A DNA stretch of 64,000 nucleotides. Source: Jiella flava. GTDB lineage: Bacteria; Pseudomonadota; Alphaproteobacteria; Rhizobiales; Rhizobiaceae. Within the stretch, counting starts at the first letter, position 1. Each line of letters begins with the position of its first letter. Shown here piece after piece: positions 1-64,000 of this stretch. Both the position numbers and the translations under genes were made by a program. Location of the stretch: assembly GCF_017349315.1 (NCBI RefSeq), contig NZ_JAFMPP010000002.1:62001-126000 (forward strand), read 5' to 3'. A model generated the notes under the pieces. That model was given only the letters and a program-made list of their open reading frames with translations, was not told where the DNA came from and searched no databases.

Positions 1-72
1 ACCTCCGACAATGACGAGACCGCTGCGATTGACGGCATCGAGGCCGCCGGTTTTGCGGCCGATGGCGGCTAA
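1..72 (+). CDS. C-terminal end of an unidentified protein (partial)
   Basis: Frame 1 is open from the window edge to a TAA at 70-72 and encodes an acidic, Ala/Gly-rich tail of 23 residues (ending AADGG). The 5' part of the gene lies outside the window. Codon use is high-GC and looks coding, but no domain is visible and the protein cannot be named. The next gene starts about 230 bp downstream in the same direction. Confidence 0.45.
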   Translation, partial: TSDNDETAAIDGIEAAGFAADGG

Positions 73-303
73 GCTGAACTGAGCGGGCCGCGCGTCCCGT
101 GTTGGCGGCTGCGGTCCTTGGCCTGTCGTTCACGCGCGAATTGATCGGCCGGATCTGAAACAATCCGGCCTCGGCGATCGAAATTTTCTTGAAAGAAGCC
201 GGCCGAGCGCTCTCTCAGTCGAGGCCGGTTTCGTCTGCCTGTTGATGCCGAAATGTCGGGGAGGAGCCCCGCGACGCCGGTAAGGTCGACCGAGGAGATG
301 GGA

Positions 304-924
304 ATGAAACGCACATCCGCAGCAGCGCTCGCGGGCGCCGTCACCATGGCGCTGGGGTTGGCCGGCATTGCTTCGTCGGCTGGCGCGCAGAAGACCGAGA
401 CGGCGATCTTCGCCGGCGGGTGCTTCTGGTGTGTGGAGAGCGACTTCGATCATGTGAAGGGCGTGCTCGACACGACCTCCGGCTATATCGGCGGCCAGAT
501 CCAGAATCCGACCTACGAGAACCATCCCGGCTTCCGCGAGGCGGTGCGCATCACCTTTGATCCGTCGAAGGTCAGCTACAAGCAGCTCCTGACAGCCTAT
601 TGGCATTCGGTCGATCCGACCGATGGCGGCGGCCAGTTCTGCGATCGCGGCCATTCCTACACCACCGCGATTTACGCGACATCGAAGACCCAGTTGAAGG
701 AAGCCGAGTCCTCGGAGGTTCAGGTGAAGAAGGATCTCGGCACGGTGGCGACGGCGATTGCCATGGCGCCGACGTTCTGGCCGGCGGAGGGCTATCACCA
801 GAACTACTATCAGAAGAACCCGCTGAAATATCGGTTCTACCGGACCGGATGTGGCCGCAATGCGCGGGTCAAGCAGATCTGGGGCGACAAGGCCTATATG
901 GGTATCGGCGAGCATATGGGCTGA
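304..924 (+). CDS. msrA: Exported peptide-methionine (S)-S-oxide reductase MsrA
   Basis: Reduces methionine-S-sulfoxide in oxidised proteins, using thioredoxin-type reductant. The family signature GCFWC with the catalytic Cys lies about 40 residues from the start, followed by the typical MsrA core (SGYIGG, YWHSVDPT, AEGYHQNYY). I chose ATG 304 rather than the upstream GTG/ATG codons because GAGGAG at 292-297 is spaced 6 bases from it and because the resulting N-terminus is a signal peptide (Lys/Arg start, long Ala/Leu stretch, cleavage after AGA). This implies a periplasmic or membrane-anchored enzyme rather than the usual cytosolic form. Length is 206 aa, normal for the family. No msrB lies beside it. 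Function is secure; export is inferred from the N-terminus. Confidence 0.93.
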   Translation: MKRTSAAALAGAVTMALGLAGIASSAGAQKTETAIFAGGCFWCVESDFDHVKGVLDTTSGYIGGQIQNPTYENHPGFREAVRITFDPSKVSYKQLLTAYWHSVDPTDGGGQFCDRGHSYTTAIYATSKTQLKEAESSEVQVKKDLGTVATAIAMAPTFWPAEGYHQNYYQKNPLKYRFYRTGCGRNARVKQIWGDKAYMGIGEHMG

Positions 925-1216
925 CGGTGGCGGGGAGCCTGGTGCAGCGCCCGCGCAAGGCGCCGTTGAGCCTCACCGATTGAGCGGCTTTGTCACGATC
1001 TCGCCGGCCGGCTGGTTGGACGGCCGTGTCAGCGCGTCGACGACGGCGCGCTGGGCGGTCGCGTTGCCGATCCGCCGATGATCAGCATCGCTTTCAGCAG
1101 GCGCTCTCGTTGTCACTTTTGCCGTCGATCTCGTTCAGGTCACGCGACACACGCAACCGCAGATCGGCTGCCAACGCCCTGGCCGAGACCCACTGTCGCG
1201 CATCGCTCATAGAGGC
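925..1216. other. Intergenic stretch between msrA and dps
   Basis: No convincing gene. Short open frames here lack a ribosome binding site and show no family features. No clear terminator for msrA was found. The dps promoter begins at 1217. Confidence 0.6.
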
Positions 1217-1241
1217 GGAACTTCCTATCCACGGAGCTGTT
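1217..1241 (+). promoter_or_regulatory. EcfG-type (general stress sigma factor) promoter of dps
   Basis: GGAAC at 1217-1221, a 16-base spacer, then TGTT at 1238-1241. This closely fits the alphaproteobacterial EcfG consensus GGAAC-N16/17-CGTT, with one mismatch in the -10 box. It lies about 70 bp upstream of the dps start codon. Dps is a common member of EcfG regulons, which supports the assignment. Inferred from sequence only. Confidence 0.6.
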
Positions 1242-1312
1242 TAGGCCGAACAATTCAAACGCCTGAGCCCCCGCGGCCGGGCGTCGTTTCGACATGTGAA
1301 GGGAGTATTTCG

Positions 1313-1822
1313 ATGGCGAAGGCCAACAAGACCGGCAAGACCAAGCTGCATCCGACCAAGAACCCGATCTCGGAGAACGTCCGCGGCTCGATGGTTGAAC
1401 TGCTGCAGACCCATCTGGCGACGTCGGTCGACATCACCTATCAGACCAAGCAGGCCCACTGGAACGTCAAGGGCATGAATTTCATTGCCGTGCATGAGCT
1501 GTTCGACGATCTGCACGAGGTTGTCGAGGACTATGTCGACACCATCGCCGAACGGCTGACCGCGCTCGGCGGCCAAGCGCACGGCACGGTCCAGGCGGCG
1601 GTGGAGAATTCGATTCTCGATCCCTATCCGCTCGATCTCGTCAAATCCGAAGATCATCTGCGGCGGCTGACCAACTCCTATGCCAAATGGAGCAAGGTGG
1701 TCAAAGAAGGCATCGGCGAGGCGTCCGAGGCGGGCGACGATCTGACCGAAGATCTCCTGACCGAGGTCGGTCGCGGCCTCGACAAGTCGATCTATTTTTT
1801 GGAGAGCCATTTCCAGAGCTGA
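1313..1822 (+). CDS. dps: Dps, DNA-protecting ferritin-like protein
   Basis: Forms a dodecamer that oxidises and stores Fe(II) using H2O2 and binds DNA during starvation and oxidative stress. The ferroxidase ligand region is visible: QAHWNVKG around residue 50 and the Asp/Glu-rich helix FDDLHEVVEDYVDTIAER after it. The Lys-rich N-terminal tail (residues 2-20) is the kind used for DNA binding in Dps. At 169 aa it has the family's usual length. AAGGGAG sits about 8 bases before the ATG. An EcfG-like promoter lies upstream and a strong terminator follows at 1872, so it is probably a single-gene transcript. Confidence 0.95.
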   Translation: MAKANKTGKTKLHPTKNPISENVRGSMVELLQTHLATSVDITYQTKQAHWNVKGMNFIAVHELFDDLHEVVEDYVDTIAERLTALGGQAHGTVQAAVENSILDPYPLDLVKSEDHLRRLTNSYAKWSKVVKEGIGEASEAGDDLTEDLLTEVGRGLDKSIYFLESHFQS

Positions 1823-1871
1823 TGGCGCGGCGCCGGGCTGACAAGTCCGGGGAGCGTCCTATCCTTTTTGA

Positions 1872-1898
1872 AGGGCGGCGCATTGCGTCGCCCTTTTT
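1872..1898 (+). terminator. Rho-independent terminator of dps
   Basis: GGGCGGCG, loop CATTG, CGTCGCCC (8 bp stem with one G-U pair) followed by five T. It sits 50 bases after the dps stop codon and just before the antiporter start, which argues against the upstream in-frame start codons of the next gene. Confidence 0.85.
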
Positions 1899-1921
1899 CA
1901 TGCTCCGCCCGGAGACTGGCC

Positions 1922-3211
1922 ATGCTCTCGCTGTTCGATCTCGCTGCACTGTTGCTGACGCTCTCGGCCGGCTTTGGCTATCTCAACAAGCGCTATCTGT
2001 GCCTGCCGAGCAATGCGGGGCTGCTCATCCTGGCGCTGCTCGCCGCGATTGTGCTCCTGGCGCTCGACAAGCTGGTGCCGGGGCTGGGCTTTCCCGAACA
2101 GATCAAAGAGACCGTCGCCTCGATCGACTTCAACGAGACGCTGATGGAGGGCATGCTCGGCTTCCTGCTTTTTGCCGGCGCACTGCATGTCGATTGGGAC
2201 GCCTTGAAATCGCGAAGCCTGTCGGTCGGGCTGATGGCCACTTTCGGCGTTCTGATTTCGACGGCGATCTGCGGCACGGGCTTCTATTACCTCGCCGGCT
2301 TTGTCGGCCTGCCGATCGGTTACAGCTGGGCGTTGGTCTTCGGCGCGCTGATCTCGCCAACCGATCCGGTCGCGGTGTTGGCGACGCTGAAGTCGATGAG
2401 CGGGGTGCCGAAGCGGCTCGAAATCGACATGGCCGGCGAGTCGCTGTTCAACGACGGCGTCGGTGTCGTGGTCTTCGGCATTTTGCTGTCGGTCGCGACT
2501 GGGGAGGGCGGCGGCCACCTCTCGCTGGAGCTGGCGCTGGAGCATTTCGCCGTCGAGGCGCTCGGCGGTGCGCTGTTCGGCGTGCTGACCGGCTATATCG
2601 CCTATCGCATGATGCTGAAGATCGACGACTATCCGGTCGAGGTGATGATCTCCATCGCGCTGGTGATGGGCACCTATGCCGCAGCCCACAATCTTGGCCT
2701 GTCCGGTCCGATCGCCGTCGTCGTCGCCGGCCTGCTCATCGGCGAGCGCGGGGTCGCCTATGCCATGAGTGATCTGACCCAGCGCTATCTGCACGGATTC
2801 TGGACGCTGATCGACGACATTCTCAATGCCGTCCTGTTCATGCTGATCGGGCTTGAACTTCTGGTGATCTCGTTTGGCTGGGAGAATGCGGTCCTCGGTC
2901 TCTTGACCATTCCGCTGGTGCTCGTCGCCCGATTCTTCTCGGTCTATCTGCCGTTTCAGATCGTCCGGCTACGGGAGCGGTTTTCGCGCGGCATCGTCGC
3001 GGCGCTGACCTGGGGCGGCGTCCGTGGCGGTATCTCGATTGCCCTGGCGCTGTCGCTCCCAGCCGGGACGGAGCGCAATCTGATTGTCACTGCGACCTAT
3101 TCCGTCGTCGTCTTTTCCGTGCTGGTCCAGGGACTGACGCTCGAAGCACTGGTCAAGCGCGCGGTGCGGCCGGAGCAGGCGGCATCTGCCGAAGCGCCGC
3201 AGGGCGAATAG
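1922..3211 (+). CDS. CPA1-family Na+(K+)/H+ antiporter
   Basis: Inner-membrane cation/proton exchanger for pH and Na+ homeostasis. The protein (429 aa) has about 12 hydrophobic segments. CPA1 landmarks are visible: ALISPTDPVAV (transport-site DP pair) near residue 150 and GESLFNDGVGVVVF near 180, plus TWGGVRGGISIALALSLP near 380, a conserved CPA1 C-terminal helix. The start at 1922 has GGAG 7 bases upstream; a longer reading frame from 1868 would run through the dps terminator hairpin. It stands alone between two terminators. Whether Na+ or K+ is the main substrate cannot be told from the sequence. Confidence 0.9.
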   Translation: MLSLFDLAALLLTLSAGFGYLNKRYLCLPSNAGLLILALLAAIVLLALDKLVPGLGFPEQIKETVASIDFNETLMEGMLGFLLFAGALHVDWDALKSRSLSVGLMATFGVLISTAICGTGFYYLAGFVGLPIGYSWALVFGALISPTDPVAVLATLKSMSGVPKRLEIDMAGESLFNDGVGVVVFGILLSVATGEGGGHLSLELALEHFAVEALGGALFGVLTGYIAYRMMLKIDDYPVEVMISIALVMGTYAAAHNLGLSGPIAVVVAGLLIGERGVAYAMSDLTQRYLHGFWTLIDDILNAVLFMLIGLELLVISFGWENAVLGLLTIPLVLVARFFSVYLPFQIVRLRERFSRGIVAALTWGGVRGGISIALALSLPAGTERNLIVTATYSVVVFSVLVQGLTLEALVKRAVRPEQAASAEAPQGE

Positions 3212-3224
3212 ATGGAATGAAAAC

Positions 3225-3256
3225 GGGCCGCGCAGCGATGCCGCACGGCCCTTTTA
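3225..3256 (+). terminator. Terminator of the antiporter gene
   Basis: GGGCCG-type arm at 3225 pairs with the CGGCCC arm ending at 3251 (9 bp with one internal mismatch), followed by TTTT. It lies between convergent genes (antiporter on plus, aldolase on minus). Confidence 0.65.
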
Positions 3257-3275
3257 TCCGTTTTGCCGATCGTGA

Positions 3276-3929
3276 TCAGGCGATGGTCTGGCCGGTCGCC
3301 TTCCAATCGGCGAGGAACTGCTCCAGGCCCTTGTCGGTCAGCGGATGCTTGACGAGGCCCTTCAGCGTCGCCGGCGGCACCGTCGCAACGTCGGCGCCGA
3401 TCAGGGCGGCCTCGCGCACATGGTTCATGGTGCGCACCGACGCGGCCAGGATTTCCGTCTCGAAGCCGTAATTGTCGTAGATCTGGCGGATGTCGCCGAT
3501 CAGCGCCATGCCGTCGAGATTGATGTCGTCGAGGCGGCCGATGAAGGGCGAGATGAAGGTCGCGCCGGCCTTGGCGGCAAGCAGCGCCTGCACGGCCGAG
3601 AAGCAGAGCGTGACATTGACGAGATAGCCTTCGCCGGTCAGCTCCTTGCAGGCTTTCAGACCATCCATGGTCAGCGGCAGCTTGATGCAGACATTGTCGG
3701 CGATGTCGGCGAGGATCTTGCCCTCGCGGACCATCTCGCCGGCTTCCGTCGCCGTGACTTCGGCCGAGACCGGGCCTTCGACGATGTCGCAGATCTCGGC
3801 GATGATCTCCTTCATCGGCCGGTTGGCCTTCTTGATCAGCGACGGATTGGTGGTCACGCCGTCGAGGAGGCCGGCATCGGCGAGTTCACGGATGTCTGCA
3901 ACGTCTGCGGTGTCGACGAAAAATTTCAT
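3276..3929 (-). CDS. tal: Transaldolase-like fructose-6-phosphate aldolase (small TAL family)
   Basis: Schiff-base class I aldolase of the short (about 215 aa) transaldolase subfamily. It either transfers dihydroxyacetone units in the pentose phosphate pathway or cleaves fructose-6-phosphate. It starts with the family's [21 protein letters not shown] follows near residue 25, the Schiff-base lysine lies in CIKLPLT near residue 83, and the substrate-binding SPFIGRLDD is near 125. Length 217 aa is typical. Transaldolase and F6P-aldolase activities differ by a few active-site residues that I cannot assign with certainty. The gene is divergent from priA with a 210-bp gap. Confidence 0.9.
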
Positions 3930-4139
3930 GAGGGGTGCCCTTTCGATTCCGAACTATCGCCACTGAACGATGTTGGCTTCTTTATCAGCATCGTTGTCTC
4001 AAAGGCCATATGGGATTTCCCAAACGGGTCGAAAACCGGGCTTGGCACTGGCGGCTGGTCGCGACGAAAAGAGCCGTTAGGATTGGCGGTTCGATTCGCC
4101 GGAGTGGTCTGCGTGGTTTGTTTCCGCCGGCGACTGGAC

Positions 4140-6347
4140 ATGCGATTGGGAGCCCCGTTGAACCTCACCGACCAGCTCTTTCCCGAAACCATCGTGCCGG
4201 TGCTGGTGCCGTTGCCGAGCGATCGGCCCTATTCCTACACGGTTCCTGAGGGAATGGCGGTGCGGCCCGGTGCGATCGTTCAGGTACCGCTTGGGCCGCG
4301 GCAGGTCGCGGGGGTCGTTTGGGACGGTCCGATCGATGCTATCGACGCGAAGAAATTACGGCCGATCACCCATGTCTTCGAGTGCCCACCGCTGGACGAG
4401 ACGATGCGGCGATTCATTGATTGGGTGGCCGAATATACGCTGTCGCCGCCCGGTCTCGTCGTGCGCATGGCCTTACGCGCGCCGGCGGCTTTTGATCCGG
4501 AGCCCTGGATCACGGGCATCGAGGCGACGGGGGAGGCGCCTGACCGGCTGACCGCAGCGCGGCAACGGGTCATCGCGGCTGCAGAGGAGGCCCACGCCTG
4601 GTCGAAGAGCGGCCTTGCCCATGCAGCCGGCGTCAGCGTGTCGGTCGTCGACGGGCTGATCAAGCAGAATGTCTTTCGCATCACGCGCTTTCCGCCGCCG
4701 CCGGCCGTCGCCGAGCCCGATACCGGCTATGGCCGGGCGACGCTGAGCCCGGATCAGGCGAAGGCTGCGGGCGATCTTGTCGCCGCCGTCGAGCAGGCGA
4801 GCTTCGCGCCGATCCTCCTCGAAGGCGCCACCGGCTCCGGCAAGACCGAGGTCTATTTCGAAGCGGTGGCGAGCGCTCTCGATCAAGGCAAGCAGGTGCT
4901 GATTCTCTTGCCCGAGATCGCGTTGACCCAGAGCTTCATCGACCGTTTTGACGCCCGCTTCGGCGCGCCGCCGGCCGAATGGCATTCGGACGTGCCGCCG
5001 CGACGGCGCGAGGCGATCTGGCGGCAGGTCGCCGAAGGCCGCGTGCGGATCGTCGCCGGTGCCCGCTCGTCACTGTTTCTGCCGTTCCAGGAACTTGGCC
5101 TGATCGTCGTCGACGAGGAGCATGACCCGGCCTACAAGCAAGAGGACCGCACATTCTATCACGCCCGCGACATGGCGGTGGTGCGCGCCTCGCTCGGCGG
5201 ATTTCCGGTCGTTCTCGCCTCGGCGACGCCGTCGGTCGAAACCCGTGTCAATGCCGGTAGCGGCCGCTACGCCCATGTGCGGCTGAAGGCCCGCCACGGC
5301 GATGCCGCCTTGCCGGAACTCGCGCTCGTCGACATGCGCCGCCATCCACCGGCGCGTGGACGCTTCGTCTCGCCGGTGTTGGCGACCGAGATCAAGAAAA
5401 CACTGCAGCGCGGCGAACAGACGCTGCTCTTTCTCAACCGGCGCGGCTATGCGCCGCTGACGCTTTGCCGGGTTTGCGGCCATCGCTTCCAGTGCCACAA
5501 TTGCTCGACCTGGCTGGTGGACCACCGCCTGCGCGGCATCTTGCAATGCCACCATTGCGGCTTCTCGATGGGGCGGCCGGAAGCCTGTCCGGAATGTGGC
5601 ACGCTCGATCATCTCGTCGCCTGTGGCCCGGGTGTGGAGCGGATCGCCGAGGAAATCGTCGAGGACTTTCCCGACGCTCGCACCATCGTCCTGTCGTCCG
5701 ACATTGCCGGTGGTCCGCGGCGTCTGCGTCGGGAGCTCGAAGCGGTCGCCGATGGTGAGGCGGATATCGTGATCGGCACGCAACTCGTCGCCAAGGGGCA
5801 TCACTTCCCGAAAATGACGCTGGTCGGCGCGATCGACGCCGATCTCGGCTTGGCGAATGGCGATCCGCGTGCCGCCGAGCGGACCTTTCAGCTGCTCCAT
5901 CAGGTGACCGGCCGGGCGGGCCGCACGGGTCTGGCCAGCCATGGGCTGATCCAGACCTTCCAGCCGCAGCATCCGGTGATGCAGGCGCTCATCGCCGGCG
6001 ATCCGGAAAACTTTTATGAAAGCGAGATCGACGAGCGTCGGCGCAGCGCCCTGCCGCCCTTCGGACGGCTCACGGCGATCATCGTTTCGGCCGACACCCG
6101 CGCCGACGCCGAGAACCACGCCCGCGAGATTCGCAAGGCCGCGCCGGAGGCGCCGGAGATCGAAATGCTCGGGCCGGCCGAGGCGCCGCTCGCCGTGGTG
6201 CGGGGGCGCCACCGCTTTCGCCTGCTCGTCGAGGCGACGCGGCGGGCGCCGATCCAGAGCTATCTGCGGGCGACCTTCGCAAAGGCGCCGCGGCCGCGCG
6301 GCTCGGTTCAGGTGCAGATCGACGTGGACCCGCAGAGCTTTCTATGA
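4140..6347 (+). CDS. priA: Primosomal protein N' (PriA), replication restart helicase
   Basis: Superfamily 2 DNA helicase that recognises stalled forks and reloads the replisome. In order: N-terminal 3'-end-binding domain (LPSDRPYSYTVPEG), Walker A GATGSGKTE near residue 228, DEEH box near 324, a zinc-binding insert with cysteine pairs CRVC, CHNC, CHHC and CPEC between residues about 442 and 493, then helicase motifs (IGTQLVAKGHHFP, QVTGRAGR) and a PriA C-terminal domain. All eight zinc cysteines are present. Length is 735 aa, as usual. The reading frame stays open far upstream (to 3345) but that part is antisense to the aldolase gene; ATG 4140 gives the normal N-terminus. It is followed closely by a secreted unknown protein. 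Confidence 0.95.
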   Translation: MRLGAPLNLTDQLFPETIVPVLVPLPSDRPYSYTVPEGMAVRPGAIVQVPLGPRQVAGVVWDGPIDAIDAKKLRPITHVFECPPLDETMRRFIDWVAEYTLSPPGLVVRMALRAPAAFDPEPWITGIEATGEAPDRLTAARQRVIAAAEEAHAWSKSGLAHAAGVSVSVVDGLIKQNVFRITRFPPPPAVAEPDTGYGRATLSPDQAKAAGDLVAAVEQASFAPILLEGATGSGKTEVYFEAVASALDQGKQVLILLPEIALTQSFIDRFDARFGAPPAEWHSDVPPRRREAIWRQVAEGRVRIVAGARSSLFLPFQELGLIVVDEEHDPAYKQEDRTFYHARDMAVVRASLGGFPVVLASATPSVETRVNAGSGRYAHVRLKARHGDAALPELALVDMRRHPPARGRFVSPVLATEIKKTLQRGEQTLLFLNRRGYAPLTLCRVCGHRFQCHNCSTWLVDHRLRGILQCHHCGFSMGRPEACPECGTLDHLVACGPGVERIAEEIVEDFPDARTIVLSSDIAGGPRRLRRELEAVADGEADIVIGTQLVAKGHHFPKMTLVGAIDADLGLANGDPRAAERTFQLLHQVTGRAGRTGLASHGLIQTFQPQHPVMQALIAGDPENFYESEIDERRRSALPPFGRLTAIIVSADTRADAENHAREIRKAAPEAPEIEMLGPAEAPLAVVRGRHRFRLLVEATRRAPIQSYLRATFAKAPRPRGSVQVQIDVDPQSFL

Positions 6348-6391
6348 GACATGCGGGAAGCAAGGGGCTACAGTGGGAGGACCGTTGCGTT

Positions 6392-7000
6392 ATGAGGAGG
6401 ATACAGGAACGAGCATTGCGGGGACTGGGATTGACCGCCGCTCTGACTCTTTTCAGTGCTGGGACTGCGGTCGCGGCGCAGCCAAGCGGCATGAAGCTCG
6501 ATGCCTCGCCGTTTGTCGCGGCCGCGCCGGGCCAAAATCAAGATGCCTCGCCCGACCTGACGCCGCGCGGCCTCGACCTCGGCGAGCTCGACTGGGCACC
6601 GATCGCGAGCCGCTGCGCCTTCGTGCGCATGGCCGGCTCCGCGGATTCGAACCAGCAAGCCATTCCGGAACCCGGCCAATCCTCTTCCAAGGCAAACGGC
6701 TACGGTCGCTTCGTCTTCGTGACGATGCTCGCCGACGCGAGCGGCGGCGCGCCGCCGCTCGAACGTGGCTATGTGATGGCCAACGGCCTCGTCCGGGAGC
6801 TCGAAAAGGGCAAGACGGCCGCTGGCAAGACCGGCACGGTGATGACCGTCTGGCGCTCGGCCGGCGAGCCACGGATCAGCGTCAATCTCGATCTGTCGGG
6901 AGTCGAGCAGGTGTCCGGCCACGCCGAATATGAGGGCGAGATGACCGTGTTCTGGGGCGACAAGAAGGAAGCTGTGCCGGTGCGCGGCCGTTGCAATTGA
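6392..7000 (+). CDS. Secreted protein of unknown function
   Basis: Not recognised. The predicted protein (202 aa) starts with a clear signal peptide (MRRIQERALRGLGL, then a hydrophobic run, cleavage near AVAA). The mature part has two cysteines (one in ASRCAFVR, one at the C-terminal RGRCN) that could form a disulfide, and a beta-rich pattern with a Gln/Ser/Pro linker around residue 85. I prefer ATG 6392, 11 bases after GGGAGG, over ATG 6344, which overlaps the priA stop but would bury the signal peptide. It probably lies in one transcript with priA. A lipid-free periplasmic protein is the best guess for location. Confidence 0.7.
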   Translation: MRRIQERALRGLGLTAALTLFSAGTAVAAQPSGMKLDASPFVAAAPGQNQDASPDLTPRGLDLGELDWAPIASRCAFVRMAGSADSNQQAIPEPGQSSSKANGYGRFVFVTMLADASGGAPPLERGYVMANGLVRELEKGKTAAGKTGTVMTVWRSAGEPRISVNLDLSGVEQVSGHAEYEGEMTVFWGDKKEAVPVRGRCN

Positions 7001-7223
7001 TTCGGCACCATTGCCTGGGGATCGCATCACTGATCATCGTCGCTTGGTCCGGTGACGCAGCGTTCGCCGCTGCAAGGGCAACTTGTACCATACCAGACGC
7101 GTTCGAAGGCCGAACCGGTTGCCGTTGACGGTCGGGCGCCCGCTTGTCTCGGGCATCCTTGCCGGCATGCGCTTAGACGGAGGGGCGATCGGCGGCTTGG
7201 GCATCCCAACACGGAGACGAGGG

Positions 7224-7967
7224 ATGAAACGTTTTGAGAACAAACGCGTGGTGATCACCGGCGGCACCAGCGGTATCGGACTTGCCACCGCCAAGCGCAT
7301 CGCCGAAGAGGGCGGCGCGCTGCTTTTGACCGGCAATTCGCCTGAGCATATCGAGGCGACTCGCCGGGCGCTGCCGGAGGCGAAGGTGATCGCCAATGAC
7401 GCCGCGGACCCGATGGGCGCGCCGGCGCTGGCCGAGGCCGTCAAGGCGCATTTCGGCACCATCCACGCGGCGTTTCTCAACGCCGGCTTCGGCTCATTCG
7501 CGACGCTTGACGACGTCGACGCCGAGGATTTCGATCGCCATTACGATTTGAATGTCCGCGGACCGATTCTTCAGACCAAGCATCTCGACCCGCTGATCGA
7601 AGCCGATGGCGCGATCGTTTTGACCGGCTCTGGGACTGCGGCCTCGCCGCGCGAAGACGTGCTGGTCTACGGCTCGACCAAGGCTGCCGTGCGTCAGATC
7701 GCCCGTTCGCTGGCGACCCGGTTCGCGCCGCGCAAAATTCGCGTGAATGTCGTGACACCGGGCCTGACAGAAACCCATTTCCACGATCGCGGCGGCATGG
7801 AAGCTGCGGCGCAGAAGACCTACAAGGCGAATGTCGCCAAGGCGGTGCCGCTCGGTCGCCTCGGCCAGCCCGAGGATGTCGCGGCGGTCGCGTGTTTTCT
7901 GTTGAGCGCCGATGCGGCCTATGTCACGGGGGCCGAATACAAGGTCGATGGCGGCTTGACCATGTGA
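7224..7967 (+). CDS. Short-chain dehydrogenase/reductase (SDR family)
   Basis: Classical NAD(P)-dependent oxidoreductase of 247 aa. The cofactor loop GGTSGIG lies near residue 13, NAG near 82, the catalytic triad is Ser (GSGTAAS), Tyr and Lys in YGSTK near 150, and the PGLTET loop follows. The C-terminal VDGGLTM is the usual SDR ending. No Arg is seen right after the glycine motif, so cofactor preference is uncertain; the substrate is unknown. ATG 7224 has AGACGAGGG just upstream, better than the earlier in-frame start codons. Single-gene context. Confidence 0.88.
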   Translation: MKRFENKRVVITGGTSGIGLATAKRIAEEGGALLLTGNSPEHIEATRRALPEAKVIANDAADPMGAPALAEAVKAHFGTIHAAFLNAGFGSFATLDDVDAEDFDRHYDLNVRGPILQTKHLDPLIEADGAIVLTGSGTAASPREDVLVYGSTKAAVRQIARSLATRFAPRKIRVNVVTPGLTETHFHDRGGMEAAAQKTYKANVAKAVPLGRLGQPEDVAAVACFLLSADAAYVTGAEYKVDGGLTM

Positions 7968-8162
7968 GACTGGACAAAGTGAGACTGGCCGTCGCCGCCG
8001 CGAATCGCCGGCGGATCGCATGACCGTCGCGGTGCCGGGGAGTTCGTGTCCGGCCCAGTTCATGCCGGCCCCTTCGGTTCGAACGCCCTTGGTATGACCC
8101 GCAGACTGGGCCCGAAAGTCGCGCTTCGGGTCGATCGCTTGTACTTTCGCGACCAGGCCGCC

Positions 8163-8261
8163 CCGCGTCCTGTCGGACGCAGAAAGGTCGCTCTCACCTT
8201 TTGAATCGACGCATCGTGCTCTGCCGAAAATCGACTCCGATTTTCGGGCCGATGCTGGAGG
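8163..8261 (-). repeat. Dispersed palindromic intergenic repeat, copy A
   Basis: On the minus strand this matches copies at 47938-48040 and 59901-60003 over about 100 bases. Shared blocks are CAGCATCGGCC, a dyad of CGAAAATCG and CGATTTTCG around four bases, a GATGCG block, GATTCAAAAGGTG and the CTGCGTCCGA dyad. Copy A is the most diverged at the GTCC dyad end. It lies in the gap between the SDR and the DUF1344-like gene. Function unknown. Confidence 0.8.
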
Positions 8262-8303
8262 CCGCCCTGACCTCGTCGAATGGGCGGTAACGCACTGCTT
8301 TGG

Positions 8304-8340
8304 ACAAAAAAAGAGGACCGGAGGCATAGCCTCCGGTCCT
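8304..8340 (-). terminator. Strong terminator for the DUF1344-like gene
   Basis: A perfect 12-bp stem, AGGACCGGAGGC with loop ATA, at 8314-8340. On the minus strand it is followed by a run of seven T. It is about 150 bases past the stop codon of the 8494-8841 gene. Confidence 0.8.
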
Positions 8341-8493
8341 GCTTGGTGCCGACCGGGAGAGGGTGAACCCGGCGGCTGGGGGGGATGTTTGCGAGCCCCG
8401 GATCTTGGGGGGATGTCCGATGGGAGAAGGACGATCCGGTGCGATCGCAACTCACGGCCCGTCAATTAACGCCGACGGGCAATAAGGCGAGGC

Positions 8494-8841
8494 TTACTTG
8501 ACAACCTTCACGGTGGTTGCGGTCCGCTCTTTACCCTTCATGTGGTAGCTAACCTTCACCGTGTCTCCGACCTTCAAGTCAGCGACGACGATCTTCGCCG
8601 GCAGCACAAACGTCTTGCCGTTGGCGAGGGTCAACTTGCCGGTGTCGAGGATCTTGATTTTGCTCGTGCTGACGTGAAGCGCAGCCGTGTGCTTCTTCGC
8701 AACATGCTTGGAGGCCACGTGCACTTTGGCCGCTGGCTTCTTGGCCGCGTCGGTCGACGTGGTGGTCGAAGTCGCAGCGAACGCCGAGGTGCCGACGAGC
8801 AGGCTGGCGGCGAGGGTGAGGGGAAGGGTGAGACTACGCAT
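8494..8841 (-). CDS. Small exported protein, DUF1344-like
   Basis: A 115-aa protein with signal peptide (MRSLTLPLTLAASLLVG, cleavage near AFAA). A Lys/His/Ala-rich linker of about 40 residues follows, then a compact C-terminal domain: KLTLANGKTFVLP, then LKVGDTVKVSY, then a short strand. This layout (NG-T-LP, LKVG-D-VKV) resembles the short periplasmic DUF1344 proteins of Rhizobiales, whose role is unknown. The basic linker (KKPAAKVHVASKHVAKK) may bind anionic polymers or metals; that is a guess. ATG 8841 is chosen because GACGAGG lies 9 bases upstream. It has its own terminator at 8304-8340. Confidence 0.7.
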   Translation of the reverse strand: MRSLTLPLTLAASLLVGTSAFAATSTTTSTDAAKKPAAKVHVASKHVAKKHTAALHVSTSKIKILDTGKLTLANGKTFVLPAKIVVADLKVGDTVKVSYHMKGKERTATTVKVVK

Positions 8842-9153
8842 TCGACGCATCCTCGTCGATAAACCGGCGCCCGGCATAGGCCGCGGCTTGTCCCGGTAGA
8901 TAGAAGCCGTCAGGTTTAGCGTCGAGCCACGGCCTCACTTGGGAGCGCCGCCGGCGCTTCCCGGCTTCGAGGAAGAAATTACCGCCGGGCGAGGGCTGTC
9001 GCAAATGAATAAGAAATAATGTTTCACTGCCCCAAAACGTCCGCAATTTCCAACAAGCCGGGCGTTATCTGACTCGTTCGACATGTGCAGATCTGCAACG
9101 GGAGCATCGGGCCGAAATCACTTGTCAGCGTCGACGTCACGGCTGTGTAAAAG
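8842..9153. other. Intergenic stretch upstream of the DUF1344-like gene
   Basis: About 310 bases between two minus-strand genes. The part near 9010-9060 is AT-richer and may hold the promoter of the downstream small gene, but no consensus boxes were convincing. No gene seen. Confidence 0.5.
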
Positions 9154-9191
9154 CCCAACGGCGCGGCCTCATTCGAAGCCGCGCCGTTGGG
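9154..9191 (-). terminator. Terminator of glnII
   Basis: A perfect 14-bp stem (CCCAACGGCGCGGC and its complement) around a 10-base loop. On the minus strand it is followed by CTTTT. It lies 31 bases after the glnII stop codon. Confidence 0.85.
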
Positions 9192-9222
9192 GTCTTTCAT
9201 CGTTTGCTGTCATCCGGGCCGA

Positions 9223-10260
9223 TTATGCGGCGGCGGCAGCCTTGCCGGCGGGGACTTCCGAGATCGTCTTCAGAACCTGCGAGGCGATCGCGTAGGGGTC
9301 GCCTTGAGAGTTCGGGCGGCGATCCTCGAGATAGCCCTTATAGCCGTTGTTGACGAAGGAGTGCGGGACGCGGATCGACGCGCCGCGGTCGGCGACGCCG
9401 TAAGAGAACTTGTTCCACGGCGCGGTCTCGTGCTTGCCGGTCAGTCGCATGTGGTTATCCGGGCCGTAGACGGCGATGTGGTCTTCGAGGTTCTTCTCGA
9501 ACTGGCCCATCAGCGCCTCGAAATACTCCTTGCCGCCAACTTCCCGCATATGCTTGGTCGAGAAGTTGCAGTGCATGCCGGAGCCGTTCCAGTCGGTATC
9601 ACCAAGCGGCTTGCAGTGCCACTCGATGTCGATCTCGTATTTCTCGCAGATGCGCATCAGCAGATAGCGGGCGATCCACATCTGATCGGCAGCTTTCTTG
9701 GAGCCCTTGCCGAAGATCTGGAATTCCCACTGACCCTTGGCGACTTCCGCGTTGATGCCTTCGTGATTGATGCCAGCGGCCAGGCACTGGTCGAGATGGG
9801 TTTCGACAATCTCACGGGCGACGGCGCCGACGGCGCCGTAGCCGACGCCGGTGTAGTATTTGCCCTGCGGCTCGGGATAGCCCTGGGCCGGGAAGCCGAG
9901 CGGACGGCCTTCCTGATAAAAGAAATATTCCTGTTCGAAGCCGAACCAGGCGTCTTCGTCGTCGAGGACCGTGGCGCGGCTGTTCGATTCATGCGGGGTG
10001 ACGCCGTCGGGCATCATCACTTCGCACATCACCAGAACGCCGTTGGTGCGGTCAGGATCCGGATAGCTGGCCACGGGCTTCAGAACACAGTCGGAGCTGC
10101 TGCCTTCGGCCTGCAGCGTCGAGGAGCCGTCAAAGCCCCACAGCGGCAACTGCTCGAGCGTCGGAAACTCGGCAAATTCCTTGATCTGCGTCTTGCCGCG
10201 CAGGTTCGGGACCGGCTTGTAACCGTCCAGCCAAATATACTCGAGCTTGAATTTCGTCAT
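9223..10260 (-). CDS. glnII: Glutamine synthetase type II (GlnII)
   Basis: ATP-dependent ligase that makes glutamine from glutamate and ammonia. At about 345 aa it is the short, eukaryote-like GSII form, not the 470-aa adenylylated GSI. GSII landmarks include YIWLDG near the start, the glutamate/metal-binding WGFDGSS, FGFEQEYF, the nucleotide-binding region with WEFQIFG, then GSGMHCNFSTK and TAPWNKFSYGVADRG. The reading frame continues upstream of 10260, but MTKFKLEYIWLDG is the family N-terminus and has GGAAG upstream. No GlnB or GlnA neighbour. Regulation is probably by nitrogen status through the sigma-54 promoter at 10358-10374. The gene has its own terminator. Confidence 0.96.
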   Translation of the reverse strand: MTKFKLEYIWLDGYKPVPNLRGKTQIKEFAEFPTLEQLPLWGFDGSSTLQAEGSSSDCVLKPVASYPDPDRTNGVLVMCEVMMPDGVTPHESNSRATVLDDEDAWFGFEQEYFFYQEGRPLGFPAQGYPEPQGKYYTGVGYGAVGAVAREIVETHLDQCLAAGINHEGINAEVAKGQWEFQIFGKGSKKAADQMWIARYLLMRICEKYEIDIEWHCKPLGDTDWNGSGMHCNFSTKHMREVGGKEYFEALMGQFEKNLEDHIAVYGPDNHMRLTGKHETAPWNKFSYGVADRGASIRVPHSFVNNGYKGYLEDRRPNSQGDPYAIASQVLKTISEVPAGKAAAAA

Positions 10261-10357
10261 GGTCGTTCTTCCGTGGGTGGACGCGTTTTCGCGCATCGAA
10301 ACACAATGATCACCCGCGGCGCGGCGATGCGCGCTCAAACGGGGTCGTCTCGGCCTA

Positions 10358-10374
10358 TGCATGCGGCGTGCCAA
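10358..10374 (-). promoter_or_regulatory. Sigma-54 (RpoN) promoter of glnII
   Basis: On the minus strand the sequence is TTGGCACGCCGCATGCA: TGGCAC, then a GC element with exactly 10 bases between GG and GC, matching the -24/-12 consensus TGGCAC-N5-TTGC with one mismatch. It lies about 100 bases upstream of the glnII start codon, leaving a 5' leader of about 85 bases. Rhizobial glnII genes are known NtrC/RpoN targets, which fits. No NtrC site was located. Confidence 0.8.
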
Positions 10375-10409
10375 GCCGGGTCGATGCGGATATCGGCCGG
10401 CGTTTTTCT

Positions 10410-10438
10410 CGCCGCCGCGCAATATTGTCGCGGCGGCG
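10410..10438. repeat. 29-bp inverted repeat upstream of the glnII promoter
   Basis: CGCCGCCGCG, a 9-base AT-rich centre containing CAATATTG, then CGCGGCGGCG. The arms are perfectly complementary. It starts about 36 bp upstream of the sigma-54 -24 box, in the region where enhancer proteins bind, but it does not resemble the NtrC consensus (TGCAC half-sites). It may be a hairpin or a protein site. Confidence 0.6.
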
Positions 10439-10737
10439 GGATCTGGGCCTGCGCGGTTCGGCCCTTATCCTTGGCCGTCCAAAGCCAAAATATCCTAAGA
10501 TTTCAGCAACCATGCGCTGCAAAGTGAGCGGAAGGGCGCTCGCTGGTCAGTCCGGGAAAGGGATCTCGTGGCAGAATAATCCGATCGCCGGCTGCGGATC
10601 ATTTAGGTGCTCGGTGAGCTCGCATGGTTGTGAAGCGGGTGCGTAAAGTCTATTATTTGATCATATTGCATAAAAGATATGCACACCTACCTGTATCTTA
10701 ACCCCTTCCTGTTGGGAGGCTCATTGAGGAACAGCCC
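10439..10737. other. Intergenic, with an AT-rich segment before a small gene
   Basis: No gene seen. The segment 10645-10700 is clearly AT-richer than its surroundings (for example TATTATTTGATCATATTGC) and is the likely promoter region of the small plus-strand gene at 10738. No defined boxes are claimed. Confidence 0.45.
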
Positions 10738-10935
10738 ATGAAACCGAGAGAGGGCCATCAAGGCGCCGAGATCCTGCCGTTTCCCTTAAAGGCGCGTCTT
10801 GCCTGCGTCGCCGCCTCGCGCTCGCAGCGCCTGTCCCAGCCTTTGCCGGGCTTCGTCGAATTTGCCGCCGGCGGTGCCGCCTATCACGAAGACGCCATCC
10901 GCGAGGACGCCGAAAAGCATGGGCGCCGCCATTAA
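10738..10935 (+). CDS. Small protein of unknown function (65 aa)
   Basis: Not recognised. GAGGA lies 7 bases before the ATG and an AT-rich promoter-like region lies further upstream, which is why I accept it as a gene. The protein is soluble and mixed-charge, with no signal peptide, membrane segment or cysteine cluster; it ends in an acidic/basic stretch (HEDAIREDAEKHGRRH). It lies 105 bp upstream of tlyA and could share its transcript. The possibility of a chance reading frame remains. Confidence 0.45.
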   Translation: MKPREGHQGAEILPFPLKARLACVAASRSQRLSQPLPGFVEFAAGGAAYHEDAIREDAEKHGRRH

Positions 10936-11040
10936 CGGCTAACCCTGGCCCCAAGCGGCGGTCTTTGACCGTGGTCGCGGCCCCTGGCTGACCAAACGGC
11001 CGGCTTGCCAAACGGGCGGCTACGTCGCATCACGCCCGTC

Positions 11041-11808
11041 ATGGCCGCAACCATTTCCAGCCGCAGCCGGCTCGATGCACTGCTCGTCGACAAGGGCTTC
11101 TTTGCCACCCGCTCGCGGGCGCGCGACGCGATTTTGCGCGGCCATGTCGTCGTTGCGGGCAAGCCTGAGACGCGGCCCGGCCTGACGGTTCGGCCGGACG
11201 CGTCCATCGTTGTCTCCGATCCGGCCTGCGCCTATGTCTCGCGCGCGGCGCTGAAGCTGAGACAGGCAATTGCCATGTTCGATGTTGCCCCGCGCGGCCG
11301 CGCGGCCCTCGATATCGGTGCGTCGACCGGCGGTTTTACTCAGGTTCTTCTGGAGGCCGGCGTCGCCCATGTGGTGGCGATCGATGTCGGCCACGGGCAA
11401 ATGCATGCTACGATCGCCTCTGATCCGCGGGTGACGGCGCTCGAAGGGCTGAATGCCCGCGAGCTGGCACGCTCTGATCTTGCCGGCCACAAGATCGACC
11501 TCATCGTTTCGGACGTCAGCTTCATTTCCCTCACGCTTGCTTTGCCGCCGGCGTTGTCGCTGGCCGAGCCGGGTGCCGACGGCCTCTTTCTGGTCAAGCC
11601 GCAATTTGAGGCCGGGCGCGCGGCGATCGGCAAGGGCGGGCTTTTGCGCGATCCGGCATCGGCCGAGACGATCGCCGGGCACGTGCGGGAGTGGCTCGAC
11701 CGACAACCGGGCTGGCAGGCACTGGCGCTCATCGATTCCCCAATCAGCGGCGGCGACGGCAACCGCGAATTTCTGCTTCATGGACGAAAGGCGAACCATT
11801 GCGCGTGA
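11041..11808 (+). CDS. tlyA: TlyA-family rRNA (2'-O-ribose) methyltransferase
   Basis: S4-domain plus FtsJ-like Rossmann methyltransferase. TlyA enzymes 2'-O-methylate cytidines in 16S and 23S rRNA. Visible parts: S4 RNA-binding domain (RLDALLVDKGFFATRSRARDAILRG-type start, residues about 8-65), YVSRAALKL (conserved linker), SAM motif I ALDIGASTGGFTQ near residue 98, DVSFISLT near 163, and KPQFEAGR. Length 255 aa. The start is uncertain: ATG 11041 gives the usual N-terminus but has no strong ribosome binding site; ATG 11005 is an alternative. The gene overlaps the next RNA methyltransferase, a pairing common in Rhizobiales, where dxs is often also upstream. No dxs is seen here. Confidence 0.9.
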   Translation: MAATISSRSRLDALLVDKGFFATRSRARDAILRGHVVVAGKPETRPGLTVRPDASIVVSDPACAYVSRAALKLRQAIAMFDVAPRGRAALDIGASTGGFTQVLLEAGVAHVVAIDVGHGQMHATIASDPRVTALEGLNARELARSDLAGHKIDLIVSDVSFISLTLALPPALSLAEPGADGLFLVKPQFEAGRAAIGKGGLLRDPASAETIAGHVREWLDRQPGWQALALIDSPISGGDGNREFLLHGRKANHCA

Positions 11809-13019
11809 CGATCGACAGCCTCGGGGCGAAGGGCGACGGCGTCGCGATAACGCATGCCGGGCCGGCCTATCTGCCCTTCACCCTGCCGGGCGAGGTGGTG
11901 GAACTGGAAGGCACTGAGGCGCGGCCAGATTTCACGCTGATCGCGGCGTCGCCCGAGCGTCAGTCGCCGGCCTGCCGGCATTTTACCGAATGCGGCGGTT
12001 GCGATCTGCAGCATGCGAGCGAGACGACCTATCACGCCTTCAAGCGCGGCCTCGTCGTTGCCGCCTTGCAGCGGCAGGGGATCGAGGTCGAGGTGGCGCC
12101 GCTTGTGCCCTGTGCGCCGGCCTCGCGCCGCCGGGTGACGCTGACGGCGGTGCGTACCGGCAATCGCGTGCTTCTCGGCTACAACGCCGCCCGCTCGACC
12201 CGTGTGGTGCCGATCGAAACCTGCCCTATCGCGATGCCGCAAATCACGGCGGCGCTGCCAGTCCTGCGACGGCTCGCCGGGCTTTTGATCGACCGCAAAC
12301 GGCCGTTGAAGCTGTTGGTGACGATGACGGCGGCCGGCCTCGACATTGCCGCCGAAGGCGCGGCGCGCTTGTCCGACACGCTCCGGCAGCAGGCGGTTGC
12401 CTTGACGCTGGAGGCGGGGGTTGCCCGGCTGAGCCTTGGCGACGAGATCCTCGTGATGGCCAGAGCCCCCTTCATCGACTTTGCCGGCGTTCCCGTCGCG
12501 CTGCCGCCTGGCGCATTTCTGCAGGCGGTCGAGAACGCGGAGCGGGCGATGGCCGAGCGGGTGACCACCCATCTCGCGGGAGCCAAGCGCGTCGCCGACT
12601 TCTTTTCCGGTTGCGGCACGTTCTCGCTGCGGTTGGCGCGGCAGGCGGCGGTCAACGCCGTGGAAAGTGACGCGCTGGCGCTCGCCGTCCAGGATCAGGC
12701 ACACCGTCAGGCCCAGGGGCTGAAGCCTCTGACCACCGAACGCCGCGATCTCTTCCGTCGCCCGGTTCCGGCCAAGGAGATGGCGTCTTTCGATGCCGCG
12801 GTCTTTGATCCGCCACGAGCCGGCGCCGAAGGGCTCGCACGGGAACTTGCCGCCTCAAGGATCGGCCGGCTCGCTGCCGTCTCCTGCAATCCGATGACCC
12901 TTGCCCGGGATCTGAAGATCCTCGTCGATGGCGGCTATCGGATCCGTTCGGTCACGCCGATCGACCAGTTCTTATGGTCGCATCATGTCGAGGTGGTAGC
13001 CCTGCTCGAACGCGGGTGA
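11799..13019 (+). CDS. RlmD/RumA-type class I SAM-dependent 5-methyluridine RNA methyltransferase
   Basis: Methylates C5 of a uridine in RNA, most likely 23S rRNA. The iron-sulfur cluster motif C-x5-CGGC is visible near residue 50-60 (CRHFTECGGCDLQH) with a further Cys in ETCPIAM. SAM-binding motif FFSGCGTFSLRLA is near residue 270, DPPRAG near 340, and the catalytic Cys lies in SCNPMTLARD near 365. Length is about 406 aa. It overlaps tlyA: the start is either TTG 11799 (AAAGG 7 bases upstream) or GTG 11805, whose GTGA overlaps the tlyA TGA. Both imply translational coupling. TrmA-like tRNA targets are less likely given the iron-sulfur motif. Confidence 0.88.
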   Translation: MRVTIDSLGAKGDGVAITHAGPAYLPFTLPGEVVELEGTEARPDFTLIAASPERQSPACRHFTECGGCDLQHASETTYHAFKRGLVVAALQRQGIEVEVAPLVPCAPASRRRVTLTAVRTGNRVLLGYNAARSTRVVPIETCPIAMPQITAALPVLRRLAGLLIDRKRPLKLLVTMTAAGLDIAAEGAARLSDTLRQQAVALTLEAGVARLSLGDEILVMARAPFIDFAGVPVALPPGAFLQAVENAERAMAERVTTHLAGAKRVADFFSGCGTFSLRLARQAAVNAVESDALALAVQDQAHRQAQGLKPLTTERRDLFRRPVPAKEMASFDAAVFDPPRAGAEGLARELAASRIGRLAAVSCNPMTLARDLKILVDGGYRIRSVTPIDQFLWSHHVEVVALLERG

Positions 13020-13137
13020 GATCCTCGCGTCACCGAATGACGGATCGCCGGGCGACTTGCCGTTTGTCGCCCAGCATGCGAGCGAGACCCAACGCGACCC
13101 ATCGCTCCCCCGCGTGCGAACTGCAGGCCGACGGATC

Positions 13138-13785
13138 TTGACCGAATATCTTGCCCAGTATGGAACCGGCTTCTTGTTTCTCGTCGTCCTTCTGGAATCG
13201 ACGGGACTGCCGCTGCCGGGGGAAAGTCTCGTCGTCGCCGGGGGACTGCTGGCCGGCCAGGGCTCGTTGAGTCTGTGGCTGGTGCTTGGCGCGGCCTGGG
13301 CCGGCTCGATCGTCGGCGACAATATCGGCTATGCGGTCGGCCGGCGTTATGGCCGCACGATCGTCGTACGCTGGGGCGAGCATTTCGGCCTTGGCGAAAA
13401 GCGCTTCAAGATGGTCGAGGATCGGTTCGACAACTACGGCATCGCCGTGGTGCTCATTGCCCGCTTCATCATCATCCTGCGCCAGCTCAATGGCTTCGTC
13501 GCCGGCACGATGAAGATGAACTGGCCGGTCTTCCTGCTTTACAATTCGATCAGCGCCGCGCTCTGGTCGCTGGCCTATGGCGGGCTCGCTTATGCCTTCG
13601 GCTCGGCCTTCCAGACCTATTTTGCCGGCCATTCGACCTGGCCGCTCTATGTCGCGGCGGCGGCGATCTGCCTGATCGGCTGTGTCGGAACCTACCGGTT
13701 TCTGTTCCACAGCAAGGATGAGGAGCAGGACGAGAGCCGCGGGGGAAATGGCGAGGGCGGCGAGGGGACTCGCCGGGAGGCCTGA
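13138..13785 (+). CDS. DedA-family inner-membrane protein
   Basis: DedA proteins are proposed lipid (undecaprenyl- or phospholipid-) flippases linked to membrane potential. The family landmarks are ESTGLPLPGES near the N-terminus (re-entrant loop acidic residue), GDNIGYAVGRRYG, and the second loop ARFIIILRQLNGFVAG. Five or six hydrophobic segments are visible. The C-terminal 20 residues are a hydrophilic, Gly/Glu-rich tail. The start is uncertain: TTG 13138 gives the usual family N-terminus, while ATG 13057 or GTG 13114 would add a polar 27- or 8-residue leader. It follows rlmD by about 120 bp on the same strand. Confidence 0.87.
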   Translation: MTEYLAQYGTGFLFLVVLLESTGLPLPGESLVVAGGLLAGQGSLSLWLVLGAAWAGSIVGDNIGYAVGRRYGRTIVVRWGEHFGLGEKRFKMVEDRFDNYGIAVVLIARFIIILRQLNGFVAGTMKMNWPVFLLYNSISAALWSLAYGGLAYAFGSAFQTYFAGHSTWPLYVAAAAICLIGCVGTYRFLFHSKDEEQDESRGGNGEGGEGTRREA

Positions 13786-14053
13786 AAGCCGGGCGGCCTA
13801 AAAGCCGGGCGGATGGTGCGAGGCGAATGGCGAGCGCTGAATCTCGGTGTGGGGTCGGATCGCTCCTGCTTCAGGCGCGATGATCGCCGCCCACCGAGGT
13901 GGAGCTGTTGGCAATCGCCGGGTGATTGCGCCTTATCGATTATGGGCCTTTTATCGGTCGGCATCAGGGCACCGCCGACCGACTCGGACGCGGAAAAGGC
14001 GCAGAGCGTCGCGGGCCGGGATTGACGAATGCGGCGCCGCGTCGTCAAAACCG

Positions 14054-15247
14054 ATGGTGAAACGCTTTGAAGGCTCCGGCCCATCCGGTCGTCGCGGCGC
14101 GTCGTGGCCGAGCCTGCGCCCGCGGCTGCCAGAACGTTTCAAATTTGGATCGCGCGGCCCGTCAACCATAGACTGGGATAAAATCTTGCTTCTCAATCCG
14201 TTCGACGATCAGCCCGCTGAGTTCAAAGCGAAGGCGGCGTTCACCCTTGTCTTGCTCGGCGCTGCCAATTTGGGCGTCTGGCTCTGGGCCTTCGATGCGT
14301 TTGCTGGACGGCCGGCGCTTCTCGGCACGGCGTTTCTCGCCTATATGTTCGGGCTCCGTCACGCCTTCGATGCGGATCACATCGCCGCCATCGACAATGT
14401 CGTGCGCAAACTGGTGCAGAGCGGCAAGAAGCCGCTTTCGGTAGGCTTCTTCTTTTCACTCGGCCACTCCACCATCGTCGTCGCGGCGACGGTTCTGATC
14501 GCCCTGACCGTCTCAACCTTTCAGGACCGCCAGAACGCGCTTCAGGCGATCGGCGGGGTCGTCGGGACGCTGGTCTCGTCGCTTTTCCTGATCGCCATCG
14601 GTCTGGCCAATCTCGTCGTCCTACGTTCGATCTTTGCGGCCTTTCAGCGGGCCCGGCGCGGCGAGGAAATCGGCGAAGAGGATCTTGACGGCCTGCTCCG
14701 CGGACGCGGCTTGTTGGCCCGGATTTTTCGCCCGCTGTTCCGGGTGGTGACACGCTCGTGGCACCTTTACCCCATCGGCTTCCTGTTTGGCCTCGGCTTC
14801 GACACCGCGACCGAGATCGGCCTGTTGGGCATCTCGGCGAGCCAGGCGGCGCAGGGATTGTCGCTCTGGTCGATCCTGGTGTTTCCGGCGCTGTTTACCG
14901 CCGGCATGTCGCTGATGGACACGCTCGACAGCATGCTGATGACCGGGGCCTATGGCTGGGCGTCGGTGAAGCCGCTGCGCAAGCTTTGGTACAATCTGAC
15001 CATCACCGCGGCCTCGGTGGCGGTGGCGATCTTTATCGGCGGGATCGAGGCGTTGGGACTGGCCGCCGACGAATTGAACCTCACCGGCCGGTTTTGGGAT
15101 CTTATCGGCCATCTCAACGACAATCTCGCCGATCTCGGCTATGTGCTTGTCGGCATTTTCGCCCTGAGCTGGCTGGTCTCGACGGTCATCTACCGCGCGC
15201 GAGGCTATGACGACGCGGTCGTTGATCCGCAGGGCGCCTCCTCTTAA
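14054..15247 (+). CDS. HoxN/NixA-type nickel/cobalt transporter (NiCoT)
   Basis: High-affinity, secondary Ni2+/Co2+ permease of the inner membrane. The family signature HAFDADHIAAIDN (HX4DH metal filter) is near residue 105, with GHSTIV near 138 and LGFDTATEIGLL near 250, all NiCoT hallmarks. About eight hydrophobic segments; length from ATG 14054 is 397 aa with a basic 35-residue N-terminal tail that may be too long. No urease, hydrogenase or cobalamin gene lies nearby to indicate the metal. No cobalamin or NiCo riboswitch was found upstream. It has its own terminator. Confidence 0.9.
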   Translation: MVKRFEGSGPSGRRGASWPSLRPRLPERFKFGSRGPSTIDWDKILLLNPFDDQPAEFKAKAAFTLVLLGAANLGVWLWAFDAFAGRPALLGTAFLAYMFGLRHAFDADHIAAIDNVVRKLVQSGKKPLSVGFFFSLGHSTIVVAATVLIALTVSTFQDRQNALQAIGGVVGTLVSSLFLIAIGLANLVVLRSIFAAFQRARRGEEIGEEDLDGLLRGRGLLARIFRPLFRVVTRSWHLYPIGFLFGLGFDTATEIGLLGISASQAAQGLSLWSILVFPALFTAGMSLMDTLDSMLMTGAYGWASVKPLRKLWYNLTITAASVAVAIFIGGIEALGLAADELNLTGRFWDLIGHLNDNLADLGYVLVGIFALSWLVSTVIYRARGYDDAVVDPQGASS

Positions 15248-15262
15248 GACAACGCCAAGCTT

Positions 15263-15290
15263 GGGCGCCGGCGGCGCCCCTCTTGTTTTA
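15263..15290 (+). terminator. Terminator of the NiCoT gene
   Basis: GGGCGCC, loop GGC, GGCGCCC at 15263-15279, followed by a T-rich tail (CTCTTGTTTT). It lies between convergent genes and touches the stop region of the yeiH-like gene. Confidence 0.75.
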
Positions 15291-16322
15291 CTGGCCGGCG
15301 CCGGTGAGGATGATCAGGGCGAAGGCGAGAGCGATGATGAAGATCCAGGCCGCCGCGCCGAGAAGGGCCGGGCGCAGGCCTTTCGCCGCCAGCTTGCGCA
15401 TGTCGGTTTCGAGCCCCATCGAGGCCAGAGCGATCGCCAGCAGGAAATGCGTCGTCCAGATGGTGCCGGGCATCACCGCCTCCGGAACAATGCCGATCGA
15501 GGCGACGCCGATCATCGCGATGAAGCCGAGGACGAACCAGGGGACCGGCACCCCGCCGCCTTCGCTCGTCGTCGTGCGGGCCCGGCGGGCGGCGAAGTAA
15601 CCAAGCCCAAGGACCATGGGGGCGAGCATCAACACGCGGGTCAGCTTGGCGATGGTGCCGAGATGGCCGGCGAGGTCGCCACCCTGAAAGGCAGCCGCGA
15701 CGACCTGAGCGACCTCGTGGATCGAAGCACCCGTCCACAGGCCATAGACCGCGGGGCTGAGATGCAGGGCGTTGTTCGCAAGTGGCAAGGCCACCATCGA
15801 CAGCGAACCGAACACAGTGACGCAGGCGATCGCATAGGCGACATCCTCGTCGCGCGCCCGGGTCACGGTGTTGGTCGCGATCACGGCCGAGGCACCGCAG
15901 ATCGAGGTGCCGGCGGCGATCAGCTCGGCGAGCTTGGCGTCGACACCGAGCATTCGTCCAAGCCATTTGGTGAACAGGAAGGTCGAGAGCAGCGTTACGA
16001 CGATCACCGCGACGCCGAGAGCGCCGACCTCGGCGATCTGCGGCAGGGTGAGTTGCAGGCCGAGCAGCACGATGCCCGCCCGCAACAGCCGTCTCAGGCC
16101 GAATTTGACGCCGGGCAGCGCGGCTGCCGGCGTGCCAACGGTGTTATGAAACACCATGCCGAGAATGATCGCCAAGATCAGCGGGCTCATGAAGCCGAAG
16201 CCGGGCACAGCGTGAATCGCAAAGGCCAGCAGTGCGATCGCCACGGTGAGGGCAAGCCCCGGTCCGATCGAGGCCGGCAGGGCGTCGGCACTGGATGCAT
16301 TCGCTTGACTGAGATTGGTCAT
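15288..16322 (-). CDS. YeiH-family putative sulfate exporter
   Basis: Membrane protein of the conserved PF03601/UPF0324 family, annotated as putative sulfate exporters on weak evidence. About ten hydrophobic segments. Family motifs visible: [39 protein letters not shown] (central, residues about 125-135), and [13 protein letters not shown]. Length from ATG 16322 is 344 aa; this start has GGAA 6 bases upstream and avoids an 11-residue extension. The usual LysR regulator partner is absent. The 160-bp upstream region is AT-rich and probably holds its promoter. Confidence 0.85.
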
Positions 16323-16484
16323 GATCAGTTCCGCCATGCGGTGTTTACTGACCACAATCTTAGAGAGCGATATTCAATCGGTCCAAATGGTAATTCTTGT
16401 ATTTTTAATTGATAAAATCGAATGGTTGAGCCCGTGTGGCACCGGTGGCGAGGGACGCGAACCCCACGCCAGTGCGGCGGGCCG

Positions 16485-17399
16485 TCAATCGCGGGCGAGG
16501 ACGCCGTGCTCCCAGCCGAGCATCGCGCGCTTGCGGGTGATGCCCCAGTGATAACCGGTGAGGGCGCCGCTCTTGCCGAGCACGCGATGGCAGGGAACGA
16601 CGAAGGACACCGGGTTGCGGCCGACCGCCGCGCCGACCGCCCGCGCGGCCTTGGGGGCGCCGATTCGTTCGGCGATGGTCGAATAGCTCGCCGCTTGGCC
16701 GAGCGGGATCTCGAGCAGTGTCTGCCAGACGCGGATTTCGAAATCCGTCCCGATCAAGACGACCTTCAGCGGCCGATCCCGCTGCCAGCGCGAGGGCTCG
16801 AAGATGCGCTTGGCGAACGGGCCGGTGCGCATCGCGTCGGCGATGAAGCGCGCCCTCGGCCAGCGCCGGCGCATGTCGTCAAGTGCGGCGGCTTCACCAC
16901 CATCGGTCGGCTCGGCAAAGCCGATCCCGGCGAGCCCGCGATCATTCGCGACGACGATGGCGAGGCCGAAGGGCGTTGGATGATAGCCATAGAACAGATC
17001 GATGCCGTCGCCGCGCGCCTTATAGCTGCCCGGCGACAGGGCTTCGTGCTTGACGAAGAGATCGTGCAAGCGCGAGGGGCCTGAAAACCCGACCTCATAG
17101 GCCGCATCGAGCAGCGAGGCGCCTTCGTCGAGCAGCCGCCGCGCATTGTCCAGCGTCACCGCCTGGAGAAAGGCCTTGGGCGTCAAGCCGGCCCAGCGTC
17201 TGAGCAGCGAGGTCAAGGTTTCTTCTGATCGGCCGATCGCTTCGGAGATTTCGGCAAGGCTCGGCTGGCTGCGATATTCGATCGAGATGAACTCGATCAT
17301 GCGGCGAACGGTTTCGTAGTCGGTCAAGGTCGCGCGTCCGGAGGGCATGACGTCAGGGAGGGGAACGGCTTCGCAGGTTTCGGCGGAAAAGGTCAGCAT
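16485..17399 (-). CDS. ada: Ada-like protein: AraC DNA-binding domain plus O6-methylguanine methyltransferase
   Basis: Suicide DNA repair enzyme that takes alkyl groups from O6-methylguanine. Residues about 20-115 form an AraC-type double helix-turn-helix (PSLAEISEAIGRSEETLTSLLRRW). Residues about 120-300 form the methyltransferase, with the acceptor cysteine in VPCHRV and RVWQTLLEIPLGQAASY upstream. The N-terminal zinc/phosphotriester domain of E. coli Ada is missing, so this is the two-domain form, and methyl-phosphotriester sensing is unlikely. ATG 17399 has GAAGGAG 8 bases upstream. Regulation of other genes by the AraC part is an inference. Confidence 0.92.
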   Translation of the reverse strand: MLTFSAETCEAVPLPDVMPSGRATLTDYETVRRMIEFISIEYRSQPSLAEISEAIGRSEETLTSLLRRWAGLTPKAFLQAVTLDNARRLLDEGASLLDAAYEVGFSGPSRLHDLFVKHEALSPGSYKARGDGIDLFYGYHPTPFGLAIVVANDRGLAGIGFAEPTDGGEAAALDDMRRRWPRARFIADAMRTGPFAKRIFEPSRWQRDRPLKVVLIGTDFEIRVWQTLLEIPLGQAASYSTIAERIGAPKAARAVGAAVGRNPVSFVVPCHRVLGKSGALTGYHWGITRKRAMLGWEHGVLARD

Positions 17400-17474
17400 G
17401 GCGAAATCTCCTTCACCGTCATCTGCGCATGGGCCATAACCACCCGCCACCCGTTTTCCAGACGGCTTTCAATT

Positions 17475-17990
17475 TTATCGCCGTTTGGCCGTTGTCAGCG
17501 CGTCGCCAAACGCTTTGGCGAAACTCTCGCGATCGTCGGGATTGAGAAAACCGCCGATCTCGGTGGAGATGTTCTTCGAATCGACGCTCATCCGGGTGAT
17601 GCCGATTTCTTCATGGCGATTGATCGAGAAGCGGGCGAAGAACGGGTTGTGATGGGCTTCGCGCACGTCGCCGCGGGGCGAGGTCTTGCGGATGGCGCAA
17701 TCGGTCCGCGTCACGCAGACCTCCTCCCGCGCCTTGGCCGAACGATAGCTGGCCGCGAAGGCCCACCACAGAAACAAAACGTCGAGCCCGAAAAAGCCGA
17801 CCACCGGCCAGGCGCCGTTCATCCAGAACAACAGGCCGCTGACGAGGCTGACGAGGCAGAAAAAGCTCATCATGATGGTAAAGCCCGCCCGGCCCAGCGA
17901 GCGGTAGGGCGTCAGCAGCGCCTGAAAGATCGGGCGCTCGGACGATGCGATCGGTGACCGCCCATCCGCCATGCGGGAATCGGGGGTCAT
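17475..17990 (-). CDS. DUF2244 membrane protein
   Basis: A 171-aa protein of the alphaproteobacterial DUF2244 family, function unknown. Two adjacent transmembrane segments are visible (FTIMMSFFCLVSLVSGLLFW and a second starting WPVVGFFGLDVLFLWWAF), followed by a soluble beta-rich domain ending in FLNPDDRESFAKAFGDAL, the typical DUF2244 end. ATG 17990 has AAGGA 7 bases upstream and is preferred over ATG 18017. It is divergent from nth, a pairing often seen in Rhizobiales. Only about 50 bp separate the two starts, so promoters must overlap. Confidence 0.82.
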   Translation of the reverse strand: MTPDSRMADGRSPIASSERPIFQALLTPYRSLGRAGFTIMMSFFCLVSLVSGLLFWMNGAWPVVGFFGLDVLFLWWAFAASYRSAKAREEVCVTRTDCAIRKTSPRGDVREAHHNPFFARFSINRHEEIGITRMSVDSKNISTEIGGFLNPDDRESFAKAFGDALTTAKRR

Positions 17991-18039
17991 GTTTTGGTCC
18001 TTGCGATTGTCATCCATCGGCCAGGCTCGCTATAGGGCG

Positions 18040-18843
18040 ATGATGGTTGAAAAGATCGACAAGCCGGTCCCTCGGGTCAAGCGGGCAGTCGCCAAGACGG
18101 CGGCGAAGACGCCCAAGGCGCGCGCGGCCAAGCGAAGCATCACGGTGCCCTATACAGCCGAGGACATCGCCGAGATCTTCTGGCGCTTCCAGGTGCAGCG
18201 GCCCGAGCCGGAATCGGAACTCGAATACAGCAACGCCTTCACCTTGCTCGTCGCCGTGGTGCTGTCGGCGCAGGCGACCGATGCCGGGGTCAACAAGGCG
18301 ACGCGCGGCCTGTTCGCGGCTGCCGATACGCCTGAGGCGATGGCGGCGCTCGGGGAAGAGGCGATCCGCGAACACATCAAGACCATCGGTCTTTATCGCA
18401 ACAAGGCCAAGAACGTCGCGGCGCTGTCCGAGGCGCTGATCGCCCGGCATGAGGGTGCTGTGCCGAACGACCGTGCGGCGCTGGAGGCGCTGCCCGGGGT
18501 CGGCCGTAAGACCGCCAATGTTGTCCTCAACGTCGCCTTCGGCGAAGAGACGCTGGCGGTCGACACCCATATCTTCCGTATCGGCAATCGGCTGCATCTG
18601 GCGCCGGGCAAGACGCCGGACGAGGTCGAAGACAATCTTCTCCGCCTCATTCCGCAGCCCTATCGCCGCCATGCCCATCACTGGCTGATCCTGCACGGCC
18701 GTTATGTCTGCAAAGCCCGCAAACCGGTCTGCGAGGCCTGCGTGATCGCCGATCTGTGCATGGCCGAGGTGAAGACCTGCGACGTGCCGGCCGCGCTTAC
18801 GCCTTTGCCGCCCGGTCCGCCGCCATCGGCGACGGCGGCCTGA
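18040..18843 (+). CDS. nth: Endonuclease III (Nth)
   Basis: Bifunctional DNA glycosylase/AP lyase for oxidised pyrimidines in base-excision repair. The helix-hairpin-helix LPGVGRKTANVVL carries the catalytic Lys, and the catalytic Asp is in VDTHIFRIGNR. The [4Fe-4S] cysteines are in CKARKPVCEACVIADLC (C-x6-C-x2-C-x5-C) near residue 225. The N-terminal 35 residues are Lys/Arg/Ala-rich, a common extension in this order. Length 267 aa. ATG 18040 and ATG 18043 are adjacent candidates. The 3' end overlaps the convergent EI24 gene by 47 bp. Confidence 0.95.
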   Translation: MMVEKIDKPVPRVKRAVAKTAAKTPKARAAKRSITVPYTAEDIAEIFWRFQVQRPEPESELEYSNAFTLLVAVVLSAQATDAGVNKATRGLFAAADTPEAMAALGEEAIREHIKTIGLYRNKAKNVAALSEALIARHEGAVPNDRAALEALPGVGRKTANVVLNVAFGEETLAVDTHIFRIGNRLHLAPGKTPDEVEDNLLRLIPQPYRRHAHHWLILHGRYVCKARKPVCEACVIADLCMAEVKTCDVPAALTPLPPGPPPSATAA

Positions 18844-19585
18844 CGCCAGCGGCGCGATCGAGGCTGGGAAAGTCGCCGTCCTTGGCCGAGATCCGCTGAT
18901 GCAGATGCACCATCAATGCGGCGGCAAAGAGTGGGGTCAAAAGGTTGACGATCGGGATCGCCATGAACAGCGCGACCAGCAGGCCGGCGACGAAGATCGT
19001 CGGCGCGTGGCGCGCGCGCATCGCCTTGGCGTTCGCCTCGCCGCGATAGCGCATGGCGGCGAATTCGAAATATTCCCGGCCGACGAGATAGCCATTGACG
19101 ACGAAGAAGGCGATGAGGTTGACGCCCGGCACCAACAAGAGCGCCAGGGCGATCAGGTTGCCGAGAATGACGACGCCGAAGAACTTGATCGACAGGAACA
19201 GCCCCTGCAGCACCGGCAACGGTCGGCCGATCGGCGCGGCGGGATAGCTGTCGCGCTCGACCACTTCGGCGACGTCGTCGAGGAACATGCCGGCGATGAT
19301 CGCGCTGATCGGTCCGATCAGGAACAACAGCCCGATGGCGAGCGCGATGCCCGCGCCCCAGCCGGCAAGCGATCCGGCCTCGTCCACCCAATGCGGTGCG
19401 TCCGGGAAGAGGTTCGACAAAAACGGTACGGCGAGCCACTCGAACACGGTCTGGACACCGATCCACAACAGGATCAGGACGACGGCAGTCAGGCCGAGCG
19501 ACTTCCACAGCGTCGCACGGAAGGGCGGCGACAGGAGATCGTTCAGGGCAAGACGAGCGCTGGTAAAGATCAAAAGCAGCTCCAT
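18797..19585 (-). CDS. EI24/CysZ-like membrane protein
   Basis: Inner-membrane protein of the EI24 family, to which the sulfate permease CysZ belongs. Visible: N-terminal amphipathic helix (ARLALNDLLSPPFRATLWKSL), then about four to five membrane segments, with the family-type NPxP-like region represented by LLVPGVNLIAFFVVNGYLVGREYFEFAAMR. Length 262 aa. Its last 47 bases overlap the end of nth on the opposite strand. Sulfate uptake is not demonstrated for this alphaproteobacterial branch, so the substrate is uncertain. Confidence 0.8.
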   Translation of the reverse strand: MELLLIFTSARLALNDLLSPPFRATLWKSLGLTAVVLILLWIGVQTVFEWLAVPFLSNLFPDAPHWVDEAGSLAGWGAGIALAIGLLFLIGPISAIIAGMFLDDVAEVVERDSYPAAPIGRPLPVLQGLFLSIKFFGVVILGNLIALALLLVPGVNLIAFFVVNGYLVGREYFEFAAMRYRGEANAKAMRARHAPTIFVAGLLVALFMAIPIVNLLTPLFAAALMVHLHQRISAKDGDFPSLDRAAGVRPPSPMAADRAAKA

Positions 19586-19722
19586 TGTCTCGGCGAGATG
19601 GAGATAGGGGCCCGGGGGCTGTGCTGCAACGGCGATGAGGGCAGGCGGTATTCGGATGAATGCAGCCCAATCGCTTGCGAGCGGCTTGCCGCCGGCGCGT
19701 CGGTGACGAGTGCGTGAAAACG

Positions 19723-19752
19723 AAAAAGGCCCGCCGCCAGGGCAGGGCCTTT
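19723..19752 (-). terminator. Terminator of the IalB-family gene
   Basis: On the minus strand AAAGGCCC, a 12-base loop and GGGCCTTT, continuing into a run of five T. It begins 60 bases after the stop codon at 19813. Confidence 0.7.
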
Positions 19753-19812
19753 AAGGGCGATCGCAGCGTCGCTTGCGGGCGTATGCAATCGCTTTGGCAG
19801 ACGCTCAGGCGA

Positions 19813-20319
19813 CTATTTGCAGTCCTTGATCGAATCGAGCGCCGCGCTCACGCCCGAGAGCGAATAGCTGTAGCTCGTCTTGGTCCCACGTTTCGACTCG
19901 GCCTCGAGGCCCAGCGAATGGCCGGCGCGCATGGCGGAAACGAGCTGCGGCTCTTCGGCTGCGTTCTCCATCCAGGCCGAGTTGCCCTTGGTGAACATCG
20001 AGAATTTCTTGCCGTCGACGTCGACCGTGACCTTCGAGCCTTCCTTCAGCTCGTAGCCCATCACCGCCTGCGGCTCGTAGGATACGCCCTGGCCGGGCTT
20101 TTGCGACACGAGGAAGAAGATGTCGCCGTGATCGACATTGGCCGGCAGTTCCTTCTTCGGGGTCGAAAGAATGTAGCAGACCTTCCCGCCGGAGCCGGAA
20201 TAGGAATAGGTCCCCCAGTCGTTGAAGGTGTTCATCCGTGTCGGTGTCGGGGCGGCGACGGCCGCGCTGGAGACAATCAGCAATGCCGCCGCGGTGGTCA
20301 GGATCGTCTTGGGATTCAT
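19813..20319 (-). CDS. Invasion-associated locus B (IalB) family protein
   Basis: Periplasmic protein of 168 aa. The signal peptide is clear (MNPKTILTTAAALLIVSSA, cleavage near VAA). The mature domain begins with the IalB-type NDWGTYSYSGSGGKVCYILSTPK and has a second Cys at the C-terminus (IKDCK), suggesting a disulfide. The family is widespread in free-living Rhizobiales; the role in erythrocyte invasion seen in Bartonella does not apply, and the function here is unknown. ATG 20319 has AGGAAACC just upstream. Single-gene transcript with its own terminator. Confidence 0.85.
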   Translation of the reverse strand: MNPKTILTTAAALLIVSSAAVAAPTPTRMNTFNDWGTYSYSGSGGKVCYILSTPKKELPANVDHGDIFFLVSQKPGQGVSYEPQAVMGYELKEGSKVTVDVDGKKFSMFTKGNSAWMENAAEEPQLVSAMRAGHSLGLEAESKRGTKTSYSYSLSGVSAALDSIKDCK

Positions 20320-20659
20320 GGTTTCCTGCTCTCCGGTGTGCGTCTTTCTGGCGGCGCCGCAACCTCGCCGAGGCTCGGCGACCGTCGGAAAACGATGACT
20401 GGCGCCACAATAGGCGATGCCGGTTTCGCGATGGTTAACGAAGGGCAAAAACCCCCGGGACAATTTTCAGGTTGCGAGACGATCGGGGTGCGCCATCATT
20501 GGGTATGGCGATTTTTGCTCGCGACCGTCGACGCCCGGTGCAGCGACGGGCGATCTTGCGACACCCGCGATTTCAGGAACAAGAGAAGGAATCGGGCGAG
20601 AGTTGGGCTCGCTGGGGCTTTTCGCCCCACCAAAGATTCAGGGCGCAAGCTTCGCGCAA

Positions 20660-21034
20660 TTAAAAATCCGCCAGCGTCTCTCGGGCGCGATCGTAATGCT
20701 CGGGCCGGATATTGCCGCGAACCGCATTGAACGCGGCGAGAAGCACCGCGATATCGTCGGTAAAGCCGAGGCCGAGCAGCATGTCGGGGATGAGATCCAT
20801 CGGCAGCACGAAATAGGCAAGCGCCGCAATCAAGATGCCGCGAGTGGTCGCCGGGGTCTTGGGATCGAGCGCGCAATAATAGGCGGCGACGACGTCGTCC
20901 ATGAAGGGAATGTGGCGCAAGGCACGCCGCACCGCCGCAAAGAACGACGAGCGGACGCGCTCTTCACGCTCTGCCGAGTCGCGATCGGATCCGATCTTCA
21001 AGATTTCCGCGATCATGCCCTCGCTTAGCGTCAT
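20660..21034 (-). CDS. YkvA/DUF1232 family protein
   Basis: A 124-aa protein. The C-terminal DUF1232 motif is visible: AYYCALDPKTPATTRGILIAA, then LAYFVLPMDLIPD and a hydrophobic hairpin. These proteins are predicted to be membrane-associated and have no known activity; the family is fused to restriction or stress domains in some bacteria. No neighbour explains it. The start ATG at 21034 is weakly supported; no strong ribosome binding site was seen. Confidence 0.82.
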   Translation of the reverse strand: MTLSEGMIAEILKIGSDRDSAEREERVRSSFFAAVRRALRHIPFMDDVVAAYYCALDPKTPATTRGILIAALAYFVLPMDLIPDMLLGLGFTDDIAVLLAAFNAVRGNIRPEHYDRARETLADF

Positions 21035-21163
21035 GGCTCACTCCCTCTTGGTTACGTATCAAGATGGCGAGGGATTGGCCACGGCTCAAGACCCGGGCGC
21101 CCATTCGGCGCACGGATCTGCTTTCATCGTGAAGGTGTTAGCTGAGACTGCGGGCTTGGCGCC

Positions 21164-21760
21164 TCAGCCGAACTCGGGCATCGCCGGAGCGAAAGACTCG
21201 CCGCTGTGCGAAACGAAGTCGTCGTAGCGCTTCAGATCGAAGGCTTCCTCCAGCACATAGGGGCCACCGCCGATCGAATCGCGCGAGGAGAACAGGGCGA
21301 AGCGGTCGACTGCGAAAGGCCGGCTGCGAAAGCCGCCGCGCAGCGCGAGATAGTGGGCGACGTCGCAGGCCTTGGCGTTGCGCAGCCGGGCCAGGGTGAC
21401 GTGCGGCACGAACTTGCGCTGGTCTGGTGCAAGGCCAAGGCGCTTGCAGGCCCGGTCGATATCGGCCTGCAGCGCCGACAGCGCGGCCGAGGGCGCGATC
21501 TCAGCATAGACCGAATGGGGCTTCTTGCTGCCGAAGGCGGCGAGGCCCGAAAACGTCAGTTCGAAACGGCTGCGCCGGATCCGGTCCAGCGATGCGACGA
21601 TCTCGTCCGCCAGCCGCGCCTCGACGTCTCCGATGAAGCGAAGCGTCAGATGATAGTTTTCCGGATCGATCCAACGGGCAGAGGTCAGGCCGCCGCGCAG
21701 AAGCGAGAGAGACAAGCCAATATCGTTTGGAATTTCGAGGGCGGTGAAGAGTCGCGGCAT
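21164..21760 (-). CDS. thpR: RNA 2',3'-cyclic phosphodiesterase ThpR
   Basis: 2H-phosphoesterase that opens 2',3'-cyclic phosphate ends of RNA. Both catalytic HxT/S motifs are present: HLTL near residue 45 and HVTL near 127. It starts with MPRLFTALEIP, the family N-terminus. GGAGG lies 7 bases before ATG 21760, which settles the start against an in-frame codon 93 bases upstream. Length 198 aa. In vitro homologues also show RNA ligase-like activity, but the physiological substrate is unclear. It lies in a cluster of single minus-strand genes. Confidence 0.9.
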   Translation of the reverse strand: MPRLFTALEIPNDIGLSLSLLRGGLTSARWIDPENYHLTLRFIGDVEARLADEIVASLDRIRRSRFELTFSGLAAFGSKKPHSVYAEIAPSAALSALQADIDRACKRLGLAPDQRKFVPHVTLARLRNAKACDVAHYLALRGGFRSRPFAVDRFALFSSRDSIGGGPYVLEEAFDLKRYDDFVSHSGESFAPAMPEFG

Positions 21761-22112
21761 CGGAAGACCTCCGTCCGTCATGCTGCCCGTTAAACGCGCG
21801 AGCGCCTCATCGCGTCGCCCGCTGGCGAGCCGCCTCGGCCCACACCAGGGCATTGAGGTGAAGCAAGGGTGAGGCGGCGCGAGTCACACCCTACCACTCG
21901 CTTCATGCGCGAGACTTTCATCTCGAAAGCCATGTTTCAAGGACTGGTCAGCTTTGCACACGGCTTTTCCCGATTGCCGATGCCGCAATGCACAATTATC
22001 TCCGAGGCCGGGAGGACTCGCCGACGGCCCGCAAAATCTGCCGTTGCGCCAAGCATGGGGTCCGTCGTGAATCATCGGCACCGTCTTGCGCCACTCTGGC
22101 GACGCGCCGATC
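21761..22112. other. Intergenic stretch between tesA and thpR
   Basis: About 350 bases with no gene that I can support. Open frames on either strand lack ribosome binding sites and family features. It presumably holds the thpR promoter and the end of the tesA transcript, but no terminator hairpin was recognised. Confidence 0.5.
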
Positions 22113-22808
22113 TCAATTGGATGGCGCTGCCGCGTTTTCGCCGCTGAGCGCCTTCTCGATCAAAGGCTTCATCGCCGCGACGATCTTCGCTACGCCCTTT
22201 TCATTCGGATGCATGCCTTCGCCCTGGTTGAGATCGGGTTTGCCGACCACGCCATCGAGGAAGAAGGGGTAGAAGGTGACGGGATATTGTCTGGCGAGAT
22301 CGGGATAAATCGCATCGAACGCGTCGGCATAGTCCTTGCCCATGTTCGGCGGCGCCAGCATGCCGGCGAACAGCACCTTTTGGCCCCGATCGGTTAGGCG
22401 CTCCAAGATTTCGCTGAGATTTTTGCGGGTGATGTCGGGCGAAATGCCGCGCAAAGCGTCGTTGGCCCCAAGTTCGACGATCACCAGATCGGCCGACTTC
22501 GGCACCGACCAGTCGAGGCGGGCGAGCCCGCCGGTCGAGGTGTCGCCGGAGGCGCCGGCATTGACGACCGTGGCGTTGAGACCGTCTGCCCGCAGGGCCG
22601 CCTGGAGCTGCTCGGGAAACGCCTTGCCCGGCTTGACGCCGTAGCCTTGCGTCAAGCTATCGCCGAGGGCGACGATCTCGACCGCTTTACCGGATGGCTC
22701 GGCAGCCTGCGCCTTCATGCCGAAGGGGAAGGGTGCGGCGATCAGAAGCCATGACAAGGCCGTGAGGACTAGGCCCCCACGACGAAGAAAGTGTTGGAAG
22801 CGTTGCAT
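22113..22808 (-). CDS. tesA: Arylesterase / TesA-type SGNH hydrolase, exported
   Basis: Periplasmic GDSL (SGNH) esterase or thioesterase/lysophospholipase. Block I GDSLTQGYG (nucleophile Ser) is near residue 48, block III GANDA near 115, and the C-terminal His lies in MHPNEKG near 202. The N-terminus is a signal peptide (FLRRGGLVLTALSWLLIAAP, cleavage near AQA). Length 231 aa. It is divergent from an ABC ATPase and FtsX-like permease, the same arrangement as tesA-ybbA-ybbP in enterobacteria, suggesting a shared lipid or lipoprotein role. The substrate remains unknown. Confidence 0.9.
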   Translation of the reverse strand: MQRFQHFLRRGGLVLTALSWLLIAAPFPFGMKAQAAEPSGKAVEIVALGDSLTQGYGVKPGKAFPEQLQAALRADGLNATVVNAGASGDTSTGGLARLDWSVPKSADLVIVELGANDALRGISPDITRKNLSEILERLTDRGQKVLFAGMLAPPNMGKDYADAFDAIYPDLARQYPVTFYPFFLDGVVGKPDLNQGEGMHPNEKGVAKIVAAMKPLIEKALSGENAAAPSN

Positions 22809-22906
22809 TCGTCACCCATATCCGCACCCGGACCGGCCGAGCCACCGCACGGATCGAATGGTTGGACCCGCAAACATGTGCGACCATCAGATAGGAAGGG
22901 ACGACC

Positions 22907-23677
22907 TTGGCGGAAACGGCAATCCGACTGCGAAACGTTCACCTGACCCTCGGATCCGGCCGATCGACCGTGCATGTGCTGAAGGGCGTCGACTTGGCGG
23001 TCGATCGCGGCGAATCCGTCGGCATCGTCGGGCCATCGGGCTCCGGCAAATCGACGTTGTTGATGGTGCTCGCCGGACTGGAGCGGGCCGACGAAGGCCT
23101 GGTCGAAATCGCCGGCACGCCGCTGCGCCCGATGAGCGAGGACCAGTTGGCGGCCTTTCGCGGTCGCAATGTCGGCATCGTCTTCCAATCCTTCCATCTG
23201 ATCCCGAACATGACGGCGCTGGAAAATGTCGCCGTGCCGTTGGAACTGGCCGGCATGCCTGACGCATTCGCGCGTGCCGAACGCGAGCTTGGCAATGTCG
23301 GGCTGAAAGATCGCGCGACGCATTATCCCGGGGAGCTCTCCGGCGGCGAGCAGCAGCGCGTCGCGATGGCGCGGGCGCTGGCGCCGGAGCCGGCGATCCT
23401 GATCGCCGACGAGCCGACCGGCAATCTCGACCAGGAGACCGGGCGGCAGGTTGCTGATCTCCTGTTTGCCGAGCAGCAGCGCCGTCAGATGACCTTGGTG
23501 CTCGTGACCCATGATCCGACGCTCGCCGAGCGCTGCGGCCGCACCATCGCCGTGCGCGCCGGCGTCATTCATGACGACGGCGCCCGCCGGAGCGCTTCGG
23601 TCCAGTCGCCGGCCGGGGAGCGCGGCGCCGATGGCGCCGCGCGGCTCGTCGAGCCGATCACCCAGGCCGCGCGATGA
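22907..23677 (+). CDS. ABC transporter ATPase, YbbA/LolD type
   Basis: ATP-binding subunit of a MacB/LolD-like (type VII) ABC system. Walker A is GPSGSGKST near residue 46, the Q-loop is in [11 protein letters not shown], the signature LSGGEQQR is near 148, Walker B ends in [12 protein letters not shown], and the H-loop is in VLVTHD. The start is TTG 22907 with GGAAGGG 6 bases upstream. It overlaps the next gene by ATGA (23674-23677), so the two are translationally coupled. The 35-residue C-terminal tail is longer than in most relatives. Partner permease is the FtsX protein downstream. Confidence 0.93.
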
Positions 23678-26271
23678 GTGTCGCGACGGGCGAGATCGCC
23701 GTTCTCAACGGCAAACGTCAGAATGAGCCGCTCGACCGGGTGGCGCAGCTGCGATTGGCGCTGCGTTTCGCCTTGCGCGAGATGCGCGGCGGGCTCTCGG
23801 GCTTTTACATTTTTCTGGCTTGCATCACGATCGGCGTCGGGGCGATCGCGGCGGTCAACTCGGTCGCCGCGATGATGTCCGACGGCGTCACCCGCGAGGG
23901 CAAGGCGATTCTTGGCGGTGACCTGCGCCTCGCCTTGGTGCAACGGCCGGCAACGGCCGAGGAGCTGAGCTTCCTCAACGGGCTTGGCGAACTCTCGCAG
24001 ACCCAGTCGCTGCGCTCGATGGTCCGGCTTATGGACGGTAGCGACCAGTCGCTCGCCGAGGTGAAAGCCGTCGACAAGGCCTATCCGCTCTATGGGTCGG
24101 TGGGCACGACGCCGAAAAGGCCGCTGACGACGCTGCTCGCCAAGACCGGCGACGGATATGGCGCGATCGCTGCCCAGGGGCTCTACGATCGGCTCGGTCT
24201 GAAGCCGGGCGACACCGTGAAGCTCGGCGATCTGACGCTGACGCTCACCGGTGTCCTCGACCGCGAGCCGGATCTGATCGGCGATGGCTTTGCGCTTGCG
24301 CCGCGGCTGATGATCTCGGAGGCGGCGCTGAAGGCGAGCGGCCTAATCCAACCCGGCAGCCTGATCGGCTATCACTACAAGCTCAAGCTGCCGCCCGGCA
24401 AACGGGCTTCGGTCGCCGAAGACGAGACCAATGCGAAGTTTCCGCAATCCGGCTTTCAGATCCGCACCTCGCGAGATGCCTCGCCGGCGCTTCAGCGCAA
24501 TATCGGCCGCTTCTCGCAATTCTTGACGCTGGTCGGGCTGACGGCGCTGATCGTCGGCGGCGTCGGGGTCGCCAATGCGGTGCGCGCCTATCTCGATTCC
24601 AAGCGCGGGGTGATCGCCACCTTCAAGAGTCTCGGTGCGGGCGGACGCTTCGTCGTCACCGTCTATCTCATCCAGATCATGGGGCTCGCGACGCTTGGCG
24701 TCTTGCTCGGGCTGGTTCTCGGCGCTGTCGCGCCGTTTTTGACCGCGCGGTTCCTCGAAGGGGTGATTTCGGTTCCCGCCGAAGCGTCGGTCTATCCGGG
24801 GCCGCTCGTGCTGGCCGCCGCCTTCGGCTTCCTCACCGCGCTCGCCTTCGCGCTGATTCCGCTGGGGCGAACCCGCGACGTGCCGGCGACGGCGCTGTTC
24901 CGCGAGGCCGGCGGCAGCGGCGGTGCGCCGATGCGCTGGGCCTATTTGGGCGCGGCGATCGCTCTGGCCCTGGCGATCTCCGGCCTGGCGCTGCTGATGG
25001 CGAGCGACAAGACGGTGGCGCTGATCTTCCTTGGTGGGACGGCGGCGGCCTTTCTCATCCTGCGCGTCGTCGCAGCCGGGATTGCCGCGCTGGCGCGCCG
25101 CGCGCCGCGCGTCCGCTCCACCTCCCTGCGCCTCGCGATCGGCAATATCCATCGGCCCGGCGCGCTGACGCCGTCCGTCGTCTTGTCGCTTGGGCTCGGC
25201 CTGACCTTACTTGTGACGCTCGCGACCATCGATTTCGATCTTCGCCGTGAGATCGGAATGGGCCTTGCCAACCGGGCGCCGGACTTCTTCTTCCTCGACA
25301 TCCAATCCCGTGAGATCACGCCGTTTCGCCAGAAGGTCGAGGCGCTGGCGCCGGGCTCAAAACTCAACGCCGTTCCGATGCTGCGCGGTCGAATCGTCAA
25401 GCTGAATGGCACCGACGTCGGCAAGATCAAAGCCCCGGCCAAGGGCGGCTGGGTGCTGCGCGGCGATCGCGGCATCACCTATTCCGGCACCGTTCCGGAA
25501 AACTCCACTGTGACCGAGGGCCAGTGGTGGCCAAAGAACTATGCCGGCGAGCCGCTGGTCTCCTTCGCGGCGGAGGAGGGCAGCGAACTGGGCCTGAAGA
25601 TCGGCGACACACTGACCGTCAACGTGCTCGGCCGCAACATCACCGCCCGGATTGCCAATTTCCGCACCATCGAGTGGGAAAATCTCGGCATCAACTTCAT
25701 CATGGTGTTCTCGCCCGACGCTTTCGCCGGGGCGCCGCATTCCTGGCTGGCGACCCTGTCGATCAAGAGCGACAGCGAGGCGGCGGAAAAGGCGGTGGTC
25801 AACGGCATCACCAACGCTTTCCCGGCGGTCACCAGTGTCCGCGTCAAAGAGGCGCTGAGCGAAGTCAACAAGCTGATTGCTCAGCTTGCCTTGGCGATCC
25901 GCGTCGCCGCCGCAGTGGCGCTGATTTCCTCGGTGCTGGTGCTGGCCGGCGCGCTGGCCGCCGGCAATCGCGGCCGGATGCATGACGCGGTGGTGCTGAA
26001 GACGCTGGGCGCGACGCGGATCACACTGATCAAAGCCTTTGCCACCGAATATCTGCTTCTGGGAATCGCCACTGGGGTTTTCGCCATTGCGGCAGGCGCG
26101 GCGGCCTCGTTCTTTGTCGTCGATACCATCATGAAGCTGCCCTGGGTGTTCAGCTGGACGGTGGCGCTGACGACGCTCGTCGTGTCGCTGCTTCTGACCG
26201 TCGGCTTCGGTCTTGCGGGAACTTGGCGCATTCTCGGCCAGAAGGCAGCGCCGGTCCTGCGAAACCTTTGA
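23674..26271 (+). CDS. FtsX/YbbP-type ABC permease
   Basis: Large (865 aa) inner-membrane permease of the YbbP group with two FtsX domains. Layout: first membrane segment about residues 45-70 (FYIFLACITIGVGAIAA), a periplasmic domain (about 75-285), three segments around 290-410, a middle hydrophobic linker region (about 425-490) with a further FtsX-like start (LTPSVVLSLGLGLTLLVTLATI), a second periplasmic domain (about 545-710), and three final segments (about 725-850). Likely moves or extracts lipids/lipoproteins together with the ATPase upstream and the divergent esterase. Overlaps the ATPase gene by 4 bases. Confidence 0.9.
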   Translation: MSVATGEIAVLNGKRQNEPLDRVAQLRLALRFALREMRGGLSGFYIFLACITIGVGAIAAVNSVAAMMSDGVTREGKAILGGDLRLALVQRPATAEELSFLNGLGELSQTQSLRSMVRLMDGSDQSLAEVKAVDKAYPLYGSVGTTPKRPLTTLLAKTGDGYGAIAAQGLYDRLGLKPGDTVKLGDLTLTLTGVLDREPDLIGDGFALAPRLMISEAALKASGLIQPGSLIGYHYKLKLPPGKRASVAEDETNAKFPQSGFQIRTSRDASPALQRNIGRFSQFLTLVGLTALIVGGVGVANAVRAYLDSKRGVIATFKSLGAGGRFVVTVYLIQIMGLATLGVLLGLVLGAVAPFLTARFLEGVISVPAEASVYPGPLVLAAAFGFLTALAFALIPLGRTRDVPATALFREAGGSGGAPMRWAYLGAAIALALAISGLALLMASDKTVALIFLGGTAAAFLILRVVAAGIAALARRAPRVRSTSLRLAIGNIHRPGALTPSVVLSLGLGLTLLVTLATIDFDLRREIGMGLANRAPDFFFLDIQSREITPFRQKVEALAPGSKLNAVPMLRGRIVKLNGTDVGKIKAPAKGGWVLRGDRGITYSGTVPENSTVTEGQWWPKNYAGEPLVSFAAEEGSELGLKIGDTLTVNVLGRNITARIANFRTIEWENLGINFIMVFSPDAFAGAPHSWLATLSIKSDSEAAEKAVVNGITNAFPAVTSVRVKEALSEVNKLIAQLALAIRVAAAVALISSVLVLAGALAAGNRGRMHDAVVLKTLGATRITLIKAFATEYLLLGIATGVFAIAAGAAASFFVVDTIMKLPWVFSWTVALTTLVVSLLLTVGFGLAGTWRILGQKAAPVLRNL

Positions 26272-26511
26272 CCGGCAACGGCGCGACTGGCGGCTGGCAA
26301 ACGGAAGCCGGCGTTAACACAATTCACGGCGAAGTCAGCGCCGCGCGAGGTGAAATCCTTGTCAGGCAGGGCGGATGCTCTTGTGCCGCAACCGCTCAAT
26401 CCGCATATTGGTGGTAGGACTGCTGGGCGTCCCGCCAGCGGCGCCTCCACGTCCGGCTCGAAACGGCGCGACGCGGACACCGGACGGGACACGCAGAAAG
26501 GAAATCGATTC

Positions 26512-27282
26512 ATGGCTGATTATCGGAATGCCAGTATGCGGTCCGTGCCCGCTGCCGGTGCCCGGACGGATATCGACGTCGGCCTTCGCAATTACATGCT
26601 GAAGGTCTACAATCTGATGGCGGGCGGCCTCGCGCTGACCGGCATCGCGGCTTACGCGCTCTACGCCATGTCGGTGACTACGGAGCCGACGGCCTACCAG
26701 GTCCGGCCGGACCTCTTCCTCACCGATCTCGGCTACACGGTCTTCGTCTCGCCGCTGAAGTGGGTTCTGATGCTTGCTCCCCTTGCGATGGTGTTCTTCC
26801 TGTCGTTCCGGGTGCACAAGATGAGCGTCCAGGCGGCGCAGGCCACCTTCTGGGCCTATGCCGGCATGGTCGGCCTGTCGCTGTCGACGATCTTCCTCGT
26901 CTACACTCAGGAATCGATCACCCAGGTGTTCTTCATCACCGCCGCCGCCTTCGGCGCGCTGTCGCTGTGGGGCTACACCACCAAGCGCGACATTTCGGGC
27001 TGGGGCTCGTTCCTGTTCATGGGCGTGATCGGCATTATCCTCGCCTCGATCGTCAACATCTTCCTCGCGTCCAGTGCCCTGCACTTCGCGGTCTCGGTCA
27101 TCGGCGTCCTGGTTTTCGCGGGCCTCACCGCCTACGACACCCAGCAGATCAAGGAGATGTATTACGAAGGTGACGGTTCGGCGGTCATGGGGCGCAAGGC
27201 CGTGATGGGCGCGTTGCGTCTCTATCTCGACTTCATCAACATGTTCCTCTTCCTGCTGCAGCTCTTCGGCAATCGTGACTGA
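26512..27282 (+). CDS. Bax inhibitor-1/YccA family membrane protein
   Basis: A 256-aa multipass protein of the BI-1 (TMBIM) family, some members of which are pH-sensitive Ca2+ leak channels. Seven hydrophobic segments are visible, and the family's C-terminal signature AYDTQQIKEMYYEG followed by ALRLYLDFINMFLFLLQLFG is intact. ATG 26512 has AAGGAA 8 bases upstream and is the right start; the frame is open further upstream without a ribosome site. A terminator follows. Role in this organism is not evident from the neighbours. Confidence 0.93.
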   Translation: MADYRNASMRSVPAAGARTDIDVGLRNYMLKVYNLMAGGLALTGIAAYALYAMSVTTEPTAYQVRPDLFLTDLGYTVFVSPLKWVLMLAPLAMVFFLSFRVHKMSVQAAQATFWAYAGMVGLSLSTIFLVYTQESITQVFFITAAAFGALSLWGYTTKRDISGWGSFLFMGVIGIILASIVNIFLASSALHFAVSVIGVLVFAGLTAYDTQQIKEMYYEGDGSAVMGRKAVMGALRLYLDFINMFLFLLQLFGNRD

Positions 27283-27308
27283 TCGCGGAAAGAACATTCA
27301 GACATGCA

Positions 27309-27337
27309 AAAGGGCGGTCCGATGGGCCGCCCTTTTT
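27309..27337 (+). terminator. Terminator of the Bax inhibitor-1 gene
   Basis: AGGGCGGTCC, loop GAT, GGGCCGCCCT (9 pairs with one T-G apposition) followed by five T at 27333-27337. Confidence 0.85.
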
Positions 27338-27479
27338 GTATCATCGTAGGATGATGGATGAATGTCTGGCTTGGGCGCGACAGCCTGGATGATCGTTCGA
27401 TGCGATCCGCCCCGGTAGGGGTAACGCGGCTCGGCCGAGCCGCTGATGCGCCCGACGGCTTTGAGCCGATCTCTGTCGC

Positions 27480-28328
27480 TCAGCTCTCGCTTGGGTCGTC
27501 GCCGCCACCCTCGATCATCATCTTGCGATGCTCTTGCGCCTTCAATTCGTCCAGCGCCGGCATCGAGACAACGTTGTAGCCCGAATCCACATAATGGATT
27601 TCGCCGGTGACGCCATTGGCGAGCTCGGACATCAGATAAAGCACCGCGCCGCCGACCTCTTGGATCGTGGTGTTACGCCGCATGGGGGCGTTGCGGCGCT
27701 GATAGTTGAACATCAGCCGCGCGTCGGACACGCCGGCACCGGCGAGCGTGCGCACCGGGCCCGCCGAGATGGCGTTGACGCGGATGTTGCGTGGGCCGAA
27801 ATCCGCCGCGAGATAGCGCACCGAAGCTTCCAGTGCGGCTTTCGCGACGCCCATGACGTTGTAGTTCGGCATCACGCGGACGGCGCCGCCGTAGCTCATG
27901 GTGACCATCGAGCCGCCATTCTCCATGATCGCCGCGGCGCGCTTGGCGACCTCGGTGAAGGAGAAGCAGGAGATCACCATGGTGCGCACGAAGTTTTCGC
28001 GCGTCGTATCGGCGTAGAGGCCCTTCAGCTCGTTCTTGTCGGAAAAGGCGATGGCGTGGAGCACGAAGTCGATCGAGCCCCATTCGTCCTTCAGCGTCTC
28101 GAAGACCGCGTCGAGCGAAGCGGCGTCCTCGACATCGCAAGGAATGACCAGCTTGGAGCCGATTTCCTCGGCCAGCGGCTTGACGCGCCGTCCGAACGCT
28201 TCGCCCTGATAGGTGAGGGCAACCTCCGCGCCGTTGTCGGCCAGGGCTTTGGCCGCACCCCAGGCGATCGAGTTATGGTTGGCGACGCCCATCACGAGCC
28301 CGCGCTTGCCTTTCATCAGATCGCCCAT
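27480..28328 (-). CDS. fabI: Enoyl-[acyl-carrier-protein] reductase FabI
   Basis: NADH-dependent reductase of the last step in fatty-acid elongation. Catalytic residues align directly with E. coli numbering: Tyr146 (MSYGG), Tyr156 and Lys163 in YNVMGVAK. The nucleotide-binding start GLVMGVANHNSIAWG is intact. Length from ATG 28328 is 282 aa; the longer open frame to 28520 is antisense overlap with fabB. It is the third gene of the fabA-fabB-fabI operon, 19 bases after fabB. Having FabA/FabB here means the operon covers unsaturated fatty acid synthesis. Confidence 0.95.
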   Translation of the reverse strand: MGDLMKGKRGLVMGVANHNSIAWGAAKALADNGAEVALTYQGEAFGRRVKPLAEEIGSKLVIPCDVEDAASLDAVFETLKDEWGSIDFVLHAIAFSDKNELKGLYADTTRENFVRTMVISCFSFTEVAKRAAAIMENGGSMVTMSYGGAVRVMPNYNVMGVAKAALEASVRYLAADFGPRNIRVNAISAGPVRTLAGAGVSDARLMFNYQRRNAPMRRNTTIQEVGGAVLYLMSELANGVTGEIHYVDSGYNVVSMPALDELKAQEHRKMMIEGGGDDPSES

Positions 28329-28347
28329 GGCGGTCTCTTTCTTTTCT

Positions 28348-29577
28348 TCAGTCCGTGACGCGCTGGAAGACAAGGCAAGCATTGGTGCCGCCAAAACCGA
28401 ACGAATTGGACAAGATACGGTCAAGTTTGACGGCGTCGCGCCGCTCGCGAACGATTGGCAGACCTTCGAACTCGGGATCGAGATCGTCGATATGCGCGCT
28501 CTTGGCAATGAAGTTGTCACGCATCATCAACAGCGAATAGATCGCTTCATGCACGCCTGTCGCCCCTTGGCTGTGTCCGGTCAGCGACTTGGTGCCTGAA
28601 ATTGGCGGGATCGCATCGCCGAAGACCTCGCGGATCGCCTGGATTTCCACCCGATCGCCGACGGGTGTCGCTGTCGCATGGGGGTTGATGTAGTCGACCG
28701 TGCCATTGAGATTGCCGGAGAAGCCGGCGAGTGCCTGACGCATGCAGCGCACGGCGCCTTCGCCCGAGGGCGCGACCATGTCGGCGCCGTCGGAGGTCGC
28801 GGCATAACCGACGAGCTCGCCGTAGATCGTCGCGCCGCGGGCCTTTGCCCGCTCATACGCCTCGAGTACCAGCACGCCGGCGCCCCCGGCGATGACGAAG
28901 CCGTCGCGGTTCTTGTCATAGGCGCGCGAAGCCACGGCGGGCGTCTCGTTGAAATTGGAGGAGAGCGCGCCCATCGCATCGAACAGGTTGGAGAGCGACC
29001 AGTTGAGGTCTTCGCAGCCGCCGGCGAACATAATGTCCTGCTTGCCGAGCATGATCTGCTCGGCGGCGTTGCCGATGCAGTGGCTGGAGGTCGAGCAGGC
29101 GGAGGAGATCGAATAGTTGATCCCCTTGATCTTGAACCAGGTGGCGAGGGTCGCCGAGGCGGTCGAGGCCATCGCTTTCGGCACCACCGTCGGGCCGATC
29201 CGCTTCGGTCCCTTCTCGCGGGTGATATCGGCCGCCTGGACGATCGAGATGGTCGAGGAGCCGCCGGAGCCCATGACGATGCCGGTGCGCTCGTGGGAGA
29301 CCTCGGCCCCGTTCAGGCCGGCATCCTTGATCGCCTGATCCATGGCGACGTGGTTCCACGCCGTTCCGCCGCCGTGAAAGCGCATGGCGCGACGGTCGAG
29401 GACGGTCGAGGGGTCAAGGGTCGGCTTGCCGTGAATATGGCTGCGGAAGCCGAGCTCCTTATATTCTTCGGCAAAGGAGATGCCCGAGCGGGCGTCCTTC
29501 AAAGACCGTGCGACCTCTTCCACATCGTTACCGATGGGAGACACGATGCCCATGCCCGTCACGACGACCCGTCTCAT
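28348..29577 (-). CDS. fabB: 3-oxoacyl-[acyl-carrier-protein] synthase I FabB
   Basis: Condensing enzyme for elongation of unsaturated acyl-ACPs. The catalytic triad is visible: Cys161 in [10 protein letters not shown], His300 in [11 protein letters not shown] and His335 in GHSQGATG, with Lys330 in GTKSLTG. It begins [16 protein letters not shown], the family N-terminus. Length 409 aa, typical of KAS I. The gene lies 38 bases after fabA and 19 before fabI, so the three form one operon. FabB rather than FabF is supported by the pairing with FabA. Confidence 0.95.
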
Positions 29578-29615
29578 CCGCAGACGTCCTCTTCTGGTGC
29601 CTTTTTTGATCCGTC

Positions 29616-30146
29616 TCAGGCGAGGGCCGCGTCGGCCTCGCCTTCAATGAACAGGCCGACCCTGAGGTCGTTGGCCCGATAGATCAGCTCGCCGTCGGCC
29701 TTCACCCAACCATTGGCGATGCCCAGCTTGAGCTTGGATCGGATCACGCGGCGGAAGTCGACGCCGTATTCGACGTGCTTGACCTTCGGGGTCACCTGGC
29801 CGGTAAACTTGACTTCGCCGACGCCCAGCGCGCGGCCCTTGCCGCGCTCGCCGAGCCAACCAAGAAAGAAGCCGGTCAGCTGCCACAGGGCGTCGAGGCC
29901 AAGACAACCCGGCATCACCGGGTCGCCCTGGAAGTGGCACTGGAAGAACCAGAGATCCGGATTGACGTCGAATTCGGCGGTGATGCCACCCTTGCCGTTT
30001 TCGCCACCCTTCTCGTCGACATTGGTGATGCGATCGAACATCAGCATGGGCGGAAGGGGCAGCTGCGCATTGCCGGCTCCGAACAACTCGCCGCGACCAC
30101 AGGCAAGGAGGTCGTCGTAGTCGAAAGAGGATTTGCGTGCTGTCAT
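29616..30146 (-). CDS. fabA: 3-hydroxydecanoyl-ACP dehydratase/isomerase FabA
   Basis: Introduces the cis double bond at the C10 stage of fatty acid synthesis. The active-site His71 is in [11 protein letters not shown] and Asp85 in [11 protein letters not shown]. The family start [17 protein letters not shown] is clear, giving 176 aa from ATG 30146. The frame is open to 30509 but that part runs antisense to the next gene. First gene of fabA-fabB-fabI; divergent from a secreted unknown and from irr, an arrangement common in Rhizobiales. Confidence 0.96.
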
Positions 30147-30439
30147 CGCTGTCGAATATCCGCCATGTCTATCCCGCCGGCCCGCTGGGGCCAGATTCGT
30201 GTGCGCCATAGCATGTCCGGCACGAGACTGAAAACCGCCTGGGTGGCATTGCCACAGTTTTGCGCCGGCTCCCACGCCAAACTGACGGTGATGACGCGCT
30301 TTCGGCCTTGGGCCGCCCAGTGCAAATGTGGGCCGCGGCCGGCATTTTAAAGAGCGTGGCGCGACCTTTTGCGTGACGCGCCACCGGGTTGTCGCCAAAC
30401 GCCTTGCGGAAAGCGCACTTGACCTCGAAAAGGATCGCC

Positions 30440-30916
30440 ATGTCTTCGGCTTCGTTTCGCGCCCGCTGTCTCCTTGGTTCGATCGTCGGCTTTGCCACGC
30501 TCGTGACATTTGCCGCGCCCGGTGCGGCGGCGAGCTGGCGTTATGCCGGGGGCGAGGCTGGCCTCTGGGTCGATGGCGATTTCAATGGAATCACACTGAG
30601 CTGCCGAAACGGCGAACTGGCGATGAGCGTTTTCGGCTTTCCGGAACGGCTTGAGGCTGGGCTCGGCTACACGGTCGTCCTGGATGTGGACGGCACCGCG
30701 CGCCGGCTTCGGACAAGGCCCGGCACCCGGCGTGGGGCACCCGGCTCGGTGCTGTCGGTGACGCTTGCCGGGGCCGAGGCAAAAAACATTGTCGATGCGA
30801 TCCGCCGGGGGCGCAAGGCAGAAATCTCCACCCCGGCCGGGCGCTATGGGCTGCCGCTCTCCGGCTCGGCGAAGGCGCTGGACCGGCTGATTGAGGCTTG
30901 CCCGGGTCTGGGGTGA
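30440..30916 (+). CDS. Secreted protein of unknown function (158 aa)
   Basis: Not recognised. A signal peptide is visible ([20 protein letters not shown], cleavage near GAAAS). The mature domain opens with [19 protein letters not shown] and has Cys residues at SCRNGE and near the end (EACPG), so a disulfide is possible. AAGGA lies 5 bases upstream of ATG 30440. It sits between fabA (divergent, 290 bp away) and irr (130 bp downstream, same strand). Periplasmic location is inferred; no function can be assigned. Confidence 0.65.
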
Positions 30917-30936
30917 GGGCAGGGCTTGACGCCACT

Positions 30937-30982
30937 ATCAAAAAGATGACATTCCTTATCAGGAATATCCCTAATTTTTGAT
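30937..30982. promoter_or_regulatory. Nested inverted repeats upstream of irr
   Basis: Inner dyad ATTCCT-TATC-AGGAAT at 30951-30966, enclosed by ATCAAAAA at 30937-30944 and TTTTTGAT at 30975-30982. The centres differ by only one base. TTGACG at 30926-30931 could be a -35 box. The site lies about 70-110 bases before the proposed irr start and is a candidate operator. It does not match the usual ICE motif of Irr itself. Confidence 0.5.
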
Positions 30983-31049
30983 GCTTACAGGCAGAGTCTG
31001 TGCTATGGGGCAATCTGAATATGGTCAGCGCCGGAACGGTGTTGGGGTA

Positions 31050-31529
31050 ATGGAAATACGGACAGTGGCATTTTCAGGAATGGAAAAGCAGACCCGGACT
31101 CAAGGCTTTTGCGTGTTCGAACGGCTTCGCTCGGTGGGGCTTCGGCCGACTCGGCAGCGCGTTGCCCTGTGCAATCTGATGTTCGGCTCGGGCGATCGGC
31201 ATCTGTCGGCCGAAGAGCTGTTTGAGGAAGCGCATAAGGCGGGAGAGGCGGTGTCGCTCGCGACCGTCTACAATACGCTGCATCAGTTTACCGATGCTGG
31301 CTTGGTGCGGCCGCTCTCGGCCGAAGGTCAGCGAACCTATTTCGACACCAACACCTCCGACCACCATCACTTCTTCATCGAGGAAGACAACGCGATGGTC
31401 GATATCCCGACCGGCACGCTGAAACTCGGCGAATTGCCTGAGCCGCCGGAGGGCATGGAAATCGTCAATGTCGACATCGTCGTGCGGTTGCGGCGCAAGG
31501 ATGGCGTGGCGCGGCGCGAGAGCAACTGA
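31050..31529 (+). CDS. irr: Irr, Fur-family iron response regulator
   Basis: Rhizobial transcription factor that senses heme status and controls iron genes. Winged helix (residues about 25-95) includes LRPTRQRVALCNLMF and SLATVYNTLHQFTDAGLVR; the His cluster DHHHFFIEED near residues 104-112 is the conserved secondary heme/metal site. The N-terminal heme regulatory motif (Gly-Cys-Pro in Bradyrhizobium) is replaced by GFCVF, with no Pro. The start is uncertain: ATG 31050, ATG 31080 or ATG 30978; I chose 31050 for typical length (159 aa). Neighbour to fabA-fabB-fabI on the other strand. Possible target in this window: the ICE-like dyad upstream of fbpA. Confidence 0.9.
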   Translation: MEIRTVAFSGMEKQTRTQGFCVFERLRSVGLRPTRQRVALCNLMFGSGDRHLSAEELFEEAHKAGEAVSLATVYNTLHQFTDAGLVRPLSAEGQRTYFDTNTSDHHHFFIEEDNAMVDIPTGTLKLGELPEPPEGMEIVNVDIVVRLRRKDGVARRESN

Positions 31530-31606
31530 CATCGGAAGCCGGAGCCGCTGATGCGGCGAGACCGGCGGGCGCGTTACGGGCGCTTGTTCCTGACCGCTCT
31601 TGAGAA

Positions 31607-31643
31607 AAAACCCCGGTGCGGACGCCGCGCCGGGGTTTTCATT
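31607..31643 (+). terminator. Terminator after irr
   Basis: AACCCCGG arm, internal GCGG/CCGC pairing and CCGGGGTT arm, ending in TTTTC on the plus strand and with A-run on the other side, so it could act in both directions. It starts about 78 bases after the irr stop. Confidence 0.8.
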
Positions 31644-31773
31644 TCGGACTTTACCATCGCCGCCGGGGTGAGGCAAAGTTTGACTCATCTGCCCAAGCGC
31701 CGGTGTCGCACCGGATAAAGCGGGACCGATCGTCGACCGACGTGGTGGTCCCCGCGAAGTCTGGCGCGTTGGG

Positions 31774-32028
31774 TCAGATTTCGCTCTTCAGGACCACCGG
31801 GATCAGAAGGTCGCCCCAGTTGCCGTTGCCGCCGTGATGCCGGGCCGAGCGCACCAGCTCGACCGAGACGCCGGCCTCGACCGCCTTCATCACCGATTGG
31901 TTGAGGCGATGCAGGTCATTGGCGAGCATCCGGATGGCGCTCTGCTGCGTCTCGTCCATCGCCGAGGCCTGCTCCTCGGCCCGTTCCTTGACGCGGGTGC
32001 GGGGAAGATCGTTGGCAACTGCACTCAT
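31774..32028 (-). CDS. Small conserved-looking protein downstream of isocitrate lyase (84 aa)
   Basis: No domain name can be given. AAGGGAG lies 8 bases before ATG 32028, which is strong support for a real gene. The protein is mostly helical, with Asp/Glu/Lys/Arg-rich N-terminus and the pattern ANDLHRLNQSVMKAVEAG, VELVRSARHH, WGDLLIPVVL at the end. It follows aceA by about 135 bp on the same strand and may share its transcript, which hints at a role in glyoxylate metabolism; this is inference only. Confidence 0.65.
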   Translation of the reverse strand: MSAVANDLPRTRVKERAEEQASAMDETQQSAIRMLANDLHRLNQSVMKAVEAGVSVELVRSARHHGGNGNWGDLLIPVVLKSEI

Positions 32029-32162
32029 GGTCTATCTCCCTTGAAGAAACCGGCGGCTGACCTTTAAGCTAGGACGCGCCGATGCTGCTGGCCGCTGGGC
32101 GGCAATCGATATTGATGACGAGCCGGGCGCTGGCGTCGATCGCGGCGCGCCCGGCGTCGGTG

Positions 32163-33470
<1,308 letters not shown>

Positions 33471-33623
33471 GATGGAACCCTCCATTCGTGTCGCAGCGTC
33501 GACGGGGCCGAGACAGGTTCACGCCACAGCGCCGCCGGTGCAGGGAAATTGCCACTTGCAGAGCGATCGGCGAAGAGCGGGTGGCGGTTTTGGGTCGAGA
33601 TTTCGGGTTGCGATGTCTTGCCT

Positions 33624-33661
33624 TTTACAGCCCGAATTTGTAAATCTGTAAAAAATGTAAA
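33624..33661. promoter_or_regulatory. TGTAAA repeat cluster upstream of aceA
   Basis: Three direct TGTAAA units at 33639, 33647 and 33656 (spacing 8 and 9 bases) with an inverted TTTACAG at 33624-33630 that pairs with CTGTAAA at 33646-33652. It lies about 155-190 bases upstream of aceA. Candidate binding site for the divergently encoded ScfR-like regulator or another activator. A second set, TTGCAAA at 33769 and TTTGCA at 33798 plus CTTTCGCAA, lies nearer scfR; CTTTGCAA resembles the actinobacterial RamB site. Confidence 0.45.
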
Positions 33662-33874
33662 GTCTTCTCGCGTGTTTGAGCCTCGCTGAAGCGGCGGCTC
33701 GGCGTCGCTTTTGCCGGCGATCGTTCTGCAGTGTCTGCGCCTGGGATGGACGCCGCGATCGGAGATTGTTGCAAATGATCCTAAATGCCTCAATTCGTTT
33801 GCACTTTCGCAAGGTTCAGGCGCTATTGTCGTGCTTCTATGAGAGGGACGGGACTGGGATCCTGCGAGGGTGTC

Positions 33875-34012
33875 ATGTCAGGCACGGTGATGATGTCCAT
33901 GATGAGGGCAGTGGCCGAATTTCTGCGGCCAAGCTACCGGCCGGAGCGCTATTACATGCGCGGTCCGGGCCCGGCCTGCGCGCGCAAGGGCGGCACCCCG
34001 CTGACCCCCTAA
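33875..34012 (+). CDS. Possible small protein upstream of scfR (45 aa)
   Basis: Low-confidence gene. GAGGG lies a few bases before ATG 33875 and codon third positions are GC-rich. The peptide has Met-rich N-terminus (MSGTVMMSMMRAVAEF), then LRPSYRPERYYMRGPGPAC and a basic tail. It ends 85 bases before scfR and could be cotranscribed. No family is recognised. It could also be a chance frame in the regulatory gap. Confidence 0.3.
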   Translation: MSGTVMMSMMRAVAEFLRPSYRPERYYMRGPGPACARKGGTPLTP

Positions 34013-34096
34013 TCGATCGGCCGGCGCGCAGCCCCCGGGCCGTTTGTCGCGCATGGGCGCTTGGTCCGGCCGCCTGCCGCGTGACGAGCTAGCGCC

Positions 34097-35518
34097 ATGG
34101 CCGAGAACAAGATCTTTGCCGGTCCGCGCATTCGCCGCATTCGCAACGGCCTGGGATTGACCCAGACGGCGATGGCCGAGGAACTCGGCATCTCGCCGTC
34201 CTATCTCAACCTGATCGAGCGCAATCAGCGGCCGCTGACGGTCCAGCTTCTGCTCAAGCTTTCCGAGACCTATCAAGTCGATCTTGCCGATCTGCAGGGC
34301 GGGCGGCAGGAGGGCGTGTTTTCGGAGTTGAAGGCGATTTTCTCCGATCCGCTGTTGTCCGGCGAACTGCCGGGCGATCAGGAGCTTGTCGAACTCGCCG
34401 ACGCTGCGCCGAACGCTGCGGCCGGCGTCTCCAAGCTCTATCGGGCCTATCGCGAGCAGCAGGCGCGGTTGACCGATCTCTCCCAGCTTCTGGCTCGCGA
34501 GGGTCGCATGCTCGGCTCGGCCGGCGCCCGTCTGCCGATCGACGAGGTCCATGAGGTTTTCGAGATGCGGCCGAATTTCTTCGCCGCGATCGAGACCGCG
34601 GCCGAGGCTTTGCACCAGGCGCTGGCGCCGGGCGACGACCTCTTCGGCGCGATGCGGGTGTGGCTGCGCAAGCAGCACGACGTTTCGGTGCGGGTTCTGC
34701 CGCTGCAGGCCATGCCGCTTTGGCGCCGCCGCTTCGACCGTCACTCGCGGCGGCTGTTTCTGTCCGAGCGGCTGTCGACCGCCGATCGGATCCGCGAGAC
34801 GGCGATGGAGGTCTGCCAACTCGCGATCGGAGCTGAGACCGACGCCGAAAGCCGGACCTTCACCTTCGCGACGGATGAGGCGCGCCGGCTCGCCCGCTTC
34901 GAACTGCTGCGCTACGCCGCCCACGCTCTGATGATGCCCTACACGGCCTTTCAGGCCGCGGCCGAACGGGCAGCCTATGACGTCGATGTTCTGAAGAGCC
35001 GGTTCCAGGTCTCGTTCGAGCATGCAGCGAATCGCCTGACCATGTTGCAGCGCCAAGGTGCGCCGGGCGTGCCGTTTTTCATGTTGGAGGTCGACAATGC
35101 CGGCAATCGGTTCCGCCGCGCCGGCGCGCGCGGCTTTCCGCTCCAGCGCTTTGGCGGCGGGTGTCCGAAGCTGCCGATCCATGCCGCTTTCGCTCAGCCG
35201 GGCCAGATCATCGTCGAGCGGGCGGAAATGCCGGACGGCGCGGAATTTTTGCTGATCGCCCGCACTCTCGAAGGGTTAGGCGCCGGCTTCGAGGAGCGGC
35301 CGCGGCGCACGGCGATTTTGATCGGTTGCGATATCGGCTTTAGCGACGACACGGTATATGGCCGCCATCTCGGTGAAAAATCGACGGTTTTGAAGATCGG
35401 ACCGGCCTGCCGGCTGTGCGAGCGTCAGGGGTGTCTCGCCCGCGCCGAGCCGCCGCTGACCCGCCCGCTCGGCCTTGACGAAATGGTCACCGGTCTCTCG
35501 GCGTTTGACTTCCAGTGA
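34097..35518 (+). CDS. ScfR/RamB-type short-chain fatty acyl regulator (XRE with DUF2083/ImmA-IrrE-like core)
   Basis: Transcription factor of 473 aa. Residues about 10-70 form an XRE helix-turn-helix (RIRNGLGLTQTAMAEELGISPSYLNLIERNQRP). The central part (about 150-300) resembles the IrrE/ImmA peptidase-like domain without a clear HEXXH, and the C-terminal DUF2083 domain carries a Cys cluster, CRLCERQGC. This architecture is that of ScfRs, acyl-CoA-responsive regulators of acetate/propionate genes (RamB, PrpR). It is divergent from aceA, its most probable target. Start ATG 34097 is only moderately supported; AGCTAG precedes it. Inducer cannot be told from sequence. Confidence 0.88.
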   Translation: MAENKIFAGPRIRRIRNGLGLTQTAMAEELGISPSYLNLIERNQRPLTVQLLLKLSETYQVDLADLQGGRQEGVFSELKAIFSDPLLSGELPGDQELVELADAAPNAAAGVSKLYRAYREQQARLTDLSQLLAREGRMLGSAGARLPIDEVHEVFEMRPNFFAAIETAAEALHQALAPGDDLFGAMRVWLRKQHDVSVRVLPLQAMPLWRRRFDRHSRRLFLSERLSTADRIRETAMEVCQLAIGAETDAESRTFTFATDEARRLARFELLRYAAHALMMPYTAFQAAAERAAYDVDVLKSRFQVSFEHAANRLTMLQRQGAPGVPFFMLEVDNAGNRFRRAGARGFPLQRFGGGCPKLPIHAAFAQPGQIIVERAEMPDGAEFLLIARTLEGLGAGFEERPRRTAILIGCDIGFSDDTVYGRHLGEKSTVLKIGPACRLCERQGCLARAEPPLTRPLGLDEMVTGLSAFDFQ

Positions 35519-35673
35519 CGGCAGGTCCAAATCCGCAGCGCAGAGTCTTCGTCCGAGGGACCATCCTGTCATCGAATCGTCATGATCCTGCTCGCAATGG
35601 CGGGAAGGCTTGGCTGGCGCGGGCCCGTTCCGGTCTGCCGGTCGACCGCTGAATGTGAGGTAAAGCGTAAAAC

Positions 35674-36468
35674 ATGGACAAGAGCGTCAGTCAGCAGAAA
35701 CTCAAGACCACGGGCCTCGAAGACACGATGACGCGCGCGGGATTTGCCGCGCGCACCATCCAGAAGCTCGTCGACGGGGCCGAGGCGCTGAACCTCAAAT
35801 ACTCATCCGTCGGCAATCCGCCGGTGTTCGAGACCGACGATTTTCCCTGGGCGCGCGCGATCGAGTCCGAATGGCACCTGATCCGTGCCGAACTCGATAA
35901 GGTTCTGGTGCGCAAGGGCGAATTGCCGGCTTTCCATGAGATCTCCTCGGAGGTGCGCTCGATCTCATCCGACAACAGTTGGAAGACATTCTTCCTTTGC
36001 GGCTACGGCATCACCTCCGAGAACGCTATCGCCCAGTGCCCGGAAACCTGGCGCATCCTGCAGAACATCCCCGGCCTGAAGTCGGCGATGTTCTCGATCT
36101 TCGAGCCGGGCAAGCATCTGCCGCCCCATCGCGGGCCCTATAATGGTGTTCTGCGCTTCCATCTGGGCCTCATCGTGCCGGATGAGCCGGACAAGATCGG
36201 CATCCGGGTCGACGATCGCACCTGCCATTGGGAAGAGGGCAAGGCGCTGATCTTCGACGATGCCTATGAGCATGAGGCGTGGAACCACTCCGACAAGGTG
36301 CGGGTGGTGCTGTTCGTCGACTTCGAGAAGCCGACCCGCTTCCCGGCCAGCGTGACCAACAAGGCGGTGCTGAACATGGCCGTCTTCACGCCGTTCATTC
36401 GCGAAGGCTACAAGGCCCACAAGAAGTGGGAAAAGCTGTTCTACGGCGAGGGCCAGAAGCACCGCTGA
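35674..36468 (+). CDS. Aspartyl/asparaginyl beta-hydroxylase-domain dioxygenase (LpxO-like)
   Basis: Fe(II)/2-oxoglutarate-type oxygenase of 264 aa. The iron-binding residues are visible: His in LPPHRGPYNG near residue 153, and His in HEAWNHSDKVRVVLFVDF near 203 with the 2OG-binding Arg. Homologues include LpxO, which 2-hydroxylates lipid A acyl chains, and peptide hydroxylases; the substrate here is unknown. No transmembrane segment is seen at either end, unlike LpxO, so a cytosolic or peripheral role is likelier. Upstream gene scfR is 156 bp away; a GNAT gene follows. Confidence 0.85.
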   Translation: MDKSVSQQKLKTTGLEDTMTRAGFAARTIQKLVDGAEALNLKYSSVGNPPVFETDDFPWARAIESEWHLIRAELDKVLVRKGELPAFHEISSEVRSISSDNSWKTFFLCGYGITSENAIAQCPETWRILQNIPGLKSAMFSIFEPGKHLPPHRGPYNGVLRFHLGLIVPDEPDKIGIRVDDRTCHWEEGKALIFDDAYEHEAWNHSDKVRVVLFVDFEKPTRFPASVTNKAVLNMAVFTPFIREGYKAHKKWEKLFYGEGQKHR

Positions 36469-36518
36469 GGCCGACCGACCGCTTGGCGGCGGCACGCAAC
36501 GCAACCATCGGGACGGAT

Positions 36519-37022
36519 ATGACGGCTTTAGCGATGGCCTGGCGTGCGATGCGGCGCGGCGATCTCGATGCGGTCGCAGATCTTGCCGACCGGATCCATC
36601 CGGATCTGCCGGAAGATCGGGCGGTCTTCGCCGAGCGGTTGCCGCTTTATCCCTCCGGCTGCCGCGTTCTTGCGAGCGACGCTGAGATTGCGGGCTATGC
36701 GCTCGCCCATCCGATCTGCTATCCGCATCCGCCGGCCTTGAACACGCTGATCGGCGCGCTGCCGCCGCTCGGCGACGCGCTCTACATCCACGACGTCGCC
36801 ATCGCGCCGGACATGCGGGGCGGTGGTCATGCGGCGGCGGCGATCAGGGCACTCTTGGCGCTTGGCGCCGCCTTTCCACGCTGTTGTCTCATCTCGGTTT
36901 ACGGCACGGCGCCGTTTTGGCGCCGCTTCGGATTTACCGATGCGAGCTGTGACTGTGCGCCGGGCGCGCTCGCAGCCTATGGCGCCGACGCGCTCTGGAT
37001 GGTCCGATTGACGCCGGAATGA
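36519..37022 (+). CDS. GNAT-family N-acetyltransferase
   Basis: A 167-aa acetyl-CoA-dependent acetyltransferase. Motif A is visible as LYIHDVAIAPDMRGGGHAAA (residues about 88-107, pantetheine loop RGGGHA), with VYGTAPFWRRFGF as the motif B region. The start at 36519 has GGACGG upstream. The substrate cannot be deduced. It lies 50 bp after the hydroxylase gene and 130 bp before potF, so it may share a transcript with either. Confidence 0.83.
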   Translation: MTALAMAWRAMRRGDLDAVADLADRIHPDLPEDRAVFAERLPLYPSGCRVLASDAEIAGYALAHPICYPHPPALNTLIGALPPLGDALYIHDVAIAPDMRGGGHAAAAIRALLALGAAFPRCCLISVYGTAPFWRRFGFTDASCDCAPGALAAYGADALWMVRLTPE

Positions 37023-37151
37023 GCAGGCGTGGCTTTTGTCGCTTTTCTTGGCTGCCGCCCCTAGGCATCGCGCATCCATTGTCGTTATGGTTGCGAATGC
37101 GGCAACCACCACGGTCTTCGCCGCCACGGATGTTGGACAGGGGCGGGGGCG

Positions 37152-38267
37152 ATGTCGCAGATCAAAAGGTTTCTAGCGCAGGCTTTGGCGGGGCTCGCTT
37201 TCGTCGCGGCCGCCATGTCGACGGGCGGCGCGTCGGCCGAGGACAAGGTCGTCAACGTCTATAACTGGTCGGACTATATCGATACGTCGATCCTCACCGA
37301 CTTCACCAAGGAAACCGGCATCAAGGTCGTCTACGACGTCTTCGATTCCAACGAACTCGTCGAGACAAAGCTGCTCACCGGCGGCACCGGCTACGACGTC
37401 GTGGTGCCGACGGGCAGTTTTCTCGCCCGCCAGATCAAGGCGGGGGTGTTTCAGAAGCTCGACAAGGCGAAGCTGCCGAATCTGAAATACATGGACCCCG
37501 AGATTATGAAACGTCTCGCAGTCTATGATCCCGGCAATCAATACGCCATCGACTATATGTGGGGCACGACCGGCCTCGGGCTCAACGTCAAGGAGGTCCA
37601 GAAGCGTCTCGGCAAGGACCAGCCGCTCGACACCTGGGCGCTGCTGTTCGATCCAAAGCTCGCCGCCAAGCTCGCCGATTGCGGGATCTACGTGCTCGAT
37701 ACCGCTGACGAGGTGGTGCCGGCGGCGCTGATCTATCTCGGCCTCGATCCGAATTCCAACGATCCCAAGGACCTCGCCAAGGTCAAGGATCTTTTGATGA
37801 AGATCCGCCCCTATATCCGCAAATTCCATTCGTCCGAATACATCCAGGCGCTCGCCAACGGCGATATCTGCATGGCCCACGGATGGTCGGGCGACGTTCT
37901 GCAGGCGCGCGACCGGGCCAAGGAGGCCAAACAGGGCGTCGAGATCAAATATGTGATTCCGCGCGAAGGCGCTGTCATCTGGCTCGACAACATGGCAATC
38001 CCGGCCGATGCGCCGCATCCCGGGAACGCGCTGACCTTCATGAACTACATCATGCGGCCGGAGGTCATCGCCAAGTCGACCAATGTGGTCAATTACGCCA
38101 GCGGCAATCTGGCGGCGAAGAAATACGTCAACAAGGACATTCTCGACGATCCGGGCGTCTATCCGCCCGCCGCGACGATGAAGCGTCTGACCGCGATCTT
38201 GCCGAAGGATCCGAAGGCCCAGCGGCTGCAGACCCGGCTTTGGACGAGCATCGTCACCGGGCAGTAG
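37152..38267 (+). CDS. potF: Polyamine (putrescine-type) ABC transporter substrate-binding protein PotF
   Basis: Periplasmic receptor of the polyamine importer encoded by the four genes 37152-41259. A signal peptide is visible (QALAGLAFVAAAMSTGG, cleavage near ASA). The mature protein starts VVNVYNWSDYIDTSIL, the hallmark of PotD/PotF proteins, with later AIDYMWGTTGLGLN and AHGWSGDVLQAR. Length 371 aa. Putrescine versus spermidine preference is inferred from the potFGHI-type order (separate receptor first, then ATPase and two permeases). Confidence 0.92.
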   Translation: MSQIKRFLAQALAGLAFVAAAMSTGGASAEDKVVNVYNWSDYIDTSILTDFTKETGIKVVYDVFDSNELVETKLLTGGTGYDVVVPTGSFLARQIKAGVFQKLDKAKLPNLKYMDPEIMKRLAVYDPGNQYAIDYMWGTTGLGLNVKEVQKRLGKDQPLDTWALLFDPKLAAKLADCGIYVLDTADEVVPAALIYLGLDPNSNDPKDLAKVKDLLMKIRPYIRKFHSSEYIQALANGDICMAHGWSGDVLQARDRAKEAKQGVEIKYVIPREGAVIWLDNMAIPADAPHPGNALTFMNYIMRPEVIAKSTNVVNYASGNLAAKKYVNKDILDDPGVYPPAATMKRLTAILPKDPKAQRLQTRLWTSIVTGQ

Positions 38268-38334
38268 GACGGGTGATGCAAACCGAGATCTTGTTCAGCC
38301 CAAGGGGCGTCGCATCGCGGGCGTTCGGCTGGCC

Positions 38335-39471
38335 ATGAAGTCCCTCGGCAGCATCCGCAACGACTTTGCGCCCTGGCGCGAACCGCAGGCGCAGCCCTTC
38401 ATCCGGTTCGAGGCCATCACCAAGCGCTTCGGCCAATTTAACGCCGTCGACGATCTGAGCCTGTCGATCTTCAAGGGCGAGTTCTTCGCGCTGCTCGGCG
38501 CGTCGGGCTGTGGCAAGTCGACTCTGTTGCGCATGCTGGCCGGATTCGAGACGCCGACGAGCGGCCGTGTCATTCTTGACGGGGACGATTTGGCCGGGAT
38601 TCCGCCCTATCGCCGCCCGGTGAACATGATGTTCCAGTCCTACGCGCTCTTCCCGCACATGAGCGTTGCGAAAAACATCGCCTTCGGCCTCAAGCGCGAG
38701 GGTATGCCGAAAGGCGAGATCGCCGCCCGAGTCGAGCAGGTTCTCAAGCTCGTCAAGCTGCAGGACTACGCCCGGCGCAGGCCGGATCAGCTGTCAGGCG
38801 GCCAGCGTCAGCGGGTGGCGCTCGCCCGCTCGCTCGCCAAGCGGCCGAAGGTGCTTCTTCTCGATGAACCGCTCGGCGCGCTCGACAAGAAGCTGCGTGA
38901 GGAGACCCAGTTCGAACTGACCGATCTGCAATATGAACTCGGCACCACCTTCATCATGGTCACCCATGATCAGGAGGAGGCGATGACCATGGCCGACCGC
39001 ATCGCGGTGATGGACAAGGGACGCATCGTGCAGGTGGCAACGCCGGCGGAAATCTACGAAGCGCCGAAGTCCCGCTTCGTTGCCGATTTCGTCGGCGACG
39101 TGAATCTGTTCGACGGAACCGTGCAGGCCGTCGATCGCGGGCGGATCACGCTTCAGACCAGCGCGGGCTCGCCATTCACGGTGACGAGCGATGTGGCGGT
39201 GTCGAACGGGCAGGCGGTGACCTTCGTCCTGCGCCCGGAAAAGCTGCGGATCGCCGCCGAGCCGCTCTCCGGCGCCAATGTGCTGGAGGGCGAGGTCTGG
39301 GACATCGCCTATGTCGGACCGGTCACCTCCTTCCACATTCGGCTGGCCAATGGCGCGGTGGTCAAGGTGGCGATGATCAATGCAACGCGCGAGAGCCCGT
39401 TGCAACTGACCTGGCACGATCGCGCCTGGCTGCAATTCGACGAGGATGCCGGCCTCGTCCTGACGGCCTGA
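38335..39471 (+). CDS. potG: Polyamine ABC transporter ATPase PotG
   Basis: Energy-coupling subunit of the PotFGHI importer. Walker A GASGCGKST is near residue 57, Q-loop in MMFQSYALFPHMSV, signature LSGGQRQRVALARSL near 154, Walker B LLLDEPLGALD and H-loop TFIMVTHDQEEAM. The C-terminal TOBE domain (about residues 290-375) is complete. Length 378 aa. It lies 67 bp after potF; the next gene begins 10 bases after its stop. Confidence 0.94.
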   Translation: MKSLGSIRNDFAPWREPQAQPFIRFEAITKRFGQFNAVDDLSLSIFKGEFFALLGASGCGKSTLLRMLAGFETPTSGRVILDGDDLAGIPPYRRPVNMMFQSYALFPHMSVAKNIAFGLKREGMPKGEIAARVEQVLKLVKLQDYARRRPDQLSGGQRQRVALARSLAKRPKVLLLDEPLGALDKKLREETQFELTDLQYELGTTFIMVTHDQEEAMTMADRIAVMDKGRIVQVATPAEIYEAPKSRFVADFVGDVNLFDGTVQAVDRGRITLQTSAGSPFTVTSDVAVSNGQAVTFVLRPEKLRIAAEPLSGANVLEGEVWDIAYVGPVTSFHIRLANGAVVKVAMINATRESPLQLTWHDRAWLQFDEDAGLVLTA

Positions 39472-39481
39472 GGAGCAAGCG

Positions 39482-40441
39482 ATGGCGCGCTCTGCCCGCG
39501 AGGCTTCGGGCGAAACCCAGACCCGCCCCGCGCGCAAGACGATCTCGCAGCCGGGCCCCGACACCCGGGGCTGGTTCCGCCGGATCGTCATCGGCGTGCC
39601 GTTCTTCTGGCTGTTCGCGCTGTTCCTCGTTCCCTTCCTGATCGTCTTCAAGATCTCGCTGTCCGAGGTGGTGACGGCGATGCCGCCCTACCAGCCGACC
39701 TTCGGTTCGATCGCCGGCTGGTGGAGTGCGCTGAAAGAGTTCTCCTTCGACAATTATCGCTGGATCGCCGGCGACCCGCTTTATTTCAATTCCTATGTGC
39801 TCAGCCTCGGGATTGCCGCCGCCTCGACGGTGCTGACGCTGCTTCTCGCCTATCCGCTGGCCTACGGCATCAGCAAGGCATCGCCCGCCTGGCGCACGTC
39901 GCTCGTGATGCTGGTGATCCTGCCGTTCTGGACGAGCTTTTTGATCCGCGTCTATGCCTGGATCGCGATCCTGAAGCCGGAAGGGCTGCTCAACCAGCTG
40001 CTCTTGTGGCTCAGGGTCATCGACCAGCCGTTGGTCATCTTGAACACGCCGACGGCGATCTTCATCGGCATCGTCTATTCTTATCTGCCCTTTATGATCC
40101 TGCCGATCTATGCGAGCCTGGAGCGGATGGATCAGAGCCTGATCGAGGCCGCCGCCGATCTCGGCGCGACCCCGTTCAAGACGTTCTGGACGGTCACATT
40201 TCCGCTGTCGCTGCCCGGCGTCATCGCCGGTTGCTTCCTGGTCTTCATCCCGGCGACCGGCGAATTTGTCATCCCCGACCTCCTTGGCGGATCGCGAACC
40301 TTGATGATCGGCAAGACGGTCTGGCTGGAATTCTTCACCAATCGCGACTGGCCCGTCGCCTCGGCGGTGACCGTCGTGCTGGTGATCATCCTGGTTCTGC
40401 CGATCGTGCTCTTCCAACGGGTCCAGGCGAGGGCGCAGTGA
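39482..40441 (+). CDS. potH: Polyamine ABC transporter permease PotH
   Basis: First membrane subunit, 319 aa. Six hydrophobic segments are visible, from FWLFALFLVPFLIVFKISL near residue 42, and the ATPase-docking EAA loop reads EAAADLGATPFKTFWTVTFP near residue 220. AGGAGCAAGC precedes the ATG. The stop codon overlaps the potI start by one base (TGATG). Confidence 0.93.
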   Translation: MARSAREASGETQTRPARKTISQPGPDTRGWFRRIVIGVPFFWLFALFLVPFLIVFKISLSEVVTAMPPYQPTFGSIAGWWSALKEFSFDNYRWIAGDPLYFNSYVLSLGIAAASTVLTLLLAYPLAYGISKASPAWRTSLVMLVILPFWTSFLIRVYAWIAILKPEGLLNQLLLWLRVIDQPLVILNTPTAIFIGIVYSYLPFMILPIYASLERMDQSLIEAAADLGATPFKTFWTVTFPLSLPGVIAGCFLVFIPATGEFVIPDLLGGSRTLMIGKTVWLEFFTNRDWPVASAVTVVLVIILVLPIVLFQRVQARAQ

Positions 40442-41259
40442 TGCGACAAGGGCTGTCGAAGATCAATGTGGTCGGGTTGGTCGTCGGCTTTTCGTTTCTC
40501 TATCTGCCGATCGTTCTGCTCGTCATCTTCTCCTTCAACGCCTCGCGTCTGGTTACCGTCTGGGCCGGCTTTTCAACCGTCTGGTATCGCCAGCTCTGGC
40601 ACAATCAGGCGCTGCTCGACGCGGCCTGGGTGACGTTACGCGTCGGCCTGATTTCGGCGAGTGTCGCCACCCTTCTCGGCACGATGGCAGCGCTGGCGCT
40701 GTCGCGTTACCCGCGCTTTTTCGGTCGCACGCTGATGACCGGCATGGTCTACGCGCCGCTGGTCATGCCGGAGGTGATCACCGGTCTGTCGCTGCTCTTG
40801 TTGTTCGTGGCACTCGATCTGAACCGCGGCTTCGTGACGATCACGCTCGCCCATATCAGCTTCACCATGTGCTTTGTCACCGTGGTGGTGCAGTCGCGGC
40901 TGATGAGCTTTGACCGCTCGCTCGAAGACGCGGCGATGGATCTCGGCGCAACGCCGACGGTGACTTTCTTTCAGGTGACACTGCCGTTGATCTGGCCGGC
41001 GGTCGCGGCGGGATGGATGCTGGCCTTTACCCTGTCGCTCGACGATCTCGTCATCGCCTCCTTCACCACCGGCCCCGGCGCGACGACCCTGCCGATGAAG
41101 ATCTACAGCCAGGTGCGACTGGGGGTGACCCCGGAGATCAACGCCGTCTGCACGATCCTGATTGCGATCGTCTCGACCGGCGTCATCGTTGCGACGCTGA
41201 TCAACAAGCGCCGGCTGATCCTGCAGGCCCGCGACGAGCGCCTCGCCGCCGCAGGTTGA
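40441..41259 (+). CDS. potI: Polyamine ABC transporter permease PotI
   Basis: Second membrane subunit, 272 aa. Hydrophobic segments start with VVGLVVGFSFLYLPIVLLV; the EAA loop is EDAAMDLGATPTVTFFQVT near residue 162. The start ATG shares its A with the potH TGA, implying translational coupling. It completes the potFGHI operon; the next gene is on the opposite strand 33 bp away. Confidence 0.93.
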   Translation: MRQGLSKINVVGLVVGFSFLYLPIVLLVIFSFNASRLVTVWAGFSTVWYRQLWHNQALLDAAWVTLRVGLISASVATLLGTMAALALSRYPRFFGRTLMTGMVYAPLVMPEVITGLSLLLLFVALDLNRGFVTITLAHISFTMCFVTVVVQSRLMSFDRSLEDAAMDLGATPTVTFFQVTLPLIWPAVAAGWMLAFTLSLDDLVIASFTTGPGATTLPMKIYSQVRLGVTPEINAVCTILIAIVSTGVIVATLINKRRLILQARDERLAAAG

Positions 41260-41292
41260 GAGTGGCTCGACTCCGATATCAGCCGTCCGTCG

Positions 41293-42597
41293 TCAGTTCC
41301 CGCGACAGCCACAATTGGCCGCGTGGGCGGCGGCGATCGCATCGAGCGTGCGATTGATCGCGGCGGGGACCGAGTTCGCGTCGTCCGACGGGCGGTGGGC
41401 GAGATAATCGACGATTTCGATGGTCGAGAAGCTCTGGATCAGCTCACGGCGCACACGCAGGTCGCCGATCGCCGGTCGCGCACCATAGACCAGCGGCCGC
41501 AAGGCTTTGAGGCGGGCGATCACCGGCCGGCTTTCGGCTTCGTCGCGGCTTGCCGCTGCCGCATCGTTGGCCACTGCCGCGTTGGGCGTGTCACCGATCG
41601 CCGCATCGCCAGCCAGCGCGCCGTTCTGGCGCACCGCCTCGACCAGCCGATCCAAAGCGGCTAGCCGTTCTGCGTCGGTCATCAGCGCGATCGGCTTTGG
41701 CGGCGTCAATGCCGGCAGATCCGGATCGGCTGGGATGGTGGTCGTCGCGGCCGGATCGTCGGCGGACGGATGGGGCGCGCTCGTGCCGCCGGTCACGGTG
41801 GCGTCGGTTTCGTCCACCGTGTTCGGATCATTCGTTACGGACGTATCGGTTGGAGCGGCCGCCGGCCGCTCGACGATTCCCATTGCCGGCCGAAGATCAT
41901 CGCCGATCGCTTGCCCCCTCGCTGCGGGGGCGGCGGTGGGTAGCGGCACCGGCCGCAAGTCGCCCAGCGTCGCAATGATCTGATGGGAGGCCGTGGCGGC
42001 CGCGACGATCTCGAGCCGGGTGATCGCGCCCGTGTCGCTGCCGGCCCGCGCGAGATAGCGATGCATCGTGGCGAGATAATTCGGCACGCCGCCGCACAGA
42101 TAGGCCGTCTCCTTCTGCCGGAGATAGCGCCCGAGCTCGTCCGACACCTCGCCGATGACCCAGCGCGCGTCGCGGCTCGTCATCCAGTTCGGCCGGTTGC
42201 GCGAGCGCGCCAGCTCGGCGGCGCGCATCAGCGCTCGGCGCTCGTCGGTGGTTTTCGGCAGAACGATGGGCGCGAAGACCAGGCGGCCCGGCAGGGCCGG
42301 ATCGGGGTTGCCGGCATTCTGCCGGGCGGTCTTAATGGCATTGTATTCCGTGTCGGCGATGGCCGCGAGAGCGTCATGATAGCGCGCGGCCGATCCGCAG
42401 CTGCCAGCATTGTCTCTGCTGCTTGGGCCGTCCTTGTCGCCGAGCGTCACGATCGATTGCGCCTGGGCGCTCCCGGCGGTCAGACCGGTGACGGCCGCCG
42501 CGACGATGCAGGCGGCCATGCCTCGGCGCATCGCCCGGCGGGCGCGGGCAATGGAATCGGTGCGGTTCGAGGAAGGCCATAGGGTGGAGTGCGGCAT
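41293..42597 (-). CDS. Secreted or envelope protein of unknown function
   Basis: Not recognised. From ATG 42597 the product is 434 aa with a basic leader and a hydrophobic stretch (MAACIVAAAVTGLTAGSAQAQ) that looks like a signal peptide; ATG 42531 is a shorter alternative start. The mature N-terminal half is helical with Cys residues (SCGSAARYHDAL, AYLCGGVPNY). Residues about 235-310 are a low-complexity Thr/Ala/Pro/Asp linker, and a helical C-terminal part ends in ANCGCRGN. The four cysteines suggest disulfides in the periplasm. Alone between potI (convergent) and an AsmA gene. Confidence 0.6.
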   Translation of the reverse strand: MPHSTLWPSSNRTDSIARARRAMRRGMAACIVAAAVTGLTAGSAQAQSIVTLGDKDGPSSRDNAGSCGSAARYHDALAAIADTEYNAIKTARQNAGNPDPALPGRLVFAPIVLPKTTDERRALMRAAELARSRNRPNWMTSRDARWVIGEVSDELGRYLRQKETAYLCGGVPNYLATMHRYLARAGSDTGAITRLEIVAAATASHQIIATLGDLRPVPLPTAAPAARGQAIGDDLRPAMGIVERPAAAPTDTSVTNDPNTVDETDATVTGGTSAPHPSADDPAATTTIPADPDLPALTPPKPIALMTDAERLAALDRLVEAVRQNGALAGDAAIGDTPNAAVANDAAAASRDEAESRPVIARLKALRPLVYGARPAIGDLRVRRELIQSFSTIEIVDYLAHRPSDDANSVPAAINRTLDAIAAAHAANCGCRGN

Positions 42598-42741
42598 CGG
42601 CCAAACTCTCGCTGCGATCTGCAAATGGGATGCAATCTTCTGAGGATCGTCGTCGACCATGCGCCTGAAAGCTTGAGCGAACCAAGACCGACCCGGCGAT
42701 CGGACGCGAAGAAGCCCGCGGTGATGCCGGGATGCGACGTG

Positions 42742-44625
42742 TCAGATTGGGCTGGCGGCCTTGGTGGTGACGGAGGGATTGGGCCAGTTGCCCTTCATGT
42801 CGAAAGCAATCGTCTTTTGCGGGATGGCCGGCGTTGCCGGGTCGGCACTGGCCGTTGCCGGCGCTGCGGCGACGAAGTTGCCGTTCAGATCGATGGTGTT
42901 CGTGCGGGCGTGATAGTCGCCGCTGGCGCTTAAGCTGCCGGCGTCATTGCGGATGGTGATCGGCTGGAATGTCAGGGTCGAGCCCTGCAGGTCGACCGTT
43001 GCGTTGAGCACCGAGAACGGGATCATGCCGTCGCCGGAACCGGCCGCGAGCGGTCGCGCGCCCGGCCGGGCGAAGACGCGCGGATCAAAGCCGGAGAGCG
43101 TGCCGTTCGTCGTCGCCAGCTTGGCGGAAATTTTGAGGCCGGCCAGGATCGTGCGCCAGTTCTTTGCGGGCGCGCTGAGTTTGGCGGTGATCGACGACGT
43201 GCCGCTCATACCGATCGACTTGATCGACAGGCCGGTGAAGAGATGCCCCATGTCGATGTTGCTGGCGCTAAACCAGCCCTCGACACCGGGTGTTGCTGGA
43301 CGCCCGTCGACCGTCAATGTCGCCTGGCCGCGACCGCCGAAAATCGTCGCGTCGCCGACCTCCAGCTTGGCGATGCCGCCGTCGGCGCTGATCACCGCCG
43401 CGACGTCCTTGAAGGGCACCGTGCCGAGCTGCAGGTCGCTGGCCGACAGCCGGATCTCCATCCGCATCGCCTTGGCAAAGTCGACGTCGAGCGGGCGCTC
43501 GAAGTCGAAGGCGTTGCGCGGGAAGGGGGCGATCGATCGGGCGACGGGGGTGATGTTCAAGGAATCGAAAGCCAGTGTCCCGCCGACCACCGGGATGCCG
43601 TCATCGATCCGCGCCTCCATCGCGCCGTGGCCCTGCGAGCCGGCAATGCTGAGATTGGCGTTGCGCAGCTCGGCGTTCTTGCCGCGCAGCATCAGATCGC
43701 CGGACAGGGCGACCGCGCCGATTTCGGGAACTCTGAGATCCGGCGAGAACAGCCATTCGATTCCGCGGGTGAAGGACGGGCCGGCGATCGACAGCTTGCC
43801 TTGCGCATCCCGCAGCCTGTCGAACTCGGCCGTGCCTTTGAAGCTCGCCGTCAGAGCTGGCGAATCGAGGCTGAGATCGACATTGCCTGAACCGCCATCC
43901 CGCAGCGGCTTGGACGAATCGATGCCCAAATCGACGGTGGTCGGTTGGCCGTTCCAGACGAAGCTGCCGGACAGGCTGAGACTGTCGCCCGAGGTCGATT
44001 GCTTGATCGTGACATTGGCGTTGCTGATGCCACGCGAGCCTTCGAAGCCGGGCTCGCTCGGCCGGAACAAGCCGTCACGGATTTCGATGGCGCGCACGCC
44101 TTGCAACCGCGACATCAGCCGATGCAGGCCGGTCATCAATCCTTCGCCAGTGCCGGTGGCCATGAGGCCGGATGCGGCGTTTGCTTTTGCCGCAGCGGCA
44201 ACGGCGTCGTCGATGGGGGGCGCGGACTGCCATTCGGGGCGCACCAGCACCAGGCGGGAGATCTCGCCCTTGCCGGCAAAAACGTCGAGCAGGCTGAAAT
44301 TGGCGACCAGCCGATCGATGTCGATGCCATTGGTGCTGCCGAGGCGGACATGTTCCAGGCTGAGCCGCGCCCGGGGAAGGATCGAGAAATCGATTCGGCC
44401 GTCGACCGAGACATGGCGACCGGTCAGCTGTTCCAGCCGTTCGATCACCAGTGTCCGCGCCTGATCGGAGCCGAGAGCCAAGCCCGGCAGCACCGCGACC
44501 ACGGCGATGATGGCGGCAAGGCTCGCCGCAAGGGCGAGTGCCAGCCATTTGCGACGCGCAGGCCGCGAACCGGAAGCCGTCGTCAAGGCTTCAGACGGGT
44601 CTGAAGCGGGCGGTGTACGTCCCAA
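42742..44625 (-). CDS. AsmA-family protein
   Basis: Bridge-like envelope protein of 627 aa. AsmA-type proteins (AsmA, TamB, YhdP) carry lipids between inner and outer membranes. One N-terminal membrane anchor is visible (WLALALAASLAAIIAVVAVLPG, residues about 27-48), followed by the AsmA start signature (LEQLTGRHVSVDGRIDFSILPRARLSL-type) and a long beta-rich region. The C-terminal AsmA_2 part ends near NGNFVAAAPATA. Divergent from acetoacetyl-CoA synthetase. Exact start could be a little downstream. Confidence 0.87.
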   Translation of the reverse strand: MGRTPPASDPSEALTTASGSRPARRKWLALALAASLAAIIAVVAVLPGLALGSDQARTLVIERLEQLTGRHVSVDGRIDFSILPRARLSLEHVRLGSTNGIDIDRLVANFSLLDVFAGKGEISRLVLVRPEWQSAPPIDDAVAAAAKANAASGLMATGTGEGLMTGLHRLMSRLQGVRAIEIRDGLFRPSEPGFEGSRGISNANVTIKQSTSGDSLSLSGSFVWNGQPTTVDLGIDSSKPLRDGGSGNVDLSLDSPALTASFKGTAEFDRLRDAQGKLSIAGPSFTRGIEWLFSPDLRVPEIGAVALSGDLMLRGKNAELRNANLSIAGSQGHGAMEARIDDGIPVVGGTLAFDSLNITPVARSIAPFPRNAFDFERPLDVDFAKAMRMEIRLSASDLQLGTVPFKDVAAVISADGGIAKLEVGDATIFGGRGQATLTVDGRPATPGVEGWFSASNIDMGHLFTGLSIKSIGMSGTSSITAKLSAPAKNWRTILAGLKISAKLATTNGTLSGFDPRVFARPGARPLAAGSGDGMIPFSVLNATVDLQGSTLTFQPITIRNDAGSLSASGDYHARTNTIDLNGNFVAAAPATASADPATPAIPQKTIAFDMKGNWPNPSVTTKAASPI

Positions 44626-44808
44626 ACTCGATGCTCTCCAGGTTGATCGGTGTTGCCTGTTCGTAACGCCGGAACGAAAATGACGAAAGGCGTTTGGCTC
44701 GGCGGGACACCATTATCCCCTGGGGAAGGGATCTGTCGGGATCGACGCACCTTTCACTTCTGATACATGGGTATGGCGCCAGCAAGGCGTGCTCTGGGAG
44801 GTTCTTTG

Positions 44809-46761
<1,953 letters not shown>

Positions 46762-46942
46762 GGGGCAGACTGTCCGCTGCCGGAGCGATCTCGCAGACGG
46801 CTTCGACTGGTGGAATTCTGCGAACGTTCTCAGTGTCGATCGCGTTAAAGGGCTGATCAAAGGCGGTGATGGCGTGAGATATCGCCCAAAGTCGTGAGCG
46901 ACAGCCCGCGTCGTGACCGGCTGATCCTATCAGTTGCGTCCG

Positions 46943-47779
46943 ATGGCCAAGGATCCGATGATCATGCCGAAGATTGCGCTTCTTGTGGCCGGGATCTTGA
47001 ATTTTGCCGTCGCAGCGCCCCTGCGAGCAACGGCCGAGCCGGCAGGGGACGCGCCCGTCGCCGGCGAGCATGTGGTGCGCCTGCCCTACGGTGTCGGTCT
47101 GACCCAGCGGGTGCTTTTCGACGCGCCGCCGCATCCTCGGGCAACGCTCATCATGCTGCCGGGCGGCACCGGCGAGGTCGGCCTGCGGCGCGATGGTGCG
47201 GTGCGTCACGATGACAATTTCGTCGTGCGCACGCGTCAGGCTTTTGTGGCGCGGGGCTATGCCGTGCTGATTCCGGAGACTGTCGCCAAGATAAATCTGC
47301 GTGGCATGCGCAGCTCTCCGGCCTATGGCCGGGTGGTGGACGGTCTGGCCGAATACGCTCGTCAGAGGTTCGGCGTGCCGGTATTTTTGGTCGGCACCAG
47401 CCAGGGGACGATCGCGGCGATGAACGGGGCGGCCCATGCCCCGTCGGGCCTCGTTTCCGGTGTCGTTTTGAGCGAATCCATCTCCGTGCCCGGCCGCCGG
47501 AGCACCGAAACCGTCTTCGATGCCGATCCGCCGGGCGTCCGTGTTCCCGCGCTGGTGATCGCCAACCGCGACGATCGTTGCGATGTCGCGCCACCCGCCA
47601 TGGCTCCCCGCATCGCCTCGGCCATGGCGCATTCGCCTAGCGTCCGCGTGCTGCGCGTCGAGGGAGGCGAACAGCGCTCGAAGACGGCCTGCGGTTCGCG
47701 TTCGCCCCACGGTTATGACGGCATCGAACGGCCCGTCATCGCCGCGATCACCGCCTGGCTTCGAGCCCACGGCGGATAA
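46943..47779 (+). CDS. Secreted alpha/beta hydrolase
   Basis: Serine hydrolase of about 278 aa with a cleavable leader (IALLVAGILNFAVAAPL). Nucleophile elbow GTSQG (Ser in VFLVGTSQGTIAA) is near residue 155, the acidic residue is in ANRDDRCD, and the His in SPHGYDGIE near the end. An oxyanion loop LPGGTGEVG is also present. Start is uncertain among ATG 46943, 46958 and 46964; AAGGA precedes the latter two. Substrate unknown; no family name can be given beyond the fold. Confidence 0.8.
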   Translation: MAKDPMIMPKIALLVAGILNFAVAAPLRATAEPAGDAPVAGEHVVRLPYGVGLTQRVLFDAPPHPRATLIMLPGGTGEVGLRRDGAVRHDDNFVVRTRQAFVARGYAVLIPETVAKINLRGMRSSPAYGRVVDGLAEYARQRFGVPVFLVGTSQGTIAAMNGAAHAPSGLVSGVVLSESISVPGRRSTETVFDADPPGVRVPALVIANRDDRCDVAPPAMAPRIASAMAHSPSVRVLRVEGGEQRSKTACGSRSPHGYDGIERPVIAAITAWLRAHGG

Positions 47780-47937
47780 CGTTGCAGCGGATCTTGCGCA
47801 ACTGTCGTGTCGAACGGGACGGTCTGACGAGAGCGCGGCACCTGACGCAAAACAAGTCATCTTGCATGCTTCACAATGAGTCAAAGCGAAGGGGCGGAAG
47901 TGAGACGCTTTGCTTGAGTCCATTGCTCTTTGAGCTA

Positions 47938-48040
47938 CAGCATCGGCCGACAATCGGAATCGATTTTCGGCAAAGCCCGATGCGTTGATTCAAAAGGTGT
48001 GAGCGACCTTTCTGCGTCCGATAGGACGCAGGGCGCTCTA
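47938..48040 (+). repeat. Dispersed palindromic intergenic repeat, copy B
   Basis: Matches copies A (8163-8261, minus) and C (59901-60003, plus). Order of blocks: CAGCATCGGCC, an imperfect ATCGGAATCGATT dyad, GATGCG, GATTCAAAAGGTG, CTGCGTCCGATAGGACGCAG and GGCGCTCTA. The final CTA is the TAG stop of the quinoprotein remnant on the minus strand (48038-48040). Nothing in it looks coding. Confidence 0.85.
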
Positions 48041-48240
48041 CTGCGGCAGCGCGGACGTCGCCACCTGGTCGGAGACCGTCGGCAGCAAGATCGTGTTGCC
48101 GCCGGCGACGAAGGTCACCTATTGGCAGCGTTTACAGGCGTTGACGGTTGGCATCGAGACGGCCCGGGGGAGACGGCCGGGGCGTCGACACGGGCTTTCC
48201 ACAGCGCCTTGCCGGTGTCGAGCGCCGTCACCGCGGCCGC
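48038..48240 (-). pseudogene. Decayed C-terminus of a PQQ-type quinoprotein (beta-propeller) gene
   Basis: Minus-strand translation gives TALDTGKALWKARVDA (48230-48181), then a frameshift, an in-frame stop (TAG near 48120), then VTFVAGGNTILLPTVSDQ and ATSALPQ before a final TAG. In intact PQQ-dependent dehydrogenases the last blade reads like ALD-TGK-LW, a VDG-YV-x-VAGGN segment and an ALP ending, in one frame. Here the segments are in different frames with an internal stop, and the N-terminal 90% is missing, replaced by fbpB sequence. So it is a remnant, not a gene. Family assignment is by pattern memory only. Confidence 0.6.
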
Positions 48241-48301
48241 GAGCGGCCGCTTCTCCTTGCGTTCGCCCTCGATTCGCGCGCGCGGGGCTGCCGCCTTCGC
48301 C

Positions 48302-49993
48302 TCAACTGCGGGCGGTTTCCGCAAGAATCGAGCGGTTGAGGATTGCCACCGGCAACATGCCGACGAGGACGATCATCAGCGCCGCCACTGCGCCATCCTC
48401 GAAGGCCGCCCGAGAGGTCTGGGCGTAGACGAAGGTGGCCAGCGTTTCGAAGTCGAAGGGCCGGAGCAGGATCGTCGCCGACAGCTCCTTGCTGGACTCG
48501 ACGAAGACCAGGAGAAAGGCGGTCATCAGTGCCGGGCGCATCAGCGGCAGCAGCACCTCGACGAGGGTCGAGCCCGGCGCGCGGCCGAGCGTGCGCGCTG
48601 CCATGTCGAGATGTGGCGAGAGCTTGGCGAAGCCGCTTTCAAGCGCGCCGTGCCCCATCGCCATAAACCGCACGAAGCCGGCATAGACGATAGCAAAGCC
48701 CGAACCCGACAAAAGCAGCCCTGTCGAGAGGTCGAACCCGGCGCTGAGATGCGCATCCACCCAGTTGTCGAAGCCAGCCAGCGGAATGAGAATGCCGATG
48801 GCAAGCACCGTGCCGGGAACGGCATAGCCGAGCACCGCCAGCCGGGTCATCAGCACCAGCCGACGCGAGCCCGTCAGCCGAACGCCATAGGCGAGCAGAA
48901 AGCCGGCGATGATCGTCACCAGCGCGGTGATGCCGGCGAGGACGACGGTGTGCTGCAGGGCCCGCCAAAGCTGCGGATCGGCCAGCTGATCGAGCCGTTC
49001 GAACGCGTAATCGGTAAGCACCGCAAAGGGGATGGCAAAACCGAGGAGGATCGGCAGGGCGCAAGCGGCAACGGCCAGAACGGCCTTGCCGCCGGTCAGC
49101 CGGTCCGCTCCCGGTCGCGGCCGGTCTGCCCGCCCGAGGGTGAAGCGCTGCTTGCGGCGGGCAAAGCGCTCGACGCTGACGAGAAGCACGATCATCACCA
49201 GCATCAACAAAGCGATCTGCGTCGCGCCATAAAGGTCGCCGCGATTGAGCCAGGTGGAATAGACCGCGAAGGTCAAAGTGCGCACGCCGAGAAACTCGAC
49301 GGCGCCGATGTCGTTCACCGCCTCCATCAGCGCCAGCATAACGCCGACCGCGATCGCCGGGCGGGCGAGCGGCAGGAGAATGCGCAGAAAGATCGTCGCC
49401 TGCGAGGCACCGAGGGTGCGGGCGACATCGGCGGCCTTCTGCCCCTGCATCAGAAAGACCATGCGCACGGTGAGATAGACGTAAGGGTAGAGCACCGACG
49501 ATAGGATCAGCACCGCTCCCGGCAGCGAGCGGATGTCCGGAAACCAGTATTCGCGGCTGGTCGTAAAACCGAAGACGCCGCGGATCGCCGTCTGCACCGG
49601 TCCGGCGAAGTGCAGAAATTCGACGAAGCAATAGGCGGCAATATAGGTCGGCACGGCGAGCGGCAGCACCAGGGCCCAGGAGAACATCCGCCGACCCGGA
49701 AAGCTGAAGCGGGCGACCAGCCAGGCGGTGATCACACCGATAGAGCCGGTGACGAGCGCGACGCCGAGCATCAGCCCGAGGGTGACGAGGCTCGCCTGCG
49801 GCAAGATCGTGCGGGCGAGATGCGACCAGTTCGTCGAGGTGCCGGAGAGCGCCAGATAGACCAGCGCGGCAAAGGGCATGGCGATCACGGCCGAGAGCGC
49901 GAAGGCCGCGGCGAGATAGCCGCGATCGCCCCGCGGGAGCAGGCGAAGGCGCGCCGGAATCGGCCAGGTCTTGGCGGGGCGAATGACGGACAT
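48302..49993 (-). CDS. fbpB: Ferric-iron ABC transporter permease FbpB
   Basis: Large fused permease (563 aa) with two permease domains of about six segments each, typical of FbpB/SfuB. EAA loops: VARTLGASQATIFLRILLPLAR in the first half (near residue 190) and AARTLGRAPGSTLVEVLLPLM in the second. ATG 49993 is chosen because it gives the usual N-terminus; the frame extends upstream. It follows fbpA by about 136 bp. The ATPase gene fbpC, usually next, is not in the window; the following bases hold a quinoprotein remnant. Confidence 0.9.
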   Translation of the reverse strand: MSVIRPAKTWPIPARLRLLPRGDRGYLAAAFALSAVIAMPFAALVYLALSGTSTNWSHLARTILPQASLVTLGLMLGVALVTGSIGVITAWLVARFSFPGRRMFSWALVLPLAVPTYIAAYCFVEFLHFAGPVQTAIRGVFGFTTSREYWFPDIRSLPGAVLILSSVLYPYVYLTVRMVFLMQGQKAADVARTLGASQATIFLRILLPLARPAIAVGVMLALMEAVNDIGAVEFLGVRTLTFAVYSTWLNRGDLYGATQIALLMLVMIVLLVSVERFARRKQRFTLGRADRPRPGADRLTGGKAVLAVAACALPILLGFAIPFAVLTDYAFERLDQLADPQLWRALQHTVVLAGITALVTIIAGFLLAYGVRLTGSRRLVLMTRLAVLGYAVPGTVLAIGILIPLAGFDNWVDAHLSAGFDLSTGLLLSGSGFAIVYAGFVRFMAMGHGALESGFAKLSPHLDMAARTLGRAPGSTLVEVLLPLMRPALMTAFLLVFVESSKELSATILLRPFDFETLATFVYAQTSRAAFEDGAVAALMIVLVGMLPVAILNRSILAETARS

Positions 49994-50129
49994 GGATGCG
50001 GATGGTCTCGGCGTCAGGCGCCAGCCGGAGCGGCGCATCATCGGGCGGTGATGGACCGGCAAGAACCGGTATCGCCTCGCATGAAGGCGATGCCGGCGAT
50101 CGTGTCCGCTCAGTTCAGTTCAAAACGGA

Positions 50130-51185
50130 TCAGCTCTGGGGGCCACCGTCATAGTTCAGCTCGTCGACGATCTCGGAAGCCGTCGCCCGGTGCTTGGCGA
50201 TCTCGTCGAGCGCCAGCGTATCCGACTTCAGCGCGCCGAAGGACTTGACCAGATCGGAGGTCGCGATGCCCGGCTCGACTGGATATTCGTAGTTCAGCTC
50301 GGCATAGATCTTCTGGGCGTCGTCGGAGGACAGGAATTCCATCAGCTTGATCGCGTTCTCCTTGTGCGGCGCGTTCTTGGCGAGGGCGACGCCCGAGATG
50401 TTCACATGGGTGAGGCCGTTGTCGAAGGTCGGCATGATCACCTGGATCGCCTTGGCCCAATCCTTCTGCTCCGGCTCCTTCTCGTTGGTCGCCATCTTGC
50501 CGACATAGTAGGTATTGCCGAGCGCGATATCGCATTCGCCGGCGAAGATCGCCTTGGCCTGGTCGCGGTCGCCGCCTTCGGGCCGGCGGGCGAGATTGTC
50601 GCGCAGACCTTTCACCCAGTCACGGGCGGCGTCCTCGCCGTAATGGGCAATATAGGCGGCGATCAGCGCAATATTGTATTGATGCTGGCCGGAGCGGGTG
50701 CACAGCCGGCCCTTCCATTTCGGATCGGCGAGATCCTTGTAGCGGATCGCAGCGACATCGACGCGGTCCTTGGAGGCATAGACGACGCGGCCGCGGGCCG
50801 TCAACGCGAACCAATCCTTGGCGCCGTCGCGAAAATTCGCCGGGATGTTTGTCGCAAGCGTCGCGCTGTCGACCGGCTGGACGATGCCGGCCTGCTTGGC
50901 GGCATCGAGGCGGCCGATATCGACGGTCATGACCAGATCGGCCGGCGAATTGGCCCCTTCCGCCTTGACGCGCTCTTCGAGCCCCTTGTCGATAAAGATC
51001 GTCGCGGTGCTCAGCCCGGTCTCTTTGGTGAAGGCATCAAGAACCGGCTGGATCAGCTCCGGCTGGCGGGAGGTGTAGATGTTGACGTCGGCGGCCTGGA
51101 CGACTGAGGCGGCGACGGTGATCGGCGCGAGCGTGGCTGAAAAAATGGCGATGGTCGTGAGGTGGCGGGCGAGAGACTGAGTCAT
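50130..51185 (-). CDS. fbpA: Ferric-iron ABC transporter substrate-binding protein FbpA/FutA
   Basis: Periplasmic Fe3+-binding receptor of 351 aa. The signal peptide is visible (IFSATLAPITVAASVVQA, cleavage near QAA). The mature start VNIYTSRQPELIQPVLDAF is typical, and the paired iron-ligand tyrosines are in GNTYYVGK near residue 225, with NYEYPV further on. Cys residues at LCTRSG and GECDIA might form a disulfide. An ICE-like box lies about 180 bp upstream, suggesting regulation by Irr (encoded at 31050). Confidence 0.92.
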   Translation of the reverse strand: MTQSLARHLTTIAIFSATLAPITVAASVVQAADVNIYTSRQPELIQPVLDAFTKETGLSTATIFIDKGLEERVKAEGANSPADLVMTVDIGRLDAAKQAGIVQPVDSATLATNIPANFRDGAKDWFALTARGRVVYASKDRVDVAAIRYKDLADPKWKGRLCTRSGQHQYNIALIAAYIAHYGEDAARDWVKGLRDNLARRPEGGDRDQAKAIFAGECDIALGNTYYVGKMATNEKEPEQKDWAKAIQVIMPTFDNGLTHVNISGVALAKNAPHKENAIKLMEFLSSDDAQKIYAELNYEYPVEPGIATSDLVKSFGALKSDTLALDEIAKHRATASEIVDELNYDGGPQS

Positions 51186-51366
51186 GAGGCTTCGTTCCTA
51201 ATGGCGGGGGCCGGGGCTCCCGTCTGCTGTCGATTGCGGGCTTGGGATGAAGCGGATCACCACCCCCGCCGGCGGCCATCGCGTTGGTTCGCGACGCGGA
51301 AGATGGGTCCCCCACGCCGTATCACGAAATCTGTAGCAAGCGACGTTTGACTAGTAAAATCAATGA

Positions 51367-51383
51367 TTTAAAAGAATTCTAAA
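51367..51383. promoter_or_regulatory. ICE-like (Irr) box upstream of fbpA
   Basis: TTTAAAAGAATTCTAAA: an inverted repeat matching the pattern TTTAGAA-N3-TTCTAAA with a single mismatch (G to A in the left arm). It lies 182 bp upstream of the fbpA start, in a 475-bp gap (51186-51660) that is otherwise AT-rich near 51340-51440 and has no gene. Irr is encoded in this window. The consensus is from memory; binding is not shown. Confidence 0.55.
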
Positions 51384-51660
51384 CTATTCGTAAGGTTCTT
51401 ATATGACTTATGGGAATGTTCGTATGGTTTTCAACGCCTTAGCGCTGTCGGACCGGGCCATCGGTCCATCAGAGACGACGATCACATTTGCGTTGAATGT
51501 TTGCGTGCCGTGGGCCTGCCCAATCGGCGACCGGCGAATGCGCCGATCCGCGCTCGCGCCTGATCAACGCATCCCGATCTGATCGAGGCGCATGGAAATG
51601 ACCAAGGCTCGGCCCTCCGAGCGATCCTGTGTCATGGCGCTTTGACCCCGCGCGTCGCGA

Positions 51661-54600
51661 TCAGTCGAGAAGCACGCGGGAGAGCGGAAAGCGCACTTCC
51701 ACCATCGTGCCCTCGCCGGGCGTCGAGGCGATCGAGAACTGCGCCCGGTTGGCCTCGGCGAGAGCCTTGGTCAGGGGCAGGCCGAGGCGACCGCTTTCGC
51801 GGGTGCCGTGGCCGCTGTTGTGGCCGATGCCCGGCGCGCGCATCGCGCTTTCGATTTCGTCCTGCCGCATGCCGACGCCGCTGTCGCGAAAGCGTAGCGT
51901 CACGCCGGTTTCGGGACTGAATCTGGTCGAGACGATCAGCTGGCCGCCGGCCGGTGTCGAGCGGATCGAGTTGGCGACGAGGTTGGTGGTGATCTGCCGG
52001 AGGGTTTCGGGATCGCCGACGACCGGCGGCACCGAAGAGGGCAGATGGGTGCGAATGATCACCCGTTGCCGGTTGGCTTTCGGTCCCATGATGGCGGTGA
52101 CCTCATCGACGATCTCTGCCAGCGACACCGCTTCGAAGGCGATGCTCTGACCGCTGCTCTCCACCTTGGCGAGATCATGCAGAATGGTGACGAGATCGAT
52201 GACCTGATGGCCGGAGCGCTTGATGTCGTCGAGATATTCGAGATAGCGCTCATTGCCCACCGGGCCGAGGCTCTCGCTGCTGATCAGGTCAGCCAGGCCG
52301 ATCATCGCATCGACGGGATCGCGGATCTCCTGGGCGACTTCCGAAAGGAAGGTCGTCTTTTGCAGATTGGCGGCTTCGGCATCCGAGCGCGCCTTTTCCA
52401 GCGTCTGCTCGGAACGTTTCCAGGAGGTGATGTCCTGCACCACCGCGCAGCATCCGGGCCGGCGGGGGATGTGGCCGAGGGTCACCGAAAGCGGCAGAAA
52501 GGCGCCGCCGGCGACGCGGCCGATTACTTCACGCCGGGCGAACCATTTCGCCGCGCCCGTAGCCGGCTCGCTGGTCGGTGCCGCCGCGGCTTCTCTGCCG
52601 GCTAACAAGCCCTTCAGCCCCTTCTGGCTTTCATGCGCAAACAGCGACAGGAACGGGCGACCGGTGAGATCGTCTTCGGGAATTTCGAACAGCGCCCGGG
52701 CGGTGGCGCTCATCGCGGTGATCAGCCCGTTCGGATCGATCAGCACAACGCCGTCCGCAGCGAGATTGAGGATTGCGTCGTCGAGCGCGTCGGCCGGGAC
52801 CGCTTCGGGGCTTTCGCCCTCGTCTTCATCGGCCAGATCCCGCGCGATGACGGCCAGACGTGGTGTCGCGAAGAAGGACAGGATCAGGCAGGAGACGCCG
52901 CCGACGCAGCTGCGTTGCAGCCGGGCGCGCAGCGACAGGCTGCGGCCATTGGCGCGGCGGATGCGCAAGCAGTCGTCGTCGCCGTTCTGACGCTCCTGAA
53001 CCAGCGTTTCCAAACCGCCCGCCGCCTGAAACGCGGCGAGGTCTTCATGGCCGGTGAGATCGAAGAACTCGCGATTGGCATAGACGAGCGCGTCGCCGAC
53101 CTGGGCAAGAATCGGCAGCGGCAGCGTGCCATAGGAGGCTTCCAGCAGAGCCTCAGCATTCGCAGCTTCGCCACTGGCCGGCGCTGCGGCATGGCGCGAT
53201 GGCGTGCTGTCCGCGGCTTCTTTGGCTGGAGCGTCGTCGGCACCGGCATTAGAACTCGCCGGCGCGACGGGATGCGACAGGCGCTCCCATTCGATTTCAT
53301 CGATCCGCTCCGAGGCCGAGCGCACCGCTTCGACGAGCTCGCGGGGATCGCCGCCCTGGGCTAGCGTCTCGCCGATCGCCCGGAATGCCGCCTCTTCGGT
53401 CTGGCTGAGAGTTCCGTTGCCGCCACGCCGCCGCTCTTCGAGGCGAATGACCTTACCGTCCGGGCCGCTGCTGATGCGTGGTGCTTCGACCGGCGCGGGC
53501 TCGTCGGCCGGCTTGCTTGGCGCGCTCGGCCGCACCTCGGGATCGCGGCGACCGAAGGCAATTGACGGTGCCGGCGGGGCGCCGATCGTGCGCATGACGG
53601 CCGTCAGTGCCGCGTCCTCGGGCTGTTGCTCGGCGGCGATGGCTGTATCGGTCACGACTTGGCTTTTGAAAAAGGCCTCGGCCGGCGCGAGGCCGATCGC
53701 CTCGGGATCATCTTCGGCATCGGCGAGGCGGACGACGCCGAAGCCGCGAAAGCCATCGAAGGTGCGATCGCGGGCAAAGACCGGCAGGGCGGCGAGATCG
53801 ACGGGGACTTTCTTGGCGGTCGTCTCGACCGGCCACATCACCGTGCGGCCCGACCAGGTTTCGCGCCGTTTCAACAAGCGGCGCAACGCGCCGTCCGCGT
53901 CAAAACCATAGGCGTGGGCAACCTCGTCGATGCTGCGATCGACGATCGCCGCGGAGATCGGCCCGACGGCTTCGGAAAATTCCGGCGAGAGCGAGCGGAA
54001 GCGCCCGTCGCTGTCGATCCGCCAAACGAAGCGGACGGGCTCGGCGTCAAGCCGCGGGGCAAAGCCGCCGTCAGGGCCGTTTTTCGGCGCGGCCTGCTCT
54101 GCGTGCGCGGCCGCAAAATCGCCGGCGGTCGCCGCGCGAGTGTTTTCGACCGGCACGTCGCTACGCTGATCGTCCGTGGCGGAAATGGGTGTAGTCGCTG
54201 CGGGAGCGACGTCGGAGTAGGGGGCGATCGGCATCTCGGTCTCCGCGGAAGGCGTGTCGGGGACGCCGTCGCCGTCGCTCGTGGCGGTGGCGTCGGCTGG
54301 CGGCGGGGCGCCGCGCGGCTGGTCTGTCCGCCCGGCGGCGTCGAGATGCTCCGTCGAAGATACCGCGTTGCCGTCCGTCTCACTCTCGGGAACCGACCAG
54401 ACCGAATGACGCCGTCGCGGAGGCTGGGGCGCCGCCGGCTCGGCGCAAGAATTCGGCCCCGCTTCGGCGGGAGCGGAATCGCTGGTCGCGGCGCTCTGCG
54501 TCATTGCCGCATCCACAGGATGAACGGCGTCGATTGAGCTTGGCGCCGGCAGGAACCAGTTCGATGGACGGTCAAGCGGCGCGATCGGCTGATGCGCCTC

Positions 54601-55482
54601 CTGTGGGGTGTCGTCGATGGGATCGGCGTTGCGGAACGCTGCGTCCTCTGCTGCCGCATCGGTGGCGGCTTGGTCCTGGTCCGGCTCCTGCTCGACGATG
54701 TCAGCGCCATCCGACGCCGCCACCGGCGCGGATGGATTGACGCTGGCCGGTTCACCGCCAGTGCCCTGACCCTGCAGGCTGTCACTCTGTGCGGCGCTGT
54801 CGGCAACTGCTTCGGGCTCAGCCCCGACGCTCTCGGTCGAGGATGTACCCTCCGAAGCGACAGGCAGGGCAATCACGCGATCTTCGGCAACCCGGGCGAG
54901 CAGCAGGGTGGATCCGTCGCTCGCTTGCTGTTCGGCAATGGCTTCGGCGCCGGCAAAGAAGGCGCGGATCGCGTCGGCGCCGATGCGTCCTGCGGCTTTG
55001 GGATCGCGCGGTGTGCCGTCGAGATCGAACAGCGTGACGGCCGCACCGGCTGCCGCCCCCGCCTCGCGCAGCAAGGCGGCATCGCTCTCGGCCGGCGCAT
55101 AGGCGGTCCGCACAGCGCGGGTGGTCAGAAGCGCCACCTCCATTGCCGGATGTTCGCCGAACCCATCGATGATCAGGCGCCGCAAGCTGGCAGGCTGGCT
55201 CTGCGCCCGGAAGCCATTGGATGGGCGCAGCATCAGCGTCGTCGCACCCTTGCGCGACAGAATGCCGCGCGAGCCGGCGAGCTGGCGTGTCAAGTCGGAC
55301 TGATTCTCACTTCGCGGCCCGACTGCGGACAGGCCGAAACTTCCCGCAGCTGCGCTGTTGGCCCACAAAATGGCCGAAAGATCCTCCGATAAGACGATGA
55401 TCGCCGTATCGGGGTCATTCGCGCCTTGAACGGCCGGGTCCGCCATGATGGCGAGCGTTTGTCGCATCGGTGTGGTCGCCAT
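51661..55482 (-). CDS. PAS-domain histidine kinase-like protein lacking the phospho-acceptor His (pseudokinase candidate)
   Basis: A 1273-aa cytosolic protein with no transmembrane segment. In order: PAS-like segment (about 25-60), long disordered Ala/Pro/Glu/Asp-rich region (about 210-470), PAS near 485-590, disordered linker, PAS near 790-860, PAS near 910-1020, HisKA near 1030-1100, HATPase to the end. The H-box reads EVAQEIRDPVDAMIG where relatives have SHEIRTPLNAI: Gln (codon 52330-52332, residue about 1051) replaces His. The ATP lid has SGRLGLPLTK instead of SGTGLGLPLTK. N-box NLVANS and the DSGVGM box are intact. This is the Rhizobiales PdhS/PleC-like group; sequence after the H-box (GPVGNERYLEYLDDIKRSG) fits it. 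Start is ATG 55482 or GTG 55506. Divergent from the phasin gene. Confidence 0.88.
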   Translation of the reverse strand: MATTPMRQTLAIMADPAVQGANDPDTAIIVLSEDLSAILWANSAAAGSFGLSAVGPRSENQSDLTRQLAGSRGILSRKGATTLMLRPSNGFRAQSQPASLRRLIIDGFGEHPAMEVALLTTRAVRTAYAPAESDAALLREAGAAAGAAVTLFDLDGTPRDPKAAGRIGADAIRAFFAGAEAIAEQQASDGSTLLLARVAEDRVIALPVASEGTSSTESVGAEPEAVADSAAQSDSLQGQGTGGEPASVNPSAPVAASDGADIVEQEPDQDQAATDAAAEDAAFRNADPIDDTPQEAHQPIAPLDRPSNWFLPAPSSIDAVHPVDAAMTQSAATSDSAPAEAGPNSCAEPAAPQPPRRRHSVWSVPESETDGNAVSSTEHLDAAGRTDQPRGAPPPADATATSDGDGVPDTPSAETEMPIAPYSDVAPAATTPISATDDQRSDVPVENTRAATAGDFAAAHAEQAAPKNGPDGGFAPRLDAEPVRFVWRIDSDGRFRSLSPEFSEAVGPISAAIVDRSIDEVAHAYGFDADGALRRLLKRRETWSGRTVMWPVETTAKKVPVDLAALPVFARDRTFDGFRGFGVVRLADAEDDPEAIGLAPAEAFFKSQVVTDTAIAAEQQPEDAALTAVMRTIGAPPAPSIAFGRRDPEVRPSAPSKPADEPAPVEAPRISSGPDGKVIRLEERRRGGNGTLSQTEEAAFRAIGETLAQGGDPRELVEAVRSASERIDEIEWERLSHPVAPASSNAGADDAPAKEAADSTPSRHAAAPASGEAANAEALLEASYGTLPLPILAQVGDALVYANREFFDLTGHEDLAAFQAAGGLETLVQERQNGDDDCLRIRRANGRSLSLRARLQRSCVGGVSCLILSFFATPRLAVIARDLADEDEGESPEAVPADALDDAILNLAADGVVLIDPNGLITAMSATARALFEIPEDDLTGRPFLSLFAHESQKGLKGLLAGREAAAAPTSEPATGAAKWFARREVIGRVAGGAFLPLSVTLGHIPRRPGCCAVVQDITSWKRSEQTLEKARSDAEAANLQKTTFLSEVAQEIRDPVDAMIGLADLISSESLGPVGNERYLEYLDDIKRSGHQVIDLVTILHDLAKVESSGQSIAFEAVSLAEIVDEVTAIMGPKANRQRVIIRTHLPSSVPPVVGDPETLRQITTNLVANSIRSTPAGGQLIVSTRFSPETGVTLRFRDSGVGMRQDEIESAMRAPGIGHNSGHGTRESGRLGLPLTKALAEANRAQFSIASTPGEGTMVEVRFPLSRVLLD

Positions 55483-55660
55483 GGATTGGTTCGTCACTTC
55501 CGCCACACGCGCGCCGCCGGTGAGGCCTTTCGAGTTCCGATCAGTCTTAAGCTTTCTTTCATAGTGTTGTGGGCGATGCGAATAAAGAACCCCCCAGGTT
55601 CACCCACTACGGACTTGCAAGAGGGTTAACGTCTGCCGGATGGGAAAAATCTGCGTGGTT

Positions 55661-55691
55661 TGTTGCAGTGCAGCATGCTAATTGCTATGTA
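55661..55691 (+). promoter_or_regulatory. Phasin promoter with PhaR-like dyad over the -35 box
   Basis: TTGCAG at 55663-55668, 17-base spacer, TATGTA at 55686-55691. The -35 box lies in the dyad TGTTGCAGTGCAGCATGC (TGCA on both sides of a central G). PhaR (AniA) repressors of phasin genes recognise TGCA-rich dyads. It lies about 60-90 bases before the phasin start codon, in position for repression. The PhaR assignment is inference. Confidence 0.55.
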
Positions 55692-55752
55692 GGGGACGGG
55701 TAGGGAAACCATAGACGTCCCTGACAAAAACAAGAATTGAGGAGATAGCCAG

Positions 55753-56208
55753 ATGGCTGAAGCCAAGAGCGATCCGTTCGCGATGCCGAATGCGCAGTCG
55801 ATCCTCGGAATGGATCCGAGCCAGCTCAACGAGACGTTCCGGTCGATGACGCAGAAGTCGATGGAGCAGTCGAAGGAAGCCTATGGCCGGATGAAGACGG
55901 CTGCGGATGAGGCGACCAAAGCGCTCGAAGCGACGATGGAAAATGTTCATCAGGGCTCGCTGCAGTTGTCCAAGAAGGCGATCGACGCGATGCGCACCAA
56001 TGCCGAACTCGGATTTGCCCATCTCGACTCGATGATGTCCGCGAAGTCCTTCGCTGAAGTCATTGAAATGCAGACGGCCTATGTGCGCAAGCAGGTCGAG
56101 ATGGCGACCGACCAGGCCAAGGAAATGCAGACCCTGACCCAGGCCGTCGCCCAAGACATGATGAAGCCGGGCCGCGACGCTTTCCAAAAGGCCACCAAGG
56201 GCAAGTAA
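55753..56208 (+). CDS. Phasin family protein
   Basis: Coats polyhydroxyalkanoate granules and limits their size. The 151-aa protein is almost fully helical, without cysteine or membrane segment, and has the phasin pattern MTQKSMEQSKEAYGRMKTA and QTAYVRKQVEMATDQAKEM (amphipathic helices, coiled-coil repeats). GAGGAGA lies 7 bases before the ATG. It stands alone: no phaC or phaA nearby. The PhaR-like operator upstream suggests induction when granules form. The acetoacetyl-CoA synthetase at 44.8 kb belongs to the same metabolic theme. Confidence 0.9.
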   Translation: MAEAKSDPFAMPNAQSILGMDPSQLNETFRSMTQKSMEQSKEAYGRMKTAADEATKALEATMENVHQGSLQLSKKAIDAMRTNAELGFAHLDSMMSAKSFAEVIEMQTAYVRKQVEMATDQAKEMQTLTQAVAQDMMKPGRDAFQKATKGK

Positions 56209-56509
56209 GGGCGGGGCCGTTCGCGCCTGTCGGGGCGGCCGTCGCGACGAGGGCCGCTTCTTCATCTCGGGTCGCGCTGGGCGGGGCTCGCACCGGAGCG
56301 ATGCCGCCCGGTCGCCTCGAGCCAGGCAATTTGCGGGAATGGGTTGGTTGTCAATCGCGATTGGATTTCGATGTTGATGCGATCGGTTCGCCGTCATCCG
56401 CATATCGCATCAAACACGTCCACATATCGTGTCGGACAAGACGATGTGCGGGCTTGCATCGCCCGCCAAAAATCACTATTCGGTGCCCGACGAGACTGAA
56501 ATCTCGCAT

Positions 56510-56586
<77 letters not shown>

Positions 56587-56708
56587 GCTTCTTTATCAGA
56601 CAATCTTTGATCATTCGGGGTTCGGCTCCTTTGCAGTGGCTGCCTCGGGCAGTCTCTCTGGGGCCGGCTTGTGGAAACGGTCGGCGCATAACGTGTGATT
56701 TTTTTCGC

Positions 56709-56725
56709 AACAATTGACAATTGTT
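56709..56725. promoter_or_regulatory. 17-bp palindrome upstream of the lipoprotein gene
   Basis: AACAATTGACAATTGTT: perfect 8-bp arms around a central A. It lies 46 bases before the ATG at 56771 in an AT-richer stretch (56697-56740), in the position of a promoter/operator. No known regulator is assigned. Confidence 0.5.
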
Positions 56726-56770
56726 ATCGATTGATCCCCTATTGCACCGTGTCGGCGAAGGGGGCGATCC

Positions 56771-57274
56771 ATGGCGCGCTGGTTCCTGGCGGTCATCTGT
56801 CTCTGTCTGGCCGGCTGCCAGACGGTGCAGCACGACACGCAGAGCGGCCGGCCCGAGGTGACCATTGCGGCTCCGTCCGAAACGGTGAAGACCGCTTTCG
56901 TCGGCATCATGACCAATTTTGGCTACGCGCTCAAACGCGACAGCAATTTTCAGATCGTCATGGAGCGCCCGGTCCATAACGTTGTGATGAACCTGCTCCT
57001 CGCCAGCGAATACGACCCCACCCTCGAAGCGCGGGTGTCGGCAACGGTCCTCGATCTTGGCGCCCGCACCCGCCTGACCGCCGACATGGGCGTCGTGCGC
57101 AACGCCGGTACCGGTTTCGAAGCCGTCACCTCGGCCAACAACAGCCCGGATTCGTCAGGCCTTCAGAACTTGCTCGACGAGATCAAGACCGATCTCGAGC
57201 GCGGCATGAGCGTCGAACAGGTCATCACCAAAGCATCCGCCCGCACCATCACCGCCCGCGACAAGCCCGGCTGA
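56771..57274 (+). CDS. Lipoprotein of unknown function
   Basis: A 167-aa protein with a lipobox: MARWFLAVICLCLAGC, with Cys as the first mature residue near position 16. The mature part is soluble, with two beta-rich repeats of valine/threonine pattern (VTIAAPSETVKTAFVGIM) and a helical C-terminus. The family is not recognised. The residue after Cys is Gln, which by the +2 rule favours sorting to the outer membrane. The palindrome upstream may regulate it. It lies 185 bp after tRNA-His on the same strand. Confidence 0.75.
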   Translation: MARWFLAVICLCLAGCQTVQHDTQSGRPEVTIAAPSETVKTAFVGIMTNFGYALKRDSNFQIVMERPVHNVVMNLLLASEYDPTLEARVSATVLDLGARTRLTADMGVVRNAGTGFEAVTSANNSPDSSGLQNLLDEIKTDLERGMSVEQVITKASARTITARDKPG

Positions 57275-57427
57275 GGGGACGCCGAGAACACAGATCCGCG
57301 GTGTCGCCGGCGGGCGCCGGACGGCGACGCTTTTGGCCGCCGCCTCGCATGCCTATCTTCTCTGCAATGAGACGAGCGGCATGATTGTACGCAACGGCGG
57401 TGAAGATGGAGTTGGGGGAGATTGTCG

Positions 57428-57835
57428 ATGAAGGATGATGTCAGGCTGAGCCGGGCGCCGGATCTGGAGGCGATCGAGGCCCTCGCGGTCGCCGCCTATC
57501 GCGATCTGCCGGAGGATTTTCGCGCCTTGTGCGGCGACATCCGGTTCATTGTCGCCGATTTTCCCGGCGAGGACGTGATCGGCGAGATGAAGCTGGCCTC
57601 GGAATTCGACATTCTCGGCCTGTTCGAGGGAATGCCGATCGGTGAGATGGGCGTGCCGGCCACCGGCGCGATGACCAATCGCATCCTGCTCTACCGCCGG
57701 CCAATTCTCGATTATTGGGCTGAGCACGACGAGACGTTGGAGGCGATCGTCAAGCATGTGCTGATCCACGAGATCGGCCATCATTTCGGCCTCTCCGACG
57801 ACGACATGTACGGGCTGGAGCGCGAGGCCGACTGA
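57428..57835 (+). CDS. Zincin-like metallopeptidase family protein
   Basis: A 135-aa small protein of the PF06262 (MpriBi-like) group. The zinc motif HEIGHHFGLSDDD is complete near residue 117 (HEXXH with downstream Asp). GGGGGAG lies 7 bases before ATG 57428, which is preferred over an in-frame TTG 6 bases earlier. Activity has not been shown for most members; the substrate is unknown. Cytosolic: no signal peptide. Single gene. Confidence 0.88.
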   Translation: MKDDVRLSRAPDLEAIEALAVAAYRDLPEDFRALCGDIRFIVADFPGEDVIGEMKLASEFDILGLFEGMPIGEMGVPATGAMTNRILLYRRPILDYWAEHDETLEAIVKHVLIHEIGHHFGLSDDDMYGLEREAD

Positions 57836-57877
57836 GTTCCTGCTCGGCCGTTTCAGGCCGCAAGGCGGCGTCTTGCA

Positions 57878-58570
57878 TCAGCCGGCGTGAAGGTCGAGGG
57901 ACAAAAAGAGGAGCTGCGGCAGCGGTGTCCAAAGCCCCGTGCGGATCCCGCCGGCACGCAGCATGGCGGCGGTCCAGCTATTGCAGTTGGCAAGCAGCTG
58001 GAACGTGCCGCGCGCCTCGAAAAAGCGATCGTAAAGCCCATAGCCGGTGCCGGAAATTGGCTGCGGCGCGCCGTTCGGGCCGGGGACGAAGCTTGCGAGA
58101 ATCGCGTCGAGCAGGCGCCGATAGGCCTCCGGCGACAGGCGGAAGGCCCGCACACCGGGGTGGTTCGGATCGATCGGTCCGGCCAGCGCCACATGCAGTG
58201 CCGAGGCATCGCCAATCAAGGTACGCAGCAACGGCCGCGCCTTCAGTTCGGACCAGGTCGGCGTTTCGGTGTAGAAGCTTTTCCCGCCCCAACCGACGAC
58301 CAGCCAGGCGACCGCCGGATTGTCGACGGGCAGGCCCGCCGCCGTCAAAAAGCCGAAGCGCACCCGGGTCGCATCGTCGGCGGGCAGGGCGATATCGGTG
58401 TGGATCGGCCCTTCGAGTAGGAGGATCCGCCGGTTGTCGTCGTCTCTTGCGGCCGGAAGTGCGGCGCCGCGCGGGATCAGCGTACCAAGCGCCAACGTCA
58501 GAGCCGCCAGCACAACGACGGCGACAAGGCCGCGGACGATCCGGCGCGCGATTTGCCGCCGCGCCGTCAT
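57878..58570 (-). CDS. DUF2459 family protein
   Basis: A 230-aa membrane-anchored periplasmic protein. One N-terminal segment (RGLVAVVVLAALTLALGTL) is followed by the DUF2459/TIGR02117 landmarks GPIHTDIALP, then WLVVGWGGKSFYTETPTW near residue 98 and ANCNSWTAAMLRAGG near 200. Genes of this family have been found next to urease clusters in some bacteria, but no urease is here. Function unknown. Convergent with the zincin gene (about 40 bp apart). Confidence 0.85.
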   Translation of the reverse strand: MTARRQIARRIVRGLVAVVVLAALTLALGTLIPRGAALPAARDDDNRRILLLEGPIHTDIALPADDATRVRFGFLTAAGLPVDNPAVAWLVVGWGGKSFYTETPTWSELKARPLLRTLIGDASALHVALAGPIDPNHPGVRAFRLSPEAYRRLLDAILASFVPGPNGAPQPISGTGYGLYDRFFEARGTFQLLANCNSWTAAMLRAGGIRTGLWTPLPQLLFLSLDLHAG

Positions 58571-58662
58571 TCAGCCCGCTTGATGGCGGCCGACGATCGC
58601 GTTGACGGTCGGATTGTCGCCGGATTGATCGAGCATCTGCGCCAGGGTCAGCTCCTTGAGAA

Positions 58663-59688
58663 TCAGCCGATCCAGTGACGCCCGGTGGTTTCCAGGCCGA
58701 AGAAGCGCGGGGTGCGGGCGAAGGTTGCGAGGCCGGCCAGGGCGGCGAGCGGCTCGGTCATCACATAGAGCGGGATTTCCTTCATCAAGGCGGTGTGCGG
58801 CGCCTTGTCTTCGAAGGCGCGTCGGACGTGATCCTTTTTGATCGCCGGAATCAGGCGCTGGAAAATGCCACCGCCAATGAAGACACCGCCTCTGGCCATG
58901 AACACCAGCGCGATGTCGCCGGCGATCCGCCCGAGATAGGTTGCGAAGAGATCGATCGCCTCGCCGGCCTCGATATCCAGCCGGTTGATCGCCGCTTCGG
59001 TGATCGCCTGGGGCGTTTCCAGCGAGGGCGCGACGGACTTCGTCGCGCAGATCGCCTGATAAAGGTTCATCAAGCCGCGACCACAAAGGATCTGCTCGCC
59101 GGAGATACGGCCCTCGATGGCTTTCAAATGCGGCCAGATTTCCATGTCGCGTTCGGTCCGCGGCCCCATATCGACATGGCCGCCCTCGCCGGCGACCGGG
59201 ATCCACATGTTGCGGGCGCGGATCAGGCCGGCGACACCCAGGCCGGTGCCGGGCCCGATCACGGCGCGACTTGCGCCCTCGCGGATCACGCCGCCGCCGA
59301 TCTGGGTACGAGCGTCGTCGCGCAGCGACGAAATCGCCAGCGCCTGAGCCTCGAAATCGTTGAGGACGATGATTTCCGAAATGCCGAGTGTCTCGATCAT
59401 CACCTTCGGCCGGACAATCCAGGGGCAGTTGGTCAGATCGATCTCGTCGCCGTCGATCGGGCCGGCAATCGCCAGCACGGCCGATTTCGGCTGCAACGAG
59501 GTCTTGTCGAGAACCGTTCTCTGGATTGCGTCGTCGATATTTTCGAAATCGGCCGTTTGGACGATCGGAAACATCTTCGGGTCGGCGTTGGCGTCAACGA
59601 TAATGGCGAAGCGGGCATTGGTGCCGCCGATGTCTCCAATCAAAATCGGAAATTGCAACGCGGTCGCATTGCTGCGTGTCGTGACCAT
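58663..59688 (-). CDS. glk: Glucokinase
   Basis: ATP-dependent phosphorylation of glucose, entry into the Entner-Doudoroff or pentose pathways. The ATP-binding [11 protein letters not shown] is near residue 18, the catalytic Asp111 lies in [19 protein letters not shown] near 145, and EGGHVDMGP near 168. Length 341 aa is typical of Rhizobiales ROK-independent GlkA-type enzymes. The end of DUF2459 is 92 bp downstream. The upstream gap holds the palindromic repeat copy C. Confidence 0.94.
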
Positions 59689-59900
59689 GGAAGGTGCCCG
59701 TTTTCAATCGATTCGCATCGTGACCGACATAGGACATCACGCTCACAACGCAAAGCGGAAAGCCGGTGCGCGTTTGCGACGGCGAAACATGCGTGTCGTT
59801 AAAACAGAATGCGATCTAGCGGAATCGCCATTGCGCTCAAAATCTTTGTCGAGCCGCATGATGTGACCCGCAACGTCACGCAACCATTCGGCATCATGCC

Positions 59901-60003
59901 CTCCAGCATCGGCCCGAAAATCGGAATCGATTTTCGGCAAAGCAAGATGCGCCGAATCAAAGAGTGAGAGCGCCCTGCGTCCGATCGGACGCAGGGCGCT
60001 CTA
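59901..60003 (+). repeat. Dispersed palindromic intergenic repeat, copy C
   Basis: Third copy of the repeat (see 8163-8261 and 47938-48040). It begins CTCCAGCATCGGCC, has the CGAAAATCG/CGATTTTCG dyad at about 59914-59935, and ends in a perfect 34-base palindrome (59968-60001) centred on GTCCGATCGGAC. The palindrome touches the mepA stop codon, whose TAG comes from the GGCGCTCTA end. It may also act as its terminator, though no T-run follows. Confidence 0.85.
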
Positions 60004-60981
60004 GCGTCGCGGCCGCGGCGAAGGCTTGGCAACGAGTGCGCCGGCAGGGGGCGGCGTCGTCTGCGCCGCTGTCATTGCACCGCCGGATGCCCCACCCGCA
60101 GCAGGCGCGGCAAGCACCGCGCGGCAGGCCGCCGGCATGCCTGCGAGCGTCAGGGGTGGCTTCGGCTTCGGCGGTTTCGCATTCGGCGGGGACGGTTGCA
60201 GGGCGACATTGAACCACCAGTCGAGCTTCGAGCAGCCGTCGCCGCTGCCCGCTGCCTTCTGCGGTTTGCATGTGGTCGAGCCGGGCGGACAGAACAGGCG
60301 CACATGGAAGTGCTCGTAATGGCCGTAATAGGGGCGCACCTTGGCGAGCCAGCCGCGATCGCGCCCCGCCGTCTCGCAAAGCTTCTTCTTGATGCCGGGA
60401 TGGACGAAGATCCGCTGCACTTCGGGCTGCTCAGCGGTAATCTTGATCAGATCACGATAATGGTCGTTCCAGATCCGGTCATCGACAGAAAATGTGCCCT
60501 TCTTCAGGACCGACCGAAACGGATAGGTCTCGCGTTGGGCGGCGGTCAGGCGCGGCGTCGGCATTGGCCGCAGCCAGACGTCGAAGTCGAGACCGATTTG
60601 ATGCGAGGAGTGCCCGGACGACATCGGCCCGCCGCGCGGCTGGGAGATGTCGCCGACGAGCAGACCGGGCCAGACCCCGGTCTTGGCGGCATCGCCGGCA
60701 ATCCGCTCGATGACGGCGATAGTCACGGGATTGCCGAAGCGGCGATTGCGCGACAGGCGCATCGCTTGCCAATGGGGGCCGTCCGCCGGCAATTGCGCCC
60801 CGCCGCCAAGGCAGCCGTTGGAATAAAAGCCGATGCTGCGGGTCGGGCCGGCCGTCGGCGTTTTCTTCTGCGAAAACAGAAATTTCGCGGCCGGCTCGGC
60901 CTGCGCCGTCGGGATGGCGAACGGGCCGAGGGCACTTGCGATGACAAGCGTTACGGCGACCGGGGTCGGCAATCGGATCAT
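60001..60981 (-). CDS. mepA: Penicillin-insensitive murein endopeptidase MepA
   Basis: Zinc endopeptidase that cuts D-Ala-meso-DAP cross-links of peptidoglycan. The LAS metal motifs are visible: GHSSHQIGLDFDVWL near residue 122 (His and Asp ligands) and HYEHFHVRL near 222. A signal peptide starts the protein (VAVTLVIASALGPFAIPTAQA). Cysteines at SNGCLGG, LCETAG, LFCPPG, TTCKP and DGCSK match the MepA disulfide pattern. The last about 70 residues are a Pro/Ala/Lys tail absent from E. coli MepA. The stop codon is provided by the repeat copy C. Confidence 0.93.
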   Translation of the reverse strand: MIRLPTPVAVTLVIASALGPFAIPTAQAEPAAKFLFSQKKTPTAGPTRSIGFYSNGCLGGGAQLPADGPHWQAMRLSRNRRFGNPVTIAVIERIAGDAAKTGVWPGLLVGDISQPRGGPMSSGHSSHQIGLDFDVWLRPMPTPRLTAAQRETYPFRSVLKKGTFSVDDRIWNDHYRDLIKITAEQPEVQRIFVHPGIKKKLCETAGRDRGWLAKVRPYYGHYEHFHVRLFCPPGSTTCKPQKAAGSGDGCSKLDWWFNVALQPSPPNAKPPKPKPPLTLAGMPAACRAVLAAPAAGGASGGAMTAAQTTPPPAGALVAKPSPRPRR

Positions 60982-61271
60982 GGCATCTCTTTCCAGTCTC
61001 GCCGACCAACAAGCCGTGACAAAGCGACGAAATTCCGACGCCGCGGCGCGGCCTCGTTCCAGGGCGAACCTTGCCCGATCCGGCCGATGAAGAAAAGCCG
61101 AGCGCTCTCTGCCTTTCTTGGTCTGCCCCCTCCGGCTCCGGCGTGGTCACGCGGCTTTTGCCCCGCGAACCGGGGCGCCGGGAGGCCGGTGCCATCGACG
61201 GCCCGCGTCGGGCCCATATTTCATAGCCGGTCGCAGGCATGGTTTGATCGACAAGCACGCGAGGTGGCGGC

Positions 61272-61997
61272 ATGTACGACCTTTATTATTGGCCCTTCAT
61301 TCCCGGGCGCGGCGAATATGTCCGTCTCGTCCTGGAGGCTGCCGAAGCGCCCTATCGCGATGTGGCGCGTCTCGATCCAGCTCAGGGCGGCGGACCGGAC
61401 GCGATGCTGGCGATGATCAAGGATGCGGCTCCCCATCGCCCGCTCGCCCCGCCGTTTCTAGTGGCGGACGACGTCACTTTGTCCCAGACCGCCGTGATCG
61501 TGGCCTGGCTCGGGGAGCGGCATGGTCTGGCGCCAGATCTGGAGGCCGATCGGCTGTTTGCGCGCGCGATCGCGATGACCACCGCCGATTTCGTCGACGA
61601 GACGCACGACACCCACCATCCGCTCGGCGTCGATCGCTATTATGAGGAGCAGACCGAGGCGGCAGCAGCGCGCGCCAAAAGTTTTCGCGAGGCGCGGATG
61701 CCGAAGTTTTTGGGCTGGTATGAGGCGCTCCTGGCGGCAAACTCCGCCGGCGACACCGCGCTCGTCAGTAATCGGCTCAGCTATGCCGACCTCGGCCTGT
61801 TCCAATCCATCCTGGGGCTGCGCTATGCCTTTCCCCGGCGCATGGCGAGCCTGATGCCGTCCCATCCACGGATTGCCGCGCTGTGCGAGCGAGTGGCCGC
61901 CCATCCAAATGTCAAAGCCTACCTCGACAGTCCCCGACGCTTGGCATTCAACGAGGACGGCATTTTCCGCCACTATCCGGAACTCGACGGCGACTGA
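61272..61997 (+). CDS. Glutathione S-transferase family protein
   Basis: A 241-aa cytosolic GST with an N-terminal thioredoxin-fold (residues about 1-85: YDLYYWPFIPGRGEYVRLVLEAAEAPY, Tyr as the likely catalytic residue, and the cis-Pro in LAPPFLVADD with LSQTAVIVAWLGE) and a helical C-terminal domain (SYADLGLFQSILGLR). The catalytic N-terminal Tyr and Arg resemble sigma/mu-like classes; substrates cannot be told. Start ATG 61272 is preceded by a Gly-rich purine run (GAGGTGGCGGC). Its terminator is shared with the opposite-strand transglycosylase gene. Confidence 0.87.
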   Translation: MYDLYYWPFIPGRGEYVRLVLEAAEAPYRDVARLDPAQGGGPDAMLAMIKDAAPHRPLAPPFLVADDVTLSQTAVIVAWLGERHGLAPDLEADRLFARAIAMTTADFVDETHDTHHPLGVDRYYEEQTEAAAARAKSFREARMPKFLGWYEALLAANSAGDTALVSNRLSYADLGLFQSILGLRYAFPRRMASLMPSHPRIAALCERVAAHPNVKAYLDSPRRLAFNEDGIFRHYPELDGD

Positions 61998-62039
61998 CGC
62001 GATGCCCCAGCCCGGCAAAGGCAAGGGGCCGATCAACGA

Positions 62040-62074
62040 AGAGCCCGGCCGCAGGACACGGGCCGGGCTCTTTG
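62040..62074. terminator. Bidirectional terminator between GST and transglycosylase genes
   Basis: AGAGCCCGGCC, a 10-base loop and GGCCGGGCTCT (perfect 11-bp stem), with TTT after it on the plus strand. It lies between convergent genes; on the minus strand the flank is TTC, so the fit is better for the plus strand. Confidence 0.75.
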
Positions 62075-62102
62075 GCTTCATCGCGGCGGCTCTCCCGAGC
62101 GA

Positions 62103-62933
62103 TCAGTTCGCCAGCTTGGAGGCGAAGAGGGCGAGGGCCTTCTGATAGACGCCGGCCTTGTTCCACTCGCGCAGCGCGGCGAAATTTGGCTGGCCCGGCT
62201 GATAGCCGGCATTCGGCTGCCAGCCGTGCTGGCGCAGGAAGTTCGCCGTCGAGGCCAGCACGTCGGCCTTGGAGCGGATCAGATCGCGGCGGCCGTCGCC
62301 ATCGCCGTCGACCGCGAAGCGCAAATAGTTCTTGGCGAGAAACTGGGTCTGACCGATTTCGCCGGCCCAGGCCCCACGCATCTGATTCGGCTGCATGTCG
62401 CCGCGATCAACGATCGCCATGGCCGCCAGCAGTTCCTCGGTGAAGAAGTCGGAGCGGCGGCAGTCATAGGAGAGCGTCGCCAGCGAATTGAAGACGTTCA
62501 TATTGCCGGAATTGGCGCCGAAGCCGGTTTCCATGCCCCAGATCGCAACCAGAATTTCTTTCTGCACGCCGTAGCGCCTCTCGATCGAATTCAGCAGCTG
62601 GGCGTTCTGGGCGATGATCCGCTTGCCCTTCGAAACGAAGGAGGCCGGCGCGCGGCGCTTCATGAAGGCGTCGAGCGACAGGTTCATCGAATGCTGGTTG
62701 CGATCCAGCCGGATGACGGTGGTGGAGTATTGCGCCGGCATCAGGGCCGACTGGATGGTGCGCTGGGAAATGCCGGCGCGAGCCGCTTCCTGCGCCATCT
62801 GCTGCTTCCACTGATTGAAACCGGAAGCGGTGTTGCCGCACTGGGCCGCGACGGCTGGAAGCGCGATGGCGCTGAGCGTTGCCGCGGTCAAGCCGGCGAT
62901 GGCGATCTTGGCGAGCATCGTGCGTCGGAGCAT
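62103..62933 (-). CDS. Lytic murein transglycosylase, MltB type
   Basis: Exported enzyme of 276 aa that cleaves peptidoglycan glycan strands with 1,6-anhydro products. Signal peptide: MLAKIAIAGLTAATLSAIALP. Catalytic Glu is in WGMETGFGANSG near residue 139; GEIGQTQFLAKNYLRFAVDGDGDG follows, with the calcium-like DGDGDG loop typical of the MltB/Slt35 fold. No C-terminal peptidoglycan-binding domain is seen. ATG 62933 has AGGAAAC 7 bases upstream. Possible partner of MepA (60.0 kb) in wall remodelling. Confidence 0.9.
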   Translation of the reverse strand: MLRRTMLAKIAIAGLTAATLSAIALPAVAAQCGNTASGFNQWKQQMAQEAARAGISQRTIQSALMPAQYSTTVIRLDRNQHSMNLSLDAFMKRRAPASFVSKGKRIIAQNAQLLNSIERRYGVQKEILVAIWGMETGFGANSGNMNVFNSLATLSYDCRRSDFFTEELLAAMAIVDRGDMQPNQMRGAWAGEIGQTQFLAKNYLRFAVDGDGDGRRDLIRSKADVLASTANFLRQHGWQPNAGYQPGQPNFAALREWNKAGVYQKALALFASKLAN

Positions 62934-63072
62934 TGCGTGTTTCCTGATTCTGACGTTTTTCTTTGCGGCAAAGCCGCCCCGCTCTCTGTAATGCACGTCC
63001 TGCCTTTGTGTTCAATGAACGAAGGCGACAGAAGGCGTGCTGCTCGCGCAAGTCGAGCGGGCGTAAGGAACG

Positions 63073-63405
63073 TCAGGACCTCGGAATCTCGATGCTCTCT
63101 GTTTCCGCGATCGCCCGTTTTTTTTCTCCGGCGATCAGCATGATGTTGCGCGTATAGATGATCAGCCCGGTTGCCTGGCCGAGGATAAACACCGGGTCGC
63201 GGCGGTGCAGGGCATAGAGCAGCAGAAGCGCGCCGCCGATCAGCGAAAACGTCCAGAAGGCAAAGGGAACCACCGAGCGGCGAGCCCGCTCGGAGGCGAT
63301 CCATTGAACCAGAAATCGCGCGGTGAACATCGCCTGCGCGAAAAAGCCGAGCACGATCCACAAATCGAATTGCTCAATGAAGACGTGATAGAGATAGGAC
63401 CACAT
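63073..63405 (-). CDS. LAB_N domain protein (lipid A biosynthesis, N-terminal domain)
   Basis: A 110-aa membrane protein with three to four hydrophobic segments and the LAB_N (PF07578) pattern: IEQFDLWIVLGFFAQAMFTARFLVQW near the start, SVVPFAFWTFSLIGG in the middle and GQATGLIIYTRNIMLI at the end. Such proteins often follow a GT2 glycosyltransferase in lipid-linked sugar clusters. Start ATG 63405 overlaps the stop of the glycosyltransferase (TGATG), so the two are coupled. Confidence 0.87.
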   Translation of the reverse strand: MWSYLYHVFIEQFDLWIVLGFFAQAMFTARFLVQWIASERARRSVVPFAFWTFSLIGGALLLLYALHRRDPVFILGQATGLIIYTRNIMLIAGEKKRAIAETESIEIPRS

Positions 63406-64000
63406 CAGTCTGTCTGCTCCTGAACCGCAGTAAGATCCTCCACATGGCCCGGGCGCCGCTGACCGCGCCGGATCAGCCACCAGACGCCGAAGAGATCGAG
63501 GGCGCCGCGGGCAGCTCGATCGAAAATTCCGTAATTGGATTGGCCGAAGCGGCGCTGTCGGTCCTTCACGTCGAGATGGGCGATGGTCAAGCCTTCGCGC
63601 AAAACGAGGGCGGGCAGATAGCGATGCCAGCCGTCGAAATAGGGGAGCGTGCGAAACAGCGCGGTCGGCACCGCCTTCAGCCCGCAACCGGTGTCGCGAG
63701 TGGCGTCGTTGAGCAGCGCGGTCCGCAGACGGTTGGCCGCCCGCGACGAGAGGCGTTTGGCAAAGCGGTCGGTGCGCCCGACCCGCTGGCCGGCGACGAG
63801 GCCGCGGCTGGCGCCGCCTTGTTCCAGAAGATCCACCATCGCCGGGATGAAGGCCGGATCGTTCTGGCCGTCGCCGTCGATGGTGACGATGCAGTCGCCT
63901 TCGGCCATCAGGACGCCGGTGCGCACCGCCCCGCTCTGGCCGCTGGAGCGCTTGTGGCGGATATGGCGCACGGCAATCCCCGCCGCGCGAAGCCGCGCCA
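63405..64000 (-). CDS. Family 2 glycosyltransferase (partial, 5' end outside the window)
   Basis: The reading frame enters from the window edge at 64000 and stops at 63405. The GT-A core is visible: VTIDGDGQNDPAFI (DxD-like metal site) about 50 residues from the edge, then FAKRLSSRAANRLRTALLN, DTGCGLKAV and a C-terminal hydrophobic stretch (FGVWWLIRRG). It resembles dolichol-phosphate mannosyltransferase/ArnC-type enzymes, which make undecaprenyl-phosphate sugars at the membrane. Coupled to the LAB_N gene downstream by a one-base overlap, supporting a lipid-linked sugar role. N-terminus unseen. Confidence 0.85.
   Translation of the reverse strand, partial: ARLRAAGIAVRHIRHKRSSGQSGAVRTGVLMAEGDCIVTIDGDGQNDPAFIPAMVDLLEQGGASRGLVAGQRVGRTDRFAKRLSSRAANRLRTALLNDATRDTGCGLKAVPTALFRTLPYFDGWHRYLPALVLREGLTIAHLDVKDRQRRFGQSNYGIFDRAARGALDLFGVWWLIRRGQRRPGHVEDLTAVQEQTD

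Follow-up and report, generated by a model that had tools for sequence, protein, structure and literature searches.

A PdhS/CbrA orthologue of Jiella flava and its genus is a predicted pseudokinase that may still dock DivK

Within the window, the 64,000-nucleotide stretch of Jiella flava contig NZ_JAFMPP010000002.1 analysed here, lies a gene that by homology and gene order is orthologous to PdhS/CbrA, a soluble kinase acting on DivK in Rhizobiales, and in which the phospho-accepting His is replaced by Gln. Our favoured reading, which we hold with modest confidence from sequence comparison, is that a PdhS/CbrA-type ancestor, a DivK kinase/phosphatase, became a DivK-docking pseudokinase along the stem of the genus, one that would act by occupancy or allostery.

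An earlier sequence-only reading had placed the gene correctly at 51661-55482 on the minus strand; the open reading frame extends to 55506, with two alternative starts (Table 1). The protein contains the N-terminal module, PAS, DHp and CA regions of the PdhS/CbrA orthologue group. It matches the NCBIfam model NF041593 (PdhS) with 603 bits (7.8e-181), the best stretch aligning aa 463-1281 with model positions 231-1041; this falls short of the 2000 bits that the model's curated equivalog cut-off requires, so NF041593 by itself would not call the protein PdhS. The locus also shares its neighbourhood with His-bearing orthologues: a phasin gene adjoins 10 of the 11 His-bearing relatives' loci compared, and both ABC genes do so as well in four of the 11 (G137, G041, G079 and G023). 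A second PdhS copy in the same genome was considered and rejected, as the next best match reaches 31%. Near cbrA of S. meliloti lie fbpB and SMc00777, which we take to be an ABC permease for iron and a phasin. The excerpt of PMC11500502 has both genes adjoining cbrA. In the excerpt of PMC3577659, PdhS1, PdhS and CbrA are grouped as large proteins without membrane domains.

Table 1. Coordinates of the features discussed, as positions in the window.
Feature	Position	Strand	Basis or remark
ABC transporter permease, syntenic neighbour	48302..50062	minus	neighbourhood comparison
ABC transporter solute-binding protein, syntenic neighbour (presumed iron-type)	50130..51185	minus	neighbourhood comparison
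pdhS/cbrA orthologue encoding the predicted pseudokinase	51661..55506	minus	1281 aa from GTG 55506, 1273 aa from ATG 55482
DHp + CA (kinase-like) region	51664..52449	minus	Pfam HisKA 1.1e-8, HATPase_c 8.8e-15
Altered G2 box SGRLGLP (active orthologues: GTGLGLP)	51775..51795	minus	alignment
Former F box (PF -> APG)	51829..51837	minus	lost in 10/10 genus members and sister G027
DHp helix 2, second half (H+44..H+57), NDLLDISKIE -> TILHDLAKVE	52159..52200	minus	new form conserved; 7/19 type-II sites, region picked post hoc once these sites were known
H+7 Asn -> Asp	52309..52311	minus	N 97% outside genus, D 90% within
H+4 phosphatase Thr -> Asp	52318..52320	minus	D in 9/10 genus members, S in G122
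CAG (Gln) codon at the phospho-acceptor His position	52330..52332	minus	minus strand: gtc gcc cag gag atc cgc gat
PAS domain adjoining the kinase-like core	52402..52794	minus	PF00989, above cut-off
Weak PAS-like segment	52972..53142	minus	PAS_8, below cut-off
Conserved N-terminal module	53707..54066	minus	weak PAS_4, below cut-off
Low-complexity, poorly conserved linker	54067..54834	minus	aa 241-480 share 15-22% identity with 7 genus members
Phasin, syntenic neighbour	55753..56208	plus	Phasin_2 1.4e-16

The PAS content is less well supported than first described. Where four PAS-like segments had been counted, only the one at aa ~905-1035 passes the Pfam cut-off; those at aa ~497-585 and ~789-845 fall below it, and nothing matches within aa 20-230. 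In blocks of 40 aa, the N-terminal module is 74-85% identical to seven genus members and 59-72% identical to five relatives outside the genus. The AF2 model of the DHp and CA region has a pLDDT of 82.5, and the solved folds nearest to it include ZraS and DivL.

Histidine kinases are described by the H, N, G1, F and G2 motifs, and we use these names and the roles of their residues throughout. Reading the minus strand directly confirmed the Gln codon in place of His, and the G2 box does read SGRLGLPLTK, so that the glycine box of the ATP lid is broken, while the N (RQITTNLVANS) and G1 (RDSGVGM) boxes are retained in this copy. The Asp at H+4 and the loss of the F box had gone unmentioned in the sequence-only reading. 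PdhS of Brucella, CbrA of S. meliloti and PdhS1 of A. tumefaciens resemble the protein in homology over aa 463-1281, large size, PAS input and neighbours; unlike an active kinase of this type, however, it has Gln for His, Asp for Thr/Asn at H+4, and broken F and G2 boxes. From these residues we infer that it would carry out no autophosphorylation, phosphotransfer or His-kinase-type phosphatase reaction. The same two DHp residues are missing from a laboratory K-P- allele of A. tumefaciens PdhS2, H271A/T275A, a double mutant with minimal phenotypic effect according to the excerpt of PMC7003649. That allele was engineered in another paralogue, whereas the double loss seen here arose naturally and is maintained by selection.

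His is absent from the phospho-acceptor site in all 10 genus genomes analysed (Gln in 5, Ser in 3, Arg in 1, Glu in 1), compared with 240 of the 242 loci read outside it (156/156 elsewhere in the GTDB family and 84/86 in the order beyond the family), which excludes chance or a sequencing error in one genome. H+4 outside the genus is Thr in 238 of the 242 loci and Asn in one (Thr in 153/156 family loci, Thr or Asn in 86/86 order loci). The G2 and F boxes are broken in all 10 genus genomes, and in two members, G200 and G122, the N-box Asn has become Asp. The sister lineage G027 retains His and Thr but has lost F, G1 and G2, pointing to decay of the ATP site that probably came before the loss of His. 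Elsewhere outside the genus, G312 combines a His to Arg change with a broken G2 box, and partial cases occur in G027, G039/G135 and G238/G313.

The response-regulator docking core (G+11, F+12, R+28, Y+29, Y+32, D+35, I+36, S+39, G+40) is the same at a level of at least 90% both in the genus and outside it. Purifying selection has preserved most of this core, together with the DHp helices and the N-terminal module. Because the docking residues are largely kept, a non-catalytic DivK-binding regulator seems most likely. Several points speak against this reading. Compared with the rest of the domain, the depletion of type-II change in the docking core is not significant (p 0.30), nor is the enrichment of type-II change in the catalytic motifs (p 0.11). 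H+12, the position that equals DivL Tyr562, is Leu in this copy and Phe in the genus and in active orthologues; three genus members carry Lys at R+3, and the new Asp residues at H+4 and H+7 fall at the expected DivK seat. At +7, the DivL substitution T557N weakened binding, according to the excerpt of PMC4211667. We considered whether the helix-2 motif had converged with that of other His-less copies, but gave up the idea because 11/240 His-bearing loci have Ala at +54 too.

By descent, the partners of the protein would be DivK and PleD, and the surface it has retained is the one on which response regulators dock. We propose that the pseudokinase would still dimerise and dock DivK, perhaps PleD, and that by occupancy or allostery it would set the supply of DivK to DivJ, PleC and DivL, thereby adjusting the output of CckA-ChpT-CtrA; the PAS modules would serve as input. 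Its part in cell-cycle control would now probably be played through partner binding, not chemistry. DivL offers a precedent: the excerpt of PMC4211667 describes it as having neither kinase nor phosphatase activity, yet binding DivK~P. It is tempting to speculate further that PdhS/CbrA proteins have repeatedly become pseudokinases (in this genus, independently in G312, and partially in G027, G039/G135 and G238/G313), losing the ATP site before the His, and that here the acidic H+4 and H+7 repel a phosphorylated partner, so that unphosphorylated DivK would be sensed in a mirror image of DivL sensing DivK~P. We consider this combined reading quite unlikely.

Among the alternatives, one that is unlikely but survives best is that the DHp helices pair with those of a paralogue that keeps its His, be it CckA or a kinase of the DivJ, PleC or PdhS2 type, and block or bias that kinase. 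RetS of Pseudomonas and evolved ChrS of Corynebacterium are likewise kinase-like and have another kinase as their target, but they come from other lineages and the partner here would be putative.

DivL (with Tyr), DivK, PleD, CckA, ChpT and CtrA are all found in the genome, plus three close His-bearing paralogues. ChpT was identified by PF10090. Layout and characteristic motifs, rather than curated matches, led us to take L239 as DivK, L223 as PleD, L246 as CckA, L229 as CtrA and L250 as CpdR, and the paralogues as PdhS2/DivJ-like (L002) and PleC-like (L003, L004). DivK is present in 18/18 genomes examined. With this network in place, the protein would be its second pseudokinase, as had been suggested: it belongs to the PdhS/PleC/DivJ family, His is lost in 10/10 genus members, and DivL is a separate gene with the motif NYELRSP. 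The two are 26% identical across the region and the DivL group has Tyr where this protein has Gln; by these comparisons the predicted pseudokinase is separate in origin from DivL.

The sequence-only reading had also named DivL, an allosteric regulator of CckA, as the closest concept; on that view the protein would bind CckA and shift its kinase/phosphatase balance. The parallel stands in that both are pseudokinases of the same network, but here the residue varies among Q, S, R and E and the ATP site has decayed, whereas DivL keeps Tyr and the G2 box in 18/18 genomes read. We find action on CckA very doubtful. Superfamily, network and kind of catalytic loss are common to the two proteins, and the genome contains both DivL and CckA; however, DivL is conserved (84-91% identity within the genus, Tyr in 18/18), so the CckA role looks already filled, and S. 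meliloti CbrA is a DivK kinase in the excerpt of PMC11500502.

In codon models, the genus stem underwent a burst of change, after which strong purifying selection set in. Omega on the stem is about 1 and indistinguishable from 1 (2dlnL 22.1 in favour of a separate stem), and in the crown it is about 0.056, against a background of 0.069. Lineage-wide acceleration was rejected, as the same branch has a length of 0.80 for PdhS and 0.073 for DivL. For DivL, too, the stem omega reached its upper bound, though not significantly so (2dlnL 2.9, compared with 20.4 for PdhS in the same 18 taxa). Crown values for DivJ-like (0.048) and DivL (0.037) are slightly below that of PdhS (0.055 in this comparison), and DivL falls further within the genus (0.088 to 0.037), so a low crown omega alone is not peculiar to this gene. 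The earlier reading had asked whether Gln is fixed in close relatives with dN/dS below 1; across the 10 genus genomes selection is strong, His is absent and the residue in its place varies. Its refuting case, a genus orthologue that keeps His while this copy evolves under relaxed selection, was not found among them. With catalytic residues lost, and the predicted fold and sequence under purifying selection, the protein has the features of a pseudokinase.

This pattern strongly disfavours a dying gene whose kinase function is dispensable. The drift among Q, S, R and E, the stem omega near 1, the shortened open frame in G202 and the partial redundancy of S. meliloti divJ and cbrA (excerpt of PMC11500502) could all be due to such decay. 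Yet a frame of 1249-1372 aa is open in 8/10 genomes (the exceptions being G204, cut off by a contig end, and G202, whose assembly is 84% complete and whose frame spans 624 aa), the catalytic region is 68-83% identical to this copy in the nine relatives, and the crown omega is not above background. Together, the codon models and intact frames largely refute decay, which we regard as highly improbable. An unusual active kinase with another residue as acceptor, to which the retained N and G1 boxes might speak, has a probability close to negligible given the varying acceptor position, the loss of F and G2 in 10/10 and the Asp in the N box of G200 and G122.

Among the titles and abstract openings of PMC open-licence papers, we found no report of a His-less PdhS/CbrA. 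DivL is the best-known histidine kinase recast as a sensor. How widely nature uses such reversed signalling deserves more study, its authors write in the excerpt of PMC4211667. The present gene would add a second, separate conversion of kinase to pseudokinase inside DivL's own network. With G027 resembling an intermediate and the neighbourhood shared by orthologues that have His, the order of events and the effects of losing DivK kinase chemistry are directly testable. For this genus, "sensor histidine kinase" would be a misleading annotation.

We examined a minus-strand gene predicted to encode a pseudokinase. The top NCBIfam model for its product is PdhS, a cell-division control histidine kinase (603 bits over aa 463-1281, below the model's own cut-off of 2000 bits). 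No second PdhS copy was found in the same genome, where the next closest kinase reaches 31% over the same region. The gene is flanked by a phasin gene and ABC transporter genes, the latter probably for iron. A phasin gene lies near 10 of the 11 His-bearing orthologues whose neighbourhoods were examined, and four relatives (G137, G041, G079 and G023) have both ABC genes as well. S. meliloti cbrA is adjoined by fbpB and SMc00777 (PMC11500502), and PdhS1, PdhS and CbrA form the large soluble PdhS type (PMC3577659). Taken together, these points make PdhS/CbrA orthology the simplest identification of the gene.

Predicted pseudokinase gene in the window and the codon at its phospho-acceptor site
Feature	Position	Strand	Remarks
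Pseudokinase ORF	51661-55506	minus	1281 aa with the GTG start; 1273 aa with the ATG start at 55482
Gln codon (CAG) at the His site	52332-52330	minus	in frame, within VAQEIRDPVDAM

The sequence-only reading, which placed Gln at the His site, was correct on this codon, on the altered G2 box (SGRLGLPLTK) and on the normal N and G1 boxes. HisKA and HATPase_c domains are still detected. Its four PAS-like segments fared less well: only one gives a clear match, two match weakly and the remaining one finds no support. Gln is not fixed in close relatives, but His is absent from all 10 genomes sampled in the genus (the window's own included, with Jiella mangrovi, Jiella sp. LLJ827, Aurantimonas sp. 22II-16-19i and a Fulvimarina MAG among them), the site holding Gln in five, Ser in three, Arg in one and Glu in one. 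Four residues on, H+4 is Asp in nine and Ser in one; all 10 lack the F box as well as the G2 GTG, and the N-box Asn is Asp in two. In one member, G202, the C-terminal part of the locus (L073) has an open frame of only 624 aa, likely an assembly error, since completeness is 84% and the DivL match in this genome is truncated too.

Outside the genus, His is present in 156/156 loci read from the same GTDB family (matches in 181 of 199 genomes; the 177 matches beyond the genus contributed 151 of these loci, and five weaker ones were added, among them L206, probably a different kinase). In the order outside the family, it is present in 84 of 86 loci read (matches in 104 of 121 genomes, 100 of them outside the family); rows L371-L375 may be other PdhS-type kinases.

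Some further loci also diverge. At order level, L369 (G312, 1-762), a PdhS-type locus, has Arg (CGC) for His and a degenerate G2 box; L335 and L350 of its genus have His, and L369 is apparently an independent conversion. L329 (G216, 1-780, also order level) has Leu (CTT) for His, its G2 box being otherwise intact; L304 and L305 of its genus have His, and the Leu, seen in one genome only, is possibly an error. In a second lineage of the family, L108 (G039) and L202 (G135) keep His and carry Glu for Thr at H+4, L202 with an altered G2 box too. L368 (G238) and L370 (G313) have His, and their G2 region reads SAALSLSLT or NSALSLSLT versus GTGLGLPLT. L205 (G056) is a decaying relative whose match contains a single in-frame stop, with Ala in place of Thr and Ser in place of the N-box Asn.

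The full-length tree, of which G202 and G204 cover less than half of the columns, recovers a monophyletic genus (100/100) with G027 as sister (100/100). G027 retains His and Thr and has lost the F, G1 and G2 boxes. Most simply, the ATP site decayed before His and Thr were lost; alternatively, the ATP-site changes of G027 may have arisen in that lineage alone. For PdhS, codon models (236 codons, 21 taxa) gave omega 0.0556 in the genus crown versus 0.069 in the background. Omega within the genus is also low in DivL (0.037) and a DivJ-like kinase (0.048), so the crown value shows constraint and nothing peculiar to this gene. The genus stem differs clearly from the remaining tree (2dlnL 22.1), its omega reaching the upper bound with no separation from 1 (2dlnL 1.4); a model with two more classes gives 0.94 there and 0.32 on the G027-plus-genus stem, values that are rough, and compatible with relaxed or positive selection, because silent sites are far diverged. 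The genus stem measures 0.80 for PdhS versus 0.073 for DivL (18 of the same taxa), so the burst of change was not lineage-wide.

The window's genome has DivK adjoining PleD, CckA with His, ChpT, CtrA, CpdR, and DivL with Tyr plus three close His-bearing paralogues, most of which we take to be these proteins from gene layout and characteristic motifs. Both DivK and Tyr-bearing DivL were found in 18/18 genomes checked. In S. meliloti, CbrA and DivJ are DivK kinases, either dispensable but not both together (PMC11500502); such redundancy would have allowed the loss of chemistry in the genus.

For A. tumefaciens PdhS2, H271A still complements, T275A fails to do so and the double mutant has minimal effect (PMC7003649). 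The genus is changed at both matching positions and additionally has a broken ATP site, so kinase and phosphatase activities should both be gone. DivL, such a shell, binds DivK~P via R553, T557, Y562 and H579 (PMC4211667). Mapped through structure 4q20, the genus has Arg or Lys at H+3, Asp at H+7 and Phe at H+12 (Leu in the window's copy). This precedent and the mapped contacts lead us to favour, with some reserve, a regulator that would bind DivK and act without catalysis. The main rival, pairing with another kinase, seems rather unlikely to us; action on CckA is possible by analogy. The literature searched held no earlier description of such a His-less PdhS/CbrA pseudokinase. The second pseudokinase proposed in the DivK-CtrA network, beside DivL, is real and conserved.
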